Positions 1 to 64,000 of a DNA stretch of 64,000 nt are shown in pieces (position 1 is the first letter of the stretch; each line of letters starts with the position of its first letter). The stretch spans positions 806,001 to 870,000 of the forward strand of contig NZ_JARXUZ010000001.1 in the NCBI RefSeq assembly GCF_029893365.1. Direction: 5' to 3'. The stretch is from Cryobacterium sp. CG_9.6 (GTDB lineage: Bacteria > Actinomycetota > Actinomycetes > Actinomycetales > Microbacteriaceae). Below the pieces are notes generated by a model that saw only the letters and a program-made list of their open reading frames with translations, was not told where the DNA came from and did not search any database. Both the position numbers and the translations under genes were made by a program.

Positions 1-632
1 GTGCGTTCCACCAGGGAAAATGTGCTGTCGCTGCTCGGAAAACATCCCGTGAGCACTGCGTCCGAGGCGGGGACGCCCGTGGGAATGCCGAGAGTGTCGC
101 CGCCCGGTGACAGCGAACCTGCCCGAGTCGCCGCCGGCACCGCGCACTGTGCGGTGAGGGAGCCGGCTGTTGATGCCCCACCGAATCCGATGTCGGGGGC
201 CAGCGCCTGTAACGCCAGAAAGTCAGGCGCAGCAATCACGGTGCGCGGTGCCAGCGCACCCATCGCGGTGAGGCCGGCGGAATCGAGGTAGCCGTCACCG
301 TCAAAAAAGAAAAGCGTAGCGGCATCCGCTTGCCGGGTCGCCGCGCGTGCCTCATCGAGGGTGTCGACGGGCACAACCGTGACATCCTGTGCGCGAAGCA
401 CCTCTACCAGAGCCATGGCACCGGTCGGTGCCGGGCTGGTGGCCGCCAGGGGCACGCCCGAGGCTGCTCCGCCCCCGAGCACCGCGACCACGAGGGTCAC
501 GAGCGCTGCGCCGACGGCGGCGATGATCCAGAACCGGCCCCGACGAAGCGTCGCGCGCACGGTGGGTGTCAACGCGATCGCATTGTCGGCGTTCGCGAGC
601 GGATGCCGCTCCGTCACGGCCACGCCGCTCAT
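1..632 (-). CDS. DUF4350 domain protein (3' end beyond window)
   Basis: The ATG at 632 overlaps the stop of the upstream DUF4129 gene as ATGA. The frame then stays open to the window edge, so the C-terminus is missing. About 210 residues are visible: a basic cytoplasmic N-terminus, one membrane segment (about residues 33-55, WIIAAVGAALVTLVVAVLGG), then an extracytoplasmic domain (TGAMALVEVLRAQDVTVVPV) typical of DUF4350, a Rossmann-like fold related to the GATase-like part of BatA/aerotolerance-type operons. It is third in a coupled membrane-protein operon. Many actinobacteria place such a set, often with a MoxR ATPase further on, next to mtrAB. Its biochemical role is unknown. Confidence 0.8.
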   Translation of the reverse strand, partial: MSGVAVTERHPLANADNAIALTPTVRATLRRGRFWIIAAVGAALVTLVVAVLGGGAASGVPLAATSPAPTGAMALVEVLRAQDVTVVPVDTLDEARAATRQADAATLFFFDGDGYLDSAGLTAMGALAPRTVIAAPDFLALQALAPDIGFGGASTAGSLTAQCAVPAATRAGSLSPGGDTLGIPTGVPASDAVLTGCFPSSDSTFSLVER

Positions 633-1312
633 GAGTCCACCCGTTCGATGGGGGTTCCGGCGGAGGAAAGCACCACGGGGGCCACGCCGCGAAGGTCATT
701 CTCGAGCGATTCGAGAGTGCGAAAATCGTTCTCTGCCCCGGCCACGCCGAGGTACCGCACGCGGTCGAAGATGTCGGCGGCGTCGAGCAGCCGGCGGCGC
801 TGGGCCGGGAAGGCGGTCGCCGCATTTTCGGCAAAACCGTGCGCGGTCGTCCCCGGCGTCACGCTCACCACCGTGCGCTCGAACAGGTCGGCGGCAAGTG
901 CACGAAAGATCTCCTCCGCGGCAAGGTTCCAGTCCCCGGCCTGGACCGCGGCTTGGGCAGCACGTCGCATCTCGGCGGCGCTCCGTCGATCGCCCACGCC
1001 GAACAGGTCGGTCGTTGCCCGTGCACGTCGGCGATTTCGGCGGGGAGCCCCGAAGATCAGCCACGCGGCACCGAGTGCGGCGAGCACAATGACCACCGTA
1101 ACCACGGCCACCCAGCCGCCCCAGCCGCTGCCGTCGGGAGCTTGCAGTGAGCCGAGCCAGTCGAAGAAAGACTGCGAGAGGCGGTCGAACCAGGTGGGCC
1201 GCGCCGCCTCGTACTGCGGCTTCAGCAGCTCATCCTGCAGCAACCGCTGAGCCTCGGGGCCATCGGGCGTCACCGGAATCTCGCCCGGCCAGAATGCAGC
1301 AGGACCCATCAT
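629..1312 (-). CDS. DUF4129 domain-containing membrane protein
   Basis: This 227-residue protein has one strong membrane segment at about residues 68-90, followed by an Arg-rich stop-transfer (PRRNRRRAR) and a cytoplasmic helical DUF4129 domain (AAEMRRAAQAAVQAGDWNLA, EIFRALAADLFERTVV). DUF4129 is found C-terminally in transglutaminase-like membrane proteins and stand-alone beside MoxR/DUF58 genes. The start overlaps the stop of the preceding gene (ATGA, 1309-1312) and the stop overlaps the DUF4350 start (629-632), so the three genes are translationally coupled. The function is unknown; an envelope-associated role is inferred from topology and context. Confidence 0.85.
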   Translation of the reverse strand: MMGPAAFWPGEIPVTPDGPEAQRLLQDELLKPQYEAARPTWFDRLSQSFFDWLGSLQAPDGSGWGGWVAVVTVVIVLAALGAAWLIFGAPRRNRRRARATTDLFGVGDRRSAAEMRRAAQAAVQAGDWNLAAEEIFRALAADLFERTVVSVTPGTTAHGFAENAATAFPAQRRRLLDAADIFDRVRYLGVAGAENDFRTLESLENDLRGVAPVVLSSAGTPIERVDS

Positions 1313-2475
1313 GCCTGGGCGGTAACGCGCGCGGTGAGGTACGGATCGGCCACATCGGCCCCCGACTGAGCACTCTCCACATAGCGCGCGAGCTCCAGGT
1401 CGAGACCCTCCGTGCGCATGCGCAGATCGATGTAGATAAGGGCAAGGGTGGCCGAGGTGATCACGGAACCGATCGCTCCAGCCACAAGCGACACCGCAAT
1501 GTTGGCGGCGTATGCCAGAGCGGCCGGACCAAAGGCATCGAGCGCTGCCGTGGGGTCAATGAGCGACATCAGCCAGGTAAAGGCGAGCGTGAAGGGCGTC
1601 GTGACGATGGTCACGAGCGTATTCACAATAATCGTCACGAGCGCGAGCACCCCGAAGGTGCGCCAAAAATATCCTCGGGTGAGTGTCCACGAGCGCCGAA
1701 TCGCGGCCCGAACACTGAGTCGCTCGAGCACAATCAGGCTGGGCACAACAGATGTCTTCGTCCAGATCCACAGAACGGCCGCCACATACCCCAGACCGCC
1801 GACGATACCGGTCACAATGGCCAGGGTGATTCCGAGCGTGTCACCCAGAATGACAAACAGCACCACGATGCCCACAAGCACCGCGAGAGCACCGATCAGC
1901 GCAGCGGTGAGCAGCAGCGTCCAGAGCACGAGTGTCCAGAGGCGCGGTCGTGCTGCTTTCCAGAGCCGGCGCATGTTCAGTTTCTCGCCGAGTGTGCCGC
2001 GCGCCACCTCGGTGACGATCACGCCCTGCAGCAGGGCCGACGCAATCACGCTGAGAAAAAGCGGGATCAGGGCGGAGAGCACGATGAGGAGGATGCCGCC
2101 CGCTTCGACCTCGGCCTGCTGGTCTGTGGGTGCGCTGGAGATGCGGTTGACCACCCAGAAGGTGACGGGGCCGACAATGGCGATGCTGGCGAGCAGGATG
2201 ACGCCCTGAATGAGGAGGGCACTCCCAAACGTGGCTCGCGGGTTGCGCCGGAGCACCTGAAATGGCGCAAACATCAGAGTGCCGAAGGCGAGCGGGCGCA
2301 GCGGAATCAGGCCGGGTTTGGGCGGGGGCAGCCAACCCGGGGGCGGCCCGCCGAGGGCGGGGCCAACGGGCGGCACGGGCGGCATCGATGAACTCGGTGC
2401 GGCGGGTGGGCCGGTGGGGGGCACCTCCGGAGGCGCTCCGAAAGTGGGCGGTTGCCAGTTCTTCGGATCGGTCAC
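1309..2475 (-). CDS. multi-pass membrane protein, glycerophosphodiester-phosphodiesterase membrane-domain-like
   Basis: It has a Pro/Gly-rich cytoplasmic N-terminus (about 60 residues, many PP and GPP) followed by about six hydrophobic segments. The arrangement resembles the membrane domain found N-terminal to some GlpQ-type phosphodiesterases (DUF7544/DUF7847-like), but no phosphodiesterase catalytic domain is attached. I chose the GTG at 2475 (VTDPKNWQPP), which gives the usual MTDPxNWQ-like N-terminus; an in-frame ATG at 2517 would add 14 poorly plausible residues. It is the first gene of the coupled trio and is transcribed divergently from mtrA. A scaffold or transport role is a guess. 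Confidence 0.75.
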   Translation of the reverse strand: MTDPKNWQPPTFGAPPEVPPTGPPAAPSSSMPPVPPVGPALGGPPPGWLPPPKPGLIPLRPLAFGTLMFAPFQVLRRNPRATFGSALLIQGVILLASIAIVGPVTFWVVNRISSAPTDQQAEVEAGGILLIVLSALIPLFLSVIASALLQGVIVTEVARGTLGEKLNMRRLWKAARPRLWTLVLWTLLLTAALIGALAVLVGIVVLFVILGDTLGITLAIVTGIVGGLGYVAAVLWIWTKTSVVPSLIVLERLSVRAAIRRSWTLTRGYFWRTFGVLALVTIIVNTLVTIVTTPFTLAFTWLMSLIDPTAALDAFGPAALAYAANIAVSLVAGAIGSVITSATLALIYIDLRMRTEGLDLELARYVESAQSGADVADPYLTARVTAQA

Positions 2476-2636
2476 AACTCCAATGCTGGCACACCTCGAC
2501 GCAGAGCGCGCTTTCATGCAGTCTCGACTATTCTTAGCACCGGAATGGACTACTCACCGGGCAATCCGAGGCAGTAGGGGGTGGCGCTTCGGCGTTGACG
2601 CAGCATGACGCGCACGATGATGGCAAAGAGAGAATA

Positions 2637-3317
2637 ATGACCGCACGTATTTTAGTTGTCGATGATGACACCGCGCTGTCCGAGATGATCGGTATCGTGC
2701 TTCACAGCGAGGGGTTCGAGCCGAGTTTCTGCGCCGATGGCGCCCTCGCGCTCGATGCCTTCTGCACGCTCAAGCCCGATCTGGTGCTTCTTGACCTGAT
2801 GCTTCCCGGCATTGACGGTATCGAGGTGTGCAGCCGCATTCGCGCCGAGTCCGGGACCCCCATCATCATGCTGACGGCTCGCACCGACACAACGGATGTC
2901 GTGCGTGGGCTTGAATCCGGCGCCGATGATTACATGGTCAAGCCGTTCAACCCCAAGGAACTGGTGGCGCGCATTCGCACGCGCCTGCGACCGGCATCCG
3001 CTGTCTCCACCCTCACCCTGCAAATTGGCGACGTTGTCGTCGATGCGGCGGGCCACGAGGTGAAGCGCGGGGATCGCACGATCAACCTGACCCCGCTCGA
3101 ATTTGATCTGCTGCTGGCCCTCGCCTCCAAACCCCAGCAGGTATTCACCCGCGAGATGCTGCTCGAGCAGGTGTGGGGCTACCACTACAAGGCCGACACA
3201 CGCCTCGTGAACGTGCATGTGCAGCGACTGCGGGCCAAGGTCGAAGAAGACCCGGACAACCCGAAGATCGTGATGACCGTGCGCGGCGTGGGGTACCGGG
3301 CCGGCTCGGTCGGCTAG
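2637..3317 (+). CDS. mtrA: two-component response regulator MtrA
   Basis: This 226-residue OmpR/PhoB-class regulator is the actinobacterial MtrA, controlling cell division, cell-wall hydrolases and osmotic responses. The receiver domain (about 1-115) has the acidic pocket VVDDD, the phosphoacceptor Asp53 in LLDLMLPG, the switch Thr in MLTA and Lys102 in VKPF. A winged-helix DNA-binding domain follows (LTPLEFDLLLALA ... VRGVGYR). I chose the ATG at 2637 over an upstream one at 2595 because the receiver fold begins immediately after it and AGAGAG lies at SD distance. The kinase mtrB follows after 7 nt and then lpqB, the conserved mtrAB-lpqB operon. Confidence 0.96.
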   Translation: MTARILVVDDDTALSEMIGIVLHSEGFEPSFCADGALALDAFCTLKPDLVLLDLMLPGIDGIEVCSRIRAESGTPIIMLTARTDTTDVVRGLESGADDYMVKPFNPKELVARIRTRLRPASAVSTLTLQIGDVVVDAAGHEVKRGDRTINLTPLEFDLLLALASKPQQVFTREMLLEQVWGYHYKADTRLVNVHVQRLRAKVEEDPDNPKIVMTVRGVGYRAGSVG

Positions 3318-3324
3318 GCCGTCG

Positions 3325-5004
3325 ATGGCGCTCACATCGGGAACGGATGTCACCTGGCGTTCGCGACTGCAGGTGCGTAATTGGCGTTACTGGCGATCCT
3401 GGCCCCGCGCCGTGGTCACGTCGTGGCGCGCCTCGCTGCACTTTCGAACCGTCACCATCTCGGTCGTGCTCTCGGGTGCGGCGATCCTCGTGGTGGGCGT
3501 CTACATGTCCGTCAGCATCGGTAATGACCTGTTTCAGTCACGGCTCAACCAGGTGCTGCTCGACTCCAACCGTGCCACCACCGCGGCCCAAGGAATCCTG
3601 GACGCCTCCGATGCGGTGGATCGCGTGCAGGTTCAGGCGCTCCTCGGTTCAGCACGCACGTCGATCACCGCCGCATCGTCCTCTCGATTGATCGCCGTAC
3701 TGCGGGTGCCCGGTCAGGAAGTGTCCACCGTTGCGGCGCAGGACTCCTCCACATTTGGTCAGGCAACGGGCGCGGTCTCCAGCGACCTGCGCAGTGCGGT
3801 GCAGGAAAGCTCGGGCGAGCAGTTTTGGCAGTCCGTGACCCTCACCGACGAACTCGGTGCCGAGATTCCCGGCATTGTGGTGGGGTCTCAACTCACGGTT
3901 CCGGTTGCGGGACGCTACGAGCTCTACATCGGTTACAGCCTGCAGGACTCCGAGGCGACGCTGCTTTTCGTGCAGCAGACGCTCGGCTTCGCCGGTCTGG
4001 CCCTCGTGCTGCTCATCGGCGGTGTCAGCTGGGTGATCGTGCGCTTCGTGGTGACACCCATTCGCGTCGCCGCCGAAACGAGTGAAAAGCTCGCCAGCGG
4101 TGACCTGGCGGTGCGCATCCCCGAGAAGGGTCAGGATGAGATTGCCACGCTGGCGCGCTCGTTCAATGGAATGGCTGACAGTCTGCAAAGTCAGATTAAG
4201 AAGCTGGCCGACCTCTCTGAGGTGCAGCAAAGATTTGTGTCGGATGTCTCGCACGAGCTGCGCACTCCGCTCACCACCATCCGCCTCGCCGGAGACGTGC
4301 TCTACGACCAGCGGGCGAGTTTTCCGCCCGCCACGGGACGAACAGCAGAGCTGCTGCACACTCAGGTGGAGCGCTTTGAGGTGCTGCTGAGCGATCTGCT
4401 GGAGATCAGCCGGTATGACGCCGGATCGGTGGAACTAGAAAGCGAGCCCACCAACCTGGTTCACCTGGCGGAAGATGCCATCGAAGGCCTGCGGGCCCTC
4501 GCCGAATCCAAGGGCAGCGACCTCAGGCTGGTGGCTCCGGGTGGGTACTTGAACGCCGATGTGGATCCCCGGCGTATTCGGCGCATCCTGCATAATTTGG
4601 TGGGTAACGCAATCGAGCACGGCGACGGAAAGCCCGTGGTCATTTCCGTCGACAGCAACACTGATTCCGTGGCCATCGCCGTGCGTGACTACGGCCTCGG
4701 AATGAGCCAGAGCGAGGTGGCGCACGTGTTCGACCGCTTCTGGCGGGCCGACCCGAGTCGCAAGCGCACCATTGGGGGGACCGGCCTCGGGCTCTCGATT
4801 GCGCGTGAAGACGCCACCGTGCATAACGGGTGGCTGCAGGTGTGGGCCTCGCCGGGTCACGGCGCGTGTTTTCGTCTCACCCTGCCGCGCGTTCAGGGCG
4901 GAGTGCTCACGTCATCGCCGATTCCGCTGCCGCCCATTGACGCCACAGAGGCGCTCGGTGACCTCGGACCTCATCATGGGATGACGGAGGGCCTTCATGC
5001 GTAG
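3325..5004 (+). CDS. mtrB: two-component sensor histidine kinase MtrB
   Basis: This 559-residue membrane kinase is the partner of MtrA. It has TM1 at about 43-64, an extracellular sensor region, TM2 at about 215-238, a HAMP linker (TPIRVAAETSEKLASGDLAV), a dimerisation/phosphoacceptor H-box with His310 in SHELRTPL, and an ATPase with N-box NLVGNAIEHG, G1 DYGLGMS and G2 GGTGLGLSIA. The length and order match actinobacterial MtrB. Its last 8 nt overlap the lpqB start (4997), which indicates translational coupling. LpqB is known to bind the MtrB sensor domain, so the three products form one envelope-sensing unit. Confidence 0.96.
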   Translation: MALTSGTDVTWRSRLQVRNWRYWRSWPRAVVTSWRASLHFRTVTISVVLSGAAILVVGVYMSVSIGNDLFQSRLNQVLLDSNRATTAAQGILDASDAVDRVQVQALLGSARTSITAASSSRLIAVLRVPGQEVSTVAAQDSSTFGQATGAVSSDLRSAVQESSGEQFWQSVTLTDELGAEIPGIVVGSQLTVPVAGRYELYIGYSLQDSEATLLFVQQTLGFAGLALVLLIGGVSWVIVRFVVTPIRVAAETSEKLASGDLAVRIPEKGQDEIATLARSFNGMADSLQSQIKKLADLSEVQQRFVSDVSHELRTPLTTIRLAGDVLYDQRASFPPATGRTAELLHTQVERFEVLLSDLLEISRYDAGSVELESEPTNLVHLAEDAIEGLRALAESKGSDLRLVAPGGYLNADVDPRRIRRILHNLVGNAIEHGDGKPVVISVDSNTDSVAIAVRDYGLGMSQSEVAHVFDRFWRADPSRKRTIGGTGLGLSIAREDATVHNGWLQVWASPGHGACFRLTLPRVQGGVLTSSPIPLPPIDATEALGDLGPHHGMTEGLHA

Positions 5005-6700
5005 CGTACCCACGAGGGCCACTCGCATCGGCCGTGCCCTGGCCGCGGTGATGGCCGCCGTCGTCGTGCTCAGTTCGTGTTCGGGCATTCCCCGCGAGGG
5101 CGAGGTGCGTGCCGGTCAGGCGAACGTCGTCGACGAGAGTCCGAACCAGGTCTTCCTGCCGTCCGGGCCGCAGCCCGACGCCAGCATCGAAGCAATTCTG
5201 CTCGGATTCATCGACGCAGCGTCGAGCCCCGAGAGCAACTACGAAATTGCGCGCGAATTTCTCACCACCAGTTTCAGTGCCGAATGGGACCCGACCGCCG
5301 GAGTGATCGTGGATCAGGGCACCGGACGCATCGCCACCGCACAGGACGAGACAACGGTCCAGGTGACCGTGTCGCCGATTGCTGAGGTGAGTTCCATTGG
5401 GGAATACCGGGAGTCCGATTCGACACCGGTGCCGCTCGGCTACCAATTTCGTCAGGTAGACGGGCAGTGGCGCATCCAGGCCGCCCCCAACGGAACCGTG
5501 ATCGACGAAACGACGTTTAACGACGTCTTTAGTGCGTCCTCTCTCTATTTCTTCGACCCGGGGTTTGGAACCCTGGTCCCCGACGTGCGCTGGTTCCCGC
5601 GGGGGGCATCCGCTCCCACCAAGATTGTCAACGCGGTGCTGGCCGGACCGAGCTCCTGGTTGGCTGGAGCCGTGGCCACCGCGTTCCCCAGCGGAACCAA
5701 GCTCACCGCCGACGCGGTGCAGGTGGTGGGACGCAACGCCATGGTTGACCTCAACAGTGAGGCGCTGAACGCGGACACCATCACGCTTGAGCGGATGAAG
5801 GCTCAGCTGGACGCGAGCCTGTCATCGGGGATGAACGTGGAGATCACGATCGATCAGAACCCACAAGACATTGCGGATCTCGGTTCCGACGTGCTCACCG
5901 TGGATCCGCGTGTTGATGCACGGGCCCTGATCTTGCGTGATGGTTCCTTTGGGTTCCTCGCGGCCAGCGGGCAGGTTGTGACATCGATCGATGGCCTCTC
6001 TTCGGCCATCGAGGGGTTGTCGCCGACCGCCGTGACCCTCGGCGCAGGCCAGAAGGCGGCCGCAGTCCGTGGGGCGGGTGGAGTCTGGCGCGTGCCCGCG
6101 GGAGATGATCCCGTGCTCGTCGACTCCCGCTCCGGCCTCATCGCCCCAACGATCGACCGCGACGGGTATGTCTGGTCGGTCCCCATGGATGATCCCAGCG
6201 ATATTCTCGCCACGGGCCCCACGACCGCATCGTCGTCGGTGGTGGCGTCCCCGTGGCCCGAGGCAACGACCATTCAGGCCATGAAGGTGTCCCGCGATGG
6301 CACACGCATCGTGGCGGCGTACACCGTGGGTGCCGAGCCTCGTCTGGCCGTGGTGGGAATTCTGCGCAAAGACGGTGTGCCGATCGGACTCACCGCACCC
6401 CTGCAGCTCACAGCAGATTCCATTCCGGCCATCGATGTGGCCTGGGTTGACGAGGTCACCGTCGCCTCGCTCAGCACACTGGCAACGGGGGCGATGCAGA
6501 TCACCGCCCGCGAGATCGGTGGGGTGAGCGTGGTCCTCGAATCGCCACCCGAAGCGGTGGAGCTGTCCGGGAGCAATTCCTTGCGAGACCTGCGAGCACT
6601 CACCTCATCGGGCGGGTTACACATGCAGCGTGGTGTGGGCTGGCAGAAGCGTTTGGAGGGCGTGAGTGTGCTCGCCACCCAGCAGGGCATAGCGGGGTAA
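4997..6700 (+). CDS. lpqB: lipoprotein LpqB, accessory to MtrAB
   Basis: This 567-residue secreted lipoprotein has an n-region with Arg residues, a hydrophobic core (ALAAVMAAVVVL) and a lipobox ending LSSC with lipidated Cys28. An N-terminal GerMN-like domain follows (about residues 190-300, e.g. FPSGTKLTADAVQVVGRNAM) and then a C-terminal LpqB beta-propeller region. In actinobacteria LpqB modulates MtrB signalling from the outer face of the membrane. It overlaps mtrB by 8 nt. The length is normal for the family. Confidence 0.93.
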   Translation: MRSVPTRATRIGRALAAVMAAVVVLSSCSGIPREGEVRAGQANVVDESPNQVFLPSGPQPDASIEAILLGFIDAASSPESNYEIAREFLTTSFSAEWDPTAGVIVDQGTGRIATAQDETTVQVTVSPIAEVSSIGEYRESDSTPVPLGYQFRQVDGQWRIQAAPNGTVIDETTFNDVFSASSLYFFDPGFGTLVPDVRWFPRGASAPTKIVNAVLAGPSSWLAGAVATAFPSGTKLTADAVQVVGRNAMVDLNSEALNADTITLERMKAQLDASLSSGMNVEITIDQNPQDIADLGSDVLTVDPRVDARALILRDGSFGFLAASGQVVTSIDGLSSAIEGLSPTAVTLGAGQKAAAVRGAGGVWRVPAGDDPVLVDSRSGLIAPTIDRDGYVWSVPMDDPSDILATGPTTASSSVVASPWPEATTIQAMKVSRDGTRIVAAYTVGAEPRLAVVGILRKDGVPIGLTAPLQLTADSIPAIDVAWVDEVTVASLSTLATGAMQITAREIGGVSVVLESPPEAVELSGSNSLRDLRALTSSGGLHMQRGVGWQKRLEGVSVLATQQGIAG

Positions 6701-6752
6701 CGGTTCCTCCCCAGGGCGCCGCACACTCACCGTTTCCCGGATCCGGGAGCTG

Positions 6753-7445
6753 ATGCCGGCCCGTGGCAGCATCATGGGTGTCATGTCGCTGTTCGCAGGT
6801 GTGCCCGGGGCGCTTCTCGACGCCTGGGCGGTGCTCATGCCCACCGAGTGCGTGGGCTGTCGTTTGCCTGACCGTGCCCTGTGTGCCGCGTGCCGGCGTG
6901 GTCTTCTGCAGCAGGTGCATGAGGCCACGCGGGGCGGCGTCTCGGTGTGGTGCGGCCTCGACTATTCCGGTGTGGCACGGCAGGTGATTAGCGCCTACAA
7001 AGACGGTGGCCGAACGGATGCCGCGCGCGCGCTCGCCGCGCCCCTGCGGTTGGCCGTGGCAGCCGCTCTGCGGGCCCAACCGGTCGCGGCAGCAGGTATC
7101 GTGCACCTCGTGGTGATCCCGTCTTCCAGGCTGGCGTGGCGAACCCGGGGTTTCCATCCCGTGGAACGGATTCTCACCCGTGGCGGGCTCTCGGCCACAC
7201 CGGCGTTGCGCACGGTGGGACACGTGGTGGATCAGGTGGGCCTGGGCCGTGACGCGCGCACGGAGAATCGGCGGGGATCACTGCAGGCCCGGCGTCCCCT
7301 GCGAGAGTTCTCGTGCATCGTGGTGGATGACATTCTCACCACCGGAGCCACCATGCTCGATGCGCGACGCGCCGTTGAACAGGCGGGCGGAACCGTCGTG
7401 GGAATGGCGGCGTTGGCGCAAAGACGGCTGCACCATTTTTCGTAA
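6753..7445 (+). CDS. ComF family phosphoribosyltransferase-like protein
   Basis: This protein of up to 230 residues has an N-terminal zinc-ribbon-like cluster (CVGC ... CAAC) and a C-terminal type I phosphoribosyltransferase domain with the PRPP loop VVDDILTTGATM at about residues 190-201. ComF proteins act in DNA uptake in naturally competent bacteria; in most actinobacteria the role is unproven. The start is uncertain: ATGs at 6753, 6774 and 6783 are in frame and none has a well-spaced SD (GGGAG is only 3 nt before 6753). It lies between lpqB and hpf, the usual neighbourhood in Micrococcales. Confidence 0.85.
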   Translation: MPARGSIMGVMSLFAGVPGALLDAWAVLMPTECVGCRLPDRALCAACRRGLLQQVHEATRGGVSVWCGLDYSGVARQVISAYKDGGRTDAARALAAPLRLAVAAALRAQPVAAAGIVHLVVIPSSRLAWRTRGFHPVERILTRGGLSATPALRTVGHVVDQVGLGRDARTENRRGSLQARRPLREFSCIVVDDILTTGATMLDARRAVEQAGGTVVGMAALAQRRLHHFS

Positions 7446-7571
7446 CCCAACGTTCACTAAAAACTGATTGACAAAAGCGGTGACTTATCCGATCCGGCCA
7501 GCTACGGTTGGAGACACAGGCGCGCAATGATCGCCCATATACCGGGCGATCCGCCAGATCAGGAGGTCGTC

Positions 7572-8306
7572 ATGGAAACAAACATCGTTGGACGAAACCT
7601 AGGTATCACTGATCGTTTTCGGGAATACGCCACGGAGAAGGCCGAGAAGATTGCCGGTCTTGCCGATAAGGCGCTCGCACTGGAGATCAAGGTAAGTCGT
7701 CACCACGAGAAGAACGGTGCCGCAGCCGGAAAAGATCGGGTCGAGCTGACCCTGATCGGCAAAGGTCCTCTGGTACGTGCCGAAGCAGACGGCTCAGACA
7801 AGTACGCAGCCTTCGACATCGCACTGGGGCGATTGCTCGAACGGGTTCGGCGTGCGAAGGATCGCAAGAAGGTTCACCGTGGCGGGGCACACCGGCCCAC
7901 GTCACTGCAGGAGGCCTCATCCGTTGCCTTCAGCGTGATTGATATCGTTCCTGCCTCCGGAGAAACATTGGAACGGGTGCGAACCGGTGCGATTCCGATC
8001 GTGTCGCCGCCCAGCGTCGACGCCAGTACCAGTACCGATGCCAGCGTCGATGACGACGCCGAAGAGGACTACTGCCCCGTCGTTATTCGTCGCAAGGTCT
8101 TCGCCGCGGCGCCCATGACGGTCGACGATGCGCTCTACTTCATGGAACTCGTCGGGCACGACTTCTACCTGTTCCAGGACTCGGAGACGCACCGACCGAG
8201 CGTCGTGTATCGCCGCAAGGGCTGGGACTACGGGGTCATTGAACTTGATGATTCTGCTGAGGAATTGCGAGAGGCTCCGGCCGCTGCCGGCGTTTCGAGC
8301 AACTGA
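7572..8306 (+). CDS. hpf: long-form ribosome hibernation promoting factor HPF
   Basis: This 244-residue protein has an N-terminal RaiA/HPF domain (about 1-100: NIVGRNLGITDRFREYATEK) that binds the 30S decoding centre. A variable linker follows, then the C-terminal dimerisation domain of long HPF (about 180-235: VIRRKVFAAAPMTVDDALYF ... DFYLFQDSE), which pairs 70S ribosomes into 100S particles. I chose the ATG at 7572 because AGGAGG lies 6 nt upstream; an earlier in-frame ATG at 7527 lacks an SD. It precedes secA, the common actinobacterial order. Confidence 0.94.
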   Translation: METNIVGRNLGITDRFREYATEKAEKIAGLADKALALEIKVSRHHEKNGAAAGKDRVELTLIGKGPLVRAEADGSDKYAAFDIALGRLLERVRRAKDRKKVHRGGAHRPTSLQEASSVAFSVIDIVPASGETLERVRTGAIPIVSPPSVDASTSTDASVDDDAEEDYCPVVIRRKVFAAAPMTVDDALYFMELVGHDFYLFQDSETHRPSVVYRRKGWDYGVIELDDSAEELREAPAAAGVSSN

Positions 8307-8370
8307 CCAACTAGCATTGCTATAGTTGCCGGCTAGGTCGGCGCTCCGGCGCGGGCCGGACGACAGGTGT

Positions 8371-8402
8371 TGGTTGCGGGGCGTGAAAACACCCCGTAAC
8401 CA
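8371..8402 (+). other. stem-loop in the secA 5' leader
   Basis: TGGTTGCGGGG (8371-8381) pairs with CCCCGTAACCA (8392-8402) across a 10-nt A-rich loop: 11 pairs with one G-U. It lies 29 nt before the secA GTG and is not followed by a T-tract, so it is not an obvious terminator for hpf. A role in secA translation or mRNA stability is inferred only. Confidence 0.5.
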
Positions 8403-8431
8403 CATGCCGTGACGACTACTGGAGTGCATTC

Positions 8432-11242
8432 GTGGCCTCAATTTTGGAAAAGGTTCTTCGTGTTGGCGAGGGGCGCGTTCTTCGGCGCCTCGAAAACTAC
8501 GCAAAAGCCATCAACGCGCTGGAGGACGACTTCAGCCACCTCACCGATGACGAACTCAAGAATGAGACCGTCACCCTGCGGGAGCGCTACTCGGCCGGGG
8601 AGTCGCTCGACGACCTGCTGCCAGAGGCCTTCGCCGCGGTGCGCGAGGCCAGCACCCGCACGCTGGGGCTGCGTCACTTCGACGTTCAGCTGATGGGTGG
8701 TGCCGCCCTGCACCTCGGCAACATCGCCGAGATGAAGACCGGTGAGGGCAAGACCCTCGTGGCCACGACAGCCGCCTACCTCAACGCCATCACCAGCCGC
8801 GGCGTGCACGTCATCACGGTGAACGACTACCTCGCGAGCTACCAGAGCGAGCTGATGGGCCGCGTTTTCCGCGCGCTGGGCATGACAACCGGATGCATCC
8901 TCTCGGGTCAGACCCCGCCTCAGCGCCGCGAGATGTACGAGTGCGACATTACGTACGGCACGAACAATGAGTTCGGTTTCGATTACCTCCGCGACAACAT
9001 GGCGTGGCAGGCCTCCGACATGGTGCAGCGCGGCCACTACTTCGCCATCGTCGACGAGGTGGACTCGATCCTCATCGATGAGGCCCGCACGCCCCTCATC
9101 ATCTCGGGTCCCGCATCCGGTGAGGCTAACCGCTGGTTCACCGAGTTCGCCAGCCTGTCCAAGCGACTCGTTCCTGATGAGGACTTCGAGGTCGATGAGA
9201 AAAAGCGCACCATTGGTGTGCTTGAGCCCGGCATTGAAAAGGTCGAGGACTACCTCGGCATCGACAACCTCTACGAGTCGGCCAACACCCCGCTGATTTC
9301 GTTCTTGAACAACGCCATCAAGGCCAACGCCCTGTTCAAGAAGGACAAGGACTACGTCGTCATGAACGGCGAGGTGCTCATTGTCGACGAGCACACCGGG
9401 CGCATCTTGATGGGCCGTCGCTACAACGAGGGTATTCACCAGGCCATCGAGGCCAAGGAGGGCGTGGCCGTCAAGGCCGAGAACCAGACACTTGCCACGG
9501 TCACCCTGCAGAACTACTTCCGCCTCTACTCGAAGATCTCCGGGATGACCGGAACCGCCGAGACCGAGGCCGCCGAGTTCATGAGCACCTACAAGCTCGG
9601 TGTCGTGTCGATCCCCACCAACAAGCCGATGCAGCGCATCGACCAGTCGGACCTCATTTACAAGAATGAGGAGGCGAAGTTCACCCAGGTGGTCGAGGAT
9701 ATCGCCGCCCGCCATGAAAAGGGCCAGCCCGTTCTCGTGGGTACCACGAGCGTCGAGAAGAGCGAATACCTCTCCCGCCTGCTCGCCAAAAAGGGCGTGC
9801 GCCACGAGGTGCTCAACGCCAAGAACCACGCCCGTGAGGCGGCCATCGTTGCCCAGGCCGGACGCCTCGGCTCCGTGACCGTGGCCACGAACATGGCCGG
9901 CCGTGGTACCGACGTGATGCTCGGTGGCAACGCCGAGTTCATTGCCGTTGCCGACATGAACGCCAAGGGCCTGAGCCCCGTGGAAACGCCCGAGGAGTAT
10001 GAGACCGCCTGGGACGATGTTTTTGCTTCGGTCAAGGAGAAGGTGCACGAGGAGGCCGAGAAGGTCATCGCGGCCGGAGGCCTGTATGTGCTCGGCACCG
10101 AGCGCCACGAGTCCCGCCGTATTGACAACCAGCTGCGCGGTCGCAGCGGCCGTCAGGGTGACCCGGGAGAAAGCCGCTTCTATCTCTCGCTCACCGACGA
10201 CCTTATGCGCCTCTTCAACGCCGGTGCCGCCGAGAGCCTGATGGGCCGTCAGGGCGTGCCCGATGACATGGCGATCGAGTCCAAGGTGGTGAGCCGGGCC
10301 ATCCGCTCTGCTCAGGCTCAGGTGGAGGGTCGCAACGCCGAGATCCGCAAGAACGTGCTGAAGTATGACGACGTACTCAACCGTCAGCGTGAGGCGATTT
10401 ACGGTGACCGTCGCCATATTCTTGAGGGTGACGACCTGCACGAGCGCACCCAGAAGTTCCTCGAAAACGTCGTCGACGAGGTGCTCGATGTGCACACCGG
10501 TGAGGGCAACGGGGACGACTGGGACTTCGACGCCATGTGGGTCGAGCTCAAGACGCTCTACCCCGTGGGGCTCACGATCGACGAGGTCGTTGCCGAAGCC
10601 GGCGACAAGGGTCGCATCAACCGTGACTTCATGCGCCGGGAGATTATTTCCGACGCCAAGCAGGCCTACCTGCGCCGCGAGGAGTCTCTCGGTTCGCCCG
10701 CCATGCGCGAGCTCGAGCGTCGCGTGGTGCTGTCGGTCATTGACCGTCGCTGGCGTGACCACCTCTACGAGATGGACTACCTGAAAGACGGCATCGGCCT
10801 GCGGGCCATGGCGCAGCGCGACCCGCTGGTGGAATACCAGCGCGAGGGCTTCGCCATGTTCCAGCAGATGATGGGCCAGATTCGCGAAGAGACGGTGGGA
10901 TTCCTGTTCAACCTCGAGGTTGAGGTCACTCAGGGGCCGGGCGCCGTGTCGGCTCCGGTCGTTGCGGCCAAGGGACTTGCACCGGCCGAGCAGGCCGACG
11001 CCAAGCTCAGCTACACCGCTCCGAGCGATTCCGGCGGAGTCGAGGTGCGCAACCAGCGCGGCCAGATTCAGCAGGCCGCCACGGATCGTGCGCGCCGCGT
11101 GGCGACCGAGGCCGCCGCTCCCGTCGCTGACCCGCAGGCCGACGCAGCACCCGCTCAGCGTGGTGCGTTCGGCCAGCGCGAGGGTGGCGACGCCGCTCCC
11201 GTGAACCGCGCGGAGCGTCGTCAGCAGGGCAAGAAGAAGTAA
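8432..11242 (+). CDS. secA: preprotein translocase ATPase SecA
   Basis: This 936-residue essential ATPase drives Sec-dependent export through SecYEG. It has Walker A TGEGKT (about 102-107), the DEAD-like box [15 protein letters not shown], the preprotein cross-linking domain, the second helicase motif [33 protein letters not shown] (IRA/arginine fingers), and the helical wing and scaffold. The C-terminal tail ends in a basic stretch ([12 protein letters not shown]) without the Cys-rich zinc motif of proteobacterial SecA, as is usual for actinobacterial SecA1. The GTG start at 8432 has GGAG about 8 nt upstream. Confidence 0.97.
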
Positions 11243-11263
11243 CGTTTCGCACCTGCCTCACCC

Positions 11264-11301
11264 CTATCGCCCCCGTGCCGCTTGCCGCACGGGGGCGATA
11301 G
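11264..11301. terminator. bidirectional terminator between secA and the Rv3235-family gene
   Basis: A perfect 15-bp stem, CTATCGCCCCCGTGC (11264-11278) with GCACGGGGGCGATAG (11287-11301), has an 8-nt loop. It lies between two convergent genes and can serve both. Confidence 0.85.
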
Positions 11302-11336
11302 CTCGTAAGGGCCAGCGGATGCTCCCTGCCGCGGTG

Positions 11337-11906
11337 TCACAACACGTTGATGGCGCTGGCCCGCCAGCGGGTGCCGACCGTTTCGAGGCGGATGGCCACG
11401 CACTGCACCCGCGGCTTTCCGTAGACCATCACGACGGCCTCGATCACCCCCTGCCGCGGTTCGGAGATGTGCACCCGACCAATCGCAATGACCGGTCGCT
11501 GAGGTTTCAGGCCTTTCAACGCCCGGGCCCGTGCGGTCAGGACGACACGGGTGAGCAGATGCTTGAAAGCGTCATCGCTCATCCACCGGGCAAGCTGCTC
11601 AAGTTCGCGAGCGCCGGCCATCACTTCCATCACGCCGCGGGTGAGGTTGATAAGCAGCGGTTCGGGGTCGGGCATGTGCAGGGGATCGGACGATCCGGGT
11701 GCCGGGGGGACGGACGCGGATGAAATCGGCACGGATCTTATGGGCACTGACGGCGGTGCAGCTCCGGCGCGACGCATGGCCTGCGCGTTAAAATCCTGGG
11801 GTGCTGGCTCTGGATATAAGCTCATGGCCACTTCCGGTGTTGGTCTGGTGCCCGGGCTGTCTATGTGGCGATCACTCAACCAGTTCCGGGCGAGTCTGTC
11901 CAGCAT
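11337..11906 (-). CDS. Rv3235-family small protein
   Basis: This protein of up to 189 residues has a poorly conserved Pro/Ser-rich N-terminus and a conserved C-terminal domain of about 110 residues (NLTRGVMEVMAGARELEQLA ... HISEPRQGVIEAVVMVY) matching the actinobacterial Rv3235 family, which is also encoded near secA in mycobacteria. The function is unknown; it is probably cytoplasmic. An internal ATG at 11825 (MSLYPEPAPQ) has GGAAG at good spacing and may be the true start. It is convergent with secA and divergent from the next gene. Confidence 0.7.
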   Translation of the reverse strand: MLDRLARNWLSDRHIDSPGTRPTPEVAMSLYPEPAPQDFNAQAMRRAGAAPPSVPIRSVPISSASVPPAPGSSDPLHMPDPEPLLINLTRGVMEVMAGARELEQLARWMSDDAFKHLLTRVVLTARARALKGLKPQRPVIAIGRVHISEPRQGVIEAVVMVYGKPRVQCVAIRLETVGTRWRASAINVL

Positions 11907-11950
11907 TTTTATGCCCTGTGGATAACCTCACGGCCGGGTGAGCGACCCGC

Positions 11951-11956
11951 TAGGGT
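11951..11956 (+). promoter_or_regulatory. -10 box TAGGGT of a leaderless transcript
   Basis: TAGGGT is followed by exactly 6 nt and then the GTG at 11963. This is the spacing expected when transcription starts on the start codon. Confidence 0.5.
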
Positions 11957-11962
11957 CATCGT

Positions 11963-12586
11963 GTGCGCTGGGACAACCTCTTCGACGATCTCGAAGGCCA
12001 ACTCGAACGCGAGCTGACCGCCGAGGAGAGCGACCTGCGTGCGGAACAGGAGCGGCATCGCCTGGGCGGGCTCACCCTGCGGTCGCGGCTCATGGTGCTG
12101 AGCCTCGGACCGAGCGGTGCCGCCACGGTGCGCCTCGCACTCACCACGGGGCACACGGTCATTGTTCGGGCTACGACCTTTGGCCGTGACTGGTTCGCCG
12201 CCGACCTCTTCACGACGGAGGAGACCGGTGCCCGGACTGCTGCGGGCGGTGGGTCCCAGTGCGTGGTGCCGCTCGCGAGCGTTGCCGGCCTGCTCCTCAC
12301 GGCCGACCAGGTGGAGCGCTCCCTCGGACCCGAGGTGGAGTCACCGTCCGCCGCGCGCCTGTCCGATCGGATCGGCCTCCCGTTCGTACTACGTGATCTC
12401 TGTCGTCGCCGAGCGAGCCTCGAAATTCACACCCCGAACGCCGTCCTCACGGGCACGATTGACCGGGTGGGCCGGGACCACCTGGACCTCGCTGTGCATC
12501 CTGCGGGTGCCCTGCGCCGGACCCCGAACGTGGAGCACTACCGCGTGCTACCCCTCGACCAGATGGCTTTCATCAAGCTCGTCTGA
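11963..12586 (+). CDS. conserved actinobacterial protein of unknown function
   Basis: This 207-residue soluble protein begins with a charged helix (MRWDNLFDDLEGQLERELTA), then beta-rich segments (LRSRLMVLSLGPSGAATVRL, VIVRATTFGRDWFAADLF) and a C-terminal piece (EIHTPNAVLTGTIDRVGRDHLD) reminiscent of small beta-barrels. No catalytic motif is recognised. The secA-proximal position is shared with related genomes in my recollection. The GTG start fits a leaderless mRNA (TAGGGT 6 nt upstream). It is convergent with the BldC-like HTH gene. Confidence 0.7.
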   Translation: MRWDNLFDDLEGQLERELTAEESDLRAEQERHRLGGLTLRSRLMVLSLGPSGAATVRLALTTGHTVIVRATTFGRDWFAADLFTTEETGARTAAGGGSQCVVPLASVAGLLLTADQVERSLGPEVESPSAARLSDRIGLPFVLRDLCRRRASLEIHTPNAVLTGTIDRVGRDHLDLAVHPAGALRRTPNVEHYRVLPLDQMAFIKLV

Positions 12587-12614
12587 CCCGGGCGTATACG
12601 CGGCCGCTGTGCGA

Positions 12615-12923
12615 CTAGTCTCGGGGCTCGGAGGAGCGGTGGGCCTCTGGCCGCAGGATTCGACCGCCGGAGAGCTCGGGAATGTTGCCAAAATCGGACT
12701 GTTCCCACAGCGACAGCCGCCGAGCCTCTTCGTATTTTGCCTCGATGTAGGACTCCAGCACGAGACGCTCGACGCGCCAGAGGTGCGAGGTTCCGATTCG
12801 AATGGCGGGAAGTTCGTTGCTGCGCACCAGTTCCAGTGCCTCAGCGGGCGTAATGGCCAGAATCTCAGCCGTGTCGGCGAGCGTGAGGAACCGCCCGAGC
12901 GCCGCGTCGTCCGAATCGTCCAT
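12615..12923 (-). CDS. helix-turn-helix (excisionase/BldC-like) DNA-binding protein
   Basis: This small protein (102 residues from the ATG at 12923) has a MerR-type winged HTH near the start: FLTLADTAEILAITPAEALE, then VRSNELPAIRIG and LWRVERLVLESYIEAKY. This is the layout of BldC/AlpA-type proteins. A longer frame reaching 13085 is rejected because conservation-like sequence begins only here and a GATAAT box sits exactly 6 nt upstream, indicating a leaderless mRNA. It is divergent from the SAF/CpaE-like pair, which it might regulate; that is inference. Confidence 0.8.
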   Translation of the reverse strand: MDDSDDAALGRFLTLADTAEILAITPAEALELVRSNELPAIRIGTSHLWRVERLVLESYIEAKYEEARRLSLWEQSDFGNIPELSGGRILRPEAHRSSEPRD

Positions 12924-12929
12924 GCGTTG

Positions 12930-12935
12930 ATTATC
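12930..12935 (-). promoter_or_regulatory. -10 box GATAAT of the leaderless HTH transcript
   Basis: On the minus strand GATAAT is followed by 6 nt (CAACGC) and the ATG at 12923. Confidence 0.5.
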
Positions 12936-13051
12936 CGCTGAACACTCACTTTTGGGGAGAATGACTTTGCCCTGTGGATAACTCTCCGGCGCACGTAAAA
13001 CCCGGGCACGATAGAGCCAGTGAGCACGGGTGACCACCAGTGAGGATACGG

Positions 13052-13771
13052 ATGAAGAACGCGGCACGCACGCGAAAACGAGCACGGCTCTGGTTCGACC
13101 CTCGATTCGGTATCGGACTCGTGCTCGTGGTGGCGTCGATTGCCGGGGTTGCCGTGATCGTCACAACGGCTGACCGCACGACCGAGGTGTATGTGGCATC
13201 GTCAGCCCTCCTCGCGGGCACCCGCATTGAATCGAGCGATCTGCAGCTTGCCCACGTGCGGCTCGGCGATACCGCCACGAAGTACCTGACCCCGGCACTG
13301 TTACCTTCCGACGGCCTCATCGTCACCCGCACGGTTCAGGCGGGGGAGCTGGTTCCCACCGCCGCGGTCGGAACGGTGGCGGGGGCATCCGTGACGAGCG
13401 TCGTGGTGATGGTGCGACCCAACCTCGCCGAGTCGATTGCGCCGGGCTCGCTCGTGGACGTCTGGGCGGCCCAGAGAGTCGCGGCCTCCCAGTTCGCTCC
13501 GCCGGAGGTGCTCGTGCCGTCGGCCGTGGTGGTGCGGGTGATTGCACCAACCGGTCTGATGGCCTCGTCCGACGGCCAGTCCGTGGAGATCATGGTGCCC
13601 AAAGGTGTGGTGGGCCCCGTGCTGGAGTCGATTGCCAACGGTGACGTGGTGTCGGTCGTTGCCGTGGATACGCCGCTGACCACGTCGGAGGGCAGCGACG
13701 TCGCCGGCACACCCGCGCCGAGCCCTGTTCCGAGCCCCACACCGACAGCGCCGTTGACCGGGAGCAACTGA
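13052..13771 (+). CDS. SAF domain protein, CpaB/RcpC-like
   Basis: This 239-residue membrane-anchored protein has one TM near the N-terminus (about 18-42, FGIGLVLVVASIAGVAVIV) and then a SAF domain (VYVASSALLAGTRIESSDLQ ... GLIVTRTVQAGELVP) as in CpaB/RcpC pilus-assembly proteins. The C-terminal tail is Ser/Pro/Thr-rich. The ATG at 13052 is preferred over a GTG at 13040 because GAGGA lies 5 nt before it. The next gene is a CpaE-like ATPase starting 2 nt after the stop, but no pilin, CpaF or TadB/C gene is nearby, so this is an orphan pair. Confidence 0.8.
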   Translation: MKNAARTRKRARLWFDPRFGIGLVLVVASIAGVAVIVTTADRTTEVYVASSALLAGTRIESSDLQLAHVRLGDTATKYLTPALLPSDGLIVTRTVQAGELVPTAAVGTVAGASVTSVVVMVRPNLAESIAPGSLVDVWAAQRVAASQFAPPEVLVPSAVVVRVIAPTGLMASSDGQSVEIMVPKGVVGPVLESIANGDVVSVVAVDTPLTTSEGSDVAGTPAPSPVPSPTPTAPLTGSN

Positions 13772-13773
13772 CC

Positions 13774-15021
13774 GTGGCCGCGATCATACTGGTGCTTGAC
13801 CGCCACACGGAAGATCGGCTGCTGGCCGATATCGTGGAGCAGGGGCACTCGGTCCTAGCCCAGGTGCGCACGGCGGCAGAGTGTATGCTCGCCCTGGCCC
13901 ACATCGCACCCAGTGTGCTTGTTGTGGGGGCGCGACGCGAGACCCTCACGGGGGAGCTGCTGTCGGCGTGTGACGGGCGGGGCATCCGCGTGATTGCACT
14001 GGCGGCATCAGACCGGGATCGTCGCTACGCGGCCACCCTGGGGCTGCTCGAGGTCCTCGACGCCGCGGTGGCCTGGCCCGAGATTGAGGCGCTGGTGCAT
14101 GGCGGCGTGGTGGTGCCGATGCGCGTGGGCGACCGGGGGCGCTCGGTGGGTGCTCCGCGGGCGGGCCGAGTCGTGGCGGTGTGGGGGCCAACTGGAGCTC
14201 CCGGTCGCACGACGCTGGCCATCAACATTGCGGCCGAGATTGCAGCGGCCGGGCACACGGTGGCGCTGGCTGATGCCGACACGTATAGCGGCTCGGTTGC
14301 CGCAAGCCTCGGCATGCTCGACGAGGCACCGGGTTTCGCAGCCGCGTGCCGGTTGGCCGGTTCGGACAGCCTCACCCAGTCCGAGTTCGAACGCATCGCC
14401 CAGCGCTACAACTCACCGCAGGGTGCTTTCTGGGTGCTCACCGGCCTGGGGCGGCCCTCGCGGTGGCCGGAACTCTCGGCGGAGCGGGTGACGAGAACCA
14501 TCGAGGCTTTGCGACTGTGGGTCGACTACGTGGTCATTGACACCGGCTTCAATTTAGAGAGCGACGAAGAGCTCTCGAGCGATGTTTTCGCGCCGAGACG
14601 CAACGCTGCCACGGTGACGGCCCTGCGCGCGGCCGACCATGTGGTGGCGTGTGGGCTCGCCGATCCGGTGGGAATGGGACGGTTTCTGCGCGCCTTTGGC
14701 GATCTGACCGACGTGATCAGCGATACCGCGGTGAGCGTGCTCATGAATCGTGTGCGCCAGAGCGCCGTGGGACTCGATCCGGCCGGTCAGGTGATCGGGG
14801 CGCTGCGGCGGTTCGGCGCCATTGAGGCTCCGGTACTGGTGCCGAACGACCAGGCGTCGCTGGATGTGGCGGTGCTGACCGGGCGCACGCTGCGAGACGC
14901 CGCCCCCAAGTCGCTCGCCCGAGCGAGCATTCGCCGCTTCGTGCTTACAACTCTGGTGGCTGCCCCGGCGGAGCGCACCGCCCGGCGTCGGTCGCTCGCC
15001 CGGACGCTGGTGCCTCGGTAG
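13774..15021 (+). CDS. CpaE/TadZ-like MinD-family P-loop protein with an atypical Walker A
   Basis: This 415-residue protein has an N-terminal receiver-like domain (about 1-115) and a ParA/MinD-type domain from about 128. The P-loop reads GPTGAPGRTTLAINIA: the invariant Lys of GKT is Arg and the signature lysine at the start of the motif is also absent. Downstream motifs remain (ALADADTYSGS, VIDTGFN). TadZ/CpaE proteins act as localisation hubs for Tad pili and several are known to be atypical ATPases. Here the only partner gene is the adjacent SAF protein. The GTG start follows the upstream stop by 2 nt. Confidence 0.82.
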   Translation: MAAIILVLDRHTEDRLLADIVEQGHSVLAQVRTAAECMLALAHIAPSVLVVGARRETLTGELLSACDGRGIRVIALAASDRDRRYAATLGLLEVLDAAVAWPEIEALVHGGVVVPMRVGDRGRSVGAPRAGRVVAVWGPTGAPGRTTLAINIAAEIAAAGHTVALADADTYSGSVAASLGMLDEAPGFAAACRLAGSDSLTQSEFERIAQRYNSPQGAFWVLTGLGRPSRWPELSAERVTRTIEALRLWVDYVVIDTGFNLESDEELSSDVFAPRRNAATVTALRAADHVVACGLADPVGMGRFLRAFGDLTDVISDTAVSVLMNRVRQSAVGLDPAGQVIGALRRFGAIEAPVLVPNDQASLDVAVLTGRTLRDAAPKSLARASIRRFVLTTLVAAPAERTARRRSLARTLVPR

Positions 15022-15060
15022 GTTGCTGCGCGTTGATCCTCGGAGCTGCGTCGTTGCGGG

Positions 15061-16671
15061 TCAATCCTCGAGGGGGATGACCTCCAGACCGCCGTTCGCT
15101 GCCGCCACGATGAGAACCCGCCCGGCCGTGACTCCGTCGAGGGCGCGTGCGAGTTGGTCGGGCGTGGTCGGGGTGTCGGTGGGGGCGGCATCCGCTCGAC
15201 GCCACACCGTGAGCTTGGCTCCGGTTGCGTCGGTCAGTGCTTCCTCCAGAAGATGAGACGGGGTACCGGCCACCAGCAGAATGCGGTGAATGCGCTGCTC
15301 GGGGCGCGGGGGAGCGAGCAAGCGATCACGGCGCCAGATCGCAAAATGGTAGGCGGCAACAAGGCCGGTTGCCACGAGCAGGCCCAGCGGTCCCCGCACC
15401 CGCGTGAGCAGATCGGTGCCGCTCGGATCGCCGAGAACCGCCTCAAAGAGCCGATAGCCGATCACCAGAAGGGTGATGATCGCTACCAGCGCGCTGACGC
15501 CGAACACCAGCACGAGGTACAGGCGCCGAGGGGTACTGCCCGCCTCGGCAGGGTCCACGGGCGCGCTGGGCTTCCACGCCAGCCACCAGACCGGGGCGCT
15601 CACCACGATCGCGCTCACTCCGCCGAGCAGCAGAGTGCGTGCGTCCGCACCCACGACCGAGGGCGCGAGGGCAGCCAGGAGAGCCGTGACGATCACGCCG
15701 ATGCCGGATGCCGCACCGATCAGACCGACCGCCGAGGTGACAATACGGATCGACAGCCGCGTGGTGGCGGAATAGAGGGCGGCGTGGCGGCGGTAGTAGG
15801 TGAGCACCAGGGCTCCGATGGCGCCGGCGGCCACCGCAAACCCCAACGTATCGAGCAGCTGTGGCACGGGTTCGGTGCGGTCGAACGCCAGCCGAAGCAG
15901 GCGGAAGAGCGCGGTCCCGGTGCCGCCAAGGGCGAACGCGGTGGGCAGCACGATCCCCACGATGACGAGGGCCACATCGGCCAGGCCGCCGCGGATACCG
16001 CGCGCGTCATCACGCAGCCAGTGCACCCACCACACTGCCGCGCCGCCGAGGCTCCAGATGAGCCCCTGCAGGGTTGTTTGCCACCAGGGATCACCGATGG
16101 TGGCGGTGGCCACCAGGCTGGCGACCGCGGCGTCGATGAGAGAGCCCAGTGCCGCGATCGCGCCGCCCGCGAAGATGATCAGGCCGAACACCGCGGCCAG
16201 CACGGGCGCGACCGAACGTAGACGGGTGGGACCTTTGCCGGGGTGCCGGGCCATCCGTCGGTGTGCCACCCAGATGCCGGCCCACACGACGCCCGTGGCA
16301 CACGCCGTGGGCTGCCAATCTGAACGAACCAGGGCTGCGGCCGTTACGAGCAGTGCACTTGTGAAGACCGCCAGGGACACGGTGGACATGACGGCCACGT
16401 AGAGGCCCCAGGCAACGGATGCCCGTTCCGTGTCCCCGAGTCGGCGCCACTGAATCCACCAGAGAACCGCGGCCAGCGGGCCGGCAATGAGCGCGAAGGC
16501 GAGCGAACGTGCAAGGCCGGCCACGTCACTGGAGACGAGCAGGTCCCCGCGATCCAGCAGGCGACTGAGAAGCCCGGCGAGGCCGATGGCCGCCACAATG
16601 AGGAGCGCGAACAGCAGACCATAAACCACCACTCGGCGAGCCGTGCGCTGAGCGGTCGGCGCGGCGGTCAC
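15061..16671 (-). CDS. DUF5671 polytopic membrane protein
   Basis: This 536-residue protein has about 12 hydrophobic segments. A motif of the form hydrophobic-A-x-x-WW-x-x-W recurs (AVLWWIQWRR, AAVWWVHWLR, APVWWLAWKP, VAAYHFAIWRR), marking internal DUF5671 repeats. The C-terminal 100 residues form a soluble tail. It is translationally coupled to the upstream small gene (ATGA overlap at 16668-16671). The function is unknown. Its tail runs against the CpaE-like gene, which is convergent. Confidence 0.8.
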   Translation of the reverse strand: MTAAPTAQRTARRVVVYGLLFALLIVAAIGLAGLLSRLLDRGDLLVSSDVAGLARSLAFALIAGPLAAVLWWIQWRRLGDTERASVAWGLYVAVMSTVSLAVFTSALLVTAAALVRSDWQPTACATGVVWAGIWVAHRRMARHPGKGPTRLRSVAPVLAAVFGLIIFAGGAIAALGSLIDAAVASLVATATIGDPWWQTTLQGLIWSLGGAAVWWVHWLRDDARGIRGGLADVALVIVGIVLPTAFALGGTGTALFRLLRLAFDRTEPVPQLLDTLGFAVAAGAIGALVLTYYRRHAALYSATTRLSIRIVTSAVGLIGAASGIGVIVTALLAALAPSVVGADARTLLLGGVSAIVVSAPVWWLAWKPSAPVDPAEAGSTPRRLYLVLVFGVSALVAIITLLVIGYRLFEAVLGDPSGTDLLTRVRGPLGLLVATGLVAAYHFAIWRRDRLLAPPRPEQRIHRILLVAGTPSHLLEEALTDATGAKLTVWRRADAAPTDTPTTPDQLARALDGVTAGRVLIVAAANGGLEVIPLED

Positions 16672-17135
16672 TTGGTCATCTCAGGCATCGGGCAGACGGT
16701 CAGTTCCCACGGGACGCTCATGATGCGCCACGATCCGTCGGCCTGAACAAGGCTCACGGTGCCGTCCGACTCGTAGCTGGACGAGCCGAACAGGCCCCCG
16801 TCGTAGGTGGTTGTCATGGTGATCACGACATCGGCGGTGTCGCCCCGCACCGTTGTGGATGCCAGCGCGATCCGCATCGAGTCGGTCGGTGCGGACTGGT
16901 TCCCGGCCACGCAGGTGTCCTCGGCCTCGGGACTGAGGTAGAGCGCAGCCTGTGCCTCATCCCCGCTCAGCACGGCCGCAGCATAGCGCTGCACGATTCC
17001 TTCCGGAGTGGAGGCGTCGAGTGGAGCCGGCTCGCCACGGGAGAACACCACTGCGAGAGCCACGATGACGAGGGCAGTGATGATGCCGATAATCACCAGA
17101 AGGGGACGATCGGGGCGGGACGATGTGGCGATCAT
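16668..17135 (-). CDS. membrane-anchored protein with a DUF4878/NTF2-like domain
   Basis: From the ATG at 17135 (GGATGAG just upstream as SD) the protein has 155 residues. It has one N-terminal TM (LLVIIGIITALVIVALAVVF) and an extracytoplasmic domain (TPEGIVQRYAAAVLSGDEAQ ... GDTADVVITMTTTYDG ... SWRIMSVPWELTVCP) resembling DUF4878-type NTF2-like lipoproteins, but without a lipobox. Two Cys residues outside the membrane could form a disulfide. It is coupled to the DUF5671 gene; the two probably work together, function unknown. Confidence 0.7.
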   Translation of the reverse strand: MIATSSRPDRPLLVIIGIITALVIVALAVVFSRGEPAPLDASTPEGIVQRYAAAVLSGDEAQAALYLSPEAEDTCVAGNQSAPTDSMRIALASTTVRGDTADVVITMTTTYDGGLFGSSSYESDGTVSLVQADGSWRIMSVPWELTVCPMPEMTK

Positions 17136-17258
17136 GTGCTCATCCTGCACCCGTTCTGCTCTTCGGGCGAGAAACGCGCCGCGTGGGGGCGGTGAACCCC
17201 GTGCCGGTGCGGCTGCGGCGGGTGTTTGGGCACGGCTGGCTAGCCTAGGCTATTGATC

Positions 17259-18758
17259 GTGTCGACGCTTAGTGATCTCGTACTTGCCCATGGCCGCAGC
17301 ACGGCCGAAGACGTGGACTGGCTCCACATGCTGGTCGCCGACGGCCAGCTGCTCGCTGACCTTGCCTTCGCCGACATTGTGGTGTGGGTGCCCACCGAGA
17401 GCGGAAGCTTCGTGGCCGTCGCCCACGCCCGCCCGTCGAGTGCAGCCACCCTGTTCTACCGCGACTTCGTGGGCCAGAACATCAAGGTGGACTGGCGAAA
17501 CCAGGTGACCGAGGCCTTCGAGACCGGCAAAATCGTTGATACGACCGCGCCGGACTGGTACGAAGAGACACCCACCCGCGTGCGGGCGATTCCGGTGCTG
17601 CGTCGGCTGAGCGTCACGGGTACGCAGGTTGCACCGGTGCCGGTGGCCGTGCTCACCCGCCACACGAACCTGAGCGAGGCGCGCACCCCCAGCCGCCAGG
17701 AACTCACCTTCAACGACTGCGCCAACGACCTGTTCAACATGATCGCCTCCGGCGACTTCCCCGACCTCGGTGCACCGACCGGCCCCCGACGAGGGGCACC
17801 GCGTGCCTCGGACGGACTGATCCGCGTGGACGTGGATGGCCTCACCACGTTCGCGAGCCCGAACGCGCTCTCCGCCTTCAACCGCATGGGTTTTGCCGAT
17901 GAGCTCGAGGGAGAATCCCTCGCCGAGGTCACCACCAGCCTGCTCGCCGGGATGGGAACGGCCGTCGTGGATGAGTCGCTGCCGCTCGTGGTCACCGGAC
18001 GGGCGCCGTGGCGCACGGACATTGAGGCCCGCGGCGTCACCGTCTCGCTGCGCGCGATCCCCATCCGCAATCGCGGTCAGCGCGTGGGGGCCATCGTGCT
18101 CTGCCGCGACGTGACCGAGTTACGCCATCAGGAACGCGAACTCATCACCAAAGATGCGACCATTCGCGAAATTCACCACCGGGTGAAGAACAACCTGCAG
18201 ACCGTCGCGTCCCTGCTGCGCATTCAAGCACGCCGCACGCAGTCCGATCGGGCGCGCGAGGCACTCACTCAGGCCATGCGCCGTGTCGCCGCGATCGCGG
18301 TCGTGCACGACACCCTGTCGGAGGGGCTCAGTCAGATCGTGGACTTCGACGCTGTGTTCGACCGGGTGTTGCTGCTCACCGTGGAGGTCGCATCCGCTCA
18401 CAACACGACCGTGCACCCCAAGTCCTCGGGCAGCTTTGGCACCCTGCCGAGTGCCTATGCCACCCCGCTCGCTCTGGTGCTCACCGAACTGGTGACCAAC
18501 GCGGTGGAGCACGGCCTCGCCGGGCGTGAGGGTGAAGTGTCCATTGAGGCGCAGCGCACCGACGAGACACTCACCGTGATGGTGCGCGACACCGGGTCCG
18601 GACTGCCCGAGGGCAAGGTGGGCTCGGGGCTCGGCACCCAGATCGTGCGCACACTCATTCAGGGCGAGCTCGGCGGCACCATCGACTGGCACACCATGAT
18701 GGGCAGTGGAACCGAGGTCACCATCGAGATCCCGCTGCGCTTCATGCGTGAGGGGTAG
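17259..18758 (+). CDS. pdtaS: PdtaS-type sensor histidine kinase
   Basis: This 499-residue cytosolic kinase has an N-terminal GAF domain (about 1-140), a PAS-like region (about 185-285), a HisKA_2 phosphoacceptor (IREIHHRVKNNLQTVASLLR, the H in HHRVKNN) and an HWE/HisKA_2-type ATPase (LVLTELVTNAVEHGL, VRDTGSGLP, GSGLGTQIV). This order matches PdtaS, which phosphorylates the ANTAR antiterminator PdtaR; that gene is not in this window. The start is the GTG at 17259, 7 nt after TAGGCT, consistent with leaderless or near-leaderless transcription. whiB1 is convergent downstream, as in mycobacteria. Confidence 0.9.
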   Translation: MSTLSDLVLAHGRSTAEDVDWLHMLVADGQLLADLAFADIVVWVPTESGSFVAVAHARPSSAATLFYRDFVGQNIKVDWRNQVTEAFETGKIVDTTAPDWYEETPTRVRAIPVLRRLSVTGTQVAPVPVAVLTRHTNLSEARTPSRQELTFNDCANDLFNMIASGDFPDLGAPTGPRRGAPRASDGLIRVDVDGLTTFASPNALSAFNRMGFADELEGESLAEVTTSLLAGMGTAVVDESLPLVVTGRAPWRTDIEARGVTVSLRAIPIRNRGQRVGAIVLCRDVTELRHQERELITKDATIREIHHRVKNNLQTVASLLRIQARRTQSDRAREALTQAMRRVAAIAVVHDTLSEGLSQIVDFDAVFDRVLLLTVEVASAHNTTVHPKSSGSFGTLPSAYATPLALVLTELVTNAVEHGLAGREGEVSIEAQRTDETLTVMVRDTGSGLPEGKVGSGLGTQIVRTLIQGELGGTIDWHTMMGSGTEVTIEIPLRFMREG

Positions 18759-18818
18759 CGGATGCCGGTGCCCGGTTTTCTCCCCACCGCCACGGCGGTC
18801 GTGGGTTCCGGGCGCACC

Positions 18819-18863
18819 AAAACGAGCCTGAACCTCACCGGTAAACCGATGGGTGCAGGCTCG
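18819..18863 (-). terminator. rho-independent terminator of whiB1
   Basis: On the minus strand CGAGCCTG and CAGGCTCG (8 bp, with further weaker pairing inside) enclose a 24-nt region, and TTTT follows directly. It lies 16 nt after the whiB1 stop. Confidence 0.75.
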
Positions 18864-18878
18864 AGGATTCAGTGGCGC

Positions 18879-19127
18879 TTAGGAGGCGCGACGGGCGCGA
18901 GCGGCGCGGCGCTTGAGGGCGCGGCGCTCGTCTTCGCTCAGACCGCCCCAGACGCCGGAGTCTTGTCCGGTTTCGAGGGCATACTGCAGGCAAACTTCAG
19001 TGACGTTGCATCGAGCACACACCGACTTTGCCTTTTCGATCTGATCCACGGCGGGACCAGTGTTACCAACCGGAAAGAAAAGTTCCGGGTCGGCGGTGAG
19101 GCAGGCAGCTTTGTCGCGCCAGTCCAT
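18879..19127 (-). CDS. whiB1: WhiB-family iron-sulfur transcription factor, WhiB1 type
   Basis: This 82-residue protein has the four cluster ligands Cys9, Cys37, Cys40 and Cys46 (C-x27-C-x2-C-x5-C), the WhiB turn GVWGG (58-62) and a basic tail (ALKRRAARARRA). The length and sequence match WhiB1, an essential NO-sensitive [4Fe-4S] protein that binds the primary sigma factor. AAGGAG precedes the ATG. The leader is long (about 120 nt from the best promoter) and carries an inverted repeat. Confidence 0.93.
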   Translation of the reverse strand: MDWRDKAACLTADPELFFPVGNTGPAVDQIEKAKSVCARCNVTEVCLQYALETGQDSGVWGGLSEDERRALKRRAARARRAS

Positions 19128-19224
19128 AGAGATGCTCCTTTATTGCGGGGTGCACGGCCGATTGGCCAGAGTTGCGGGTAAGGCCGGTTGCAGGAAAAAG
19201 CTCAGTTCTAAACACGCTAGAAAA

Positions 19225-19242
19225 GCTCACGTCCCTGTGAGC
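19225..19242 (-). promoter_or_regulatory. inverted repeat in the whiB1 leader/promoter region
   Basis: GCTCAC-N6-GTGAGC (19225-19230 and 19237-19242) is a perfect 6-bp dyad, 98 nt upstream of the whiB1 start and beside TTGACG (minus strand, 19247-19242). It could be an operator or an RNA hairpin. Half-site order is opposite to the CRP site TGTGA-N6-TCACA. Confidence 0.4.
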
Positions 19243-19255
19243 GTCAACCGGACCT

Positions 19256-19284
19256 CAAATATCGTCCCATAATAGGGGTGTCAA
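19256..19284 (-). promoter_or_regulatory. candidate housekeeping promoter of whiB1
   Basis: Minus-strand TTGACA (19284-19279), a 17-nt spacer and TATTTG (19261-19256). The -35 is perfect and the -10 is weak. Confidence 0.4.
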
Positions 19285-19311
19285 ATCAATAGTTTCGAAT
19301 GGAATATACCT

Positions 19312-19761
19312 GTGAATCAGCGAGAAGAGCCAGATCAGGACCCCTGGGAGCGCCTGCGAATGCGCCTGCGTTACCTTGCCGGTGCGCCCGGATTGGCCCT
19401 TTTTACGGTGCTCTTGGCCCTGGAGGCCGTGGCCTTGTGGCTGCTTGCTGCGTGGCTCATCGTGGAGCTGCTCACCCAGACGCCCGCCTCGCTCGGCGGA
19501 GGGCTGGCCATTTTCGGTCTCGCAGCCATTGCCGCCGTGTGGGTGAGCGCCATCACTGTGGGCACCGTTCGGCGACAGCCGTGGATCCGCGGCGGCGCTG
19601 TCACCTGGCAGCTCGTGCAGATCATGGTGGCGATCGGGTGTTTTCAGGGTTTCTACGCGCGTCCCGACGTGGGCTGGGCCATTTTGCTGCCCTCACTCGT
19701 GGTTCTCGTGCTCGCCTTCACGCCCAAGGTTGTGGCGGCAACAAGTCACGCCGCCGACTAG
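19312..19761 (+). CDS. small four-helix membrane protein of unknown function
   Basis: This 149-residue protein has a charged N-terminus ([20 protein letters not shown]) and four predicted TM helices. I see no motif. It is divergent from whiB1; the stop lies 1 nt from the convergent bcp stop. The start GTG at 19312 has no SD. Confidence 0.7.
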
Positions 19762-19762
19762 G

Positions 19763-20239
19763 TCAGTCGATTCCGAGCTTCTTGCGCAGGCTGGCGACAT
19801 GCCCCGTGGCCTTCACGTTGTAGAGCGCAAGCTGCACCACACCGGTCTCATCAATCACAATCGTTGAGCGCAGTACCCCGGTGACAACCTTGCCGTAGAG
19901 GTTCTTTTCGCCCCACGCCGCGTAGGCGCGGTGCACGTCGAGTGCGGCGTCGCTGAGCAGGGGAAAGTTCACTCCGTCACGCTCCTGAAACTGCTTGAGC
20001 TTGGCCGGGGCATCCTTCGAAATGCCGAGAACCTGATATCCGGCCGAGGCGAGCGAGGCGAGGTTGTCACGAAAGTCGCACGCCTCCGTGGTGCAGCCGG
20101 GCGTCATCGCGGCCGGGTAGAAATACACCACCACCTTGCGCCCCGCGAAGTCGTCCAACGAAACGGATGCCCCATCCTGGTCGGTCAGCATGAACAGGGG
20201 TGCGGTGTCGCCGGCAACGAGCCGTGTGGAGTCGGTCAT
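19763..20239 (-). CDS. bcp: thioredoxin-dependent thiol peroxidase (Bcp/PrxQ)
   Basis: This 158-residue peroxiredoxin has peroxidatic Cys49 in MTPGCTTEACDFRD and resolving Cys54 five residues later, the Bcp/PrxQ atypical 2-Cys arrangement. The thioredoxin fold elements VVVYFYP, YQVLGISKDAPAKLKQFQ and STIVIDETGVV are present. It reduces hydroperoxides in the cytosol using thioredoxin. TAGCGT lies exactly 6 nt upstream of the ATG, indicating a leaderless mRNA. Confidence 0.93.
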   Translation of the reverse strand: MTDSTRLVAGDTAPLFMLTDQDGASVSLDDFAGRKVVVYFYPAAMTPGCTTEACDFRDNLASLASAGYQVLGISKDAPAKLKQFQERDGVNFPLLSDAALDVHRAYAAWGEKNLYGKVVTGVLRSTIVIDETGVVQLALYNVKATGHVASLRKKLGID

Positions 20240-20245
20240 GACTCC

Positions 20246-20251
20246 ACGCTA
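20246..20251 (-). promoter_or_regulatory. -10 box TAGCGT of leaderless bcp
   Basis: Minus-strand TAGCGT, then 6 nt (GGAGTC), then the ATG at 20239. Confidence 0.5.
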
Positions 20252-20280
20252 GCGGGGTTTGCGATCAACGCCGCTGCACC

Positions 20281-22362
20281 TCACCCCAGCAGCTCCGGCC
20301 GCTTCCATTCGGCACCGTGCACGTGCTGGTCGAGAAACGCGAACACCGTCTCGTACCAGACAACCGCATGCTGAGGCTTGAGCACCCAGTGATTCTCGTC
20401 GGGGAAGAACAGAAACTTGTGCACGGTCGAGCCGTCGGGCTCGGCATGATGCTCGGCGAGTTCCGACCACAGGCGCAGGCTTTCGCCGAGGGGAACCCTG
20501 TAGTCACGATCACCGTGAATCACGAGCATCGGCGTCACAATGTTCGCCACGCTGTGGTGCGGCGAGCTGTCACTCATGCCCTGCGTCGAGAAAATGCTCT
20601 GCCAATAGTGCGAGTTGTCGGTCGTGCCGTTGAACTGGTCCAGCGCCCACAGGCTTGCGTGGCTGACGATGGCCCGAAACCGGTCCGTGTGCCCGGCCAC
20701 CCAGTTGGCCATGTAGCCCCCAAACGACCCGCCCATCGCGGCGGTCCGGGTCTCGTCGATGTCGACACGCGACTCGGCGGCATCCGTTATGGCCAGCAGG
20801 TCGGTGTACGGCTTGGCGCCCCACGCATTCCAGCCGCGGGCGATGAAGTCGAGCCCGTACCCGGTGGAGAGGGCCGGGTCGGGCAGGAGCACCGCGTAGC
20901 CGCGCGCCACGGCGAGGAGCGGGCTCCAGCGCCAGCTCCACGCATTCCAGCTGTTCAGCGGGCCACCGTGAATCCACAGCAGCAGCGGAGCAGGGGAGGC
21001 GGCCGAAGCGCCCTCAGGGAGCAGGAGCCAGGCTCGCACCGGCGTGCCGTCCTCGGCCAGCGTCTCAACCTCGGTGATCGTGCCCGGAGCGGCAGGCAGG
21101 GCGGCCGGGGTGGCCAGGGGCAGCACGGTTCCGGAACGAGAAATTCGAACCGGATGCGCCGGCGCGGTCCACGACGACCGCAGCGCCACGAGATCGCCGG
21201 TCGACGCATCGACGGCCACATTCGTGTAGCTGAAGTCATCGGTGGTGATCTGCTGAACGGATGCCCCATCCAGCGGAATGCTGAACACCGGGCCGCGCCC
21301 GAGGTGGTCGGCGGTCACGATCAGGGCCGTGTCGTCACGGTCAAAGATCATGCTCGAGGGCCAGCGGTCCCAGCCGGCGGCAATGCGACGTGCGTTGCTG
21401 CCGTCACGGTCGGCAACCCAGATCTCCTGGTCGGCTGGGCCGTCCGGCGTGCTGAATGCCACGCGCAGGTAGGCGATCCGGCGTCCATCCCGGCTGACGG
21501 TGGGTGCCTCGAAGTGCACCCGGGGTTCGTCGAACAGGGTGGTCTGCAGTCCGGTCTGCACGTCGATCGCCACGAGAATGTGCCGTCCGGAGCGCTGTTC
21601 CTGCACGCGCAGGGCCGCAATGAGGGTGCGGCCATCGGGGGTGAGCGCGCTGCCGGCCGTGTCGGCGGCGCGGCCGGCTCCGGGCGTGAGGTCCTGTGGG
21701 CGCGGCAGGTCTGTGGGGTAGCTGGCCGGGGCATCCGCTACCGGCGGGGTGAAGGTGGCAACCGCGTCGGAGAGGTCGTGCAGATCGAGCGAGAGCAGAT
21801 GTGGCTCGGCCGGACCCAGATCGTGGTCCCAGAAGCGCACCGGGTAGGTTTCGTGCAGGATGGCGGCGACCTTTTTGTCGGTGCGCCGGGTGCGGGACTG
21901 GGCGTCGGCCTCGAGGTCCACGGCGCTCACGAGCAGCGGTGCGGTGATGACGACGAGGTCGGATTCGGTGGCCGTCGCGGCGATGGCGGCGACACCTCCC
22001 ACGAGCCTGGTGACCGCGCGTGCCTCGCCGCCCTCAGCGGGAAGCAGCCAGAGCTGCGCCACATCGGAGTCTTTCTCGGCGGCCGAGTCGGGGCGGGCCG
22101 AGACGAACAGCACGTCGCCGGAGCCGGTGAACGCCACCCCGGATTCGCCGGTGGCGGAGCGGGTGAGCCGGGTCGGTGTGCCGGAGCCGTCGGCAGCGAC
22201 CGACCAGAGTGCCCGGTCGTAACTGGTGCCATCGCGGTTCAGTGTTGCCACGGTGAGCACCGCCCAGCGGCCGTCGGGTGATAGGGCGAGTCCCTCGACC
22301 CTCGGCAGCGCGATGAAGTCATCGAGAACGGTGAACGGTGTGGGCGAAGACGGCAATGTCAT
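20281..22362 (-). CDS. S9 family prolyl oligopeptidase (acylaminoacyl-peptidase-like)
   Basis: This 693-residue serine peptidase has an N-terminal beta-propeller (about 1-410) and a C-terminal alpha/beta hydrolase. The nucleophile is in GGSFGGYMANW, the acid in HGDRDYRVPLGES and the catalytic His in FFPDENHWV. It probably cleaves or deacylates short peptides in the cytoplasm, as no signal peptide is seen. TACGGT lies 6 nt before the ATG, so the gene seems to have its own leaderless promoter, separate from rsgA-aroA upstream. Confidence 0.9.
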   Translation of the reverse strand: MTLPSSPTPFTVLDDFIALPRVEGLALSPDGRWAVLTVATLNRDGTSYDRALWSVAADGSGTPTRLTRSATGESGVAFTGSGDVLFVSARPDSAAEKDSDVAQLWLLPAEGGEARAVTRLVGGVAAIAATATESDLVVITAPLLVSAVDLEADAQSRTRRTDKKVAAILHETYPVRFWDHDLGPAEPHLLSLDLHDLSDAVATFTPPVADAPASYPTDLPRPQDLTPGAGRAADTAGSALTPDGRTLIAALRVQEQRSGRHILVAIDVQTGLQTTLFDEPRVHFEAPTVSRDGRRIAYLRVAFSTPDGPADQEIWVADRDGSNARRIAAGWDRWPSSMIFDRDDTALIVTADHLGRGPVFSIPLDGASVQQITTDDFSYTNVAVDASTGDLVALRSSWTAPAHPVRISRSGTVLPLATPAALPAAPGTITEVETLAEDGTPVRAWLLLPEGASAASPAPLLLWIHGGPLNSWNAWSWRWSPLLAVARGYAVLLPDPALSTGYGLDFIARGWNAWGAKPYTDLLAITDAAESRVDIDETRTAAMGGSFGGYMANWVAGHTDRFRAIVSHASLWALDQFNGTTDNSHYWQSIFSTQGMSDSSPHHSVANIVTPMLVIHGDRDYRVPLGESLRLWSELAEHHAEPDGSTVHKFLFFPDENHWVLKPQHAVVWYETVFAFLDQHVHGAEWKRPELLG

Positions 22363-22368
22363 GCTTCA

Positions 22369-22374
22369 ACCGTA
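22369..22374 (-). promoter_or_regulatory. -10 box TACGGT of the leaderless S9 peptidase transcript
   Basis: Minus-strand TACGGT, 6 nt (TGAAGC), then the ATG at 22362. Confidence 0.5.
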
Positions 22375-22411
22375 GCGCTGCCCCTCGCCGCGCCCCACAT
22401 CGGTGGCCGCC

Positions 22412-22507
22412 ACGGTAACCGGCGTAGCGCCCACCCATCTGGGGCGCGCCGGCCACCGAATACCGGCGCGGCCACCGAATACCGGCGCGGCCACCGGGAA
22501 CCGGTTC
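22412..22507. repeat. dispersed intergenic repeat, copy 1, with 19-bp tandem units
   Basis: A core at 22412-22448 (begins ACGGTAACCGGCGTAGCG) is 32/37 identical to 36621-36657. It is followed by a 19-bp unit GGCCACCGAATACCGGCGC at 22451-22469 and 22470-22488, and a diverged third copy at 22489-22507. It fills the gap between the S9 peptidase and rsgA. Confidence 0.7.
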
Positions 22508-22524
22508 GGCGACGGGTGGCCGGG

Positions 22525-23586
22525 TCAGCGGGCGGGAGCGAACGTGGCGAGCAGGCGCTGCAGGGAGTCGAGGCGCACCCGGCCGGTGTCACCGAGTTCG
22601 CCGGCCTCGACGGCCTCGATGATGGCGCAGTCCGGGGAGCTCGGCAGGTGCGTGCAGCCGCGCGGGCAGCGTTCCGCAATGGTGGCCAGGTCGGTGAAGG
22701 CCTTCAGAATGTTGGCGGTATCAATGTGGCCGAGGCCGAAGGAGCGCACGCCGGGAGTGTCGATGACCCAGCCGCGGCCGGCATCCGTTTCGAGTCGCAG
22801 GGAGACCGTGGAGGAGGACGTGTGGCGCCCGCGCCCGGTGACGGTGTTGACGACGCCGATGGCGCGGTTGGTGCCCGGTACGAGCGCGTTCACGAGCGTG
22901 GACTTGCCCACCCCTGAGTGACCCACAAAAACCGTGTCATGCCCCACCAGAGCGGCTGAGATGGCGTCAATGGGCATCTCGCCCTCGCTGCTTTGGAACA
23001 CCGGCAGGTCGAGGCCGGCAAAATTCGCCAGAAACTCGCTCGGGTCGGCCAGGTCGGTTTTGGTGATGCAGAGAATGGGGGAGACCCCGGCGTCGTAGGC
23101 GGCCACCAGATAGCGATCCACCAAGCGGATGCGTGGCTCCGGGTTGGCCGCGGCGACCACGATGAGCATCTGGTCGGCATTGGCCACAATGACACGTTCC
23201 ACGGCGTCGGTGTCGTCGGCGCTGCGGCGCAGCAGCGTGTCCCGATCCACGATGCGCACGATGCGGGCGAGGGTGCCCTCCTCGCCGGTGGTGTTGCCCA
23301 CAATGTCCACCCGGTCGCCATTGACGACGGCTTTCTTGCGCAGCTCGCTCGCGCGCGCCGCGGTGACCCGCCGCTCGGTGGGCTGATTCTCGTCGAGCAT
23401 CACGGTGTAGCGGCCGCGGTCTACGGTGAGAATGCGCCCGGTCAGCGCGTTCTCGTGCTGCGGACGGGTCTTGGAGCGCGGCTTCGTGCCCTTACGTCCG
23501 GCGCGCACACGCACGTCAGACTCGTCATACTGCGGCTCGTCTTCGTCGGGCGTCGCCCACCAGGCATCCGCGTCAGGCTCGTGCAT
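22525..23586 (-). CDS. rsgA: ribosome small subunit-dependent GTPase RsgA
   Basis: This 353-residue circularly permuted GTPase assists late 30S maturation. It has an N-terminal acidic/basic extension (about 1-50), an OB fold (about 50-120), then G4 TKTD, G1 GHSGVGKS (about 220-227) and G3 DTPG, and a C-terminal zinc motif CPRGCTH ... C. The start ATG follows the aroA stop with no gap, so the two genes are co-transcribed, an arrangement common in actinobacteria near sigH. Confidence 0.95.
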   Translation of the reverse strand: MHEPDADAWWATPDEDEPQYDESDVRVRAGRKGTKPRSKTRPQHENALTGRILTVDRGRYTVMLDENQPTERRVTAARASELRKKAVVNGDRVDIVGNTTGEEGTLARIVRIVDRDTLLRRSADDTDAVERVIVANADQMLIVVAAANPEPRIRLVDRYLVAAYDAGVSPILCITKTDLADPSEFLANFAGLDLPVFQSSEGEMPIDAISAALVGHDTVFVGHSGVGKSTLVNALVPGTNRAIGVVNTVTGRGRHTSSSTVSLRLETDAGRGWVIDTPGVRSFGLGHIDTANILKAFTDLATIAERCPRGCTHLPSSPDCAIIEAVEAGELGDTGRVRLDSLQRLLATFAPAR

Positions 23587-24948
23587 CTAGAGCTGGGCCT
23601 CCGGCAGCATGGCGTGCCACAGCTCGGGGAACTGGGGCAGCGTCTTGGCCGTGGTCGCAATGTTTTCCACGAGAACTCCGGGCACACGGAGGCCAATGAG
23701 GGCGCCGGCCGTGGCCATGCGGTGGTCGTCGTAGCTGCGCCACTCGCCCCCAGTGAGTGGCTGCGGCTCGATGTGCAGGCCGTCGGGCAGCTCGGTGACG
23801 TTGCCACCGAGCCGGTTGATCTCGGTCGCCAGCGCCTCCAGCCGGTTGGACTCGTGGTGTCGGAGGTGGCCGATGCCGGTGATGGTGCTGGGCGAGTCGG
23901 CCAGAGCGGCCAGCGCCACGAGAGCGGGAGCGAGTTCGCCCGCGGCTCCGAGGTCGAGTTCAACCCCGTGGATGCCGCCGCCCGCGACCACCGTGAGGCG
24001 ATCGCCGTCGAGGGTCACCTGAGCGCCGAAGAGCGGGAGCAGATCCTGCAGGTGCGCGCCCACCTGGGTGGTGTGTGCCGGCCAGCCCGCAATCGTGACG
24101 CTTCCCCCGGTGACGAGGGCGGCAGCGAGGAACGGGGCCGCGTTGGACAGGTCGGGTTCGATATCGATCTCGGCGCCGCTAATGGTGCCGGGTTCCACAA
24201 TCCACTCGCCCACTGACGGGCTGGTGACCGTGACACCGCGATTGGCGAGGGTAGCAATGGTCATCTCGATGTGCGGCAGGCTGGGCAGGCGTTCGCCCGA
24301 GTGCCGCAGGTGCAGGCCCGTGTCGAAGCGTGCGGCGGCCAGCAGCAAACCGGAGACGAACTGGCTCGACGACCCGGCGTCGATCGTGACCTCACCGCCG
24401 GTGACGGCGCCGCGGCCGTGCACGGTGAAGGGGAGTGCTCGGCGGCCGTCGTCGTTGATGTCGGCACCCAGATCGCGAAGGGCCGTGATCATGGTGGACA
24501 TGGGGCGGCGGCGGGCGCCGGCATCGCCGTCAAACGTGGTGGGGCCCAGGGCCAGCGCGGCCAGGGGCGGCACGAAACGCATCACCGTGCCCGCGAGGCC
24601 GCAGTCCACGGTGGTTGAGCCGAGGAGCTCGGCGGCGGGCGTGATGCGCAGGTCGGCACCGAAGGCACCGGCTCCGGGCACGGCCTCAATCCGGGTTCCC
24701 ATTTGGCGCAGGGCGTCCACCATGAGGTCACTGTCGCGGGAGTGCAGAGGGCTCCGCAGCAGCGACGGTGCGTCTGCCAGGGCAGACAACACGAGCTCCC
24801 GATTGGTCAGCGACTTCGACCCGGGGAGGGACACCGTGCAGGCCAGCGGGGCGACGGCCGTGGGGGCCGGCCACCAGGCATCCGCTTCGACGGGCACGTT
24901 GTCGCCGTAAGGATCAAACTCCGGCTTGGAATATCTCGAGATCAACAT
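23587..24948 (-). CDS. aroA: 3-phosphoshikimate 1-carboxyvinyltransferase (EPSP synthase)
   Basis: This 453-residue enzyme of the shikimate pathway transfers enolpyruvate from PEP to shikimate 3-phosphate. The substrate motifs LPGSKSLTNRELVLSALA, the LAGTVMRF loop, the SSSQFVSGLLLAA segment and SYDDHRMATAGAL are all present. It has an N-terminal extension of about 30 residues before the catalytic core. It is divergent from sigH with a 43-nt gap, and its 5' coding end contains the sigH promoter. Confidence 0.95.
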   Translation of the reverse strand: MLISRYSKPEFDPYGDNVPVEADAWWPAPTAVAPLACTVSLPGSKSLTNRELVLSALADAPSLLRSPLHSRDSDLMVDALRQMGTRIEAVPGAGAFGADLRITPAAELLGSTTVDCGLAGTVMRFVPPLAALALGPTTFDGDAGARRRPMSTMITALRDLGADINDDGRRALPFTVHGRGAVTGGEVTIDAGSSSQFVSGLLLAAARFDTGLHLRHSGERLPSLPHIEMTIATLANRGVTVTSPSVGEWIVEPGTISGAEIDIEPDLSNAAPFLAAALVTGGSVTIAGWPAHTTQVGAHLQDLLPLFGAQVTLDGDRLTVVAGGGIHGVELDLGAAGELAPALVALAALADSPSTITGIGHLRHHESNRLEALATEINRLGGNVTELPDGLHIEPQPLTGGEWRSYDDHRMATAGALIGLRVPGVLVENIATTAKTLPQFPELWHAMLPEAQL

Positions 24949-24953
24949 CGGTT
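24928..24953 (+). promoter_or_regulatory. SigR/SigH-class promoter for sigH autoregulation
   Basis: GGAAT (24928-24932), an 18-nt spacer and GTT (24951-24953) match the oxidative-stress SigR/SigH consensus GGAAT-N18-GTT exactly. The start of transcription would fall near 24960, about 30 nt before the sigH ATG, inside the 5' region of divergent aroA. Confidence 0.75.
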
Positions 24954-24991
24954 ATCAGAATAGTCGGGATATGACGTGAAGGAATGATTCT

Positions 24992-25696
24992 ATGACGGTA
25001 TCGATGCTCCTGGAGCGACCCAGCACTTCACTGCGTGACGGCCTAGAATTGCCACTGATGACTTCAGACACGCCCGCGGGACCTGATCTGGCCGAAACGC
25101 CCGACGTGGCTCGCGAAAAGAACCGGAACCTGTTCGAAGAGCAGGCACTTCCCTTTATTGACCAGCTGTACGCGGCGGCCATGCGCATGACGCGCAACCC
25201 GTCCGACGCGCAGGATTTGGTGCAGGAAACGTTTGTGAAAGCGTTTGCGGCGTTTGCACAGTACGAGCAGGGCACCAATCTGAAGGCCTGGCTGTATCGC
25301 ATTCTGACGAACACCTTCATCAATATTTATCGCAAGAAGCAGCGCGAGCCCTATCAGGGCACGATCGACGAGCTGGAAGACTGGCAGATGGGCGGCGCCG
25401 AGTCGACCACGGCAATGTCGGGGCGCTCGGCCGAGGCTGAGGCCATCGACCACCTGCCCGACAGTGCGGTGAAGGACGCCCTGCAGTCCATCCCCGAGGA
25501 CTTCAGGCTGGCCGTGTATTTTGCCGACGTCGAAGGCTTCTCCTATCAGGAGATCGCCGAAATTATGAAAACACCTATTGGCACCGTGATGAGCCGTCTG
25601 CACCGTGGCCGGCGACTTCTTCGCGAACTGCTGGCCGAATACGCGAATGACCGCGGCCTCGGGTCAGCCCAGAAGAATTCAGGGAGCACAAAATAA
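24992..25696 (+). CDS. sigH: ECF sigma factor of the SigR/SigH thiol-stress type
   Basis: This 234-residue ECF sigma factor has region 2 (about 55-120: [51 protein letters not shown]) and region 4 (about 155-215: [34 protein letters not shown]). It drives disulfide/oxidative and heat stress genes. The ATG at 24992 has GAAGGA at SD distance. The next gene is the zinc anti-sigma factor, overlapping by 1 nt, and the upstream promoter has the sigma factor's own consensus, so positive feedback is expected. Confidence 0.93.
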
Positions 25697-25938
25697 TGTC
25701 TGATTGTGGATGCGACAAGGCCAAGGCCGAACTCGAAGAGTACCTGCACAACGAACTCCGTAAGGAGGAGGCGGCAGATATTCGGGAGCACCTCGAGACC
25801 TGCACCGATTGCAGCAGCGAGCACCTGGTGGGTCTCACGCTCACCGACGCCGTGCAGCGCGCCTGCAAGGAGAGCACACCGGAAGACCTGCGCGATCAGG
25901 TGCTGATGCGACTGCGTTCGATCCAGTCCACGCACTAG
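25696..25938 (+). CDS. rsrA: zinc-binding redox anti-sigma factor RsrA/RshA
   Basis: This 80-residue ZAS-family protein has His32-x3-Cys36-x2-Cys39 (EHLETCTDC) plus N-terminal Cys4 and Cys6. In RsrA, disulfide formation between the N-terminal and second motif cysteines releases zinc and the sigma factor. Start ATG and upstream TAA share one base, which supports 1:1 coupled synthesis with the sigma factor. A strong terminator follows. Confidence 0.93.
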   Translation: MSDCGCDKAKAELEEYLHNELRKEEAADIREHLETCTDCSSEHLVGLTLTDAVQRACKESTPEDLRDQVLMRLRSIQSTH

Positions 25939-25978
25939 CGGCGACGGCTGGGCGGCGCGGTCCGTTCCCGGCACACAA

Positions 25979-26020
25979 CAAGGCCCCCACCCGAAACCGT
26001 CGTTTCGGGTGGGGGCCTTG
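25979..26020. terminator. bidirectional terminator between rsrA and kgd
   Basis: An 18-bp perfect stem (25979-25996 with 26003-26020; core GGCCCCCACCCGAAA) has a 6-nt loop CCGTCG, located between convergent genes. Confidence 0.9.
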
Positions 26021-26038
26021 GTGTTGGCGTTCCCGGCG

Positions 26039-29000
26039 TTACAGGGTCAGTGCGGCGCGGAGAAGTTCGGCCTGCTCCACGGCGTGACGCTTAGCCGAAC
26101 CGGCAGCGGGTGAAGCTGATGCCGGACGCGAGAACAGGTGAATCGGGCGCGGGCCCAGCTTGTTGGTCTCCAGGCAGAAGAACGGCCAGGCGCCCTGGTT
26201 CTCGGGCTCGTCCTGCACCCAAGCCAGCTCAGCCGTGGGGTACTCGTTGGCCGCATGCTTGAGTTCGGCGGCGGGCAGCGGGTAGTACTGCTCGACGCGA
26301 ACCAGCGCGATCTCCGGATTCGGCTTCTTTTCCAGCTCGTTGAGCAGGTCGTAATAGATCTTGCCCGCCAGGAACAGAACGCGCTTGACGGCGCTCTTGT
26401 CCGTGATGCGCGCATCGTCGATGACCGGCTGGAACTTGCCACTGGTGAGCTCGGCAACCGAACTTGTTGCTCCGCGCAAACGCAGCATCGACTTCGGGGT
26501 GAAGACGATCAGCGGACGCCGCGGGCGCATGTATGCCTGACGACGCAGCAGGTGGAAGTACGACGCGGGCGTGGACGGCCGGGCAACGGTCATGTTGTTC
26601 TCGGCACAGAGCTGCAGGAACCGTTCAATCCTCGCGGAGGAGTGGTCGGGTCCCTGACCCTCGTAGCCGTGCGGAAGCAGCAGAACAACGGAGGAGCGCT
26701 GTCCCCACTTCTGCTCGGCCGACGACACGAACTGGTCGATGATCGTCTGGGCGCCATTGGCGAAGTCACCGAATTGTGCCTCCCACAGAACAAGCGCGTC
26801 GGCCCGTTCCACGGAGTAGCCGTATTCGAAGCCCATGGCCGCGTACTCGCTCAGCAGCGAGTCGTAGATCCAGAACGGTGCCTGCTTGTCGGTGAGGTTG
26901 GCGAGCGGCAGCCATTCCTGGCCGTTGACCCGGTCATGCAGCACGGCGTGGCGCTGAACAAAGGTGCCACGGCGGGCGTCCTGACCGGCAAAGCGCACCG
27001 GTGTGCCCTCGAGCAGGAGCGAACCGAGGGCGAGCAGCTCGCCGAAGCTCCAGTCGATGTTGCCGTTGCGGCTCATGTCGAGGCGCTTCTGCAGCAGCTG
27101 CTGCAGTTTGTTGTGCACGGTGAACCCGGCCGGCTTGTTGTTGAACGAGTCACCGATCAGATGAATCACGGACTCGGCAACACCCGTCGTGGCTGGCTCT
27201 CCCGCAGCGGATTCCTCGTCGAGCGCACGCTTCTCAGCGTGAGCCTTCGCGGCGATCTCGGGGGTGATGATGGGGATCGACGCTGTCTGAGCGGCGTGGG
27301 TCTCCATGAAGGCGCGCTCGAGGCGGTCTTGGAAGTCGCGGTGGGCGCCTTCGTACTCCTCCTCGGTGATATCGCCACGACCCACGAGGGCCTCGGTGTA
27401 GAGCTTCCGAACCGAACGCTTGGCTTCGATCAGGTTGTACATCAGCGGTTGGGTCATCGAGGGGTCGTCACCCTCGTTGTGCCCGCGGCGGCGGTAGCAG
27501 ATGAGGTCAACCACCACGTCGCGGTGGAACTCCTGCCGATACGCAAACGCCACCTCGGCGGCGCGCACCACGGCTTCGGGGTCGTCACCATTCACGTGCA
27601 GCACGGGTGCCTGGATGGTCTTGGCCACATCCGTTGAGTACACCGAGGTGCGGGCATCCACTGGCGTTGTGGTGAAGCCGAGCTGGTTGTTCACCACGAT
27701 GTGGATGGTTCCACCGGTGCGATAACCCCGAAGCTGCGACATTTGCAGCGTCTCGAGCACCACGCCCTGACCGGCCATGGCCGCGTCACCGTGAATAAGG
27801 ATGGGCAGGGTGGAAAATGATCCGATCGGCTTGCGGTCCTGCTTGGCGCGCACGATGCCCTCGAGCACGCCGTCGCCGGCTTCCAGGTGGCTGGGGTTGG
27901 CGGCGAGCGACACGGGAATTTCGGCACCGTTGTCGCCGCGGAACGTTCCCGAGGTACCCAGGTGGTACTTCACGTCGCCGGAGCCGTGCACATTGCGTGG
28001 ATCCTGCGTTCCTTCGAACTCGCGGAAGATCTCGCCGTAGGTCTTACCGGCAATGTTCGTGAGTACGTTCAGGCGGCCGCGATGTGCCATCCCGATGGCG
28101 ACCTCGTCGAGGCCCTGCTCGGCCGAGGCCTGCAGGATCGAGTCGAGGAGTGGGATTGTGCACTCGCCGCCCTCGAGGCTGAAGCGCTTCTGGCCCACGT
28201 ACTTGGTCTGCAGGAAGGTCTCAAAGGCCTCGGCCTCATTGAGCTTGCCGAGAATACGCATCTGCTCCACATGGGAGGGCTTGACGTAGGTCTTCTCGAT
28301 TTTGTCCTGAACCCATTTGCGCTGGGCCGGATCCTGAATGTGCATGTACTCGATGCCCGTGGTGCGACAGTACGAGTCACGCAGCACGCCAAGGATGTCG
28401 CGCAGCAGCATGAGGCGCTTCTCGCCGAATCCGCCGGTGACGAAGGAACGGTCGAGGTCCCAGAAGGTGAGGCCGTGCGTGGCGATGTCGAGGTCGGGGT
28501 GCGAACGCTGCTTGTATTCGAGCGGGTCGATGTCGGCCATGAGATGACCGCGCACCCGGAACGAGTTGATGAGCTCCTGCACGCGGGCAGTCTTGTCAAC
28601 GGCGCTGGCGAGGTCGACGCTGATGTCGGGTGCCCAGTGGATGGGCTCGTACGGAATGCGCAGGGCGGAGAAGATGTCCTCGTAGAAGTTGTGCTGGCCG
28701 ATGAGAAGCTCGTGCACGATCTTGAGGAATTCACCGGAACCGGCACCCTGAATGACGCGGTGGTCATAGGTGCTGGTGAGGGTGATGGTCTTGGAGATGG
28801 CCAGGCTGGTGAGCGTCTTGACGCTCGCCCCCTGAAACTCTGCCGGGTAATCGAGGGCGCCGGCGCCGATGATGCAGCCCTGCCCCTTCATGAGGCGCGG
28901 CACGGAGTGCACAGTGCCGATGCCACCCGGGTTGGTGAGGGACAGCGTGGCGCCGGCGAAGTCATCCGCTGTGAGCTTGTTCTGGCGAGCCTTGGCGACA

Positions 29001-29812
29001 AGTTCCTCGTAGGAGACGAGGAATTCACCAAAGGTCATCGTGTCGGCGCGCTTGATGGTGGGAACGAGCAGCGCACGAGTGCCATCGGGCTTGGGCATGT
29101 CGATGGCGAGGCCCATGCCTACGTGGGCAGGGGCGACGACCGAGGGCTTGCCGTTGACCTCGTCGTAGTACACGTTCTGGCTCGGGAACATCTTGAGCGC
29201 ACGGATGAGTGCCCAGCCGATGAGGTGCGTGAAAGACACCTTGCCACCGCGAGCACGCTTCATGTGGTTGTTGATCACGATGCGGTTGTCGATGAGGAGC
29301 TTGGCGGGGATGGTGCGCACGCTCGTTGCCGTGGGCACGGTGAGGCTGGCCATCATGTTGGTGGCGAGAGCCTTGCTCATGCCGCGGAGCGGGGTGATGG
29401 TGTCGTCGGCAATGGGCGCAGCGGCATCCGCTACAACCTTCAGGGGGCTCGTGACCGGCGCGTCAGCGGGAACCGGAACCGGCGTAGCGGCGCGGGATGT
29501 GGTGCGCGCGGTGGGCTGGTTGGCTGCCGGGGTGGCGACGGGGGCCGGTGCGACGGGGGCCTGGGCGACGGGGGCGGTAACCGGGGCGGCCACGGGAGGA
29601 GCGGCAGGCGGTTGCGGTGCGGCACTGGTTTCAGCATCGGCCGGTGCGGTTGCGGTCTGGTGGTAGCTCTCCAGCACGGGCCACCAGGACTCATCTACCG
29701 AGTCCTTGTCCACGAGGTACCGTTCATATAGCTCGTCTACGAGCCACTCGTTCGCTCCGAATTCGCCCGACGTCTTTTCGTCAGAAGCTCCACCGGTTAC
29801 CTGGCTTGACAC
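26039..29812 (-). CDS. kgd: multifunctional 2-oxoglutarate metabolism enzyme Kgd (E1/E2-like fusion)
   Basis: This 1257-residue actinobacterial Kgd/OdhA carries out 2-oxoglutarate dehydrogenase E1, decarboxylase and carboligase reactions of the TCA cycle. It has an N-terminal segment (about 1-45), an Ala/Pro-rich linker (about 55-130), an E2-type acyltransferase domain with TYDHRVIQGAGSGEF (about 352-366), then thiamine-diphosphate E1 domains (HRGRLNVLTNIAGKTYGEIF, GDAAMAGQGVVLETLQMSQL) and a C-terminal transketolase region. No lipoyl domain is present, as is usual: the lipoyl carrier is another protein. The start is the GTG at 29812. It is divergent from guaB1. Confidence 0.95.
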   Translation of the reverse strand: MSSQVTGGASDEKTSGEFGANEWLVDELYERYLVDKDSVDESWWPVLESYHQTATAPADAETSAAPQPPAAPPVAAPVTAPVAQAPVAPAPVATPAANQPTARTTSRAATPVPVPADAPVTSPLKVVADAAAPIADDTITPLRGMSKALATNMMASLTVPTATSVRTIPAKLLIDNRIVINNHMKRARGGKVSFTHLIGWALIRALKMFPSQNVYYDEVNGKPSVVAPAHVGMGLAIDMPKPDGTRALLVPTIKRADTMTFGEFLVSYEELVAKARQNKLTADDFAGATLSLTNPGGIGTVHSVPRLMKGQGCIIGAGALDYPAEFQGASVKTLTSLAISKTITLTSTYDHRVIQGAGSGEFLKIVHELLIGQHNFYEDIFSALRIPYEPIHWAPDISVDLASAVDKTARVQELINSFRVRGHLMADIDPLEYKQRSHPDLDIATHGLTFWDLDRSFVTGGFGEKRLMLLRDILGVLRDSYCRTTGIEYMHIQDPAQRKWVQDKIEKTYVKPSHVEQMRILGKLNEAEAFETFLQTKYVGQKRFSLEGGECTIPLLDSILQASAEQGLDEVAIGMAHRGRLNVLTNIAGKTYGEIFREFEGTQDPRNVHGSGDVKYHLGTSGTFRGDNGAEIPVSLAANPSHLEAGDGVLEGIVRAKQDRKPIGSFSTLPILIHGDAAMAGQGVVLETLQMSQLRGYRTGGTIHIVVNNQLGFTTTPVDARTSVYSTDVAKTIQAPVLHVNGDDPEAVVRAAEVAFAYRQEFHRDVVVDLICYRRRGHNEGDDPSMTQPLMYNLIEAKRSVRKLYTEALVGRGDITEEEYEGAHRDFQDRLERAFMETHAAQTASIPIITPEIAAKAHAEKRALDEESAAGEPATTGVAESVIHLIGDSFNNKPAGFTVHNKLQQLLQKRLDMSRNGNIDWSFGELLALGSLLLEGTPVRFAGQDARRGTFVQRHAVLHDRVNGQEWLPLANLTDKQAPFWIYDSLLSEYAAMGFEYGYSVERADALVLWEAQFGDFANGAQTIIDQFVSSAEQKWGQRSSVVLLLPHGYEGQGPDHSSARIERFLQLCAENNMTVARPSTPASYFHLLRRQAYMRPRRPLIVFTPKSMLRLRGATSSVAELTSGKFQPVIDDARITDKSAVKRVLFLAGKIYYDLLNELEKKPNPEIALVRVEQYYPLPAAELKHAANEYPTAELAWVQDEPENQGAWPFFCLETNKLGPRPIHLFSRPASASPAAGSAKRHAVEQAELLRAALTL

Positions 29813-29932
29813 CGTCCGATCGCCTACTCTCCGCGTTGATTTTGGATGTCCCTGGCGAGGACACTCGCCGGGTCGGTCTGCGCGTCAAGCCTAATCCCAT
29901 ATTCGGCGGCTGCGGTCACCCTCGGCACCGGC

Positions 29933-29938
29933 TAGCGT
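29933..29938 (+). promoter_or_regulatory. -10 box TAGCGT of leaderless guaB1
   Basis: TAGCGT, then 6 nt (TCTGGT), then the ATG at 29945. Confidence 0.55.
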
Positions 29939-29944
29939 TCTGGT

Positions 29945-31384
29945 ATGCGGTTCTATGGAACGACCCCCACCAGCGACCTGACGTACTCCGATGTTTTTCT
30001 CGTGCCGGGACAGTCGGCCGTGACCAGTCGCATGGATGTGTCGCTGGCTCCGGGCGATGGCACGGGAGCCACGCTCCCCATCGTGTCGTCGAACATGAAT
30101 TCGGTCACCGGTCCGCGGTTGGCCGCCACGCTCGCCCGACGCGGTGGACTTGGTGTTCTGCCCCAGGACATGCACCTGCAGGATCTTGATGCGGCAATTC
30201 GTTGGGTGAAGGCACAGTCCGTGCGCTTTGACACACCTTTTGTGTTCGGGCCCGACGATACCGTCGAGACGGCGCTCCGTCAGGTTCCGCCGGTTGATGG
30301 CCAGGGGCTCGTCATTCATAGCGCCACGGGCGACTACCTGGGCTGCATCGTGGCGTCCCGGCTGCGCACCGCGTTGGATGACGCCCGTCTCGGCGATCTG
30401 CTGCACGGTTCCATGGCCTCACTCGATGCCGACGACGTGGACGGACCGCGCCGTGCCTTTGACCTCATGACCGAGGCCGACCTCGATTTCGCTCCGGTTT
30501 TGCACCACGGTGCCGTGGTGGGAACGCTCAGCCGCAAGAGTGCGTTGCGCTCCACTCTCTACAGCCCGGCGGTCGACTCCGCGGGACGACTCAGGGTTGC
30601 CGCGGCGATCGGCATTAACGGGGATGTCGCAGCCAAGGCCAAAGCCCTCGCCGCCGCGGGAGTGGACGTGCTCGTCATTGACACCGCCCACGGCCATCAG
30701 GACGGCATGATGCGTGCCGTCACGATTGTGGCCGATCTGAACCTGGGTCTGCCCATCGTGGCGGGCAACGTGGTGACCGCGGAGGCCGTGCAGCATCTCG
30801 TCACCGCCGGCGCCACCATCGTGAAGGTGGGTGTGGGGCCCGGCGCCATGTGTACGACGCGCATGATGACCGCGGTTGGTCGACCCCAGTTCTCGGCCGT
30901 GCTCGAAACGGCCGCGGCAGCCACCGACCTCGGCGCACACGTGTGGGCCGATGGCGGCGTGCGTTACCCCCGCGACGTGGCGCTGGCGCTGGCCGCGGGC
31001 GCGGCATCCGTCATGATCGGCTCGTGGTTCGCCGGCACCACCGAGGCGCCCGGGACGCTCAACACGGATGCCGCCGGCCAGCTCTACAAGGAAAGCTGGG
31101 GAATGGCGTCAACCAAGGCGGTGCAGAGCCGCTTTGATCGACTGGACGCCTACGAGCTCGCGCGCAAGACGCTCTTTGCGGAGGGGATCTCCAGTTCAAA
31201 GATTTACCTTGACCCGCTGCGGCCCTCGGTCGAAGACCTGCTGGACATGATCACGGCTGGCCTCCGCAGCTCGTTCACCTACGCCGGCGCCACCTCGGTG
31301 CGTGATTTTCACGCCAAGGCGCGGGTGGGGCTGCAGTCGGCAGCCGGGTATGACGAGGGGAAGGCGCTCCCGGTCTCCTGGTAG
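29945..31384 (+). CDS. guaB1: GuaB1-family IMP dehydrogenase-related protein (probable GMP reductase)
   Basis: This 479-residue protein has the IMPDH/GMPR TIM barrel split by a CBS pair (about 95-215). The catalytic Cys lies in GPGAMCTTRMMT (about 302-303), and VIDTAHGHQDGM and ADGGVRYPRDVALALAAGA bind substrate and phosphate. Mycobacterial GuaB1 is reported to act as a GMP reductase rather than an IMPDH. I follow that by family membership; the sequence alone does not separate the two reactions. It is a leaderless transcript (TAGCGT 6 nt upstream). A short leader ORF and two CNNM transporter genes follow. Confidence 0.9.
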   Translation: MRFYGTTPTSDLTYSDVFLVPGQSAVTSRMDVSLAPGDGTGATLPIVSSNMNSVTGPRLAATLARRGGLGVLPQDMHLQDLDAAIRWVKAQSVRFDTPFVFGPDDTVETALRQVPPVDGQGLVIHSATGDYLGCIVASRLRTALDDARLGDLLHGSMASLDADDVDGPRRAFDLMTEADLDFAPVLHHGAVVGTLSRKSALRSTLYSPAVDSAGRLRVAAAIGINGDVAAKAKALAAAGVDVLVIDTAHGHQDGMMRAVTIVADLNLGLPIVAGNVVTAEAVQHLVTAGATIVKVGVGPGAMCTTRMMTAVGRPQFSAVLETAAAATDLGAHVWADGGVRYPRDVALALAAGAASVMIGSWFAGTTEAPGTLNTDAAGQLYKESWGMASTKAVQSRFDRLDAYELARKTLFAEGISSSKIYLDPLRPSVEDLLDMITAGLRSSFTYAGATSVRDFHAKARVGLQSAAGYDEGKALPVSW

Positions 31385-31410
31385 CCATATCGGCTATAGT
31401 AGGAGGAATA

Positions 31411-31485
31411 ATGGACGACCCCCCAGCCTCATCAAAACCCACCCATAAACCCTCGCCCGTGAGTGATGGTGGTGGCCATGTTTGA
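31411..31485 (+). CDS. candidate leader peptide (uORF), acidic/proline-rich, overlapping the CNNM gene start
   Basis: This 24-codon ORF has a near-ideal SD (AGGAGGA ending 4 nt before the ATG). The peptide begins MDDPPASSKPTHKPSPVSD; five of its first 16 residues are Pro and two are Asp. Its stop TGA (31483-31485) lies just past the ATG at 31478 that starts the transporter, in another frame, so translation of the transporter is probably coupled to it. TATAGT at 31395-31400 could be a -10 box. The transporter start itself has only a weak SD. Acidic/Pro-rich N-termini resemble magnesium-sensing leader peptides; the role here is inferred. Confidence 0.5.
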   Translation: MDDPPASSKPTHKPSPVSDGGGHV

Positions 31486-32842
31486 GTGGATAATGCTCGG
31501 GTTTGGTCTGCTTCTCACCGTCGGCACGGGCATCTTCGTGGCGAGTGAGTTCGCGCTCGTCAATCTGGATCGGTCCGAGCTTGAGGCGCGCCGCGACCGC
31601 GGTGAAACCCGACTGACGCTCACCATCGCAGCGCTGAAGATCACCTCCACGCACCTCTCGAGCGCGCAGCTGGGCATCACCCTCACCACGCTGCTCACTG
31701 GTTATACGATGCAGCCCGCCCTCACCACACTGCTGACCGAACCGCTCACGGCTGTGGGACTTCCCGCGGCAACCGTGCCGGCGATTGCCACGACCGCGGC
31801 GATTGTGGTGGCCACCCTGCTCTCGATGATCATTGGTGAGCTGGTACCCAAGAACTTCGCTCTCGCCCTGCCCATTCAGACCGCGAAGCTGGTGGTGCCG
31901 GTGCAAACCCTGTTCACCACGGTGTTCAAGCCCGCCGTGCTCGTTCTGAACGGCAGCGCAAATGGGCTGCTGCGCGCCGTGGGTGTCGAACCGAAGGAAG
32001 AGCTCTCGGGTGCGCGGTCCGCCGAGGAGCTTTCCTCCCTCGTGCGGCGCTCCGCCCAGGCTGGGATGCTGGAGAGCGACACCGCCACGCTGCTGCACCG
32101 CACGCTGCTGTTCTCTGGCCACACGGCCTCGGACGTGATGACTCCGCGCCCTCGCGTTGCGGTGATCTCGCGCACGGCATCCGCTCAGGATGTTATTGAG
32201 CTCACGCGGCAGACGGGGTACTCGCGCTTTCCGGTGATTGATGAAAGCGCCGATGATGTGGTGGGAATTGTGCACGTGAAGCAGGCTGTGGCCGTTCCGA
32301 GGCAGCGTCGCAGCAATGTTCCGGTGTCTGCGCTGCAGACCGAAGCCGTGCGCGTTCCGGAGACCATGAAACTCGACGGATTGCTCGGTGAACTGCGCGG
32401 TCGTGGCTACCAGATGGCCATCGTCGTGGATGAGTATGGCGGAACAGCCGGCGTGGCCACCCTGGAGGATCTCGTGGAGGAGATTGTGGGGGAGGTCGCC
32501 GATGAGCACGATCGCACGCGCGCGGGCGTGGTGCGGTCAAAGGACTCGATGACATTCCCGGGCATGCTGCGCCCCGACGAACTGCTGGAACGCGCAGGTC
32601 TGGCTATTCCCGACGAGGGTCCCTACGAGACCGTGGCTGGATTTGTGATGAGCGTACTCGGACGTCTCCCGGTGGTGGGCGACACCGTCGCCATCGAGGG
32701 TGGGGAACTCAAGGTTGAGCGGCTGGATGGGCGTCGGATTGACCGGCTGCGCTTCACACCCGTTCTGGTGCCCGAGCCCGAACCGGAACCGGCCCGAGAA
32801 GCCAAGAAGAACGACAAGAAGAGCGAGGTGAAGAAGTCATGA
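31478..32842 (+). CDS. hemolysin-family CNNM/CBS/CorC membrane protein, probable Mg2+ exporter
   Basis: From the ATG at 31478 the protein has 454 residues: an N-terminal CNNM membrane domain (about 1-190: [47 protein letters not shown]), a CBS pair (about 205-330) and a C-terminal CorC_HlyC domain (about 345-430: [18 protein letters not shown]). CNNM/CorC proteins are linked to Mg2+ (and Co2+) efflux. The tail is a Lys/Glu-rich stretch. In-frame GTG/ATG codons at 31463-31474 are alternative starts. It overlaps the second CNNM gene by 4 nt (ATGA). Confidence 0.9.
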
Positions 32843-33876
32843 GTGATTGGGCGGGAATTGCCTGGCTTGTGGTGTTGCTTGTTGCCAACGCCTTCTTCGT
32901 GGGCGCCGAATTCGCGGTCATCTCGGCGCGTCGGTCCCAGATCGAACCGCTCGCCGAAGCGGGAAAACGCAGTGCTAAAACGGCACTGTGGGCGATGGAG
33001 CACGCCACCCTCATGCTGGCCACCACCCAGCTGGGTATCACCGTGTGCTCGCTACTGATCCTGAACGTGTCGGAGCCGGCCATTCACCATCTGCTTGAGA
33101 TTCCCCTCGGATTCACGGGGCTGTCTCCGGAGGTCATCAGTACCCTCGCGTTCCTGGTGGCGCTCGTGGTTGTGTCCTACCTCCACGTGGTGTTCGGCGA
33201 GATGGTGCCGAAGAACCTGTCCTTCTCCGTGCCCGACCGGGCCGTGCTGATTCTGGCGCCCCCGCTCGTGTTCATCGGTCGCATTTTTTCTCCGGTGATC
33301 GTGGCGCTGAATGCCACGGCCAATGCGGTGCTGCGTCTGTTCGGAGTGCAACCGAAGAATGAGGCGACCAGCACGTACACGCTCGATGAGGTCGCGACCA
33401 TCATCACGCAGTCCACGAAGGAGGGCGTGCTCTTCGATGGCACCGGTGCGCTCACCGCCACGTTCGAATTCACCACGCGTAAGGTGAGCGACGTGGCCGT
33501 GCCGATCGTCGACATCATCAGCCTGCCCGAATCGGCCACGCCGGCGAACGTGGAGAAGGCGGTCACCCGCCACGGATTCTCGCGCTACGTTCTGGTCGAC
33601 GAGGCCGGCGAGCCCACCGGTTACGTGCACCTGAAGGATGTGCTCGATATTGAGTCGGCCGAGTACAAGAATCAGATACCCGGTAAGCGCATCCGCCAAC
33701 TCGCGTCGATTTTCGAAGACACGGACCTAGAGGACGCCCTCGCCACCATGCGTCGTTCCGGTGCGCATCTGGCTCGCTCGTTTACCGAGCTCGGCGAAAC
33801 CACCGGCATCCTCTTTCTCGAAGACATCATCGAGGAACTCGTGGGTGAGGTTCAGGACGCCACGCGCCGCCAGTGA
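32839..33876 (+). CDS. second CNNM/CBS hemolysin-family protein without CorC_HlyC domain
   Basis: This 345-residue paralogue of the preceding gene has a CNNM domain (GAEFAVISARRSQIEPLAEA, TTQLGITVCSLL, FGEMVPKNLSF) and a CBS pair (VSDVAVPIVDIISLPESATP ... HLARSFTELGETTGILFLED), ending there. The CorC_HlyC domain of its neighbour is absent. The ATGA overlap indicates coupled translation, and the two may form a heteromer, since CNNM proteins dimerise through membrane and CBS domains (inference). Confidence 0.9.
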   Translation: MSDWAGIAWLVVLLVANAFFVGAEFAVISARRSQIEPLAEAGKRSAKTALWAMEHATLMLATTQLGITVCSLLILNVSEPAIHHLLEIPLGFTGLSPEVISTLAFLVALVVVSYLHVVFGEMVPKNLSFSVPDRAVLILAPPLVFIGRIFSPVIVALNATANAVLRLFGVQPKNEATSTYTLDEVATIITQSTKEGVLFDGTGALTATFEFTTRKVSDVAVPIVDIISLPESATPANVEKAVTRHGFSRYVLVDEAGEPTGYVHLKDVLDIESAEYKNQIPGKRIRQLASIFEDTDLEDALATMRRSGAHLARSFTELGETTGILFLEDIIEELVGEVQDATRRQ

Positions 33877-33915
33877 CGCTCCGTGCTGCTGTGCACGCAC
33901 CGCGCACAAACCACC

Positions 33916-33921
33916 TATCGT
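33916..33921 (+). promoter_or_regulatory. -10 box TATCGT of leaderless nnrD
   Basis: TATCGT, then 6 nt (GGGGTC), then the ATG at 33928. Confidence 0.5.
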
Positions 33922-33927
33922 GGGGTC

Positions 33928-34809
33928 ATGGCGAAACCCCGAGGTTGGCTGGAATGGAATGCCGATCAGGCGAGCGACTGGATCCGCGTTCCGGGCCCGG
34001 CGGACGATAAATATACCCGAGGCGTGCTCGGCATTCTCACGGGATCAAAGAACTATCCGGGAGCGGCAGTGCTCGGTGCCGAGGCCGCTGTGCGCACGGG
34101 GGTCGGCATGGTGCGCTACCTCGGTCCGCAGCGGGCCACGTCCCTGGTGCTGCAGCGTCGACCGGAGGTGGTGACCGTAGCCGGGCGCGTGCAGGCCTGG
34201 CTGCTCGGCTCGGGAATCGACGCAGCCAGTCGCGGTGAGAAAACTACGCGCGCCCTCGAGGCCGCGCTCGCCGAGGGACTCCCCACGGTGGTGGATGCCG
34301 GAGCGCTTGACCTCGTGACGGACGCTACCGATGCTGTGCGACCGATCGTGATCACCCCCCATTACCGGGAGCTGGCGACCCTGCTGAATGCGCGGCGCGG
34401 CACGGTGAAATCGGTGAGCGCAGCGCAGATTGCGGCCGCTCCCGGCGAGTGGGCCATCCGGAGCGCGCGCAGCCTCAACGTCACGGTGCTGCTCAAGGGC
34501 AGCGTGACGCGCATCGCCTCCCCGTCGGGAGCCCGGTTGACGGTGTCGAACGCCCCCGCCTGGCTGGCGACGGCCGGTTCCGGCGACGTGCTCGGGGGCA
34601 TCCTCGGGGCACTTGTGGCCACTCATACCGAACATATTGCAGCGGATGCCGATGCTCTCGTTTCTCTCGCTGCCACGGCCGCGCTCGTGCACGCTCGCGC
34701 TGCCGAACTGGCCGCAGCGGGGGGACCGCTTGCGGCGCTCGACGTGGCCGAGGCGGTTCCCACCGTCATTCGCGCACTGCTCGCTGTGCCCACGGAGGGC
34801 AAGCACTAG
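33928..34809 (+). CDS. nnrD: ADP-dependent NAD(P)H-hydrate dehydratase
   Basis: This 293-residue ribokinase-fold enzyme dehydrates damaged NAD(P)HX back to NAD(P)H using ADP. It has the early motif YTRGVLGILTGSKNYPGAAV, GSGID, ITPHYRELATLL and the nucleotide loop ATAGSGDVLGGILGAL (about 215-230). I use the ATG at 33928 because TATCGT sits 6 nt upstream and a longer frame to 33883 adds nonconserved residues. It is a stand-alone dehydratase: the NnrE epimerase half found fused in many bacteria is absent here. Confidence 0.9.
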   Translation: MAKPRGWLEWNADQASDWIRVPGPADDKYTRGVLGILTGSKNYPGAAVLGAEAAVRTGVGMVRYLGPQRATSLVLQRRPEVVTVAGRVQAWLLGSGIDAASRGEKTTRALEAALAEGLPTVVDAGALDLVTDATDAVRPIVITPHYRELATLLNARRGTVKSVSAAQIAAAPGEWAIRSARSLNVTVLLKGSVTRIASPSGARLTVSNAPAWLATAGSGDVLGGILGALVATHTEHIAADADALVSLAATAALVHARAAELAAAGGPLAALDVAEAVPTVIRALLAVPTEGKH

Positions 34810-34849
34810 GCCGTTTCTGCGGGCCAGCGCCGGGTGTCAGTGCTCGGGG

Positions 34850-34855
34850 TACAGT
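34850..34855 (+). promoter_or_regulatory. -10 box TACAGT of a leaderless transcript
   Basis: TACAGT, then 6 nt (GATCAC), then the GTG at 34862. This fixes the start of the following gene, whose frame is open further upstream. Confidence 0.55.
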
Positions 34856-34861
34856 GATCAC

Positions 34862-36136
34862 GTGACACGACCCCTGCCGCATCGAGCTGTGCCGCAGCAA
34901 CTGGTTCTGCACGGACCGATTCTGCACATACCGATTGTGCTCTGGGGCGCGTTCGTTCTTGTGCACCTCGTCATTGTGTGGCTGGCGCTCTTCGGGCCCG
35001 GCAACGCCCTCGGTGATATTGCGGTCGTCTATCGCGGGTGGGCTGAGGGGTTGCGCACCGGAACCATCATGGGAATCACGACGCCGTTCGTTTATCCGGT
35101 GCTCGCCATGGTTCCCATCGGCACCGCGCTGATACTCGGTGATGCCCTCTACCTCTACACGTGGTTCCTGCTCGTGACCGTGCTGGATGCCCTCGCCTTC
35201 TTCGTGCTTGTGCGCAGGCTGCGACCGCACCGGGTGGTCGCCGCCTGGTGGTGGCTCGGGTTTCAGCTGCTGCTTGGCCCGGTTGCCCTGGCCCGTATCG
35301 ACTCCATCACCGTGCCCGTGGCCATCATCGGCCTCCTCTGGCTTGGTTCCCGACCGTTCTGGGGAACCACGCTGCTCGTGCTCGCCACGTGGGTGAAGAT
35401 CTGGCCGGCCGCCGCGCTCGCGGCCCTGTTCGTGGTGTGGCCCCAACGCTGGCGGATGCTGCTGCTCGCCGCCGGCATCAGCGTCGCCATTGTGGGCCTC
35501 GCGGTCGTGCTGGGGAGTGGCGCCAACGTGCTCAGCTTCGTGACCGCGCAGACCTCCCGGGGTATTCAGATCGAAGCCCCGGTGGCTGGAATCTGGATGT
35601 GGCTCACCGCACTGCGGGTGCCCGGCAGTTCCCTGTATTACGACACGGAGATTCTCACGTTTCAGGTGGCTGGACCCGGTGTGGCGGTGGTCAGTGCGTT
35701 CATGACCCCGCTGATGGCCGTGATGGCTGCGGTCGTTCTGCTGCTCGGCGTGCGTGCCACGCGGTCCGGCGCGGCCTTCGTTACGGTGTTCTCACCGCTG
35801 GTTCTGGCCCTCACCACAACGCTCATCGCCTTCAACAAGGTGGGGTCGCCGCAATTCATCTCCTGGCTGGCGGCGCCCGTGATTCTCGGGCTCGTGTGGC
35901 ACGGTGCCGGCTGGCGCACACCGGCCGTGCTCGCGCTGATGCTGGCGGCACTCACGCAGATCATCTATCCCTACCTCTATGACGGGATGCTGGTCGCCGA
36001 TCCGGCACTCGTGCTCGTGCTGAGTGTGCGGAACCTGCTCGAATTTGTGCTGCTCGGGTGGGCGGTACGCGAGTTGTGGTCGTACGATCGCAGGAGCGAA
36101 GCATCACCCGGCTCACGGGTGTCCGCGAACGGCTAA
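34862..36136 (+). CDS. GT87-like (DUF2029) polytopic glycosyltransferase
   Basis: This 424-residue membrane protein has about 10 TM helices and the N-terminal loop motif LGDIAVVYRGWAEGLRTGTI, characteristic of the GT-C/GT87 (DUF2029) mannosyltransferase group that uses polyprenol-phosphate sugars at the outer membrane face. The acidic residue in LGDIA is the likely catalytic base region by family analogy. The start GTG at 34862 is supported by the -10 spacing. A cell-envelope glycan target is inferred; no partner glycan gene is nearby. Confidence 0.75.
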   Translation: MTRPLPHRAVPQQLVLHGPILHIPIVLWGAFVLVHLVIVWLALFGPGNALGDIAVVYRGWAEGLRTGTIMGITTPFVYPVLAMVPIGTALILGDALYLYTWFLLVTVLDALAFFVLVRRLRPHRVVAAWWWLGFQLLLGPVALARIDSITVPVAIIGLLWLGSRPFWGTTLLVLATWVKIWPAAALAALFVVWPQRWRMLLLAAGISVAIVGLAVVLGSGANVLSFVTAQTSRGIQIEAPVAGIWMWLTALRVPGSSLYYDTEILTFQVAGPGVAVVSAFMTPLMAVMAAVVLLLGVRATRSGAAFVTVFSPLVLALTTTLIAFNKVGSPQFISWLAAPVILGLVWHGAGWRTPAVLALMLAALTQIIYPYLYDGMLVADPALVLVLSVRNLLEFVLLGWAVRELWSYDRRSEASPGSRVSANG

Positions 36137-36145
36137 GGAGTTCTC

Positions 36146-36457
36146 ATGCTGGTTGCATTCTCGGTTGCCCCGTCCGGAGCCCAGGACGACGACGGTTCCG
36201 TGCACAACGCGGTTGCTGCCGCCGTCAAGGTCGTGCGCGACTCCGGGCTGCCGAATCACACCGATTCCATGTTCACGACCATCGAGGGTAGCTGGGACGA
36301 GGTTTTTGCCGTCGTGAAAGCTGCGACCGAGGCGGTGGGCGCCTTCGGGCCGCGCGTGTCCCTCGTGCTGAAGGCGGACATCCGCCCGGGCCACACCGGT
36401 GAGCTCACGGGCAAGGTGGAGCGCCTCGAGGCCGCCCTGACCGCCTCCGGCGAGTAG
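36146..36457 (+). CDS. MTH1187/YkoF-type thiamine-binding protein
   Basis: This 103-residue protein of the DUF77/thiamine-binding superfamily (ferredoxin-like fold) has MLVAFSVAPSGA, then VHNAVAAAVKVVRDSGLPNH, TTIEGSWDEVFAVVKAATEA and VSLVLKADIRPGH. AAGGAG precedes the ATG. Members bind thiamine or its pyrimidine moiety and form tetramers; the cellular role is unsettled. It is the last gene before the repeat block. Confidence 0.85.
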   Translation: MLVAFSVAPSGAQDDDGSVHNAVAAAVKVVRDSGLPNHTDSMFTTIEGSWDEVFAVVKAATEAVGAFGPRVSLVLKADIRPGHTGELTGKVERLEAALTASGE

Positions 36458-36468
36458 CGGCGGGGTCC

Positions 36469-36567
36469 CGCTGGTTGAGCGCGAGCTTGCGAGCAGTCGA
36501 AACCTGGTGAGGTGATGTGCGGTGTCTCGAGACGCGCGCGAAGTGCGTGCGCGCTCCTCGACCAGCG
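36469..36567. repeat. palindromic repeat unit 1 (99 bp)
   Basis: It starts CGCTGGTTGAG and ends CTCGACCAGCG (inverted ends). It is composed of two inverted REP-like halves: TGGTTGAG...TCGAAACC and GGTGTCTCGA...CTCGACCA. The hairpin arm of the right half has the stem CGCGC/GCGCG. Confidence 0.85.
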
Positions 36568-36620
36568 AGGCCGCGCGTCGTGGGCTCCGAGCGTGGTCGC
36601 CACCAATATCGGGGGTCGCG

Positions 36621-36705
36621 ACGGTAACGGGCGTAGCGGTCACCGATTTGGGGCGCGGCCATCTGCCATGTCGGGCGCGCCCACCGAAAACGGGCGCGCC
36701 CACCC
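36621..36705. repeat. dispersed intergenic repeat, copy 2
   Basis: The core at 36621-36657 is 32/37 identical to 22412-22448. After a short spacer comes a 19-bp unit GGGCGCGCCCACCGAAAAC (36673-36691) and a partial second copy (36692-36705), paralleling the tandem 19-mers of copy 1. Confidence 0.65.
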
Positions 36706-36708
36706 TCT

Positions 36709-37026
36709 CGCTGGTTGAGCGCGAGCTTGCGAGTAGTCGAAACCTGGTGAGCCGTGCGGGGTCTCGAGACGCCGGCGAAAAGCGTGCCGGCTCCTCGACC
36801 AGCGAGGAGGGGCGAGTCTCGCTGGTTGAGCGCGAGCTTGCGAGTAGTCGAAACCTGGTGAGCCGTGCGGGGTCTCGAGACGCGCGCGAAGGGCGTGCGC
36901 GCTCCTCGACCAGCGAGGAGGGGCGAGTCTCGCTGGTTGAGCGCGAGCTTGCGAGCAGTCGAAACCTAGTGAGCCGTGCGGGGTCTCGAGACGCCGGCGA
37001 AAAGCGTGCCGGCTCCTCGACCAGCG
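36709..37026. repeat. three tandem palindromic repeat units with 111-bp period
   Basis: Units are 36709-36804, 36820-36915 and 36931-37026 (96 bp each), separated by 15-bp linkers (AGGAGGGGCGAGTCT-like). They share ends and sequence with unit 1. Units 2 and 4 have the hairpin stem CCGGC/GCCGG, unit 3 has CGCGC/GCGCG. No transposase is present. The whole interval 36458-37046 holds no credible gene; long open frames through it only decode the repeats. Confidence 0.9.
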
Positions 37027-37046
37027 AGGAGGGCGAGGCGGAAGGG

Positions 37047-37538
37047 TCAGTCGAAGTTGAGACTGAGCTTGCGGAGCAGCGTGGAGAGACGGTCCTGCTC
37101 GTTCGCAGACAGGGTGCGAAGCAGCTCGGCTTCGGCGTCGACGAGTCGGGTGATGGCGGCATCCACTCGGGTGAGGCCCGCCGAGGTCATCCCTACCAGG
37201 ATGCCGCGACCGTCATGCGGATCGGTGTGACGGGTGACAAGACCACGATCGACCAAACCATTGATGCGATTGGTCATGGTGCCACTGGAAACGAGGGTCT
37301 GCTGCAGCAGTGATTTGGGGCTGAGCTCGTAGGGTGTGCCCGCTCTGCGGAGGGCAGAGAGAACATCGAATTCCCACGATTGCAGTTCTGACCGGGAGAA
37401 AGCCGTGCGGCGAGCCCGGTCGAGATGCTTGGCCAACCGGGCGACCCGAGACAGAACCTGCAGGGGAGCGAAGTCCAGATCCGGACGTTCGCGTAGCCAG
37501 GAATCTACGATTCGGTCGACTTCATCATGGCCAGGCAT
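37047..37538 (-). CDS. MarR-family transcriptional regulator
   Basis: From the ATG at 37538 the protein has 163 residues with a MarR winged helix: LQSWEFDVLSALRRAG, then LLQQTLVSSGTMTNRINGLV as the recognition helix region, and the wing TRHTDPHDGRGILVGMTSAG. A longer frame to 37613 is rejected because GATAAT lies exactly 6 nt upstream of this ATG (leaderless) and the conserved start MPGHDEVDRIVDSW begins there. The ligand and targets are unknown. The repeat block immediately follows its stop. Confidence 0.88.
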   Translation of the reverse strand: MPGHDEVDRIVDSWLRERPDLDFAPLQVLSRVARLAKHLDRARRTAFSRSELQSWEFDVLSALRRAGTPYELSPKSLLQQTLVSSGTMTNRINGLVDRGLVTRHTDPHDGRGILVGMTSAGLTRVDAAITRLVDAEAELLRTLSANEQDRLSTLLRKLSLNFD

Positions 37539-37544
37539 TGCTCC

Positions 37545-37550
37545 ATTATC
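37545..37550 (-). promoter_or_regulatory. -10 box GATAAT of the leaderless marR-type transcript
   Basis: Minus-strand GATAAT, 6 nt (GGAGCA), then the ATG at 37538. Confidence 0.5.
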
Positions 37551-37629
37551 CCGGGTGTGAGGGTGGGGGAGCGTGCAGCCCCTGAAATCTGGCACACTTG
37601 AGGATGTCGTCAACCCTCGGTTGGCGCAT

Positions 37630-37701
37630 TCCGCCGTGGTGTAATGGCAGCACGACAGCCTTTGGAGCTGTTAGGTCTAGGTTCGAGTCCTGGCGGCGGA
37701 G
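37630..37701 (+). tRNA. tRNA-Gln (TTG anticodon)
   Basis: The acceptor stem TCCGCCG/CGGCGGA, D-arm GTGTAATGGCAGCAC, anticodon stem ACAGC/GCTGT with loop CTTTGGA (anticodon TTG at 37662-37664) and T-arm CTAGG-TTCGAGT-CCTGG are all present. The discriminator is G. The CCA end is not encoded. It lies just upstream of glmU, as in related genomes. Confidence 0.95.
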
Positions 37702-37739
37702 CAGTCTTTTCCCATATGTAAACATGCAGAGGACACCCT

Positions 37740-39182
37740 GTGACAGACACCCACCTCGCAATCATCGTGCTCGCCGCCGGTCAAGGCACGCGAATGAAGT
37801 CCAGCCTTCCCAAGCTGCTGCACCCGCTTGCCGGGCTTCCGATCGTGAGCCACGTGCTCGCGACGGCGCGCTCGCTCGATGCGGCCCACGTCGTGACCGT
37901 CGTGCGCCACGAACGCGATCGCCTCGCTGCGGTCGTGGCCGAGGAGCTGCCGGAAAGCCTCATCGTTGACCAGGACGAGATACCGGGAACCGGCCGTGCG
38001 GTTGAGCAGGCCGTGGCCGCGCTCCCGGCGGACTTCGCCGGCGACGTTCTCATCATCAACGGTGACGTGCCCCTGTTGGACGCGGCCACACTCACCGCAT
38101 TCATCAACGCGCATCGGTCCAGCGCCGCCGCGGGAACAGTGCTCTCCGCTTTTCCGGATGATGCCACCGGCTACGGCCGCATCATCCGCTCCGAGCAGGG
38201 CGTCTTCGACCGCATCGTGGAGCAGAAGGACGCCAGCGCCACCGAGCGCGCTGTTGAGGAGATCAACGCCGGCGTGTACCTGTTCGGCCTCGGGATGCTG
38301 CGCGAGCAGCTCGCCCAGCTGACCACCGAGAACGTGCAGGGTGAGAAGTACATCACCGACGTGATCGGTCTGCTGCGACGCGCCGGTGCCGATGTTGCCG
38401 CCGTCCCCGTTGAGGAAGCCTGGCTCGTGGCCGGCATCAACGACCGTGCTCAGCTCAGCGATGCGGCCGTGACGCTCAACCAACTGATCGTGCGCGGCTG
38501 GCAACTGGCCGGCGTCACCATTCAGGACCCGGCTACCACCTGGATCGATCTCAAGGCCACCCTCGCGCCCGACGTCACCATTTTGCCGGGCACCCAAATT
38601 CTTGGTGCCACGGTCGTGGAGACCGGCGCGATCATTGGCCCCGACACCACCCTGCGCGACTGCGAGATCGGCGAAAATGCGGTTGTGAAGCGCACCGACG
38701 CAACACTCGCCGTGATCGCGGCCAGGGCATCCGTTGGACCGTTCTCGTACCTGCGCCCCGGCACGATACTGGGCGCTGACGGCAAGATCGGTGGCTTCGT
38801 GGAAACGAAGAATGCCACCATCGGTGCCGGCAGCAAGGTGCCACACCTCAGCTACGTGGGTGACGCCGTGGTGGGTGAGGGATCGAACATCGGAGCGGGC
38901 ACCATCTTCGCTAATTACGACGGTGTGGCCAAGCATCACTCCACAATTGGTTCGCACGTGCGAACCGGGTCACACAACGTGTTCGTTGCGCCGATTACAA
39001 TTGGCGATGGAGCATACACGGGAGCGGGCACGGTCGTACGAAAGAACGTGCCGGCGGGGGCGCTGGCCATTAACGTTGCACCCCAACGGAACATGGACGG
39101 TTGGGTACACACCAATCGCCCCGGTACGGCCGCTGATGCGGCTCAGGCCGCAAGTCAGAGTAGTACTGAGAGCGGAGAATAA
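37740..39182 (+). CDS. glmU: bifunctional GlcN-1-P acetyltransferase / GlcNAc-1-P uridyltransferase GlmU
   Basis: This 480-residue enzyme makes UDP-GlcNAc for peptidoglycan. The N-terminal pyrophosphorylase (about 1-230) has LAAGQGTRMKS and the metal-binding INGDVPLL. The C-terminal left-handed beta-helix acetyltransferase (about 255-450) has repeated hexapeptides (VGEGSNIGAGTIFANYDGVA, H in KHHSTIG). The tail is Ser/Ala-rich. The start GTG at 37740 has AGAGGA upstream. The stop TAA is followed at once by the prs GTG. Confidence 0.95.
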   Translation: MTDTHLAIIVLAAGQGTRMKSSLPKLLHPLAGLPIVSHVLATARSLDAAHVVTVVRHERDRLAAVVAEELPESLIVDQDEIPGTGRAVEQAVAALPADFAGDVLIINGDVPLLDAATLTAFINAHRSSAAAGTVLSAFPDDATGYGRIIRSEQGVFDRIVEQKDASATERAVEEINAGVYLFGLGMLREQLAQLTTENVQGEKYITDVIGLLRRAGADVAAVPVEEAWLVAGINDRAQLSDAAVTLNQLIVRGWQLAGVTIQDPATTWIDLKATLAPDVTILPGTQILGATVVETGAIIGPDTTLRDCEIGENAVVKRTDATLAVIAARASVGPFSYLRPGTILGADGKIGGFVETKNATIGAGSKVPHLSYVGDAVVGEGSNIGAGTIFANYDGVAKHHSTIGSHVRTGSHNVFVAPITIGDGAYTGAGTVVRKNVPAGALAINVAPQRNMDGWVHTNRPGTAADAAQAASQSSTESGE

Positions 39183-40160
39183 GTGTCTGAAATCAAGACC
39201 AGCGGCGATAAGCGACTTGTATTGGTTTCGGGGCGGGCGCATCCACAGCTCGCCATCGACATCGCTGCGGAGCTTGGCTCGGAGCTCCTGCACACCGACG
39301 CACGCACCTTCGCGAACGGTGAACTGTATGCGCGATTTGATGAGAGTGTTCGTGGTTCTGACGCGTTCGTGATTCAGTCGCACACCGCGCCCATCAACGA
39401 GTGGCTGATGGAACAGCTCATCATGGTCGACGCCCTCAAGCGCGCCTCGGCCAAGCGCATCACGGTCGTTGCCCCCTTCTACCCCTATGCTCGTCAGGAC
39501 AAGAAGGGCCGCGGACGGGAGCCGATCTCTGCTCGCCTGGTCGCTGACCTCTTCAAGGTGGCCGGTGCCGACCGCATCATGTCGATCGACCTGCACGCCG
39601 CACAGATTCAGGGCTTCTTTGACGGCCCCGTCGACCACCTCTTCGCGATGCCGGTGCTGCTGGAGCACTTCCGTGAGAAGCTCGACCCCGCCACCCTCAC
39701 CATCGTCTCGCCCGACATGGGCCGCGTTCGCGTGGCCGACATTTGGAGCGACCGCCTCGGAGTGCCGCTGGCCATCATTCACAAGCGTCGCGACCCGCTC
39801 GTGCCCAACCGCGTCTCCGTTCACGAGATCGTCGGCCAGGTGGAGGGCCGCGTCTGCCTGCTCGTCGACGACATGATCGACACCGGCCGCACCATTGCCC
39901 TCGCGGCCGAGGCACTGCGTGAAGCCGGCGCCATCGGCGTTGTCGTCGCCGCCACGCACGCCGTGTTCAGCGACCCCGCCGTGGACATGCTGCAGAACCC
40001 CGCGATCTCGGCCGTTGTCGTTACCGACACGCTTCCGATCCCGGAGGAGAAGCGATTCCCGACCCTGACGATCCTGCCGATTGCCCCGCTGTTGGCGCGC
40101 GCGATTCACGAGGTCTTCGACGAGGGTTCCGTCACCTCCATGTTCGACGGCGCCGCATAA
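39183..40160 (+). CDS. prs: ribose-phosphate pyrophosphokinase
   Basis: This 325-residue PRPP synthetase has a catalytic flexible loop (YARQDKKGRGREPISARLVA), the divalent metal site SIDLHAAQIQGFFDGPVDHL and the PRPP loop VDDMIDTGRTIA (about 228-239). It supplies PRPP for nucleotide, His and Trp synthesis. glmU-prs is a conserved bacterial pairing. The GTG start abuts the glmU stop. A terminator follows. Confidence 0.96.
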   Translation: MSEIKTSGDKRLVLVSGRAHPQLAIDIAAELGSELLHTDARTFANGELYARFDESVRGSDAFVIQSHTAPINEWLMEQLIMVDALKRASAKRITVVAPFYPYARQDKKGRGREPISARLVADLFKVAGADRIMSIDLHAAQIQGFFDGPVDHLFAMPVLLEHFREKLDPATLTIVSPDMGRVRVADIWSDRLGVPLAIIHKRRDPLVPNRVSVHEIVGQVEGRVCLLVDDMIDTGRTIALAAEALREAGAIGVVVAATHAVFSDPAVDMLQNPAISAVVVTDTLPIPEEKRFPTLTILPIAPLLARAIHEVFDEGSVTSMFDGAA

Positions 40161-40178
40161 CCGTTAGTTTCACCACGA

Positions 40179-40210
40179 AGGCCGGTCATCGATTCGTCGA
40201 GGACCGGCCT
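40179..40210. terminator. terminator between prs and the accessory operon
   Basis: AGGCCGGTC (40179-40187) pairs with GACCGGCCT (40202-40210). Inside, after one A-G mismatch, TCGA/TCGA closes a TTCG tetraloop. It sits between convergent transcription units. Confidence 0.8.
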
Positions 40211-40226
40211 CTGGTCTGTCGGCGCG

Positions 40227-41564
40227 TTAGTTGCGGCCGAGCACCTGCACGAGAACGCGACGAATAGCATCCGCCCGCCTCACGAACCCATGCGTGCCCA
40301 CCGGTTCAACGCCGGTGACGAGCCGCCGAAGGCCGCCGACTCCGAGCGTCAGCGCACTCGCTAGCACCGGTGTGCCCTGGTCATCACACACGACGAAATC
40401 CACCGCGTTCGCGTCGTCCCACGCGTCCCACCCGGGGTCATTCGTGAGATCCCGGCGCGCTGTCACCGACAGCCACGCTCCCTCGTGCAGCACCCGCGCC
40501 GAGTAGGTGACGCGTGCACCGTCAATCTGCACGCTGCCGTCACACAAGAACAGGCGTGGCCCCCACGGCGGGTAATCGATGGAACCTGCCAGTTCCGGAA
40601 CCGCTGACTCGCCCGGTAACGGCAGTACAACCGTGAGCATCACACTCAGTCGGGCTCCCTGCACCTCGGCGCTGAGCCGTTCCACGTAGCGGATGCCGGG
40701 GGCCGGCTCCGTCATGGCCGTGCACGCGGCATCCGCTGGCACACCCAGGGGTGTCGCCGCAGCGAGACACGCGCGGGCATCGCGATACCCCATGGCGAGC
40801 AGCGAATCGGTGCTGATGCGCCCCAGAAAGTATTCGGGGTCCAGCGGGAGCGGATGCCGTGGCTTCACCACGTGCAGAACGAAGCGTCGCCCCGCAGCCG
40901 CGGCTGCGGCAAAATCGGCGAGCAGTGCCCCGGTGGCACTCATCTCGATCATGTGCACGTACTGCTCGAGCGGGCCATCGCCGTAATACCCGGTATTTCC
41001 GATGCACCAGACCAGCCAGATTTCGTCGGCACCCCGGCGCAGCGCCTCCGACACGTTGGCATCGCGAATCCACACTGCGTCGGTGTACACAATGCCGTCG
41101 CGGCGCAGCGGGGTCATGAAAATGGGCAGCGACATGCCGGCAGCGAGAAGCTCGGCATCGATTGCCCCGGCCTCGTAGGCGATTGACTGTTTGTGAGTGA
41201 AATCGGCCACGTTGAACGTGCCCTCCGCCGTTGCCGAGCGGATGCGCTCCACGTCGATCCCGAGGTTTGGGAACACCCTGTCGCGAATCCCGTCCGCGTC
41301 CCCGAACGCCGGCAGCGCCCACGGTCCCTTCAGATAGTTCAGCACCGGCAGGCCGGACACGAAGTCGCCCACGTTCAGCGCACTCCACCGTCGCACCATC
41401 TCGTCGGGGTCCTGCCCCGACAAGAGCATGGCGGTTGTCAGAATTCCACCGCTCGTGCCGTCGATGTGGTCAAAGGTGAGTCCCTCCTCGGTGAGGGCCT
41501 TCACCACACCCGTCTGCCAGGCCACGCGCATGCCGCCGCCGGCCAGAACCAGGGAACGCTTCAT
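40227..41564 (-). CDS. patatin-like phospholipase family protein
   Basis: This 445-residue protein has an N-terminal patatin domain: glycine-rich oxyanion loop AGGGMRVAWQTG (8-19), nucleophile Ser38 in DGTSGG and the catalytic Asp162 in YTDAVW (DGG/DGA in most patatins, DAV here). About 180 residues C-terminal to it form a beta-rich region of unknown fold. It should hydrolyse acyl esters of lipids. It is the last gene of the accessory operon, and its start lies inside the 3' end of the preceding gene (95-nt overlap in another frame). There is no obvious SD, so re-initiation is likely. Confidence 0.85.
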   Translation of the reverse strand: MKRSLVLAGGGMRVAWQTGVVKALTEEGLTFDHIDGTSGGILTTAMLLSGQDPDEMVRRWSALNVGDFVSGLPVLNYLKGPWALPAFGDADGIRDRVFPNLGIDVERIRSATAEGTFNVADFTHKQSIAYEAGAIDAELLAAGMSLPIFMTPLRRDGIVYTDAVWIRDANVSEALRRGADEIWLVWCIGNTGYYGDGPLEQYVHMIEMSATGALLADFAAAAAAGRRFVLHVVKPRHPLPLDPEYFLGRISTDSLLAMGYRDARACLAAATPLGVPADAACTAMTEPAPGIRYVERLSAEVQGARLSVMLTVVLPLPGESAVPELAGSIDYPPWGPRLFLCDGSVQIDGARVTYSARVLHEGAWLSVTARRDLTNDPGWDAWDDANAVDFVVCDDQGTPVLASALTLGVGGLRRLVTGVEPVGTHGFVRRADAIRRVLVQVLGRN

Positions 41565-42051
41565 GAGCTGTCGTTTCTGTCGGGAGTGTGCGCCTGACCC
41601 TGCGGGGGCGCGGCTCGGTGGTGTGCCGCCCCTGCGCGGCGGCCTGACGCAGGCGACGCCAGTAGACGAACAGCAGCGCGGCGGTGGCCAGATCGAAGGC
41701 CGCCACGAGGAGGGCGATCGTGCCGAACAGCTGCTGGGCCACCCCCAGGCTCACGGCCACCACCGCACCGGCCTTCTGCACACCCGACCAGAGCACCACG
41801 TCGCGGTGCGGAACGCGCCGCAGTAGCGACTGCGCCAGCAGAGCACCCACCACGATCATGAACAGGCCCACCGTGCCAAAAAGTTGGGCGGCCAGCGGCG
41901 TGGGGTCAGCCCCCAGCAGACGAAGGAGCGCGTTGGGTGCCACAATCTCGGCCACCCCGGTGAGCGCCGTAATCACGGCTAGGGCCACCAGCACGGCCCG
42001 CAGCGGATGCCACCGCAGCCAGTCCCGAGCCGTGGCCCACCGCGCGGTCAC
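41470..42051 (-). CDS. four-helix membrane protein of unknown function (accessory operon)
   Basis: From the GTG at 42051, which overlaps the upstream stop as GTGA, the protein has 193 residues with four TM helices (LVALAVITALTGVAEIV; LFGTVGLFMIVVGALL; AGAVVAVSLGVAQQLFGTIA; LLVAAFDLATAALLFVYW). The last about 60 residues are Arg-rich; the final 31 codons are read from DNA that also encodes the start of patatin and look like a read-through extension rather than a conserved domain. The family is not recognised (DoxX/DUF4345-like by topology only). Confidence 0.65.
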   Translation of the reverse strand: MTARWATARDWLRWHPLRAVLVALAVITALTGVAEIVAPNALLRLLGADPTPLAAQLFGTVGLFMIVVGALLAQSLLRRVPHRDVVLWSGVQKAGAVVAVSLGVAQQLFGTIALLVAAFDLATAALLFVYWRRLRQAAAQGRHTTEPRPRRVRRTLPTETTAHEAFPGSGRRRHARGLADGCGEGPHRGGTHL

Positions 42052-42548
42052 GAAAACACCGCCGCGAGCTGTCCCTTGTCTACGAGGTATGCCACGATCA
42101 CGAGCCACATCGCGGTGGAGCCATAGAAACGCAGGTCGTTCAGCCACATCCACCGGCGGAGCAGGGCGCGCAGACCCTCCACGTCGGCGTACTCACCTGC
42201 CCGAATCTTCTTGTTGATCGGAATGATGATGCCCTGACCCACATAGGTGAGAAAAATGATTCCCGCCACGCACAGCCAGGCGAACCACACCCGGGAGCTG
42301 CCCCACTCCGATACCACTATGACCGCGCCGGCCACGAACATGACGGGCACGACAATCGTGAAGAACCGGGTGGCTGCCAGCGTGGGAATGGCGAAGTGCA
42401 CGGCCTCCGTTTCGGGCGTGAGGCCGCGCCAGGTGGGGTAGAGAAAGAATTTCAGCACCCACATGGTGCCCATATACATGCTGGCACCGAAGAGAAAATA
42501 CAGCGCGCTGATGAGCAACGGCCAGCCGGTTACGGTTCCCTCGCTCAT
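42048..42548 (-). CDS. four-helix membrane protein (DUF1772-like topology)
   Basis: This 166-residue integral membrane protein has TM segments at about 10-30, 62-82, 88-108 and 140-160. It has a Phe/Trp/Tyr-rich first helix (YFLFGASMYMGTMWVLKFFL) and a conserved-looking loop VGQGIIIPINKKIRAGEYAD. Topology suggests the DUF1772/anthrone-oxygenase-like group, but I cannot confirm it. The start lies 7 nt after the upstream stop, and its own stop overlaps the next GTG. Confidence 0.65.
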   Translation of the reverse strand: MSEGTVTGWPLLISALYFLFGASMYMGTMWVLKFFLYPTWRGLTPETEAVHFAIPTLAATRFFTIVVPVMFVAGAVIVVSEWGSSRVWFAWLCVAGIIFLTYVGQGIIIPINKKIRAGEYADVEGLRALLRRWMWLNDLRFYGSTAMWLVIVAYLVDKGQLAAVFS

Positions 42549-42555
42549 GGTGCGC

Positions 42556-43536
42556 TCACATCTCTACCTCGTTGTCGCCGTTGTGAGACAGGCGCCGTGG
42601 CGGTGCCAGCCATTCCTCGCTGTTTGTCAGGTGCACAACACTGCCGAGGTCATCACCGAGGTGAGCGGATGCCGCGAGCTCGCCAGTCGTCGCGGTGAGG
42701 AACCAGCCCTCATAGTGATCGTCCAATACCCCGTGTGCCGTGGGCATGTACGCGGTGAAGAGCGGTTTGCGCGACACGTGCAGTGTCTTCAGCCCCGCAA
42801 CACCGGGAGCGTCGCCGAACACCAGGCGAGCCTGAGCGTGACGACCGAGCGCGACATCTGCCTGCGCCTCGAAGTAGATGGACGATTTCATGAGCTGGCC
42901 ACGGAACGCGCAGTAGTTGACGGCCGCCAGTTTGAGCGGAAGGTTTGTGTGCGGTGGACGTTTGATGTCGATGGTGCAGCCGTGCATGCCATCAACGGCA
43001 TACATCGCCGAGACCTTCCGCGGAGTCACCACAAAGTCCAGATTGGCCTGGTGCTTGGGCATGCCCCAGATGCCTTTGCCGCCTTTCACCGAGATCTCCG
43101 AGCTCACCGGAAGATCCACCACATACTGGCCGGTGCCGTACGTGCCCATGAGAAGGGCGGGGAGCAGCGGCGGTGCCGGCTTGGGTCCGTGCGTCACCGC
43201 AATGGCGAGGGAGTACTCGATGTAGCGACCGATGTCTGTGGAGAGATAGTTCACCACGGTGACAATGAGCAGTCCGCGGCCCCAGCCGATTCCCACCGGA
43301 TGCAGTTCGGTTCCGGGCAGCAGACGGGCGGCGGCCGACCGACGAACGGGGAATGCGGCCATCAGCACGGGGGAGTTGTCGGAGTTGACCGGCATCGTGT
43401 ACGGGATGCCGTCCACGAGGGCGTGCTGCCCGGCGAGGCGCGTCTGGCGCTCGGGAACCGGCGAGGGTAGGCGGGACAGCGCGGACTGCAGCAGCCGTTG
43501 AAGTGATTGGCCGAGGGCCGTGGTGAGGTCGTTCAT
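42556..43536 (-). CDS. acetoacetate decarboxylase-fold protein
   Basis: This 326-residue protein of the acetoacetate decarboxylase superfamily has core segments LLPGTELHPVGIGWGRGLLI, RYIEYSLAIAV, the turn YVVDLPVSSEISVKGGKGIW, then GMPKHQANLDF, where Lys161 matches the Schiff-base lysine. In clostridial decarboxylase the motif is PKK, with the second Lys tuning the first; here it is PKH, so simple decarboxylation is not assured. The start ATG at 43536 overlaps the upstream stop (ATGA). Its substrate in this operon is unknown. Confidence 0.8.
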   Translation of the reverse strand: MNDLTTALGQSLQRLLQSALSRLPSPVPERQTRLAGQHALVDGIPYTMPVNSDNSPVLMAAFPVRRSAAARLLPGTELHPVGIGWGRGLLIVTVVNYLSTDIGRYIEYSLAIAVTHGPKPAPPLLPALLMGTYGTGQYVVDLPVSSEISVKGGKGIWGMPKHQANLDFVVTPRKVSAMYAVDGMHGCTIDIKRPPHTNLPLKLAAVNYCAFRGQLMKSSIYFEAQADVALGRHAQARLVFGDAPGVAGLKTLHVSRKPLFTAYMPTAHGVLDDHYEGWFLTATTGELAASAHLGDDLGSVVHLTNSEEWLAPPRRLSHNGDNEVEM

Positions 43537-44606
43537 CGGGTCAGCTCCCTTTCGATGATCGGGTAGGTGTCGCGCCACGCGTTGGCCCCGAAAAACACGT
43601 CCAGGTGCCCATAGCCCGGAATGAGATGAAAAGTATCCTTGCCGGGCCGGTGCCGGTTGAAGAACTCGAAGCTGCGGCGCTGGCTCTCGGGGAGGAAGCA
43701 GCGGTTGTCGACGCCGGTGAGGAAGACGAAACGCGCGTCGGTGTGCGGAGCCTCGGCCACGAGGTCCCGGGGAATCTCGGGGTGCACTCCTGAGTGCACG
43801 AGGTGACCGGCGTCGAGGGAGAGCTTCATCTGGGAGAAGAAGGTCATGGGGGACTCGGCAAATTCGCCGGTGATCCAGTCGTGCGTGGCCCGGTCGATGT
43901 TGCGGTGCGCCCAGAGCGCCGGATGCCCGCTGCCGTAGGTGAAACTCACCATGCGACACACGGTGTTGTCGCACTCGGGGTGGGTGGCCCGCACGGCACC
44001 GCGCACGACGCGGGAAAAGTATCCGTTTGATTTATAACCCCAGGCCGTGTTGAGGTACGGGCTGAATTCGTTCACAATCGGCGCGAGTCGGGTGATCTTA
44101 AACCGGGAAAATGCGGGCACGACCGGGTGCAGGGACACCGCGTTGGTGATGACGGTGTCGACCTCGGGGAGCAGACCCGCTACCGCCGCCATGGTGAACG
44201 ACGTGGATCCCTGACAGTGCACCACCGCCTTGAGGGTCTCGGCTCCGGTGGCACGGAGAATATGCGCCACGGCCGTGGGGTAGTCGTAGACGGCGGCATC
44301 GTCGAGGGTCCACGGCACCGGGTCGAAGTCGATGGAGGCTCGCCAGTTGAACATCCAGACGTCCCAGCCCTGCTCGAGCAGCCCATCGACGAGGGTGCGC
44401 TTGAGCGGAGGTCTAAACAGCTCGGCCCGCACCCCGGCCCCGTGCACGAGCATGACGGGGCCACGAGGTGAGTGCTGCCGTCGACCAGCCGGGATGCTGA
44501 CGTGAACGAGGGAGAGCGGCACGCCATCGGGCGCGGTGAGCGGAATGACGTCGGTCACGTGGTCGGCGCGTGAAACCGGGTGGGTCGTGGTGCGTGTTGG
44601 GCTCAT
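43533..44606 (-). CDS. alpha/beta hydrolase with a Cys nucleophile elbow (PhaC-like)
   Basis: This 357-residue alpha/beta hydrolase has oxyanion strand LVHGAGVRAELFRPP and nucleophile elbow VVHCQGSTSF, with Cys131 in the nucleophile position (Sm-x-C-x-G as in polyhydroxyalkanoate synthases) instead of Ser. The acid is probably the Asp in TGVDNRCFLPESQ, and the His is in IPGYGHLDVFFGA. It has no signal peptide. It is translationally coupled on both sides by ATGA overlaps. In larger proteins of this type I recall the domain fused to GMC oxidoreductases; here both are encoded in one operon. Confidence 0.8.
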   Translation of the reverse strand: MSPTRTTTHPVSRADHVTDVIPLTAPDGVPLSLVHVSIPAGRRQHSPRGPVMLVHGAGVRAELFRPPLKRTLVDGLLEQGWDVWMFNWRASIDFDPVPWTLDDAAVYDYPTAVAHILRATGAETLKAVVHCQGSTSFTMAAVAGLLPEVDTVITNAVSLHPVVPAFSRFKITRLAPIVNEFSPYLNTAWGYKSNGYFSRVVRGAVRATHPECDNTVCRMVSFTYGSGHPALWAHRNIDRATHDWITGEFAESPMTFFSQMKLSLDAGHLVHSGVHPEIPRDLVAEAPHTDARFVFLTGVDNRCFLPESQRRSFEFFNRHRPGKDTFHLIPGYGHLDVFFGANAWRDTYPIIERELTR

Positions 44607-46453
44607 GCGCGGAATCCTTTGCGGGAGATGAGGATGGGGGGTTCGAGAAGTCGCGGGGAGAGAGGTTTGGTGGGAACGGGCCGCTTCTGAGCACCCGGCT
44701 CGCCGACAAGGGTCCAGTTGCGGCAGACGGTGTCGATCACGATCGGAAAGACCTCGAGGTCGCCGTTGCGGTGCAGGCGCAGGCGCAGAAAACCTTTGTG
44801 GTCCTCGATGGCCTGACTTGACATCTGCCAGTTGAAAATATTGCCGGACTGCTGGGTGAGGGTGAAGAGTGCGAACACCTCGGTGCCGACGAGGGCGCCG
44901 CCCACCCCCACAATGGCGGCGGCAACGACCACAATCTCAGCTCCGGACCACACGGCGGGCCAGGGAATCCAGAGCGTCAGAAGTGCGAAGCCGATGAAGA
45001 CGGTGAGTTGTAAGCCCACGGCAGCGACGATCGACGCCGCGCGGGGCAGCCCGATTCGTGGCGCGACGGCGGCGATGATCGAAACGAGCAGAACAATCAC
45101 GCCGAGAATGAGCAGAACCCCCTGCACCTGAAGTCGATCGGTGGAGAGGGTGTCGCTCGACAGCGGCACCGTCCCCACCTGAGCGGTGACGCCGAGAAGC
45201 CCGGCGAGGGGAAGAAAGACGAGCAGATGCAGTGTGCCGAGCAGCGGCGGGAACGAGCGGTTGCGCCACCCCAGCCAGAAGCGGCTGAACGGGTTGGCCG
45301 TGCGCCCGCTCATGTGCCGTGAGCTGGCGGCATCCGGGTAGGTGGTGGGACCCTGACGAAATTCGGTGCCGCGCTTATCTTTGCCACGCATGCGCGACTC
45401 CGGTGCAGGAAGGGTGAGGGCTTGTGGCAGCTGGTGGGTGGCAGAGAGAAAGGCGCCGCCGAGCCCGCAGGTAATGAGCTGGGTGCAGCGGGGGTCTCCC
45501 GCACCAGCGGACCGGTGGGTGGGTGGGACCTGCTCATACCGGGTGTAGTGGTGCGCGTCTCCGCTCAGCCACAGGCGCACGTGCGCTCCGGTTGGCTTCA
45601 CCGATCCCGTCACGGGGTCGACGCGGTTGCGCAGAAAATTCTTCTCAAAATAATGCAGTTGGTTGAACGCGTTGGGGTCGTGCGTCTTGGTGTGAACCCA
45701 GGTGGGGGTTGCGGTGCACAAAATGATCGCGTCGCCTGGACACAGCCGATTGGTCAGCCGGTCCCGAAAGTAGTTCAGTTGCGGCTCGTCCATGTACTCG
45801 CCGAGCTGGCTATCCAGGCCCGCGAGCCACCAGCCGTGGCCGAGGCGCAGAGCAAAGTAGCTGCGTGTTTGGATGGTGTGCCACGCACCGATTCTGCGTG
45901 GCCGGGTGAAAATGCGGAGGAACGCGCTGAGACCGTCGTACCAGTCGTGGTTGCCGGGCAGGGCCAGCAGACTCGGGTTGTGGTTACCGCGGCGGTTATG
46001 ATCGGCGCTCTCGGCAGGGAGTGCCGCCGCGTAGGGACCGAGGGTGCGGTCTTCATAGTCGCGGGCTGAGGCCGTGGGGTACACCTCGTCGCCACCGAAA
46101 ACCAGGAGATGGCCGCGGGGAAGCGCGGCCGATCGGGTGCGCTCACCGTGCGCGTGCACCACAATCTCGTCCTGACCGAGCAGTGAGGCGATGCTGCTGG
46201 TGGCGTCGAAACCATCGCCGAGATCGGCCGTGTAATCGATCCACAGGTCACCCCGTGGATGCTCTGCCAGTCGCAGGGGTTGTTTCGAGAAGACCTCCTG
46301 CAGCTCCCGCTTGTCTCCGTAGTTGGCGAAGATCTGGGCCAGAACAACACGCACTGCCGTGCGCAGAAGCTGTCCCGGCGCAAGCCAGCGCACACAGTTT
46401 TGCGGGATGAAGCCAAGCTCGTTTTCGTGGCGAGCCAGACTGCGTCTTTTCAT
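44603..46453 (-). CDS. metallophosphoesterase with C-terminal membrane domain
   Basis: This 616-residue protein has a calcineurin-type phosphoesterase domain (about 70-330) with metal-binding motifs DYTADLGDGFD, FGGDEVYP, LPGNHDWYDG and SGDAHHYTRYE. It is followed by four to five TM helices (about 425-560) and a short cytoplasmic tail. No signal peptide is seen, so the catalytic domain is probably cytoplasmic at the membrane. The substrate may be a phosphorylated lipid or headgroup (inference from neighbours). Its stop overlaps the next gene's ATG. AGAGAAG serves as SD, 24 nt after the GMC stop. Confidence 0.85.
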   Translation of the reverse strand: MKRRSLARHENELGFIPQNCVRWLAPGQLLRTAVRVVLAQIFANYGDKRELQEVFSKQPLRLAEHPRGDLWIDYTADLGDGFDATSSIASLLGQDEIVVHAHGERTRSAALPRGHLLVFGGDEVYPTASARDYEDRTLGPYAAALPAESADHNRRGNHNPSLLALPGNHDWYDGLSAFLRIFTRPRRIGAWHTIQTRSYFALRLGHGWWLAGLDSQLGEYMDEPQLNYFRDRLTNRLCPGDAIILCTATPTWVHTKTHDPNAFNQLHYFEKNFLRNRVDPVTGSVKPTGAHVRLWLSGDAHHYTRYEQVPPTHRSAGAGDPRCTQLITCGLGGAFLSATHQLPQALTLPAPESRMRGKDKRGTEFRQGPTTYPDAASSRHMSGRTANPFSRFWLGWRNRSFPPLLGTLHLLVFLPLAGLLGVTAQVGTVPLSSDTLSTDRLQVQGVLLILGVIVLLVSIIAAVAPRIGLPRAASIVAAVGLQLTVFIGFALLTLWIPWPAVWSGAEIVVVAAAIVGVGGALVGTEVFALFTLTQQSGNIFNWQMSSQAIEDHKGFLRLRLHRNGDLEVFPIVIDTVCRNWTLVGEPGAQKRPVPTKPLSPRLLEPPILISRKGFRA

Positions 46454-46477
46454 CGGAGGCTTCTCTTCAGGTGGGGG

Positions 46478-48913
46478 TCAGTTCGTATCGAGGGGTCGAC
46501 GAGGCCGGAGATAGACGTGAGCCACTTCGCCCACAAACAGTCGGCCAAAGGTGAGGAGGGCACCACGCGCGGCGGGACCAGTCGTGCGAAACGTGGTGAG
46601 CTGTCTGGCGAAGGCCCACGGCGAAATATGGATAATTCCAGAGGCCCGCACCCCCGCAGCGGGCTGCACAAAGGCGAGCTGGCCGCTGGCACCGGAGACG
46701 GGTTCTGGCGGCGCAATATGCCCGTCGAGAACGTGCACGAAAAGCGTCGTCGTGTCGCGCCAGGGAGTGAAACCGGCCCGGTTGCTCACCTCCTTGTAAC
46801 CCACCAGAGTGAGCGGAGAACCGCCCACATCGCGCAGCCACAGGCGATACAGCATGCGTCGACCGTCAAGGCCCGCGGGGTGCACGAACAGGTTGAACCA
46901 GCCCTGTTCCACCTCCAGGCGCCCACCCAGAGCGTCAAACATGACGTAGCCGCTCGCGCTCGCCGGGTGTAGAGGATCACGGGTGAAAGCGGCCAGATCG
47001 GTCGCCGTAATGGTGAGTTCGAACATGAGATCGTGACCGCGGATGCGGCCGTTCAGCGCACCACGGGCGGGGTCGGCGATGCCGATTGTCGCGGGACCGC
47101 GCATCCGCTCGGTGAAACTGAGGGTGGTGGGCGGAGGTTGGGCTTCGGCTGGGCCTGGTTCTGGCACGGATGCCGCCGGTGCCTCCACGTGCCGGACCGC
47201 TGTCTTCGCCCATGTCGTATCGAGCATATGCTCGCTGGCGCGGTCGGAAAAAGCCGCGATTGTCAGCGACGGGTTGGCGCCCACCGGCCCCGGCATCGCG
47301 GCACCGTCCAGCACGTAGAGGCCGGGGTAACCAAAGACCTGCCCGTACTCGTCACAAACGCCCTCCTCAATCTGCTGCGCCGCCGGGGCGCCGCCGAGCG
47401 GATGCACGGTGATCACGCGCTTCGCCCACCACAGCGGGGTGTCTTCGAACCGGGCGTGCAGGGCGGTTGCGATTTCTTCCATGGCGGAGCGCATGCGCTC
47501 GTAGTACACCTTCGAGGTGGCGAGGGTCCAGTTGATTTCCAGGCGACCCTGGGACAGCGTCATCACCCCATCGGGCACATCACGTCCCATACCGAGCAGG
47601 GGAAGCACGCTCGCCGAAGCGTGGCCGTCACCGAGCGCTGCAGCGAGATCCCGCGAAATATTGGAGCGTTGCCCGTGAAAGAGCCGATTGAGAAACAGTT
47701 GCCAGACCACCGGACCAACGCGGGCCACCACCTCGGGAAGGAGCGAGGTCTCCATGAGCCAGTTGATGAATCCCGGATACCCGGCGTCCTCAATGTAGAA
47801 GCCACGGCCGGAACCGCCGTCCACGGTGTCGGGCACGCGCATCGCCGTGGTTATCACCGGACCACGATCGCCGGTGAGGGAGCGCACGCCGCCGGCATCC
47901 GTTTTTGCATTGAGCATCAGTGTGAGTAGATCGCCATTGCCGCTAAATCGTGTGCCGAGAAGCGGGCTGATGCCGGGCAGTGAGGCACGGTTACGCAACA
48001 GCAAAAAGGTGGAACCGAAGGTGCCGGCGCCCAGAATGAGGCGATGACAGCGGATGCGCCGCACCGGCAAATCTGCTGTGGCGCCTGAGCCGGTGGTGCC
48101 AGACCCCGTGGCAGCGGGATCGTGCACCACATACGTCACCTCATACCCACCGCCGTCGAGCGGGCGAAACCCGCGCACCTCGCTCAGGGTGCGGATGTCG
48201 GCGCCCTGATGCTTCGCAGCAGACAGGTAGGTGTGGTCGAGAGTGTTCTTCGCCCCCACGTTGCAGCCCACGTCACACTCACCGCAGAGCAGACACGTGA
48301 CGCGTCGCTGGCCGTGAAAATTCTTGTAGGGCCCGTCGGGAATCTGCAGGTTGGCTTCGGCCGTGGCATAGCGCGTGGGGCCAAACGTGATCGCCAGCGG
48401 CGGACGCTCGATGGGACGGCCCAGCGTGCGGGCCGCAGCCTCCATCGCCATCGTCTTCGGCGTGTCCTGGTAGGGATAGGGAACCGGGGTGAGCATGGCT
48501 TCCACGTTGTCGTAGTGCGGATCAAGGTCGGCCCGGCTGAACGGCCAGTCCTCGTAGCCGCCGCCGGGAACCGGGGATTCCCGCACGAACCACTTCTCGT
48601 CCTTGCGCAGCAACACGTTGGCGTAGATGAGGGAGCCGCCGCCGAGACCGCTGGAGACGATGCCTTCGAGACCGCGGAACGTCCACGCGTCGAAGAGGCC
48701 ATACATGCCGGCGCTGGGGTCCCAGAAGTTACGGCCCATCTGCGCTGGGGTGCGGGCAAAGCTACCGGGTGGATACGCTTTACCGCGTTCGAGCACCACG
48801 ACGGACTTATCCGCCGCTGCCAATTTGTAGGCGGCAACGGATGCCCCGAAGCCGGATCCGACGACCACGGCATCGACGAATTCGCTGTCTGATGAAGCGT
48901 TCGTGACGGTCAC
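46478..48913 (-). CDS. GMC-family FAD oxidoreductase (cholesterol-oxidase-like) with four-Cys cluster motif and C-terminal beta domain
   Basis: From the GTG at 48913 (G-rich SD) the protein has 811 residues. The FAD Rossmann motif GSGFGASVAAY is at about 19-29. A C-x2-C-x2-C-x3-C motif (Cys207, 210, 213, 217, in CLLCGECDVGCNVGAKN) could hold a [4Fe-4S] cluster. The active-site/FAD region VHPLGGAP and the C-terminal GMC signature LDGAAMPGPVGANPSLTIAA follow. About 190 further residues (from TLSFTERMRGPATIG) form an extra beta-rich domain. It lacks an export signal. It is the first gene of the accessory operon; a hydrophobic alcohol or sterol substrate is inferred. Confidence 0.88.
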   Translation of the reverse strand: MTVTNASSDSEFVDAVVVGSGFGASVAAYKLAAADKSVVVLERGKAYPPGSFARTPAQMGRNFWDPSAGMYGLFDAWTFRGLEGIVSSGLGGGSLIYANVLLRKDEKWFVRESPVPGGGYEDWPFSRADLDPHYDNVEAMLTPVPYPYQDTPKTMAMEAAARTLGRPIERPPLAITFGPTRYATAEANLQIPDGPYKNFHGQRRVTCLLCGECDVGCNVGAKNTLDHTYLSAAKHQGADIRTLSEVRGFRPLDGGGYEVTYVVHDPAATGSGTTGSGATADLPVRRIRCHRLILGAGTFGSTFLLLRNRASLPGISPLLGTRFSGNGDLLTLMLNAKTDAGGVRSLTGDRGPVITTAMRVPDTVDGGSGRGFYIEDAGYPGFINWLMETSLLPEVVARVGPVVWQLFLNRLFHGQRSNISRDLAAALGDGHASASVLPLLGMGRDVPDGVMTLSQGRLEINWTLATSKVYYERMRSAMEEIATALHARFEDTPLWWAKRVITVHPLGGAPAAQQIEEGVCDEYGQVFGYPGLYVLDGAAMPGPVGANPSLTIAAFSDRASEHMLDTTWAKTAVRHVEAPAASVPEPGPAEAQPPPTTLSFTERMRGPATIGIADPARGALNGRIRGHDLMFELTITATDLAAFTRDPLHPASASGYVMFDALGGRLEVEQGWFNLFVHPAGLDGRRMLYRLWLRDVGGSPLTLVGYKEVSNRAGFTPWRDTTTLFVHVLDGHIAPPEPVSGASGQLAFVQPAAGVRASGIIHISPWAFARQLTTFRTTGPAARGALLTFGRLFVGEVAHVYLRPRRPLDTN

Positions 48914-49069
48914 CCCCCTTCGGGGCTTGCAGAGCCTGACTCGTGGGTCACGCCGACACGACAGCCACCGCGTTCGGCACACACCCGGATTGTGCTGAGC
49001 ATTCTGCCACCGGCTCCGACCCTTGTCTAGCCGTGCAGAGCGAGCGCCGCAGATCGAGCCGGTGGCGGA

Positions 49070-49435
49070 TCAGGACGAAACGCCGGCGGGCCGCTGCGTG
49101 GGCGCCGACGGAATGATTCCGAGCCCAACCACGAAGGTTTCGCGCTCGTTCCGGTCGATGGCGTAGCACTGCCAGCCGACGCCGCCGGCTCCACCGAATT
49201 CAAACCGAGCGTCAAAGTCGGAGGAGAACGGGTAGTACTGTGCCACGGCAGCGACGCAGGCAGTCGATGCGGTGTTTTGCGCCACCTGCATCGTGGTGAG
49301 AATCCCCGGAACGACGAGGGCTACCAAACCGAGCACCACGACAATGCGCAGTATGCGCGTCAGGTGCCGACTGCGCAGTGGTCGCTGGCGGTCATTGGGC
49401 TCGTAGCCGGACAGTTCGGGATAGTTGTCACTCAT
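49070..49435 (-). CDS. small single-pass membrane protein of unknown function
   Basis: From the ATG at 49435 (MSDNYPELSGYEPNDRQ) the protein has 121 residues: a charged N-terminus, one TM (ILRIVVVLGLVALVVPGIL) and an extracytoplasmic domain with two Cys (ACVAAVAQYYPFSSDFDARF ... GWQCYAID). It has no known family. It is upstream of the GMC operon in the same direction with a 156-nt gap, so it may be separate. That gap holds no other recognisable feature. Confidence 0.65.
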   Translation of the reverse strand: MSDNYPELSGYEPNDRQRPLRSRHLTRILRIVVVLGLVALVVPGILTTMQVAQNTASTACVAAVAQYYPFSSDFDARFEFGGAGGVGWQCYAIDRNERETFVVGLGIIPSAPTQRPAGVSS

Positions 49436-49527
49436 GGGTGCTTCCAGTATCCCAGACCAACGCACGATCGGTCCTGCGCCGCAGACCTGACGCTCCACTC
49501 GTGCATAACGAATAACGCATTAACGAG

Positions 49528-49559
49528 CGGATGCCCGCAGAAATTTCTGCGGGCATCCG
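49528..49559. terminator. terminator of gnd, a perfect 32-bp palindrome
   Basis: CGGATGCCCGCAGAAA (49528-49543) is followed directly by its reverse complement (49544-49559). It lies 24 nt past the gnd stop. The outer part contains the over-represented word AGCGGATGC. Confidence 0.8.
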
Positions 49560-49582
49560 GTTGATCGGTGGTACGGATCGAA

Positions 49583-51040
49583 CTAGTGCGTTGAGGCCTC
49601 GGTCTCGATCTCGGTGCGGTCGCCCGACCAGAGCGTGTGGAAGGTGCCCGGGAGATCCACGCGCTTGTAGGTGTGTGCGCCGAAGAAGTCGCGCTGGCCC
49701 TGCACGAGCGCGGCCGGCAGGCGCTCGCTCGCGAGCGAGTCGAAGTAGCTGAGCGAGGCCGCAAATCCGGGAACGGGAACGCCGGAGAGGGCGGCCGTGG
49801 AGACGATGCGACGCCAGGCGGCTTCACCGTTGGCGATGGCCTCGGCGAAGTACGGGTCGATCAGCAGGCTCGGCAGCGCCGCGTCCTTCGCGTAGGCGTC
49901 AACGATGCGGTTGAGGAACTGGGCGCGAATGATGCAGCCGCCGCGCCAGATGGTGGCGGTGGCACCCATGTCGATGTTCCAGTTGTACTTCTTCGCGCCA
50001 GCGACGATCGCGTCGAAGCCCTGCGCGTAGGCGACGATCTTCGAGGCGTAGAGCGCCTGGCGCACGTCTTCCTGGAACGTGTGGCCCACGATGGCGACCT
50101 CGGGGCGAGCCACGAGTCCGGCGCGCACCGGAACGCGCTGCTCGGGGTGGCTGGACACGGCGCGGGCGAAGACTGCCTCGGCGATTCCGCCGACGGGAAC
50201 GCCCAGGTCCAGCGCGTTCTGCACGGTCCACACGCCGGTGCCCTTGGATCCAGCTTCGTCCAGAACGACGTCGACGAACGGCTTGCCGGTCTTCGCATCT
50301 ACCTGACGCAGAATTTCGGCGGTGATCTCGATCAGGTAGCTGTTGAGTTCTCCGGTGTTCCAGTCCGCGAACACGTCGGCGATGGCGGCGGGGGAGTGGC
50401 CTCCCACGCGGCGCAGCAGGTCGTAGGCCTCGGAGATGAGCTGCATGTCGGCATACTCAATGCCGTTGTGGATCATTTTGACGAAGTGGCCAGCGCCATC
50501 GGTTCCCACGTGTGTGACGCAGGGGACGCCGTCGACGACGGCCGCGATGGATTCGAGAATCGGGCCGAGGGTCTTGTAGGCCTCCACCGAACCACCGGGC
50601 ATGATGCTCGGGCCCTTAAGTGCGCCCTCTTCGCCGCCGGAAATACCGGCACCCACAAAGTTGAGGCCCTTGGCGCTCTGCTCCTTCTCACGACGGATGG
50701 TGTCGGTGAAGTCGGCATTGCCGCCATCGACAATGATGTCGCCGGCCTCGAACAGGTCGGAGAGCTGGCTGATCACGGCATCGGTTCCGGCGCCGGCCTG
50801 AACCATGATGATGGCCGTGCGGGGCTTCGAGAGCGAGGCGACGAAGTCGGCAATGGTCTCGGAAGCCACAAAGTTGGCCTCGGGGTGCTCGGTCGTGAGG
50901 AGGCGGGTGCGCTCGGGGGAGCGGTTGAAGACGGCGACCGTGTTTCCTTCGCGGCTGGCGAGGTTACGAGCCAGATTGGAGCCCATCACCGCCAGTCCGA
51001 CGACGCCAATGTTTGCCTGTGTTGCACCGGATACTGACAC
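49583..51040 (-). CDS. gnd: 6-phosphogluconate dehydrogenase, decarboxylating
   Basis: This 485-residue enzyme of the oxidative pentose phosphate pathway makes ribulose-5-P, CO2 and NADPH. The NADP Rossmann motif GVVGLAVMGSNLARNLA is at about 11-27. The catalytic region FVGAGISGGEEGALKGPSIM is present, as are HFVKMIHNGIEYADMQLISE with the conserved Lys and His, and DEAGSKGTGVWTV. The full length matches the long 6PGDH class. The upstream SD is AAGGAG. It is divergent from rplY. Confidence 0.95.
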   Translation of the reverse strand: MSVSGATQANIGVVGLAVMGSNLARNLASREGNTVAVFNRSPERTRLLTTEHPEANFVASETIADFVASLSKPRTAIIMVQAGAGTDAVISQLSDLFEAGDIIVDGGNADFTDTIRREKEQSAKGLNFVGAGISGGEEGALKGPSIMPGGSVEAYKTLGPILESIAAVVDGVPCVTHVGTDGAGHFVKMIHNGIEYADMQLISEAYDLLRRVGGHSPAAIADVFADWNTGELNSYLIEITAEILRQVDAKTGKPFVDVVLDEAGSKGTGVWTVQNALDLGVPVGGIAEAVFARAVSSHPEQRVPVRAGLVARPEVAIVGHTFQEDVRQALYASKIVAYAQGFDAIVAGAKKYNWNIDMGATATIWRGGCIIRAQFLNRIVDAYAKDAALPSLLIDPYFAEAIANGEAAWRRIVSTAALSGVPVPGFAASLSYFDSLASERLPAALVQGQRDFFGAHTYKRVDLPGTFHTLWSGDRTEIETEASTH

Positions 51041-51194
51041 GTTTGCTCCTTTGGGGCCGTTATCTCCAGACCAGTAACAAGGTTAGTCGGTGCTCCCGGT
51101 CGCCCGCACCGGAGCACGTAGCCTCCGGTCCCGACACGCCCGGCCTGCGGACGGCCGCAGAAACGTGTAAAGTTGGGAACTGAACTTCGGCGAG

Positions 51195-51232
51195 GGATGT
51201 CGCCAGCCCGGTTTACCCGGCCCACGACATCC
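51195..51232 (+). promoter_or_regulatory. structured element in the rplY 5' leader
   Basis: GGATGTCG (51195-51202) pairs with CGACATCC (51225-51232), enclosing CCGG-TTTAC-CCGG, which can itself pair. A TAAAGT -10-like box lies upstream at about 51169-51174, giving a leader of about 160 nt. A second small stem, GGGCC/GGCCC, lies just before the SD AAGGAG. The rest of the 51041-51339 gap has no other recognisable feature. Leader-mediated control of L25 is inferred. Confidence 0.4.
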
Positions 51233-51339
51233 GTTATCGACGCGGCGGACGAGACTTTGGGCTTTTCCTCACGCTGACATGCGTTCGAGTTGAACACCAG
51301 ACAACGACCAGGGCCCAGAGGCCCACAAGGAGATGCACC

Positions 51340-51951
51340 ATGGCTAACGACATCAACAAGGTTCAGGTTGACCTGCGCGAGAAGTTCGGCAAGGGTGCGG
51401 CCCGCAAGCTGCGCGTGCTGGGCATGATCCCCGCCGTCATCTACGGCCACGGCACCGAGCCGGTGCACGTGTCCCTTCCCGCCCACCGCATGGGCCTGCT
51501 GCTTCGTCGCGCAAACGCGATCCTCGACCTTGACATCAACGGCAAGAGCCAGCTCGTTCTGGTGAAGGACGTTCAGAAGGACCCGGTTCTCGCCATCATC
51601 GAGCACATCGACCTCATCGTCGTGCGCAAGGGCGAAAAGGTTCAGGTTGAGGTTCAGGTTCACATGGAGGGCGAGTCCTTCCCCGGAACCATGGCCGACT
51701 TCGACACCAAGACGCTCCTCCTCGAGGTTGCGGCCACCAGCATTCCGGAGAACGTCGTTGTTTCGATCGAGGGCCTCGAAGACGGTGCTCAGATCCACGC
51801 CAAGGACATCGCGATTCCTGCCGGTGCCGAGCTCATCTCCGACCCCGAGTCCCTCGTGGTCTACGTTCACACCCCGCGTGGTGAGGACGAGGAAGAGGCC
51901 GAGGGCGACGACGACACCGAGGTCATCCTGGCCGGCACCCCCGCCGAGTAG
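51340..51951 (+). CDS. rplY: 50S ribosomal protein L25/general stress protein Ctc
   Basis: This 203-residue long-form L25 (CTC) has an N-terminal 5S rRNA-binding domain (about 1-92: REKFGKGAARKLRVLGMIPA, VIYGHGTEPVHVSLPA) and a C-terminal TL5/CTC beta domain (about 95-185). The tail is strongly acidic (EDEEEAEGDDDTEV). AAGGAG precedes the ATG. pth follows 38 nt later, the usual ctc-pth-mfd order. Confidence 0.95.
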   Translation: MANDINKVQVDLREKFGKGAARKLRVLGMIPAVIYGHGTEPVHVSLPAHRMGLLLRRANAILDLDINGKSQLVLVKDVQKDPVLAIIEHIDLIVVRKGEKVQVEVQVHMEGESFPGTMADFDTKTLLLEVAATSIPENVVVSIEGLEDGAQIHAKDIAIPAGAELISDPESLVVYVHTPRGEDEEEAEGDDDTEVILAGTPAE

Positions 51952-51989
51952 TCATCGCCTGCTGGTTCCGTCGTAAGCGGAGGATTCCA

Positions 51990-52574
51990 CTGGACGAGAA
52001 TCTCTGGCTCGTAGTCGGGCTCGGTAACCCCGGGCCCGACTACTCCGGTAATCGCCACAATGTCGGCCACATGGTGCTCGCGCAACTTGCCGAGCGGATG
52101 CGGTCGAATTTCAAGAACCACAAGACCGCCTCATCGGTCGCCGAAGGTCGCAGCGCGCCCGGCGGCCCAAAGCTTATTCTGGCCAAGCCCAACACGTTTA
52201 TGAACGTGTCCGGCGGCCCCGTCGCAGCCCTTCTGCGCTTCTACTCGCTGGAGCCCTCGCACCTCATCGTGGTGCACGACGACCTCGACATTCCTTTTGA
52301 CACCCTCAAGCTCAAGTTCGGTGGTGGCCACGGCGGCCACAATGGGCTGCGCGACATCATCGCAGCCACGGGTACGGGAGATTTCCTGCGTGTGCGCATG
52401 GGCGTGGGCCGACCTCCGGGTCGCCAGAGCGCTGCAGACTTCGTGCTGCACGACTTCACCTCCACCGAGCGCGGTGTACTGCCCAACATTCTCGGTGACG
52501 CCGCCGACGCGATTGAGCTGATCGCCGCCGACGGACTCACGGCGGCCCAGCAACGCTTTCACGCGCCCTCCTAA
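51990..52574 (+). CDS. pth: peptidyl-tRNA hydrolase, apparent CTG start
   Basis: This 194-residue enzyme releases tRNA from drop-off peptidyl-tRNAs. It has GLGNPG with Asn13, the catalytic His23 in NRHNVG, the KPNTFMNVSG loop, HDDLDIPF and GGGHGGHNGLR. In this frame there is no ATG, GTG or TTG before the catalytic residues: the first codon fitting both family length and an SD (GGAGG, 6-7 nt upstream) is CTG at 51990. A start at 52071 would delete Asn13 and His23. Confidence 0.88.
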   Translation: MDENLWLVVGLGNPGPDYSGNRHNVGHMVLAQLAERMRSNFKNHKTASSVAEGRSAPGGPKLILAKPNTFMNVSGGPVAALLRFYSLEPSHLIVVHDDLDIPFDTLKLKFGGGHGGHNGLRDIIAATGTGDFLRVRMGVGRPPGRQSAADFVLHDFTSTERGVLPNILGDAADAIELIAADGLTAAQQRFHAPS

Positions 52575-52621
52575 ACCCCACGTACGTTGAGGTAGCGGAT
52601 GCGCCGCCCAGCTGCAGTGCG

Positions 52622-52627
52622 TAGACT
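52622..52627 (+). promoter_or_regulatory. -10 box TAGACT of leaderless mfd
   Basis: TAGACT, then 6 nt (CGTGCG), then the GTG at 52634. Confidence 0.55.
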
Positions 52628-52633
52628 CGTGCG

Positions 52634-55600
52634 GTGATCCTTCAGGGCTTAATATCTGCGCTCAAGCGCGCCTCCACGTTCGATAACGCCCTCACCTACG
52701 CGAGCCGGGATGCCGACTTCTCCCTCACCGAGGGACTGCGCGCTCCTCTTCTGGCCGCTCTCCTCGAACAACGACATGACGAGGCACAGGCCCTGTTCGT
52801 GATCACCGCCACCGGCCGCGAGTCAGAGTCGCTGCGCGACAACCTCGCCTGCTTCGCCTGCGAGGCCGAGATCGTTGACTTTCCGGCCTGGGAGACCCTG
52901 CCGCACGAACGGCTGAGTCCGAGCGCCGAAATCGTGGGTAAGCGGCTGTACGCACTGCGCCGCATGCGCCAGTGGGAGGAAACGCCGGCTGCCAAGCGGC
53001 GCCCGCTCATCGTGGTTGCTTCGGTGAGAGCCGCCCTTCAGCCCGTTGCCGACAACCTGACTGACTACGAACCCATTGAACTCCGAGTTTCTGCTCGGGG
53101 TCACGACCTGAGCGCCATCGCCCTTCAGCTGGTGAGCGTGGCCTATGCCCGGGTGGATATGGTCACCCGGCGCGGAGAGTTCGCGGTGCGCGGTGGAATC
53201 CTCGACGTCTTCCCGCCCGTGGCGTCGCATCCGTTCCGCATCGAATTCTTCGGCGACGAGGTGGAGCAGATTCGGCAGTTCTCGGTAGCCGACCAGCGGT
53301 CGCTGCCTGAACCCGTGACGGCGGTGAGCCTGCCGCCCAGCCGGGAATTGCTGCTGAGCCCCGCCGTACGCCAGCGCGCCCGCGAGATGGAGCACGAGTT
53401 TCCGAGCCTCTCCGGAATGCTCGCCAAGATCGCGGAGGGGATTCCGGTGGAGGGGATGGAGAGTCTCGCGCCGGCCCTCGTGGATCGCCTGGTTCCCGTG
53501 ACGCACTACCTGCCCGCACGCGCGGTGGTGGCTGTTATTTCTCCGGAGCGGGTGGCGAGCCGCGCCATCAGCCTCGCTGAAACCAACCGCGAATTTCTGG
53601 GAGCGGCGTGGAGTGCGGCGACCGCCGGAGCGGACTCGCCCATCGACCTCGCATCCGGTGACTTCCTCACCCTGGGGCGACTGCGCGAGAGCGTGATCTT
53701 TTCGGCGCCGGGAGCGCCGGCATCCGGTCACAATTGGTGGACCCTCAGTACGTTCCAGGCCGCGCCGAGCGATACCGAGGTGCTGCCGGAACATCGCGAG
53801 ATCGATGATCTGCTCACTATTCGGGTGAACGCCGACACCGTGCCGAGCTTTCAGGGCAACGTGGAGGGCGCGGTGGGTCACGTGGCGAGCCGGCTCAAGG
53901 ACGGCTGGATCGTGGGAATCGTGGCGCAGGGCACTGGGCTGGTGGAGCGCGCTGCCGACGTGCTGGCCGAGCGCGAGCTGCCGGCGCGCGTGGTGGACTC
54001 GTGGCCGGAGAACCCCGAACCGGGAATCGCCTACCTGCTCAAGGCCGGAGTCGAGCACGGGTTCGAATTGCCCGAGACCAAGTTCACGCTGATCAGCGAA
54101 TCCGAGTTTTACGGGCGTACCGCCGGGTACTCCGAGCGCCAGGTGAAGAAACTCGCCAGCCGACGTAAGAACGTCGTGGATCCGCTGCAGTTGAAAAACG
54201 GCGACCACGTGGTGCACCAGACCCACGGCATTGGCCGCTTTCTGGAACTCACCCAGCGTGAGGTGTCCAGTGGCGGGCGCAATCCCATCAAGACCACCCG
54301 TGAATACCTGGTTCTCGAGTACGCGCCGTCCAAGCGCGGCCACCCCGGGGACAAGCTGTTCGTACCCACCGACCAGCTCGATCTGGTGAGCCGGTATGTG
54401 GGCGGAGAGGCCCCCGCGCTCAGCAAGATGGGTGGCAGCGACTGGTCGTCGGCCAAGACGAAGGCCCGCCGCGCCGTGCGCGACATTGCCGTGGAGCTCG
54501 TGAAGTTGTATTCGGCCCGCATGGCGAGCAAGGGTCACGCCTTTCCGCCCGATACCCCGTGGCAGCGTGAGCTCGAGGAATCCTTCCCGTTCGTGGAAAC
54601 CCCCGACCAGCTGACCACCATCGATGAGGTGAAGGCCGACATGGAGCGGCCCATCCCGATGGACCGGCTCTTGTCGGGGGACGTGGGTTTTGGTAAGACC
54701 GAGGTGGCCATTCGCGCCGCGTTCAAGGCCATTCAGGACGGCAAGCAGGTGGCGATGCTCGTGCCCACCACCCTGCTCGTGAGCCAGCACATGGAGACTT
54801 TCAAGGAGCGTTTTGCCGGGTTCCCCGTGCATCTGCGCGCCCTGTCACGCTTTCAGACCGACAAGGAGTCGAAGGAGGCCATTGCGGGGATGCTCGATGG
54901 CACCGTGGATATTGTCATTGGCACCCACCGTCTGCTCTCGCCCTCGATCATCTTCAAAGACCTCGGACTCGTCATCATCGACGAGGAACAGCGCTTTGGA
55001 GTGGAGCACAAGGACGCCCTGAAGAAGCTCAAGACCAACGTGGACATTCTGGCCATGAGCGCCACACCCATTCCGCGTTCGCTCGAAATGGCCGTCACCG
55101 GCATTCGGGAGATGTCCACACTGGCCACGCCGCCGGAGGACCGGCACCCGATCCTCACGTTTGTGGGTCCGTATTCGGACCGCCAGGTGGGCGCCGCCAT
55201 TCGCCGTGAGCTGCTGCGAGAAGGACAGATCTTCTTCGTGCACAACCGGGTCACGAGCATCAACCGGGTGGCCGCTCAGCTGGCCGAGCTCGTTCCGGAG
55301 GCCCGGATCGCCGTCGCGCACGGTCAGCTGCCGGAGGCGCAACTGGAACAGGTCGTGGGCGACTTCTGGGAACGCAAGTTCGACATCCTCGTCTCGACGA
55401 CAATCATCGAAACCGGCCTCGACATTGCCAACGCAAACACCATCATCATTGACAGCGCCGACAAGTTTGGCCTCAGCCAGTTGCACCAGCTGCGCGGCCG
55501 CGTGGGTCGTGGCCGCGAACGGGCCTACGCCTACTTTCTTTACGACGGCAACAAGCCGCTCTCCGAAACGGCACACGACCGGCTCGCCACCATCGCCGCG

Positions 55601-56287
55601 AACAACGAACTCGGTGCCGGCATGCAGGTGGCACTCAAAGACCTCGAGATTCGTGGCGCCGGAAACCTGCTCGGCGGAGAACAGGCCGGCCACATTGCCG
55701 GTGTGGGCTTTGACCTGTACCTGAGAATGATCGGCGAGGCCGTGAGTGCTTTCCGCGGAGACGTGGCCGAGGGGCAGACCGAACTGCGTCTCGAGCTGCC
55801 GGTGGATGCCCACATTCCGCACGACTTTGTGGACAGCGAGCGACTGCGCCTGGAGGCGTATCAGAAGCTGTCCAGCGCGAGTTCACCCACGGCCACGGCC
55901 GACCAGATTGACCTGGTGCTGGATGAACTCACCGATCGCTACGGAGAACCCCCCAAGCCGGTGCAGAACCTGGTGGCCGTGTCGCGACTGCGCTGGCACG
56001 CCCAGCAGGCGGGACTGAGTGAGGTTGTGGCCATGGGCTCGAACCTGCGCGTGGCCTCGGCCGACCTGGCCGACTCGATTCAGATTCGACTGCGGCGGAT
56101 GTACCCGGGAGCGAAGTACACGGCCACCACCGGCGCTCTCATCGTGCCGCTCCCACGCACGAGCACGGATGTGCGCACCAGCGAGGCCGTGGACGATGCG
56201 GCCCTGATCGAGTGGACCGACACACTGCTCGGGGCGATCTTCCCGCGGCCCGTGGACACCCCCGCGGTAGCCGCGGCCGGTCGCTAA
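52634..56287 (+). CDS. mfd: transcription-repair coupling factor Mfd
   Basis: This 1217-residue DNA translocase removes stalled RNA polymerase and recruits UvrA. It has a UvrB-homology module (about 1-400), the RNAP-interaction domain (about 510-580: HVVHQTHGIGRFLELTQREV), a RecG-like helicase with Walker A GDVGFGKTEV and Walker B DEEQRFGVEHK, the TRG motif region (GGEQAGHIAGVGFDLY) and a C-terminal D7 domain. It has its own leaderless promoter, judged from TAGACT 6 nt before the GTG. Confidence 0.96.
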   Translation: MILQGLISALKRASTFDNALTYASRDADFSLTEGLRAPLLAALLEQRHDEAQALFVITATGRESESLRDNLACFACEAEIVDFPAWETLPHERLSPSAEIVGKRLYALRRMRQWEETPAAKRRPLIVVASVRAALQPVADNLTDYEPIELRVSARGHDLSAIALQLVSVAYARVDMVTRRGEFAVRGGILDVFPPVASHPFRIEFFGDEVEQIRQFSVADQRSLPEPVTAVSLPPSRELLLSPAVRQRAREMEHEFPSLSGMLAKIAEGIPVEGMESLAPALVDRLVPVTHYLPARAVVAVISPERVASRAISLAETNREFLGAAWSAATAGADSPIDLASGDFLTLGRLRESVIFSAPGAPASGHNWWTLSTFQAAPSDTEVLPEHREIDDLLTIRVNADTVPSFQGNVEGAVGHVASRLKDGWIVGIVAQGTGLVERAADVLAERELPARVVDSWPENPEPGIAYLLKAGVEHGFELPETKFTLISESEFYGRTAGYSERQVKKLASRRKNVVDPLQLKNGDHVVHQTHGIGRFLELTQREVSSGGRNPIKTTREYLVLEYAPSKRGHPGDKLFVPTDQLDLVSRYVGGEAPALSKMGGSDWSSAKTKARRAVRDIAVELVKLYSARMASKGHAFPPDTPWQRELEESFPFVETPDQLTTIDEVKADMERPIPMDRLLSGDVGFGKTEVAIRAAFKAIQDGKQVAMLVPTTLLVSQHMETFKERFAGFPVHLRALSRFQTDKESKEAIAGMLDGTVDIVIGTHRLLSPSIIFKDLGLVIIDEEQRFGVEHKDALKKLKTNVDILAMSATPIPRSLEMAVTGIREMSTLATPPEDRHPILTFVGPYSDRQVGAAIRRELLREGQIFFVHNRVTSINRVAAQLAELVPEARIAVAHGQLPEAQLEQVVGDFWERKFDILVSTTIIETGLDIANANTIIIDSADKFGLSQLHQLRGRVGRGRERAYAYFLYDGNKPLSETAHDRLATIAANNELGAGMQVALKDLEIRGAGNLLGGEQAGHIAGVGFDLYLRMIGEAVSAFRGDVAEGQTELRLELPVDAHIPHDFVDSERLRLEAYQKLSSASSPTATADQIDLVLDELTDRYGEPPKPVQNLVAVSRLRWHAQQAGLSEVVAMGSNLRVASADLADSIQIRLRRMYPGAKYTATTGALIVPLPRTSTDVRTSEAVDDAALIEWTDTLLGAIFPRPVDTPAVAAAGR

Positions 56288-56309
56288 CCCGCCCCCGGCA
56301 TCCACTGGA

Positions 56310-56350
56310 AAGAAAAGCACCCTCGCTGCGTGAACGAGGGTGCTTTTCTT
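56310..56350. terminator. bidirectional terminator between mfd and nhaA
   Basis: A 16-bp stem AAGAAAAGCACCCTCG / CGAGGGTGCTTTTCTT with a 9-nt loop. The stem ends are A/T-rich, so U-tracts are available in both directions. Confidence 0.9.
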
Positions 56351-56383
56351 GCGTGCGGTGCCGGCTAGATGTGCCGGAGCGGG

Positions 56384-57748
56384 CTACTTCTTCGCCTGAT
56401 ACACGTCGGGCACGCCGTCATTGTCGGCGTCGAGCGCTTCCTTCTCGGCAATGCGACCGTAGTGGCGGTTACGGGGCCGCAGAATGGCGGTGGCCAGCAA
56501 CGCGGCGAGGAGCGAACCCACCAGAATGGCCACCTTCGCGTGGTCGTCATGCGGGCTGCCCTGACCGAAGCCGAGCTCAGCGATCAGCAGAGACACGGTG
56601 AAGCCCACGCCGGCCAGTACGGCGACCCCGGCAACGTCGATCCAGGCGAGATCCGGGTCGAGTGCGGCCTTGGTGGTCTTGGTGACAATCCAGGTCGCCA
56701 GCAACACACCGATCGGCTTGCCGAGCACGAGAGCGATGACGATGCCATACGCAACCGGGTCGGTGATGGCCCGAACCATGCCGTCGAATCCGCCGATCGT
56801 GACACCGGCCGAGAAGAAGGCGAACACCGGAATGGCGAAGCCGCTGGACAGCGGGCGGATGCGGTGCTCGAGCGTCTCGGCCAGGCCGGGACCCGCGTCG
56901 GGTCCGCCGCCGCGCTTGCTGCGCAGCACCGGAACGGCGAAGCCGAGCAGCACGCCGGCGACGGTGGCGTGCACACCGGAGCCGTGCACCAGCGCCCACA
57001 CGATGAAGCCGAGCGGCAGCAGGATCAGCCACGCGCTCCACGCGCGGGTCCCGAAGAAGTAGGAGAACTTGTGCGTGAGGATCCAGTACAGCGCGAGCGG
57101 GATGAACGCCACGAGGAGCAGAATGAACGAGATGTCGCTGGTGTAGAAGAACGCGATGATCGCGATCGCCAGAAGGTCGTCCACCACGGCCAGGGTGAGC
57201 AGAAAGATGCGCAGCGCGGCGGGAAGTTTTGACCCGATAACCGCGAGCACGGCTACGGCGAAGGCGATGTCTGTGGCGGTGGGAATGGCCCAGCCGCGCA
57301 GGGCATCGGAACCGCTGTTGAGGTTGATGAGCGTGTAGATGACGGCGGGAACAATCACGCCACCCACGGCAGCGGCCACCGGCACGATGGCGCGGTTGAC
57401 GCTGCGCAGGTCGCCGGCGACGAATTCACGTTTAAGTTCGAGTCCGGCCAGGAAGAAGAAGATCGCGAGCAGTCCATCGGCTGCCCAGGTGCCAAGGCTG
57501 AGCTTCAGGTGCAGGGCCTCGATGCCGATTTCGAAGTCTCGCGCGGCGTAGTAGGCGTCGGCGAAGAACGGCACATTGGCCATGACGAGGGCTGCCACGG
57601 TTGCGACGAGCAGAATCGCTCCACCGACGGTCTCCTTGCGGAGGATCGTGGTGATGCGGACAAACTCGCTGTACGTGCCGCGGCGAAGAACCGGACCGGA
57701 GTCTGTCTTCTGATGGGCGGGGGAGTGGGGAGGCTGTGATGGAGACAC
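56384..57748 (-). CDS. nhaA: Na+/H+ antiporter NhaA with an acidic Asp-rich C-terminal loop
   Basis: From the GTG at 57748 (AGGA upstream) the protein has 454 residues. It has about 11-12 TM helices with the NhaA motifs [40 protein letters not shown] (the transport Asp pair region includes TDIAF and VVDDLLAI) and [16 protein letters not shown]. It exports Na+ in exchange for protons. The frame is open for 100 further codons upstream, but these are compositionally unlike the family. The last residues, DADNDGVPD, match a calcium-binding DxDxDG-type loop, unusual for this transporter. Confidence 0.92.
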
Positions 57749-57916
57749 TGTGGTTCCTAACAGAATTTGTGGCGCAACGTATTGAATTGCCGACCAGACT
57801 TCCCGGCTCACCTCCCCCAGAATACACGAGCCTCCTGAGCATTCCCGGGTGGGCCCGGCTGACCGGGCCGTGCAGAGCCCTGCAGAGCCTACGATTGAAG
57901 CGACCCAGGAGGCAGC

Positions 57917-58678
57917 GTGACAAACGGAGCACACACCGGTACGAACAGCGCCGGCGAGGCGGGCGTGAGTTCGCTGGACACCCTGATCGCCACCGTTGCT
58001 CGACTGCGTGGCCCCGGTGGATGCGCCTGGGACGCCGATCAGACCCACGAATCACTCGTGCGGTATCTGGTGGAAGAGTCCCACGAACTGCTCGAGGCGA
58101 TCGAGAGCGGCAGCCGCGACGACCTGCTCGAAGAACTTGGCGATGTGCTCTATCAGGTGCTCTTTCACGCCGACCTCGCCGCCCACACCAGCGGTGAAGA
58201 CTTCGACATTCACGACGTGGCCGCACGAATGAACGCAAAAATGATCGGGCGGCATCCGCACGTCTTCGGGGACCTGCGACTCGACACGGCCGCCGATGTC
58301 ACCGCGGCCTGGGACGGGTTCAAAGCGGAGGAGAAGCCCGAGCGCACGAGCGTTCTCGACGGCATCCCGCTCGGAATGCCCGCACTCGCCCTGGCCGACA
58401 AGGTTCTGGGCCGAGCCGAGAAGATCGGCCTTCTCGAACCCGATAATGCCTTCCCGCTACCGATCGAGAGCGAAGACGAGTTGGGCCCGCTGCTGTTGGC
58501 CATCGTGTCAACGGCCAGAGCCAAGGGCCTCGACGCCGAACGTGCTCTGCGCAGCGCCCTGCGCGACCTGCAGGGCGAGATCCGAGCGGCCGAAACAGCC
58601 ATGCTCCAAAGCACCGAGCGTGCGGCCGATGTGGACGCCTTCGACGCCGGCATCATCGCCTTCCCCATCGCTCCGTAG
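57917..58678 (+). CDS. mazG: MazG-family nucleoside triphosphate pyrophosphohydrolase
   Basis: This 253-residue house-cleaning NTP pyrophosphatase has [18 protein letters not shown], the metal-binding [10 protein letters not shown] and [17 protein letters not shown], then HPHVFGD and [10 protein letters not shown]; the second MazG half is shortened and degenerate. The GTG start at 57917 has AGGAGG at 8 nt. TACGAT at 57890-57895 could be its -10. It precedes hisS and eno, a common actinobacterial order. Confidence 0.92.
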
Positions 58679-58755
58679 CCAAGACGGGTCGCCGACAGCC
58701 TGGCACAACGTCGGCAGCGCGAACTGACCGAAGCGCAACCTGACAGAATTGACGC

Positions 58756-60018
58756 ATGGCAACACCCGTAACTCCTCCCCGTGGCATGCGCGACTTTCTT
58801 CCGGCCGACAAGGCTTCAAGGGAGCGTGCCCTCGGCGTGATCCGGGAAAGCTTCGCGCTGCACGGTTTCGACGAGATCGAAACTCCGGTGATGGAGGACT
58901 CCGCACGGCTGCACTCCGGACTCGGCGGTGACAACGAGAAGCTCGCTTTCGCGGTGATGAAGCGGGGCCTCAAGCCAGCGGATGCCGCGGCGGCCGCCAC
59001 CACCGACGACCTGCTCTCGCTGGCCGACCTGGGTTTGCGGTTTGACCTCACGGTTCCTCTGGCGCGGTTCTACGCAACTCACCGCGCCGAACTCCCGGCC
59101 GTGTTCCGTTCGATTCAGATCGCACCCGTCTGGCGGGCCGAACGGCCGCAAAAGGGCCGCTACCGCCAGTTCGTGCAGTGCGACATTGACGTGATCGGCG
59201 AAGCCGGCCCGCTCGCCGAGATTGAACTCATCACCGCGACCGCGGCGACGCTCGAGAAGCTCGGGCTCCACGGCTGCGCCATCCGCATCAACGACCGCCG
59301 CATTCTCTCGACCATGCTTGCCCACTGGGGTGTCACTCCGGAACTCACCGAACGCGCCCTCATCATCATCGACAAGCTCGACAAGATTGGCGTCGCCGGG
59401 GTCGTCACTGAGCTGGCAACCCTCGGGATCAACACGGCCGACATTACCGACACCCTTGGTACCCTCACGAGTGTCGACGGTGCCGGCTGGGCCATCGGTG
59501 ACGCCCACCCCGACTGGCTGGACACGGCGGCATTCGCTGATCTGCTGGCCCTGCGCGCCGCCATGCCCGCCGTTGATCTGGTGTTCGATCCCACCCTCGT
59601 GCGCGGCATGGGCTACTACACCGGCACGATCTTCGAGATCTCCCACCCCACCCTCGGGTATTCGCTCGGTGGTGGCGGGCGTTACGACGGAATGATCGGC
59701 CGTTTTCTCGGAACGGATGTTCCGGCGTGCGGTTTTTCCATTGGTTTCGAGCGCATCGTTGACCTGCTCGGCGCCGATGAGGCATCCGCTGCCAATGCCG
59801 TCGTGCTCGTGTACGACAAGGATGCCGACCCGGCGCAGTTGGTGACGCTGAAGACCGCTCTGGTGGCCGATGGGCTGCGGGTGCGGTTGGAGCGGCGCAC
59901 CAAAAACCTCAAGGCGCTGCTCGATCGAGCAGGTGAGGCTGGATTCGGTCGGTTCGCGTTTGTGACTGACGGAGCAACGAGCGCCGCAGACCTCGACTTT
60001 AAGGGTCTCGGCGACTAG
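58756..60018 (+). CDS. hisS: histidyl-tRNA synthetase
   Basis: This 420-residue class II synthetase has motif 1 around FALHGFDEIETPVMED, RFDLTVPLARFYATHR, motif 2 RAERPQKGRYRQFVQCDIDV, the His-binding LVRGMGYYTGTIFEI, motif 3 GGGGRYDGMIG ... GFSIGFER and a C-terminal anticodon domain (about 335-420). The CDIDVIG after motif 2 is more like the archaeal/eukaryal HisRS type than E. coli. HisZ is less likely because motif 3 and the anticodon domain are complete. The -10-like CAGAAT lies 6 nt upstream of the ATG. Confidence 0.9.
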   Translation: MATPVTPPRGMRDFLPADKASRERALGVIRESFALHGFDEIETPVMEDSARLHSGLGGDNEKLAFAVMKRGLKPADAAAAATTDDLLSLADLGLRFDLTVPLARFYATHRAELPAVFRSIQIAPVWRAERPQKGRYRQFVQCDIDVIGEAGPLAEIELITATAATLEKLGLHGCAIRINDRRILSTMLAHWGVTPELTERALIIIDKLDKIGVAGVVTELATLGINTADITDTLGTLTSVDGAGWAIGDAHPDWLDTAAFADLLALRAAMPAVDLVFDPTLVRGMGYYTGTIFEISHPTLGYSLGGGGRYDGMIGRFLGTDVPACGFSIGFERIVDLLGADEASAANAVVLVYDKDADPAQLVTLKTALVADGLRVRLERRTKNLKALLDRAGEAGFGRFAFVTDGATSAADLDFKGLGD

Positions 60019-60089
60019 CCTTCAACGCCGATCCTCGCCACCTGCTGTGGCTAGACTGACCGAGTATGACACCACCCCCCAAGCTTTAG

Positions 60090-61379
<1,290 letters not shown>

Positions 61380-61383
61380 CTAG

Positions 61384-61403
61384 GGTCTCGACAAGCTCGA
61401 CCA
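61384..61403. repeat. solo minimal REP-like element
   Basis: GGTCTCGA-CAAG-CTCGACCA, 5 nt after the eno stop. The two octamers are the ends of the right half of the 96-bp repeat units at 36.5-37.0 kb; here only 4 nt separate them instead of the hairpin insert. Confidence 0.6.
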
Positions 61404-61424
61404 ACGATGTAGGAAGGAGTTCCC

Positions 61425-61901
61425 GTGGCCACCAGACCGACGGTTCGGGAGCTCCCTCCCGCGGAACCAGCCGAGACGCCCGTCGGCGGCTGGCTCCGCG
61501 GCATCCACTTTTCGGGTTTTTCACTCGTGATGATGGCCATCCTCGTGTTGGCGGTTGTGGTGCTGGCGCCGAGCCTGCGCACCTATGCCGAGCAGCGTCA
61601 GCAGATCAGCGCGCTCAACGCGTCGGTCTCAGATCAGCAAGACACGGTTGACCAGCTCACCGCGGAACGCGAGCGCTGGAACGATCGCACCTACATCACC
61701 ACGCAGGCGCGTGACCGGCTTTCCTATGTGCAGCCCGGCGACATAAGCTTTCTTGTGATCAACGATCTGCCGGTTGCCGTCGGAGCAACTGACGAGCCAG
61801 CAACGGTGAGCACAGACATTCAAGACACAAAAATCGATTGGTTGGGATCCCTGTTCGCCTCCGCGATGACGGCCGGCCTTGCACCGAAGGCCGCTCAATG
61901 A
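61425..61901 (+). CDS. FtsB/DivIC-family septum formation initiator
   Basis: This 158-residue bitopic division protein has a cytoplasmic N-terminus (about 1-33), one TM (LVMMAILVLAVVVLAPSL), an extracytoplasmic coiled coil (about 55-85: QRQQISALNASVSDQQDTVD) and the conserved DivIC-like end (YITTQARDRLSYVQPGD). It joins FtsL/FtsQ at the divisome. AAGGAG precedes the GTG start. Its stop overlaps the DUF501 start (ATGA). Confidence 0.9.
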   Translation: MATRPTVRELPPAEPAETPVGGWLRGIHFSGFSLVMMAILVLAVVVLAPSLRTYAEQRQQISALNASVSDQQDTVDQLTAERERWNDRTYITTQARDRLSYVQPGDISFLVINDLPVAVGATDEPATVSTDIQDTKIDWLGSLFASAMTAGLAPKAAQ

Positions 61902-62440
61902 CCACACCACCGTTCGATCCCTTTACCGATGACGACATTGCCCTCGTCTCCGCTCAGCTCGGTCGGCCGGCCCGCAATGTGGTGGGTATCGCGGCGCGGT
62001 GCGTGTGCGGAGCGCCGACCGTCGTCGCCACGGCCCCGCGTCTGGCCGACGGCACACCGTTCCCCACCACCTACTACCTCTGCCACCCTGCTGCCACGGC
62101 GGCCATCTCGCAGCTGGAAGCCACGCAGGTAATGAATGAGTACAACCAGCTGCTCGCTGATGACGAGGGTGTTCGTGTTGCCTACCGCGCCGCGCACGTG
62201 AGCTTCCTCGCCGACCGCGCACAGCTGGGCGATGTCCCCGAAATTGCCGGTATTTCATCCGGTGGCATGCCCGATCGGGTGAAGTGCCTGCACGCCCTCG
62301 CCGGCCACGCGCTGGCGGCCGGGTCGGGCGTGAATCCCATCGGAGACCTAGCGCTTGAGCGGTGCACGTGGACGCCCACCGTGTGCGAGTGCATCGACTA
62401 CTCGGTCGCGGATTCGGCGGCGGATTCGGTCGCCGAGTGA
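61898..62440 (+). CDS. DUF501 domain protein
   Basis: This 180-residue protein has the DUF501 core DIALVSAQLGRPARNVVGIA, with cysteines in RCVCGAPTVVATAPRLADGT, then TTYYLCHPAATAAISQLEAT and a C-terminal GGMPDRVKCLHALAGHALA ... GVNPIGD. DUF501 genes sit next to ftsB/eno across actinobacteria; the function is unknown (related by context to Ppx-GppA loci). The end is a low-complexity SVADSAADSVAE. Start and stop overlap both neighbours. Confidence 0.92.
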   Translation: MTTPPFDPFTDDDIALVSAQLGRPARNVVGIAARCVCGAPTVVATAPRLADGTPFPTTYYLCHPAATAAISQLEATQVMNEYNQLLADDEGVRVAYRAAHVSFLADRAQLGDVPEIAGISSGGMPDRVKCLHALAGHALAAGSGVNPIGDLALERCTWTPTVCECIDYSVADSAADSVAE

Positions 62441-63720
62441 CCGGAGCGCGGCGATGGCTCGGCGCCGGTCTGGGTGTGCTGCTCGCGGCTTCGGTCGTGG
62501 GCGGTTCCGTCGTTCTCGATGCTGCTCCCGCACACGCTGATCAAATTCGAGACCTGGAGTACTGGCTCGGTGACTATGGTTTCGCCGACGCGTGGAACAC
62601 CACCCGCGGCGCCGGGGTAACCGTGGCCGTGATCGACACCGGAATTGACTCCAGTGTCGCCGAGCTCGCCGGTGTGGTTGTGGGGGGAACGGATGTCTCC
62701 GGGCTTGGTTCCGCCAACGGCCAGAAGCCCGTGGGTAGTGACGCCCAAGACAGCAGCCACGGCACAATGGTGGCCTCGCTCCTCGCCGGCCGTGGCACGG
62801 GCGACGGCGCCGGCCTGGTGGGTGTGGCACCGGAAGCGAACCTGCTGTCGGTGTCGGTGGCCTTTGGCGAGTCCGCATCCACCGTGAGCAACGACGACCA
62901 AATTGCCGAGGGCATCCGCTGGGCAGTGGATAACGGTGCCGACGTGATCAACATGTCGCTCACCCGCAACACCCTGTTCTGGCCCGAGAGCTGGGACGAC
63001 GCCTTTCTGTACGCGTTCGAGAACGATGTGGTGGTGGTTGCCGCGGCCGGCAACCGAGGAAGTGGAACAACGGAGGTGGGCGCCCCGGCGACGATTCCCG
63101 GTGTGCTCACGGTTGCCGGAGTGGACCGCAACAAGACGGCAAGTTTTGATGCCTCATCGCAGGGCATCACAATCTCTGTCGCCGCGCCGAGTGAGCAACT
63201 GGTGGGCGCGGTGCCCGGCGGCGGCTACGTGTTGTGGGATGGCACCAGCGCAGCGGCGCCCATCGTCTCGGGCCTCGTGGCACTCGTTCGGGCGCAGTTT
63301 CCCAACCTGAGCGCAGCCGAGGTGATGAACCGCGTAATTGCCTCGGCCAACCCCGATGGACGTAGTGTGCCGAGCCCGATCTACGGAAATGGTCTGATCG
63401 ATGCCCTCGGCGCGGTAACCGCCAGCGTGCCCGCGGCAACGGTGCAACCGCCGACCGAGTTGCTGGCGGAGTGGATCCGCCTCCATCGCCGGGCCGACCT
63501 CGACGTGCAGCCCACCGAGACGCCGTCGGTGGTCACGCCGAACGTTCCCACGAAGGACCCCACCGTTCCCGGGCAGAATATTGCCTCGGCGTGGCTCCCT
63601 AACCAGCTCTCACTCACCTACATCAGCCTGCCGCTCGCCGTGCTCGTGGGATTTGGTATCCTATTAGTGATGCTCGGCATTGGCGCCACTCGGCATTTCA
63701 GGCAAATTCGCCGCAAGTAG
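62437..63720 (+). CDS. membrane-anchored S8 subtilisin-like (mycosin-like) protease
   Basis: From the GTG at 62437 (GTGA overlap with DUF501) the protein has 427 residues: a signal peptide (ARRWLGAGLGVLLAASVVGG ... AHA), catalytic Asp in VIDTGID, His in DSSHGTMVASLL, the oxyanion Asn in AAAGNRG and the Ser in GTSAAAPIVSG. A Pro/Thr linker and one C-terminal TM (LPLAVLVGFGILLVMLGIG) follow. This is the topology of mycosins (MycP), but no type VII secretion genes are in the window. The substrate is unknown. Confidence 0.9.
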   Translation: MTGARRWLGAGLGVLLAASVVGGSVVLDAAPAHADQIRDLEYWLGDYGFADAWNTTRGAGVTVAVIDTGIDSSVAELAGVVVGGTDVSGLGSANGQKPVGSDAQDSSHGTMVASLLAGRGTGDGAGLVGVAPEANLLSVSVAFGESASTVSNDDQIAEGIRWAVDNGADVINMSLTRNTLFWPESWDDAFLYAFENDVVVVAAAGNRGSGTTEVGAPATIPGVLTVAGVDRNKTASFDASSQGITISVAAPSEQLVGAVPGGGYVLWDGTSAAAPIVSGLVALVRAQFPNLSAAEVMNRVIASANPDGRSVPSPIYGNGLIDALGAVTASVPAATVQPPTELLAEWIRLHRRADLDVQPTETPSVVTPNVPTKDPTVPGQNIASAWLPNQLSLTYISLPLAVLVGFGILLVMLGIGATRHFRQIRRK

Positions 63721-63762
63721 GTAGGATTTGCGCAAAATAACCATGTAGGAGGCCCTCTCATC

Positions 63763-64000
63763 GTGCCCAAAATTCTCATTGTTGGTGGCGGCTACGCCGG
63801 TTTTTACACGGCTTGGAAGCTCGAGAAGTGGCTGCGATCCGGTGAAGCAGAGGTCACCATCGTTGACCCGCTTCCGTACATGACGTACCAGCCGTTCCTC
63901 CCCGAGGTCGCTGCCGGGTCCATTGAAGCGCGCCACGCCGTTGTTGCTCACCGTCGCCACCTGAAGACGACCAACATGATCTCCGCCAAGGTCAGCTACA
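63763..64000 (+). CDS. ndh: NAD(P)/FAD-dependent oxidoreductase, NDH-2-like (5' part only)
   Basis: Only the first 79 residues are in the window. The FAD motif GGGYAGFYTAWKLEKWL follows KILIV at the start, then VTIVDPLPYMTYQPFLPEVA, typical of type II NADH dehydrogenases (non-proton-pumping NADH:quinone oxidoreductase). The start GTG at 63763 has AGGAGG 9 nt upstream. A short palindrome TTTGCGCAAA (63727-63736) lies in the leader. Confidence 0.9.
   Translation, partial: MPKILIVGGGYAGFYTAWKLEKWLRSGEAEVTIVDPLPYMTYQPFLPEVAAGSIEARHAVVAHRRHLKTTNMISAKVSY

Follow-up and report, generated by a model that had tools for sequence, protein, structure and literature searches.

Do seven neighbouring genes for a GMC oxidoreductase, a membrane phosphoesterase, an alpha/beta hydrolase, a decarboxylase-family protein, two small membrane proteins and a patatin belong to one pathway, and if so, what does it act on? 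In the window, by which we mean the whole 64,000-nucleotide stretch of Cryobacterium DNA that was analysed, all seven open reading frames were found on the minus strand, in the order given by the original prediction:

46478..48913, minus strand: GMC oxidoreductase (GMC), 811 aa, GTG start, with a cholesterol-oxidase-like catalytic part and a C-terminal barrel domain
44603..46453, minus strand: metallophosphoesterase (MPE) with four transmembrane segments, 616 aa
43533..44606, minus strand: acid-lipase-like alpha/beta hydrolase (ABH) with a Cys nucleophile, 357 aa
42556..43536, minus strand: acetoacetate-decarboxylase-family protein (ADC) with invariant K161, 326 aa
42048..42548, minus strand: small membrane protein (TM1), weakly Anthrone_oxy-like
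41470..42051, minus strand: small membrane protein (TM2), GTG start
40227..41564, minus strand: patatin-like acyl hydrolase (PAT) with S38/D162, 445 aa

Gaps of 24 and 7 bp separate GMC from MPE and ADC from TM1. MPE/ABH and ABH/ADC are joined by 4-bp ATGA overlaps, TM1/TM2 by a 4-bp GTGA overlap, and TM2, which ends at 41470, overlaps the start of the patatin gene by 95 bp. Overlaps are thus present at four of the six junctions, yet only three are of the ATGA/GTGA type, and the claim that such overlaps join most of the genes was slightly generous. A possible terminator shared by PAT and prs lies between these two convergent genes:

40172..40215, no strand assigned: hairpin without a T run

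The stretch 40165–40235 folds with −30.4 kcal/mol (z −4.1); the hairpin is absent from the terminator-like sites of a terminator scan. A promoter scan was uninformative, with one site against 1.2 expected.

The set recurs well beyond this genome. Thirteen of the retrieved loci carry all seven families, 12 in compact form, and so does an Arthrobacter megaplasmid; the 13 full sets comprise 11 and 2 loci from two locus groups, which probably share some genomes and were otherwise never counted together. Near close relatives of the GMC protein (58 loci), ABH was found at 44 loci, MPE at 20, PAT at 15, ADC at 13, and TM1 and TM2 at 11 each, as against no partner at any of 22 loci of distant, ~30%-identical GMCs (80 loci in total; tblastn at 1e-5, within the retrieved DNA of each locus; some short contigs occur in both groups). 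A search of 393 genomes of this class found ADC relatives (1e-20) in six, all GMC-positive, and in the five other than this one ADC lies ~1–3 kb from GMC; the co-occurrence has a hypergeometric probability of 2.7e-7, uncorrected for relatedness. Twenty-two genomes of the class are GMC-positive, and 19 of them also have ABH. Over the 13 sets, correlations between the distance matrices of the seven proteins range from 0.82 to 0.97. The unit is patchy, being found in two of 25 genomes of the genus, its own included, yet its co-occurrence in relatives, a check on which the original prediction had staked itself, was found. Compact synteny extends across families and to a myxobacterial MAG, the annotated flanking genes differ, and versions of the system occur in Actinomycetota, Myxococcota, Cyanobacteriota, Bacteroidota and Pseudomonadota. 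These genes are inherited as a block, and the repeated full sets, the co-occurrence and the correlated distances support the proposal that they form one functional unit.

Among the genes flanking the Arthrobacter-type sets are those for nitrite reductase, HemD, a sugar transporter and an aldolase, families that mostly recur only there; a phosphoglucomutase family is also seen at locus L077 and a RibD_C family at L060 and L071. Regulators with a LuxR-like end, named by eye, recur beside ABH-GMC in Actinomadura-type genomes and offer no clue to the substrate. Literature searches on the seven-gene set found no paper.

Four of the enzymes are also linked by a domain that they share. Two copies are encoded in the operon:

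46481..47161, minus strand: barrel domain of GMC, residues 585–811, without a Pfam match
40230..40781, minus strand: divergent barrel copy on PAT, residues 262–445

The predicted model of the GMC copy (mean pLDDT 90.5) matched mainly beta-barrels; a Foldseek search with it gave no significant match and the VIA scores were middling, and we draw no kinship from them. In hhalign, the patatin C-terminus matches the GMC barrel at 99.95% (E 2.2e-38); when restricted to the 13 patatins with ≥50% identity, its own included, the match is 96.9% (E 1.7e-10), and five column shuffles gave <1%. Profile comparison together with structure prediction shows that four unrelated enzymes, GMC, ABH, ADC and patatin, carry one interchangeable domain, predicted to be a beta-barrel.

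In other bacteria, enzymes of this set occur joined in single polypeptides. Each fusion search favours relatives of its own query, and the counts cover the best matches: the best 120 of 255 matches comprised 105 CTD-ABH (CTD being the C-terminal barrel), seven GMC-ABH, five ABH-CTD, two GMC-CTD-ABH and one ABH-ADC-CTD, and the best 120 of 299 matches in the second search comprised 102 PAT-CTD, seven CTD-GMC, five ADC-CTD, five ABH-CTD and one ABH-ADC-CTD. At locus L104, TM2, PAT and CTD share one open frame. GMC-barrel-ABH proteins are found in Bernardetia (1169 aa), Azospirillum (1143 aa), where the gene adjoins MPE, and Rhizobium (1120 aa); P0171 and P0174 have the same architecture, and P0121–P0126 are GMC-ABH. 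The GMC-alpha/beta fusion mentioned in the original prediction therefore exists, but its picture of GMC and ABH as split halves of a larger enzyme is incomplete, as the exchange unit is the barrel, which also joins patatin and the decarboxylase. On the barrel tree, the partner label needs 13 changes where the minimum possible is five; the tree omits the patatin copies of loci L067 and L070, which fall below the HMM cut-off, and places that of L062 on a very long branch. The barrel has swapped partners repeatedly. Carbohydrate-binding modules on glycoside hydrolases and the carrier domains of megasynthases are likewise single accessory domains appended to several enzymes that work on common material. 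Unlike those modules, the domain described here is a predicted beta-barrel outside any Pfam family, borne by GMC, lipase-like, decarboxylase-family and patatin proteins.

What, then, do the catalytic parts suggest? Two features of GMC are relevant:

47189..48913, minus strand: GMC catalytic part, about residues 1–575, with H504 (HPLGG) and N547 (GANP)
48263..48295, minus strand: C207-X5-C213-X3-C217, candidate [3Fe-4S] ligands

The protein scores above the Pfam cut-off for GMC_oxred_C, matches cholesterol oxidase in the PDB at 3.1e-35 by sequence, and its predicted model (mean pLDDT 77) matches 3gyi with E 4.6e-25. The catalytic part thus shares its fold and the His and Asn positions with GMC-type cholesterol oxidases (Streptomyces, PDB 3gyi/1mxt); H504 and N547, invariant in a 41-row alignment, correspond by motif to the catalytic pair named in PMC6719666. 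It differs from cholesterol oxidase in scoring 188.3 bits against the NCBIfam model NF058674 (cut-off 850), in its extra barrel and partner enzymes, and in three cysteines, C207, C213 and C217, invariant in the same alignment. Aligned to the Streptomyces enzyme, C213 and C217 stand opposite V and N, and C207 falls before the aligned part. Their CX5CX3C spacing is that of the [3Fe-4S] ligands Cys212/218/222 of Burkholderia cepacia FAD-GDH (PDB 6a2u), as given in PMC6719666, and hints that GMC is a dehydrogenase, the cluster itself being only a candidate. The sequence match to these FAD glucose/fructose dehydrogenases, which share the GMC fold, is weaker than that to cholesterol oxidase, and, unlike them, the operon encodes no Pfam family of a small gamma or cytochrome c subunit among its seven proteins.

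ABH is lipase-like in its core and unusual at its active site:

44214..44216, minus strand: Cys131 codon of ABH, in HCQGS where gastric lipase has HSQGT

ABH scores above the Pfam cut-off for Abhydrolase_1, and in profile searches it matches gastric lipase (1hlg, 4e-18) and lysosomal acid lipase (6v7n, 2.1e-14), resembling the acid lipases (also 1k8q) in the core and at the His end. It differs from them in having Cys rather than Ser as nucleophile, as had been read from the single sequence and is now seen in 64 of 64 aligned sequences, and in two further invariant cysteines (C212 and C217, both 64/64). H334 is kept in 62/64, and Asn301, near the usual acid position, in 63/64, where it may take the acid's place. 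PAT lies well above the Pfam Patatin cut-off (PF01734, 81.7 bits against 27.7), with a Ser-Asp dyad assigned by motif (S38 in 20 and D162 in 21 of 22 aligned sequences). A weak Dot/Icm effector match in three of 13 patatins (NCBIfam, best 0.0016) was taken as patatin background.

ADC likewise exceeds its Pfam cut-off (PF06314, 56.7 bits against 29.8). K161, present in all 20 aligned sequences, is a candidate for the catalytic Schiff-base lysine of acetoacetate decarboxylase; a PDB sequence search gave no match at 0.1 or at 1 with which to align it. In MPE, the metal-site-like motifs D77, GGD122xxY, GNHD170 and GD299xH301H are invariant in a 16-row alignment (the copy at locus L096, whose reading contained a stop, was omitted), and the score against Metallophos, the calcineurin-like phosphoesterase family (PF00149), is just below the cut-off, at 20.1 against 21.5 bits. 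MPE is also found alone elsewhere, and its neighbours in genomes without the set (a PucR-type regulator, IMP dehydrogenase, RuvB, PSP1, and plasmid and integrase genes) did not point to any pathway. TM1 stays below the gathering score of Anthrone_oxy (PF08592, 22.6 against 27.3 bits) and TM2 matches no Pfam family. Hydropathy gives MPE four transmembrane segments, but only two to TM1 and three to TM2 rather than the four predicted for each; most homologues have 2–3 and 3–4, respectively.

Taken together, the seven genes form a conserved unit in bacteria, with lipid processing as its probable role, and we are nearly certain that they constitute a single pathway; the catalytic residues kept across GMC, MPE, ABH, ADC and PAT, as judged from alignments, count in favour of this. 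A lipid-handling role for the barrel seems somewhat more likely than not. For the whole, a pathway acting on a long-chain, membrane-derived or otherwise water-insoluble lipid is the explanation that we favour by a little over even chances. In such a pathway, the barrel would solubilise the same greasy intermediate and present it to each enzyme, and MPE and the two small membrane proteins would keep the work at the membrane. The patatin and the Cys hydrolase would work through an acyl-enzyme, a Cys-thioester in the case of ABH, to cleave off acyl groups or transfer them. GMC may then oxidise the exposed alcohol to a carbonyl, passing its electrons through the [3Fe-4S] cluster to the respiratory chain instead of O2, and ADC, with Lys161 as Schiff base, would remove CO2 from the resulting beta-keto product or cleave it in some other way. 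The set would accordingly combine beta-keto chemistry with acyl transfer, as had been anticipated; this particular order of hydrolysis or transfer, oxidation and decarboxylation is tentative and less likely than not to hold.

The same enzymes could instead build. PHA synthases (PhaC) are alpha/beta hydrolases with a Cys nucleophile, and ABH matches their profile at 7.5e-7, although its NCBIfam matches are weak (25 bits, cut-off 365.3) and its gene context is different. The unit would then tailor a cell-made polyketide or fatty acyl lipid, with ABH as a PHA synthase-like acyltransferase and GMC and ADC placing a ketone on its chain. In genomes that are probably Streptomyces, ABH and barrel relatives do lie beside a PKS accompanied by an ACP-thioester reductase-barrel protein, and on Rhodococcus pyridinivorans plasmids they neighbour a gene annotated as a thioester reductase. 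The patatin and the phosphoesterase, however, suggest hydrolysis, and no PKS, FAS, ACP or CoA ligase family was detected by Pfam in the seven operon proteins or nine Arthrobacter-type flanking proteins. We consider biosynthesis rather unlikely.

Sterol or terpenoid ester catabolism, on one of the substrate classes that the original prediction had named, would have ABH and patatin free a 3-hydroxy-terpenoid, GMC oxidise it as cholesterol oxidase does, and ADC remove a ring or side-chain carboxyl. It draws on GMC being nearest to cholesterol oxidase with the His and Asn positions kept, on the likeness of ABH to lysosomal acid lipase/cholesteryl ester hydrolase, and on a P450-like gene, recognised by eye, that recurs at six partial loci. 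The resemblance is at the level of fold. GMC is far below the cholesterol oxidase cut-off (188 against 850 bits) and has candidate Fe-S cysteines where the aligned Streptomyces enzyme has none, and among 30 proteins searched against Pfam there was one clear 3Beta_HSD-type match (L072) and no recurrent sterol gene. We rate this reading as improbable.

Alternatively, the genes might serve separate tasks in stress response or lipid turnover, have no substrate in common, and be inherited together through chance or shared regulation. Such a loose neighbourhood would fit the solitary MPE genes and the patchy, often partial sets, but it is very hard to reconcile with the repeated fusion of GMC, ABH, ADC and PAT through one domain, the compact synteny amid differing flanks, and the partner-free control loci. 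An anti-phage island with a patatin effector, a role that patatins play in some defence systems and that the patchy, insertion-like distribution might recall, was rejected as scarcely credible, as the PADLOC models gave no match to the seven proteins at 1e-5 and the fusions join metabolic enzymes.

Returning to a pathway for an insoluble lipid, the soluble beta-barrel could be a new kind of lipid carrier or docking domain, attached before or after the catalytic part of each enzyme in a lipid assembly line and keeping hold of a single insoluble intermediate; this is possible, though doubtful. With the same reserve, the enzymes so equipped would be the GMC dehydrogenase, the Cys acyl-hydrolase/transferase, the decarboxylase and the patatin, as well as the terminal thioester reductase in polyketide clusters. 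If true, unrelated enzymes would pass on the same lipid much as with an ACP, but without covalent attachment. Proteins annotated separately as 'GMC oxidoreductase', 'alpha/beta hydrolase', 'patatin' and 'acetoacetate decarboxylase family' are brought into one system with a common domain that is absent from Pfam, and the barrel offers a handle for finding further members. The natural GMC-barrel-ABH fusions are single proteins open to purification and assay, and the system is of enzymological interest for its acid lipase with a Cys nucleophile, its cholesterol-oxidase-like enzyme that may contain an Fe-S cluster, and its mobile barrel that may handle lipids.

Seven minus-strand open reading frames span positions 48913 to 40227 of the window, in the order given by the original prediction: a cholesterol-oxidase-like oxidoreductase (GMC), a metallophosphoesterase (MPE), an alpha/beta hydrolase with a Cys nucleophile (ABH), an acetoacetate-decarboxylase family protein (ADC), two small membrane proteins (TM1 and TM2) and a patatin (PAT). 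The features of the region are:

48913-40227, minus strand: the seven ORFs, GMC to PAT
39183-40160, convergent with the patatin gene: prs (translation judged by eye)
49583-51040, flanking the operon: gnd (translation judged by eye)
49070-49435, upstream of GMC: small protein with one TM segment

The six junctions, from GMC to PAT, are a 24 bp gap, ATGA, ATGA, a 7 bp gap, GTGA and a 95-bp overlap, and a stable hairpin (z -4.1) without a T run lies between the patatin gene and prs. The small one-TM protein, which has a copy at 78% identity in G016, the second GMC-bearing genome of the genus, is probably outside the operon. GMC, ABH, ADC and patatin exceeded their Pfam cut-offs, the phosphoesterase and TM1 fell just under theirs, and a Pfam search of TM2 returned no family. 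By hydropathy, the number of hydrophobic segments is four in MPE, two in TM1 and three in TM2; most TM1 and TM2 homologues have two to four.

Within the genus, GMC was detected (E 0) in 2 of 25 genomes, its own included, and its closest match with a named source is from Cryobacterium sp. MLB-32 (73%). The spacing between prs and gnd is 9.4 kb in the window. Among 15 same-genus relatives compared for this spacing, all of which lack GMC, it is 0.4 to 3.5 kb on a single contig in 14, and the two genes are on separate contigs in the remaining one. G016 carries the entire block at 74-88% identity. Since prs and gnd lie close together in GMC-less relatives and the whole block is present in G016, the seven genes were gained or lost as one unit.

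A scan of species genomes with the GMC alignment retained 80 loci, in which partner genes were sought by tblastn at 1e-5. Near the close GMCs (identity at least 40%, 58 loci), ABH was found at 44 loci, MPE at 20, PAT at 15, ADC at 13, and TM1 and TM2 at 11 each. Where GMC is distant (29-33%, 22 loci), a built-in control, none of the six partners was found in the locus DNA at this threshold. By the same search, ten close-GMC loci had no partner in the locus DNA; two of these (L101 and L107) have metallophosphoesterase-family and patatin-family genes near GMC according to Pfam. In L102 and L117, also among the ten, the barrel, a predicted beta-barrel domain that GMC and PAT also carry in the window, directly follows GMC. 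The complete set was present at 11 of the 80 loci and at 2 of 21 further loci. As the MPE match of L085 is weak (23%), on the opposite strand and several kb away, 12 of the 13 sets are counted as compact. Six of these are Arthrobacter/Paenarthrobacter loci; the others come from Microbacterium saccharophilum, Glutamicibacter soli, Streptomyces torulosus, G016, a further genome (G387) and a Myxococcaceae MAG whose gene order differs. The patatin match of the M. saccharophilum locus (L067, 17101-18394) consists of two overlapping pieces in different frames, reflecting a frameshift or an assembly error. Arthrobacter sp. StoSoilB13 likewise encodes all seven proteins, at 40-68% identity, on a plasmid of 1.35 Mb. 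Pairwise distances of the seven proteins correlate at 0.82-0.97 across the 13 sets, as would be expected if they were inherited jointly. A P450-like protein, judged by eye, is found repeatedly in the vicinity of GMC or ABH, at six loci with partial sets (L054, L055, L056, L084, L107 and L118).

The original prediction had expected the seven families to co-occur in relatives and had pointed to a larger enzyme elsewhere in which GMC and the alpha/beta hydrolase are fused. Co-occurrence is borne out by the 13 loci and the plasmid, against 0 of the 22 controls, and the fusion is real. GMC, barrel and ABH form a single protein in Bernardetia (1169 aa), Azospirillum (1143 aa, adjoining a 604-aa MPE) and Rhizobium (1120 aa), and in a Bacteroidetes MAG one open frame of 946 codons covers GMC and ABH; behind it come a barrel on its own and an MPE-like stretch, the latter with a stop as read. 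At L104, a single open frame covers TM2 and patatin. In total, fusions link GMC, ABH, ADC, PAT and TM2, and MPE and TM1 are linked by position only.

Searches started from the partner genes covered 393 genomes of the class (cut-offs: GMC 1e-100, ADC 1e-20, ABH 1e-15). GMC relatives occur in 22 genomes. ADC relatives occur in six, all GMC-positive, and in the five of these other than its own genome ADC and GMC share a contig, roughly 1 to 3 kb apart. ABH relatives occur in 27 genomes, including 19 of the 22 with GMC. A distant ABH relative (28%) was also seen on a Leptospira borgpetersenii plasmid (NZ_CP012032.1, 7916-8899). The ADC and ABH searches agree with the GMC-based conservation, and the association of MPE is looser: 20 of the 24 genomes with an MPE relative lack GMC at its cut-off, and nine of ten MPE loci read contain no other member of the set. 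At L176 (11100-13174), GMC adjoins MPE and is matched as two separate pieces, possibly a broken gene. At five loci of one actinomycete family (L172, L173, L179, L180 and L181), MPE occurs by itself next to a conserved regulator, whose L172 copy was searched and is PucR-type, and mostly also next to an IMP dehydrogenase-type gene; MPE therefore has a role outside the set.

The active sites are largely retained. ABH matches gastric lipase and lysosomal acid lipase in sequence, but its nucleophile is a Cys (Cys131 in 64/64 sequences). His334 is kept in 62/64, C212 and C217 are invariant, and Asn301 (63/64) appears to lie near the usual acid position of the catalytic site. GMC (model pLDDT 77) is nearest to cholesterol oxidase and keeps H504 and N547. 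All 41 rows of its alignment carry C207-X5-C213-X3-C217, a spacing identical to that of the [3Fe-4S] ligands Cys212, Cys218 and Cys222 described for the B. cepacia FAD glucose dehydrogenase (PMC6719666), whereas Streptomyces cholesterol oxidase has no Cys opposite C213 and C217 in the aligned stretch. A related CxxCGxCxxGC-type pattern is present in 21 of the 22 distant, partnerless GMCs (L119-L131, L133-L141), a further set of GMC enzymes that are candidates for an Fe-S cluster; the cluster, if real, would thus predate the seven-gene system. Further, K161 of ADC is kept in 20/20 sequences, S38 and D162 of patatin in 20/22 and 21/22, and the metal-site-like motifs of MPE are kept.

That the seven genes form a single pathway is well supported; our literature searches on the set found no paper. 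The pathway would act on a lipid near the membrane, with the barrel holding an insoluble intermediate. GMC would make a carbonyl, its electrons leaving via an Fe-S cluster, ADC would decarboxylate or cleave the product, and patatin and ABH would cleave or transfer acyl groups. We infer what the barrel does, where the electrons go and in which order the steps run.

A second context bears on the nature of the substrate. The class search gave eight ABH-positive genomes outside the GMC list, and eight loci from seven of them were examined. Six of the seven are probably Streptomyces, as they share a genus label with G339, a genome in which the DNA of the GMC-PAT-MPE stretch matches named Streptomyces at 80-82% identity. 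GMC, ADC, MPE and patatin were not found at any of the eight loci, and all three Cys are kept in the eight ABHs. At six loci (L184-L189), ABH adjoins a second conserved protein, and next to that comes a very large one, which in L189 is a polyketide synthase (PKS) with AT, DH, KR, ACP, condensation and FkbH domains. The second protein is a thioester reductase in L189 and L184, with an ACP found in L189; the ends of all six align to the GMC barrel (95.5%, E 1.4e-8), and tblastn places a barrel match inside it in L187, L188 and L189. On a Rhodococcus pyridinivorans plasmid, an annotated thioester reductase (barrel match 1.7e-9) likewise lies ahead of ABH; upstream is an open frame of 3738 codons, and downstream are a crotonyl-CoA carboxylase/reductase and glycosyltransferases. 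The Cys hydrolase and the barrel thus also function next to an enzyme that converts a carrier-bound thioester to a carbonyl. This points to hydrophobic acyl chains, rather than sterols alone, as the shared material. The conserved cluster of a large PKS-type protein, a barrel-ended thioester reductase and a Cys hydrolase (L184-L189 and L192) is a natural-product system that deserves separate study.
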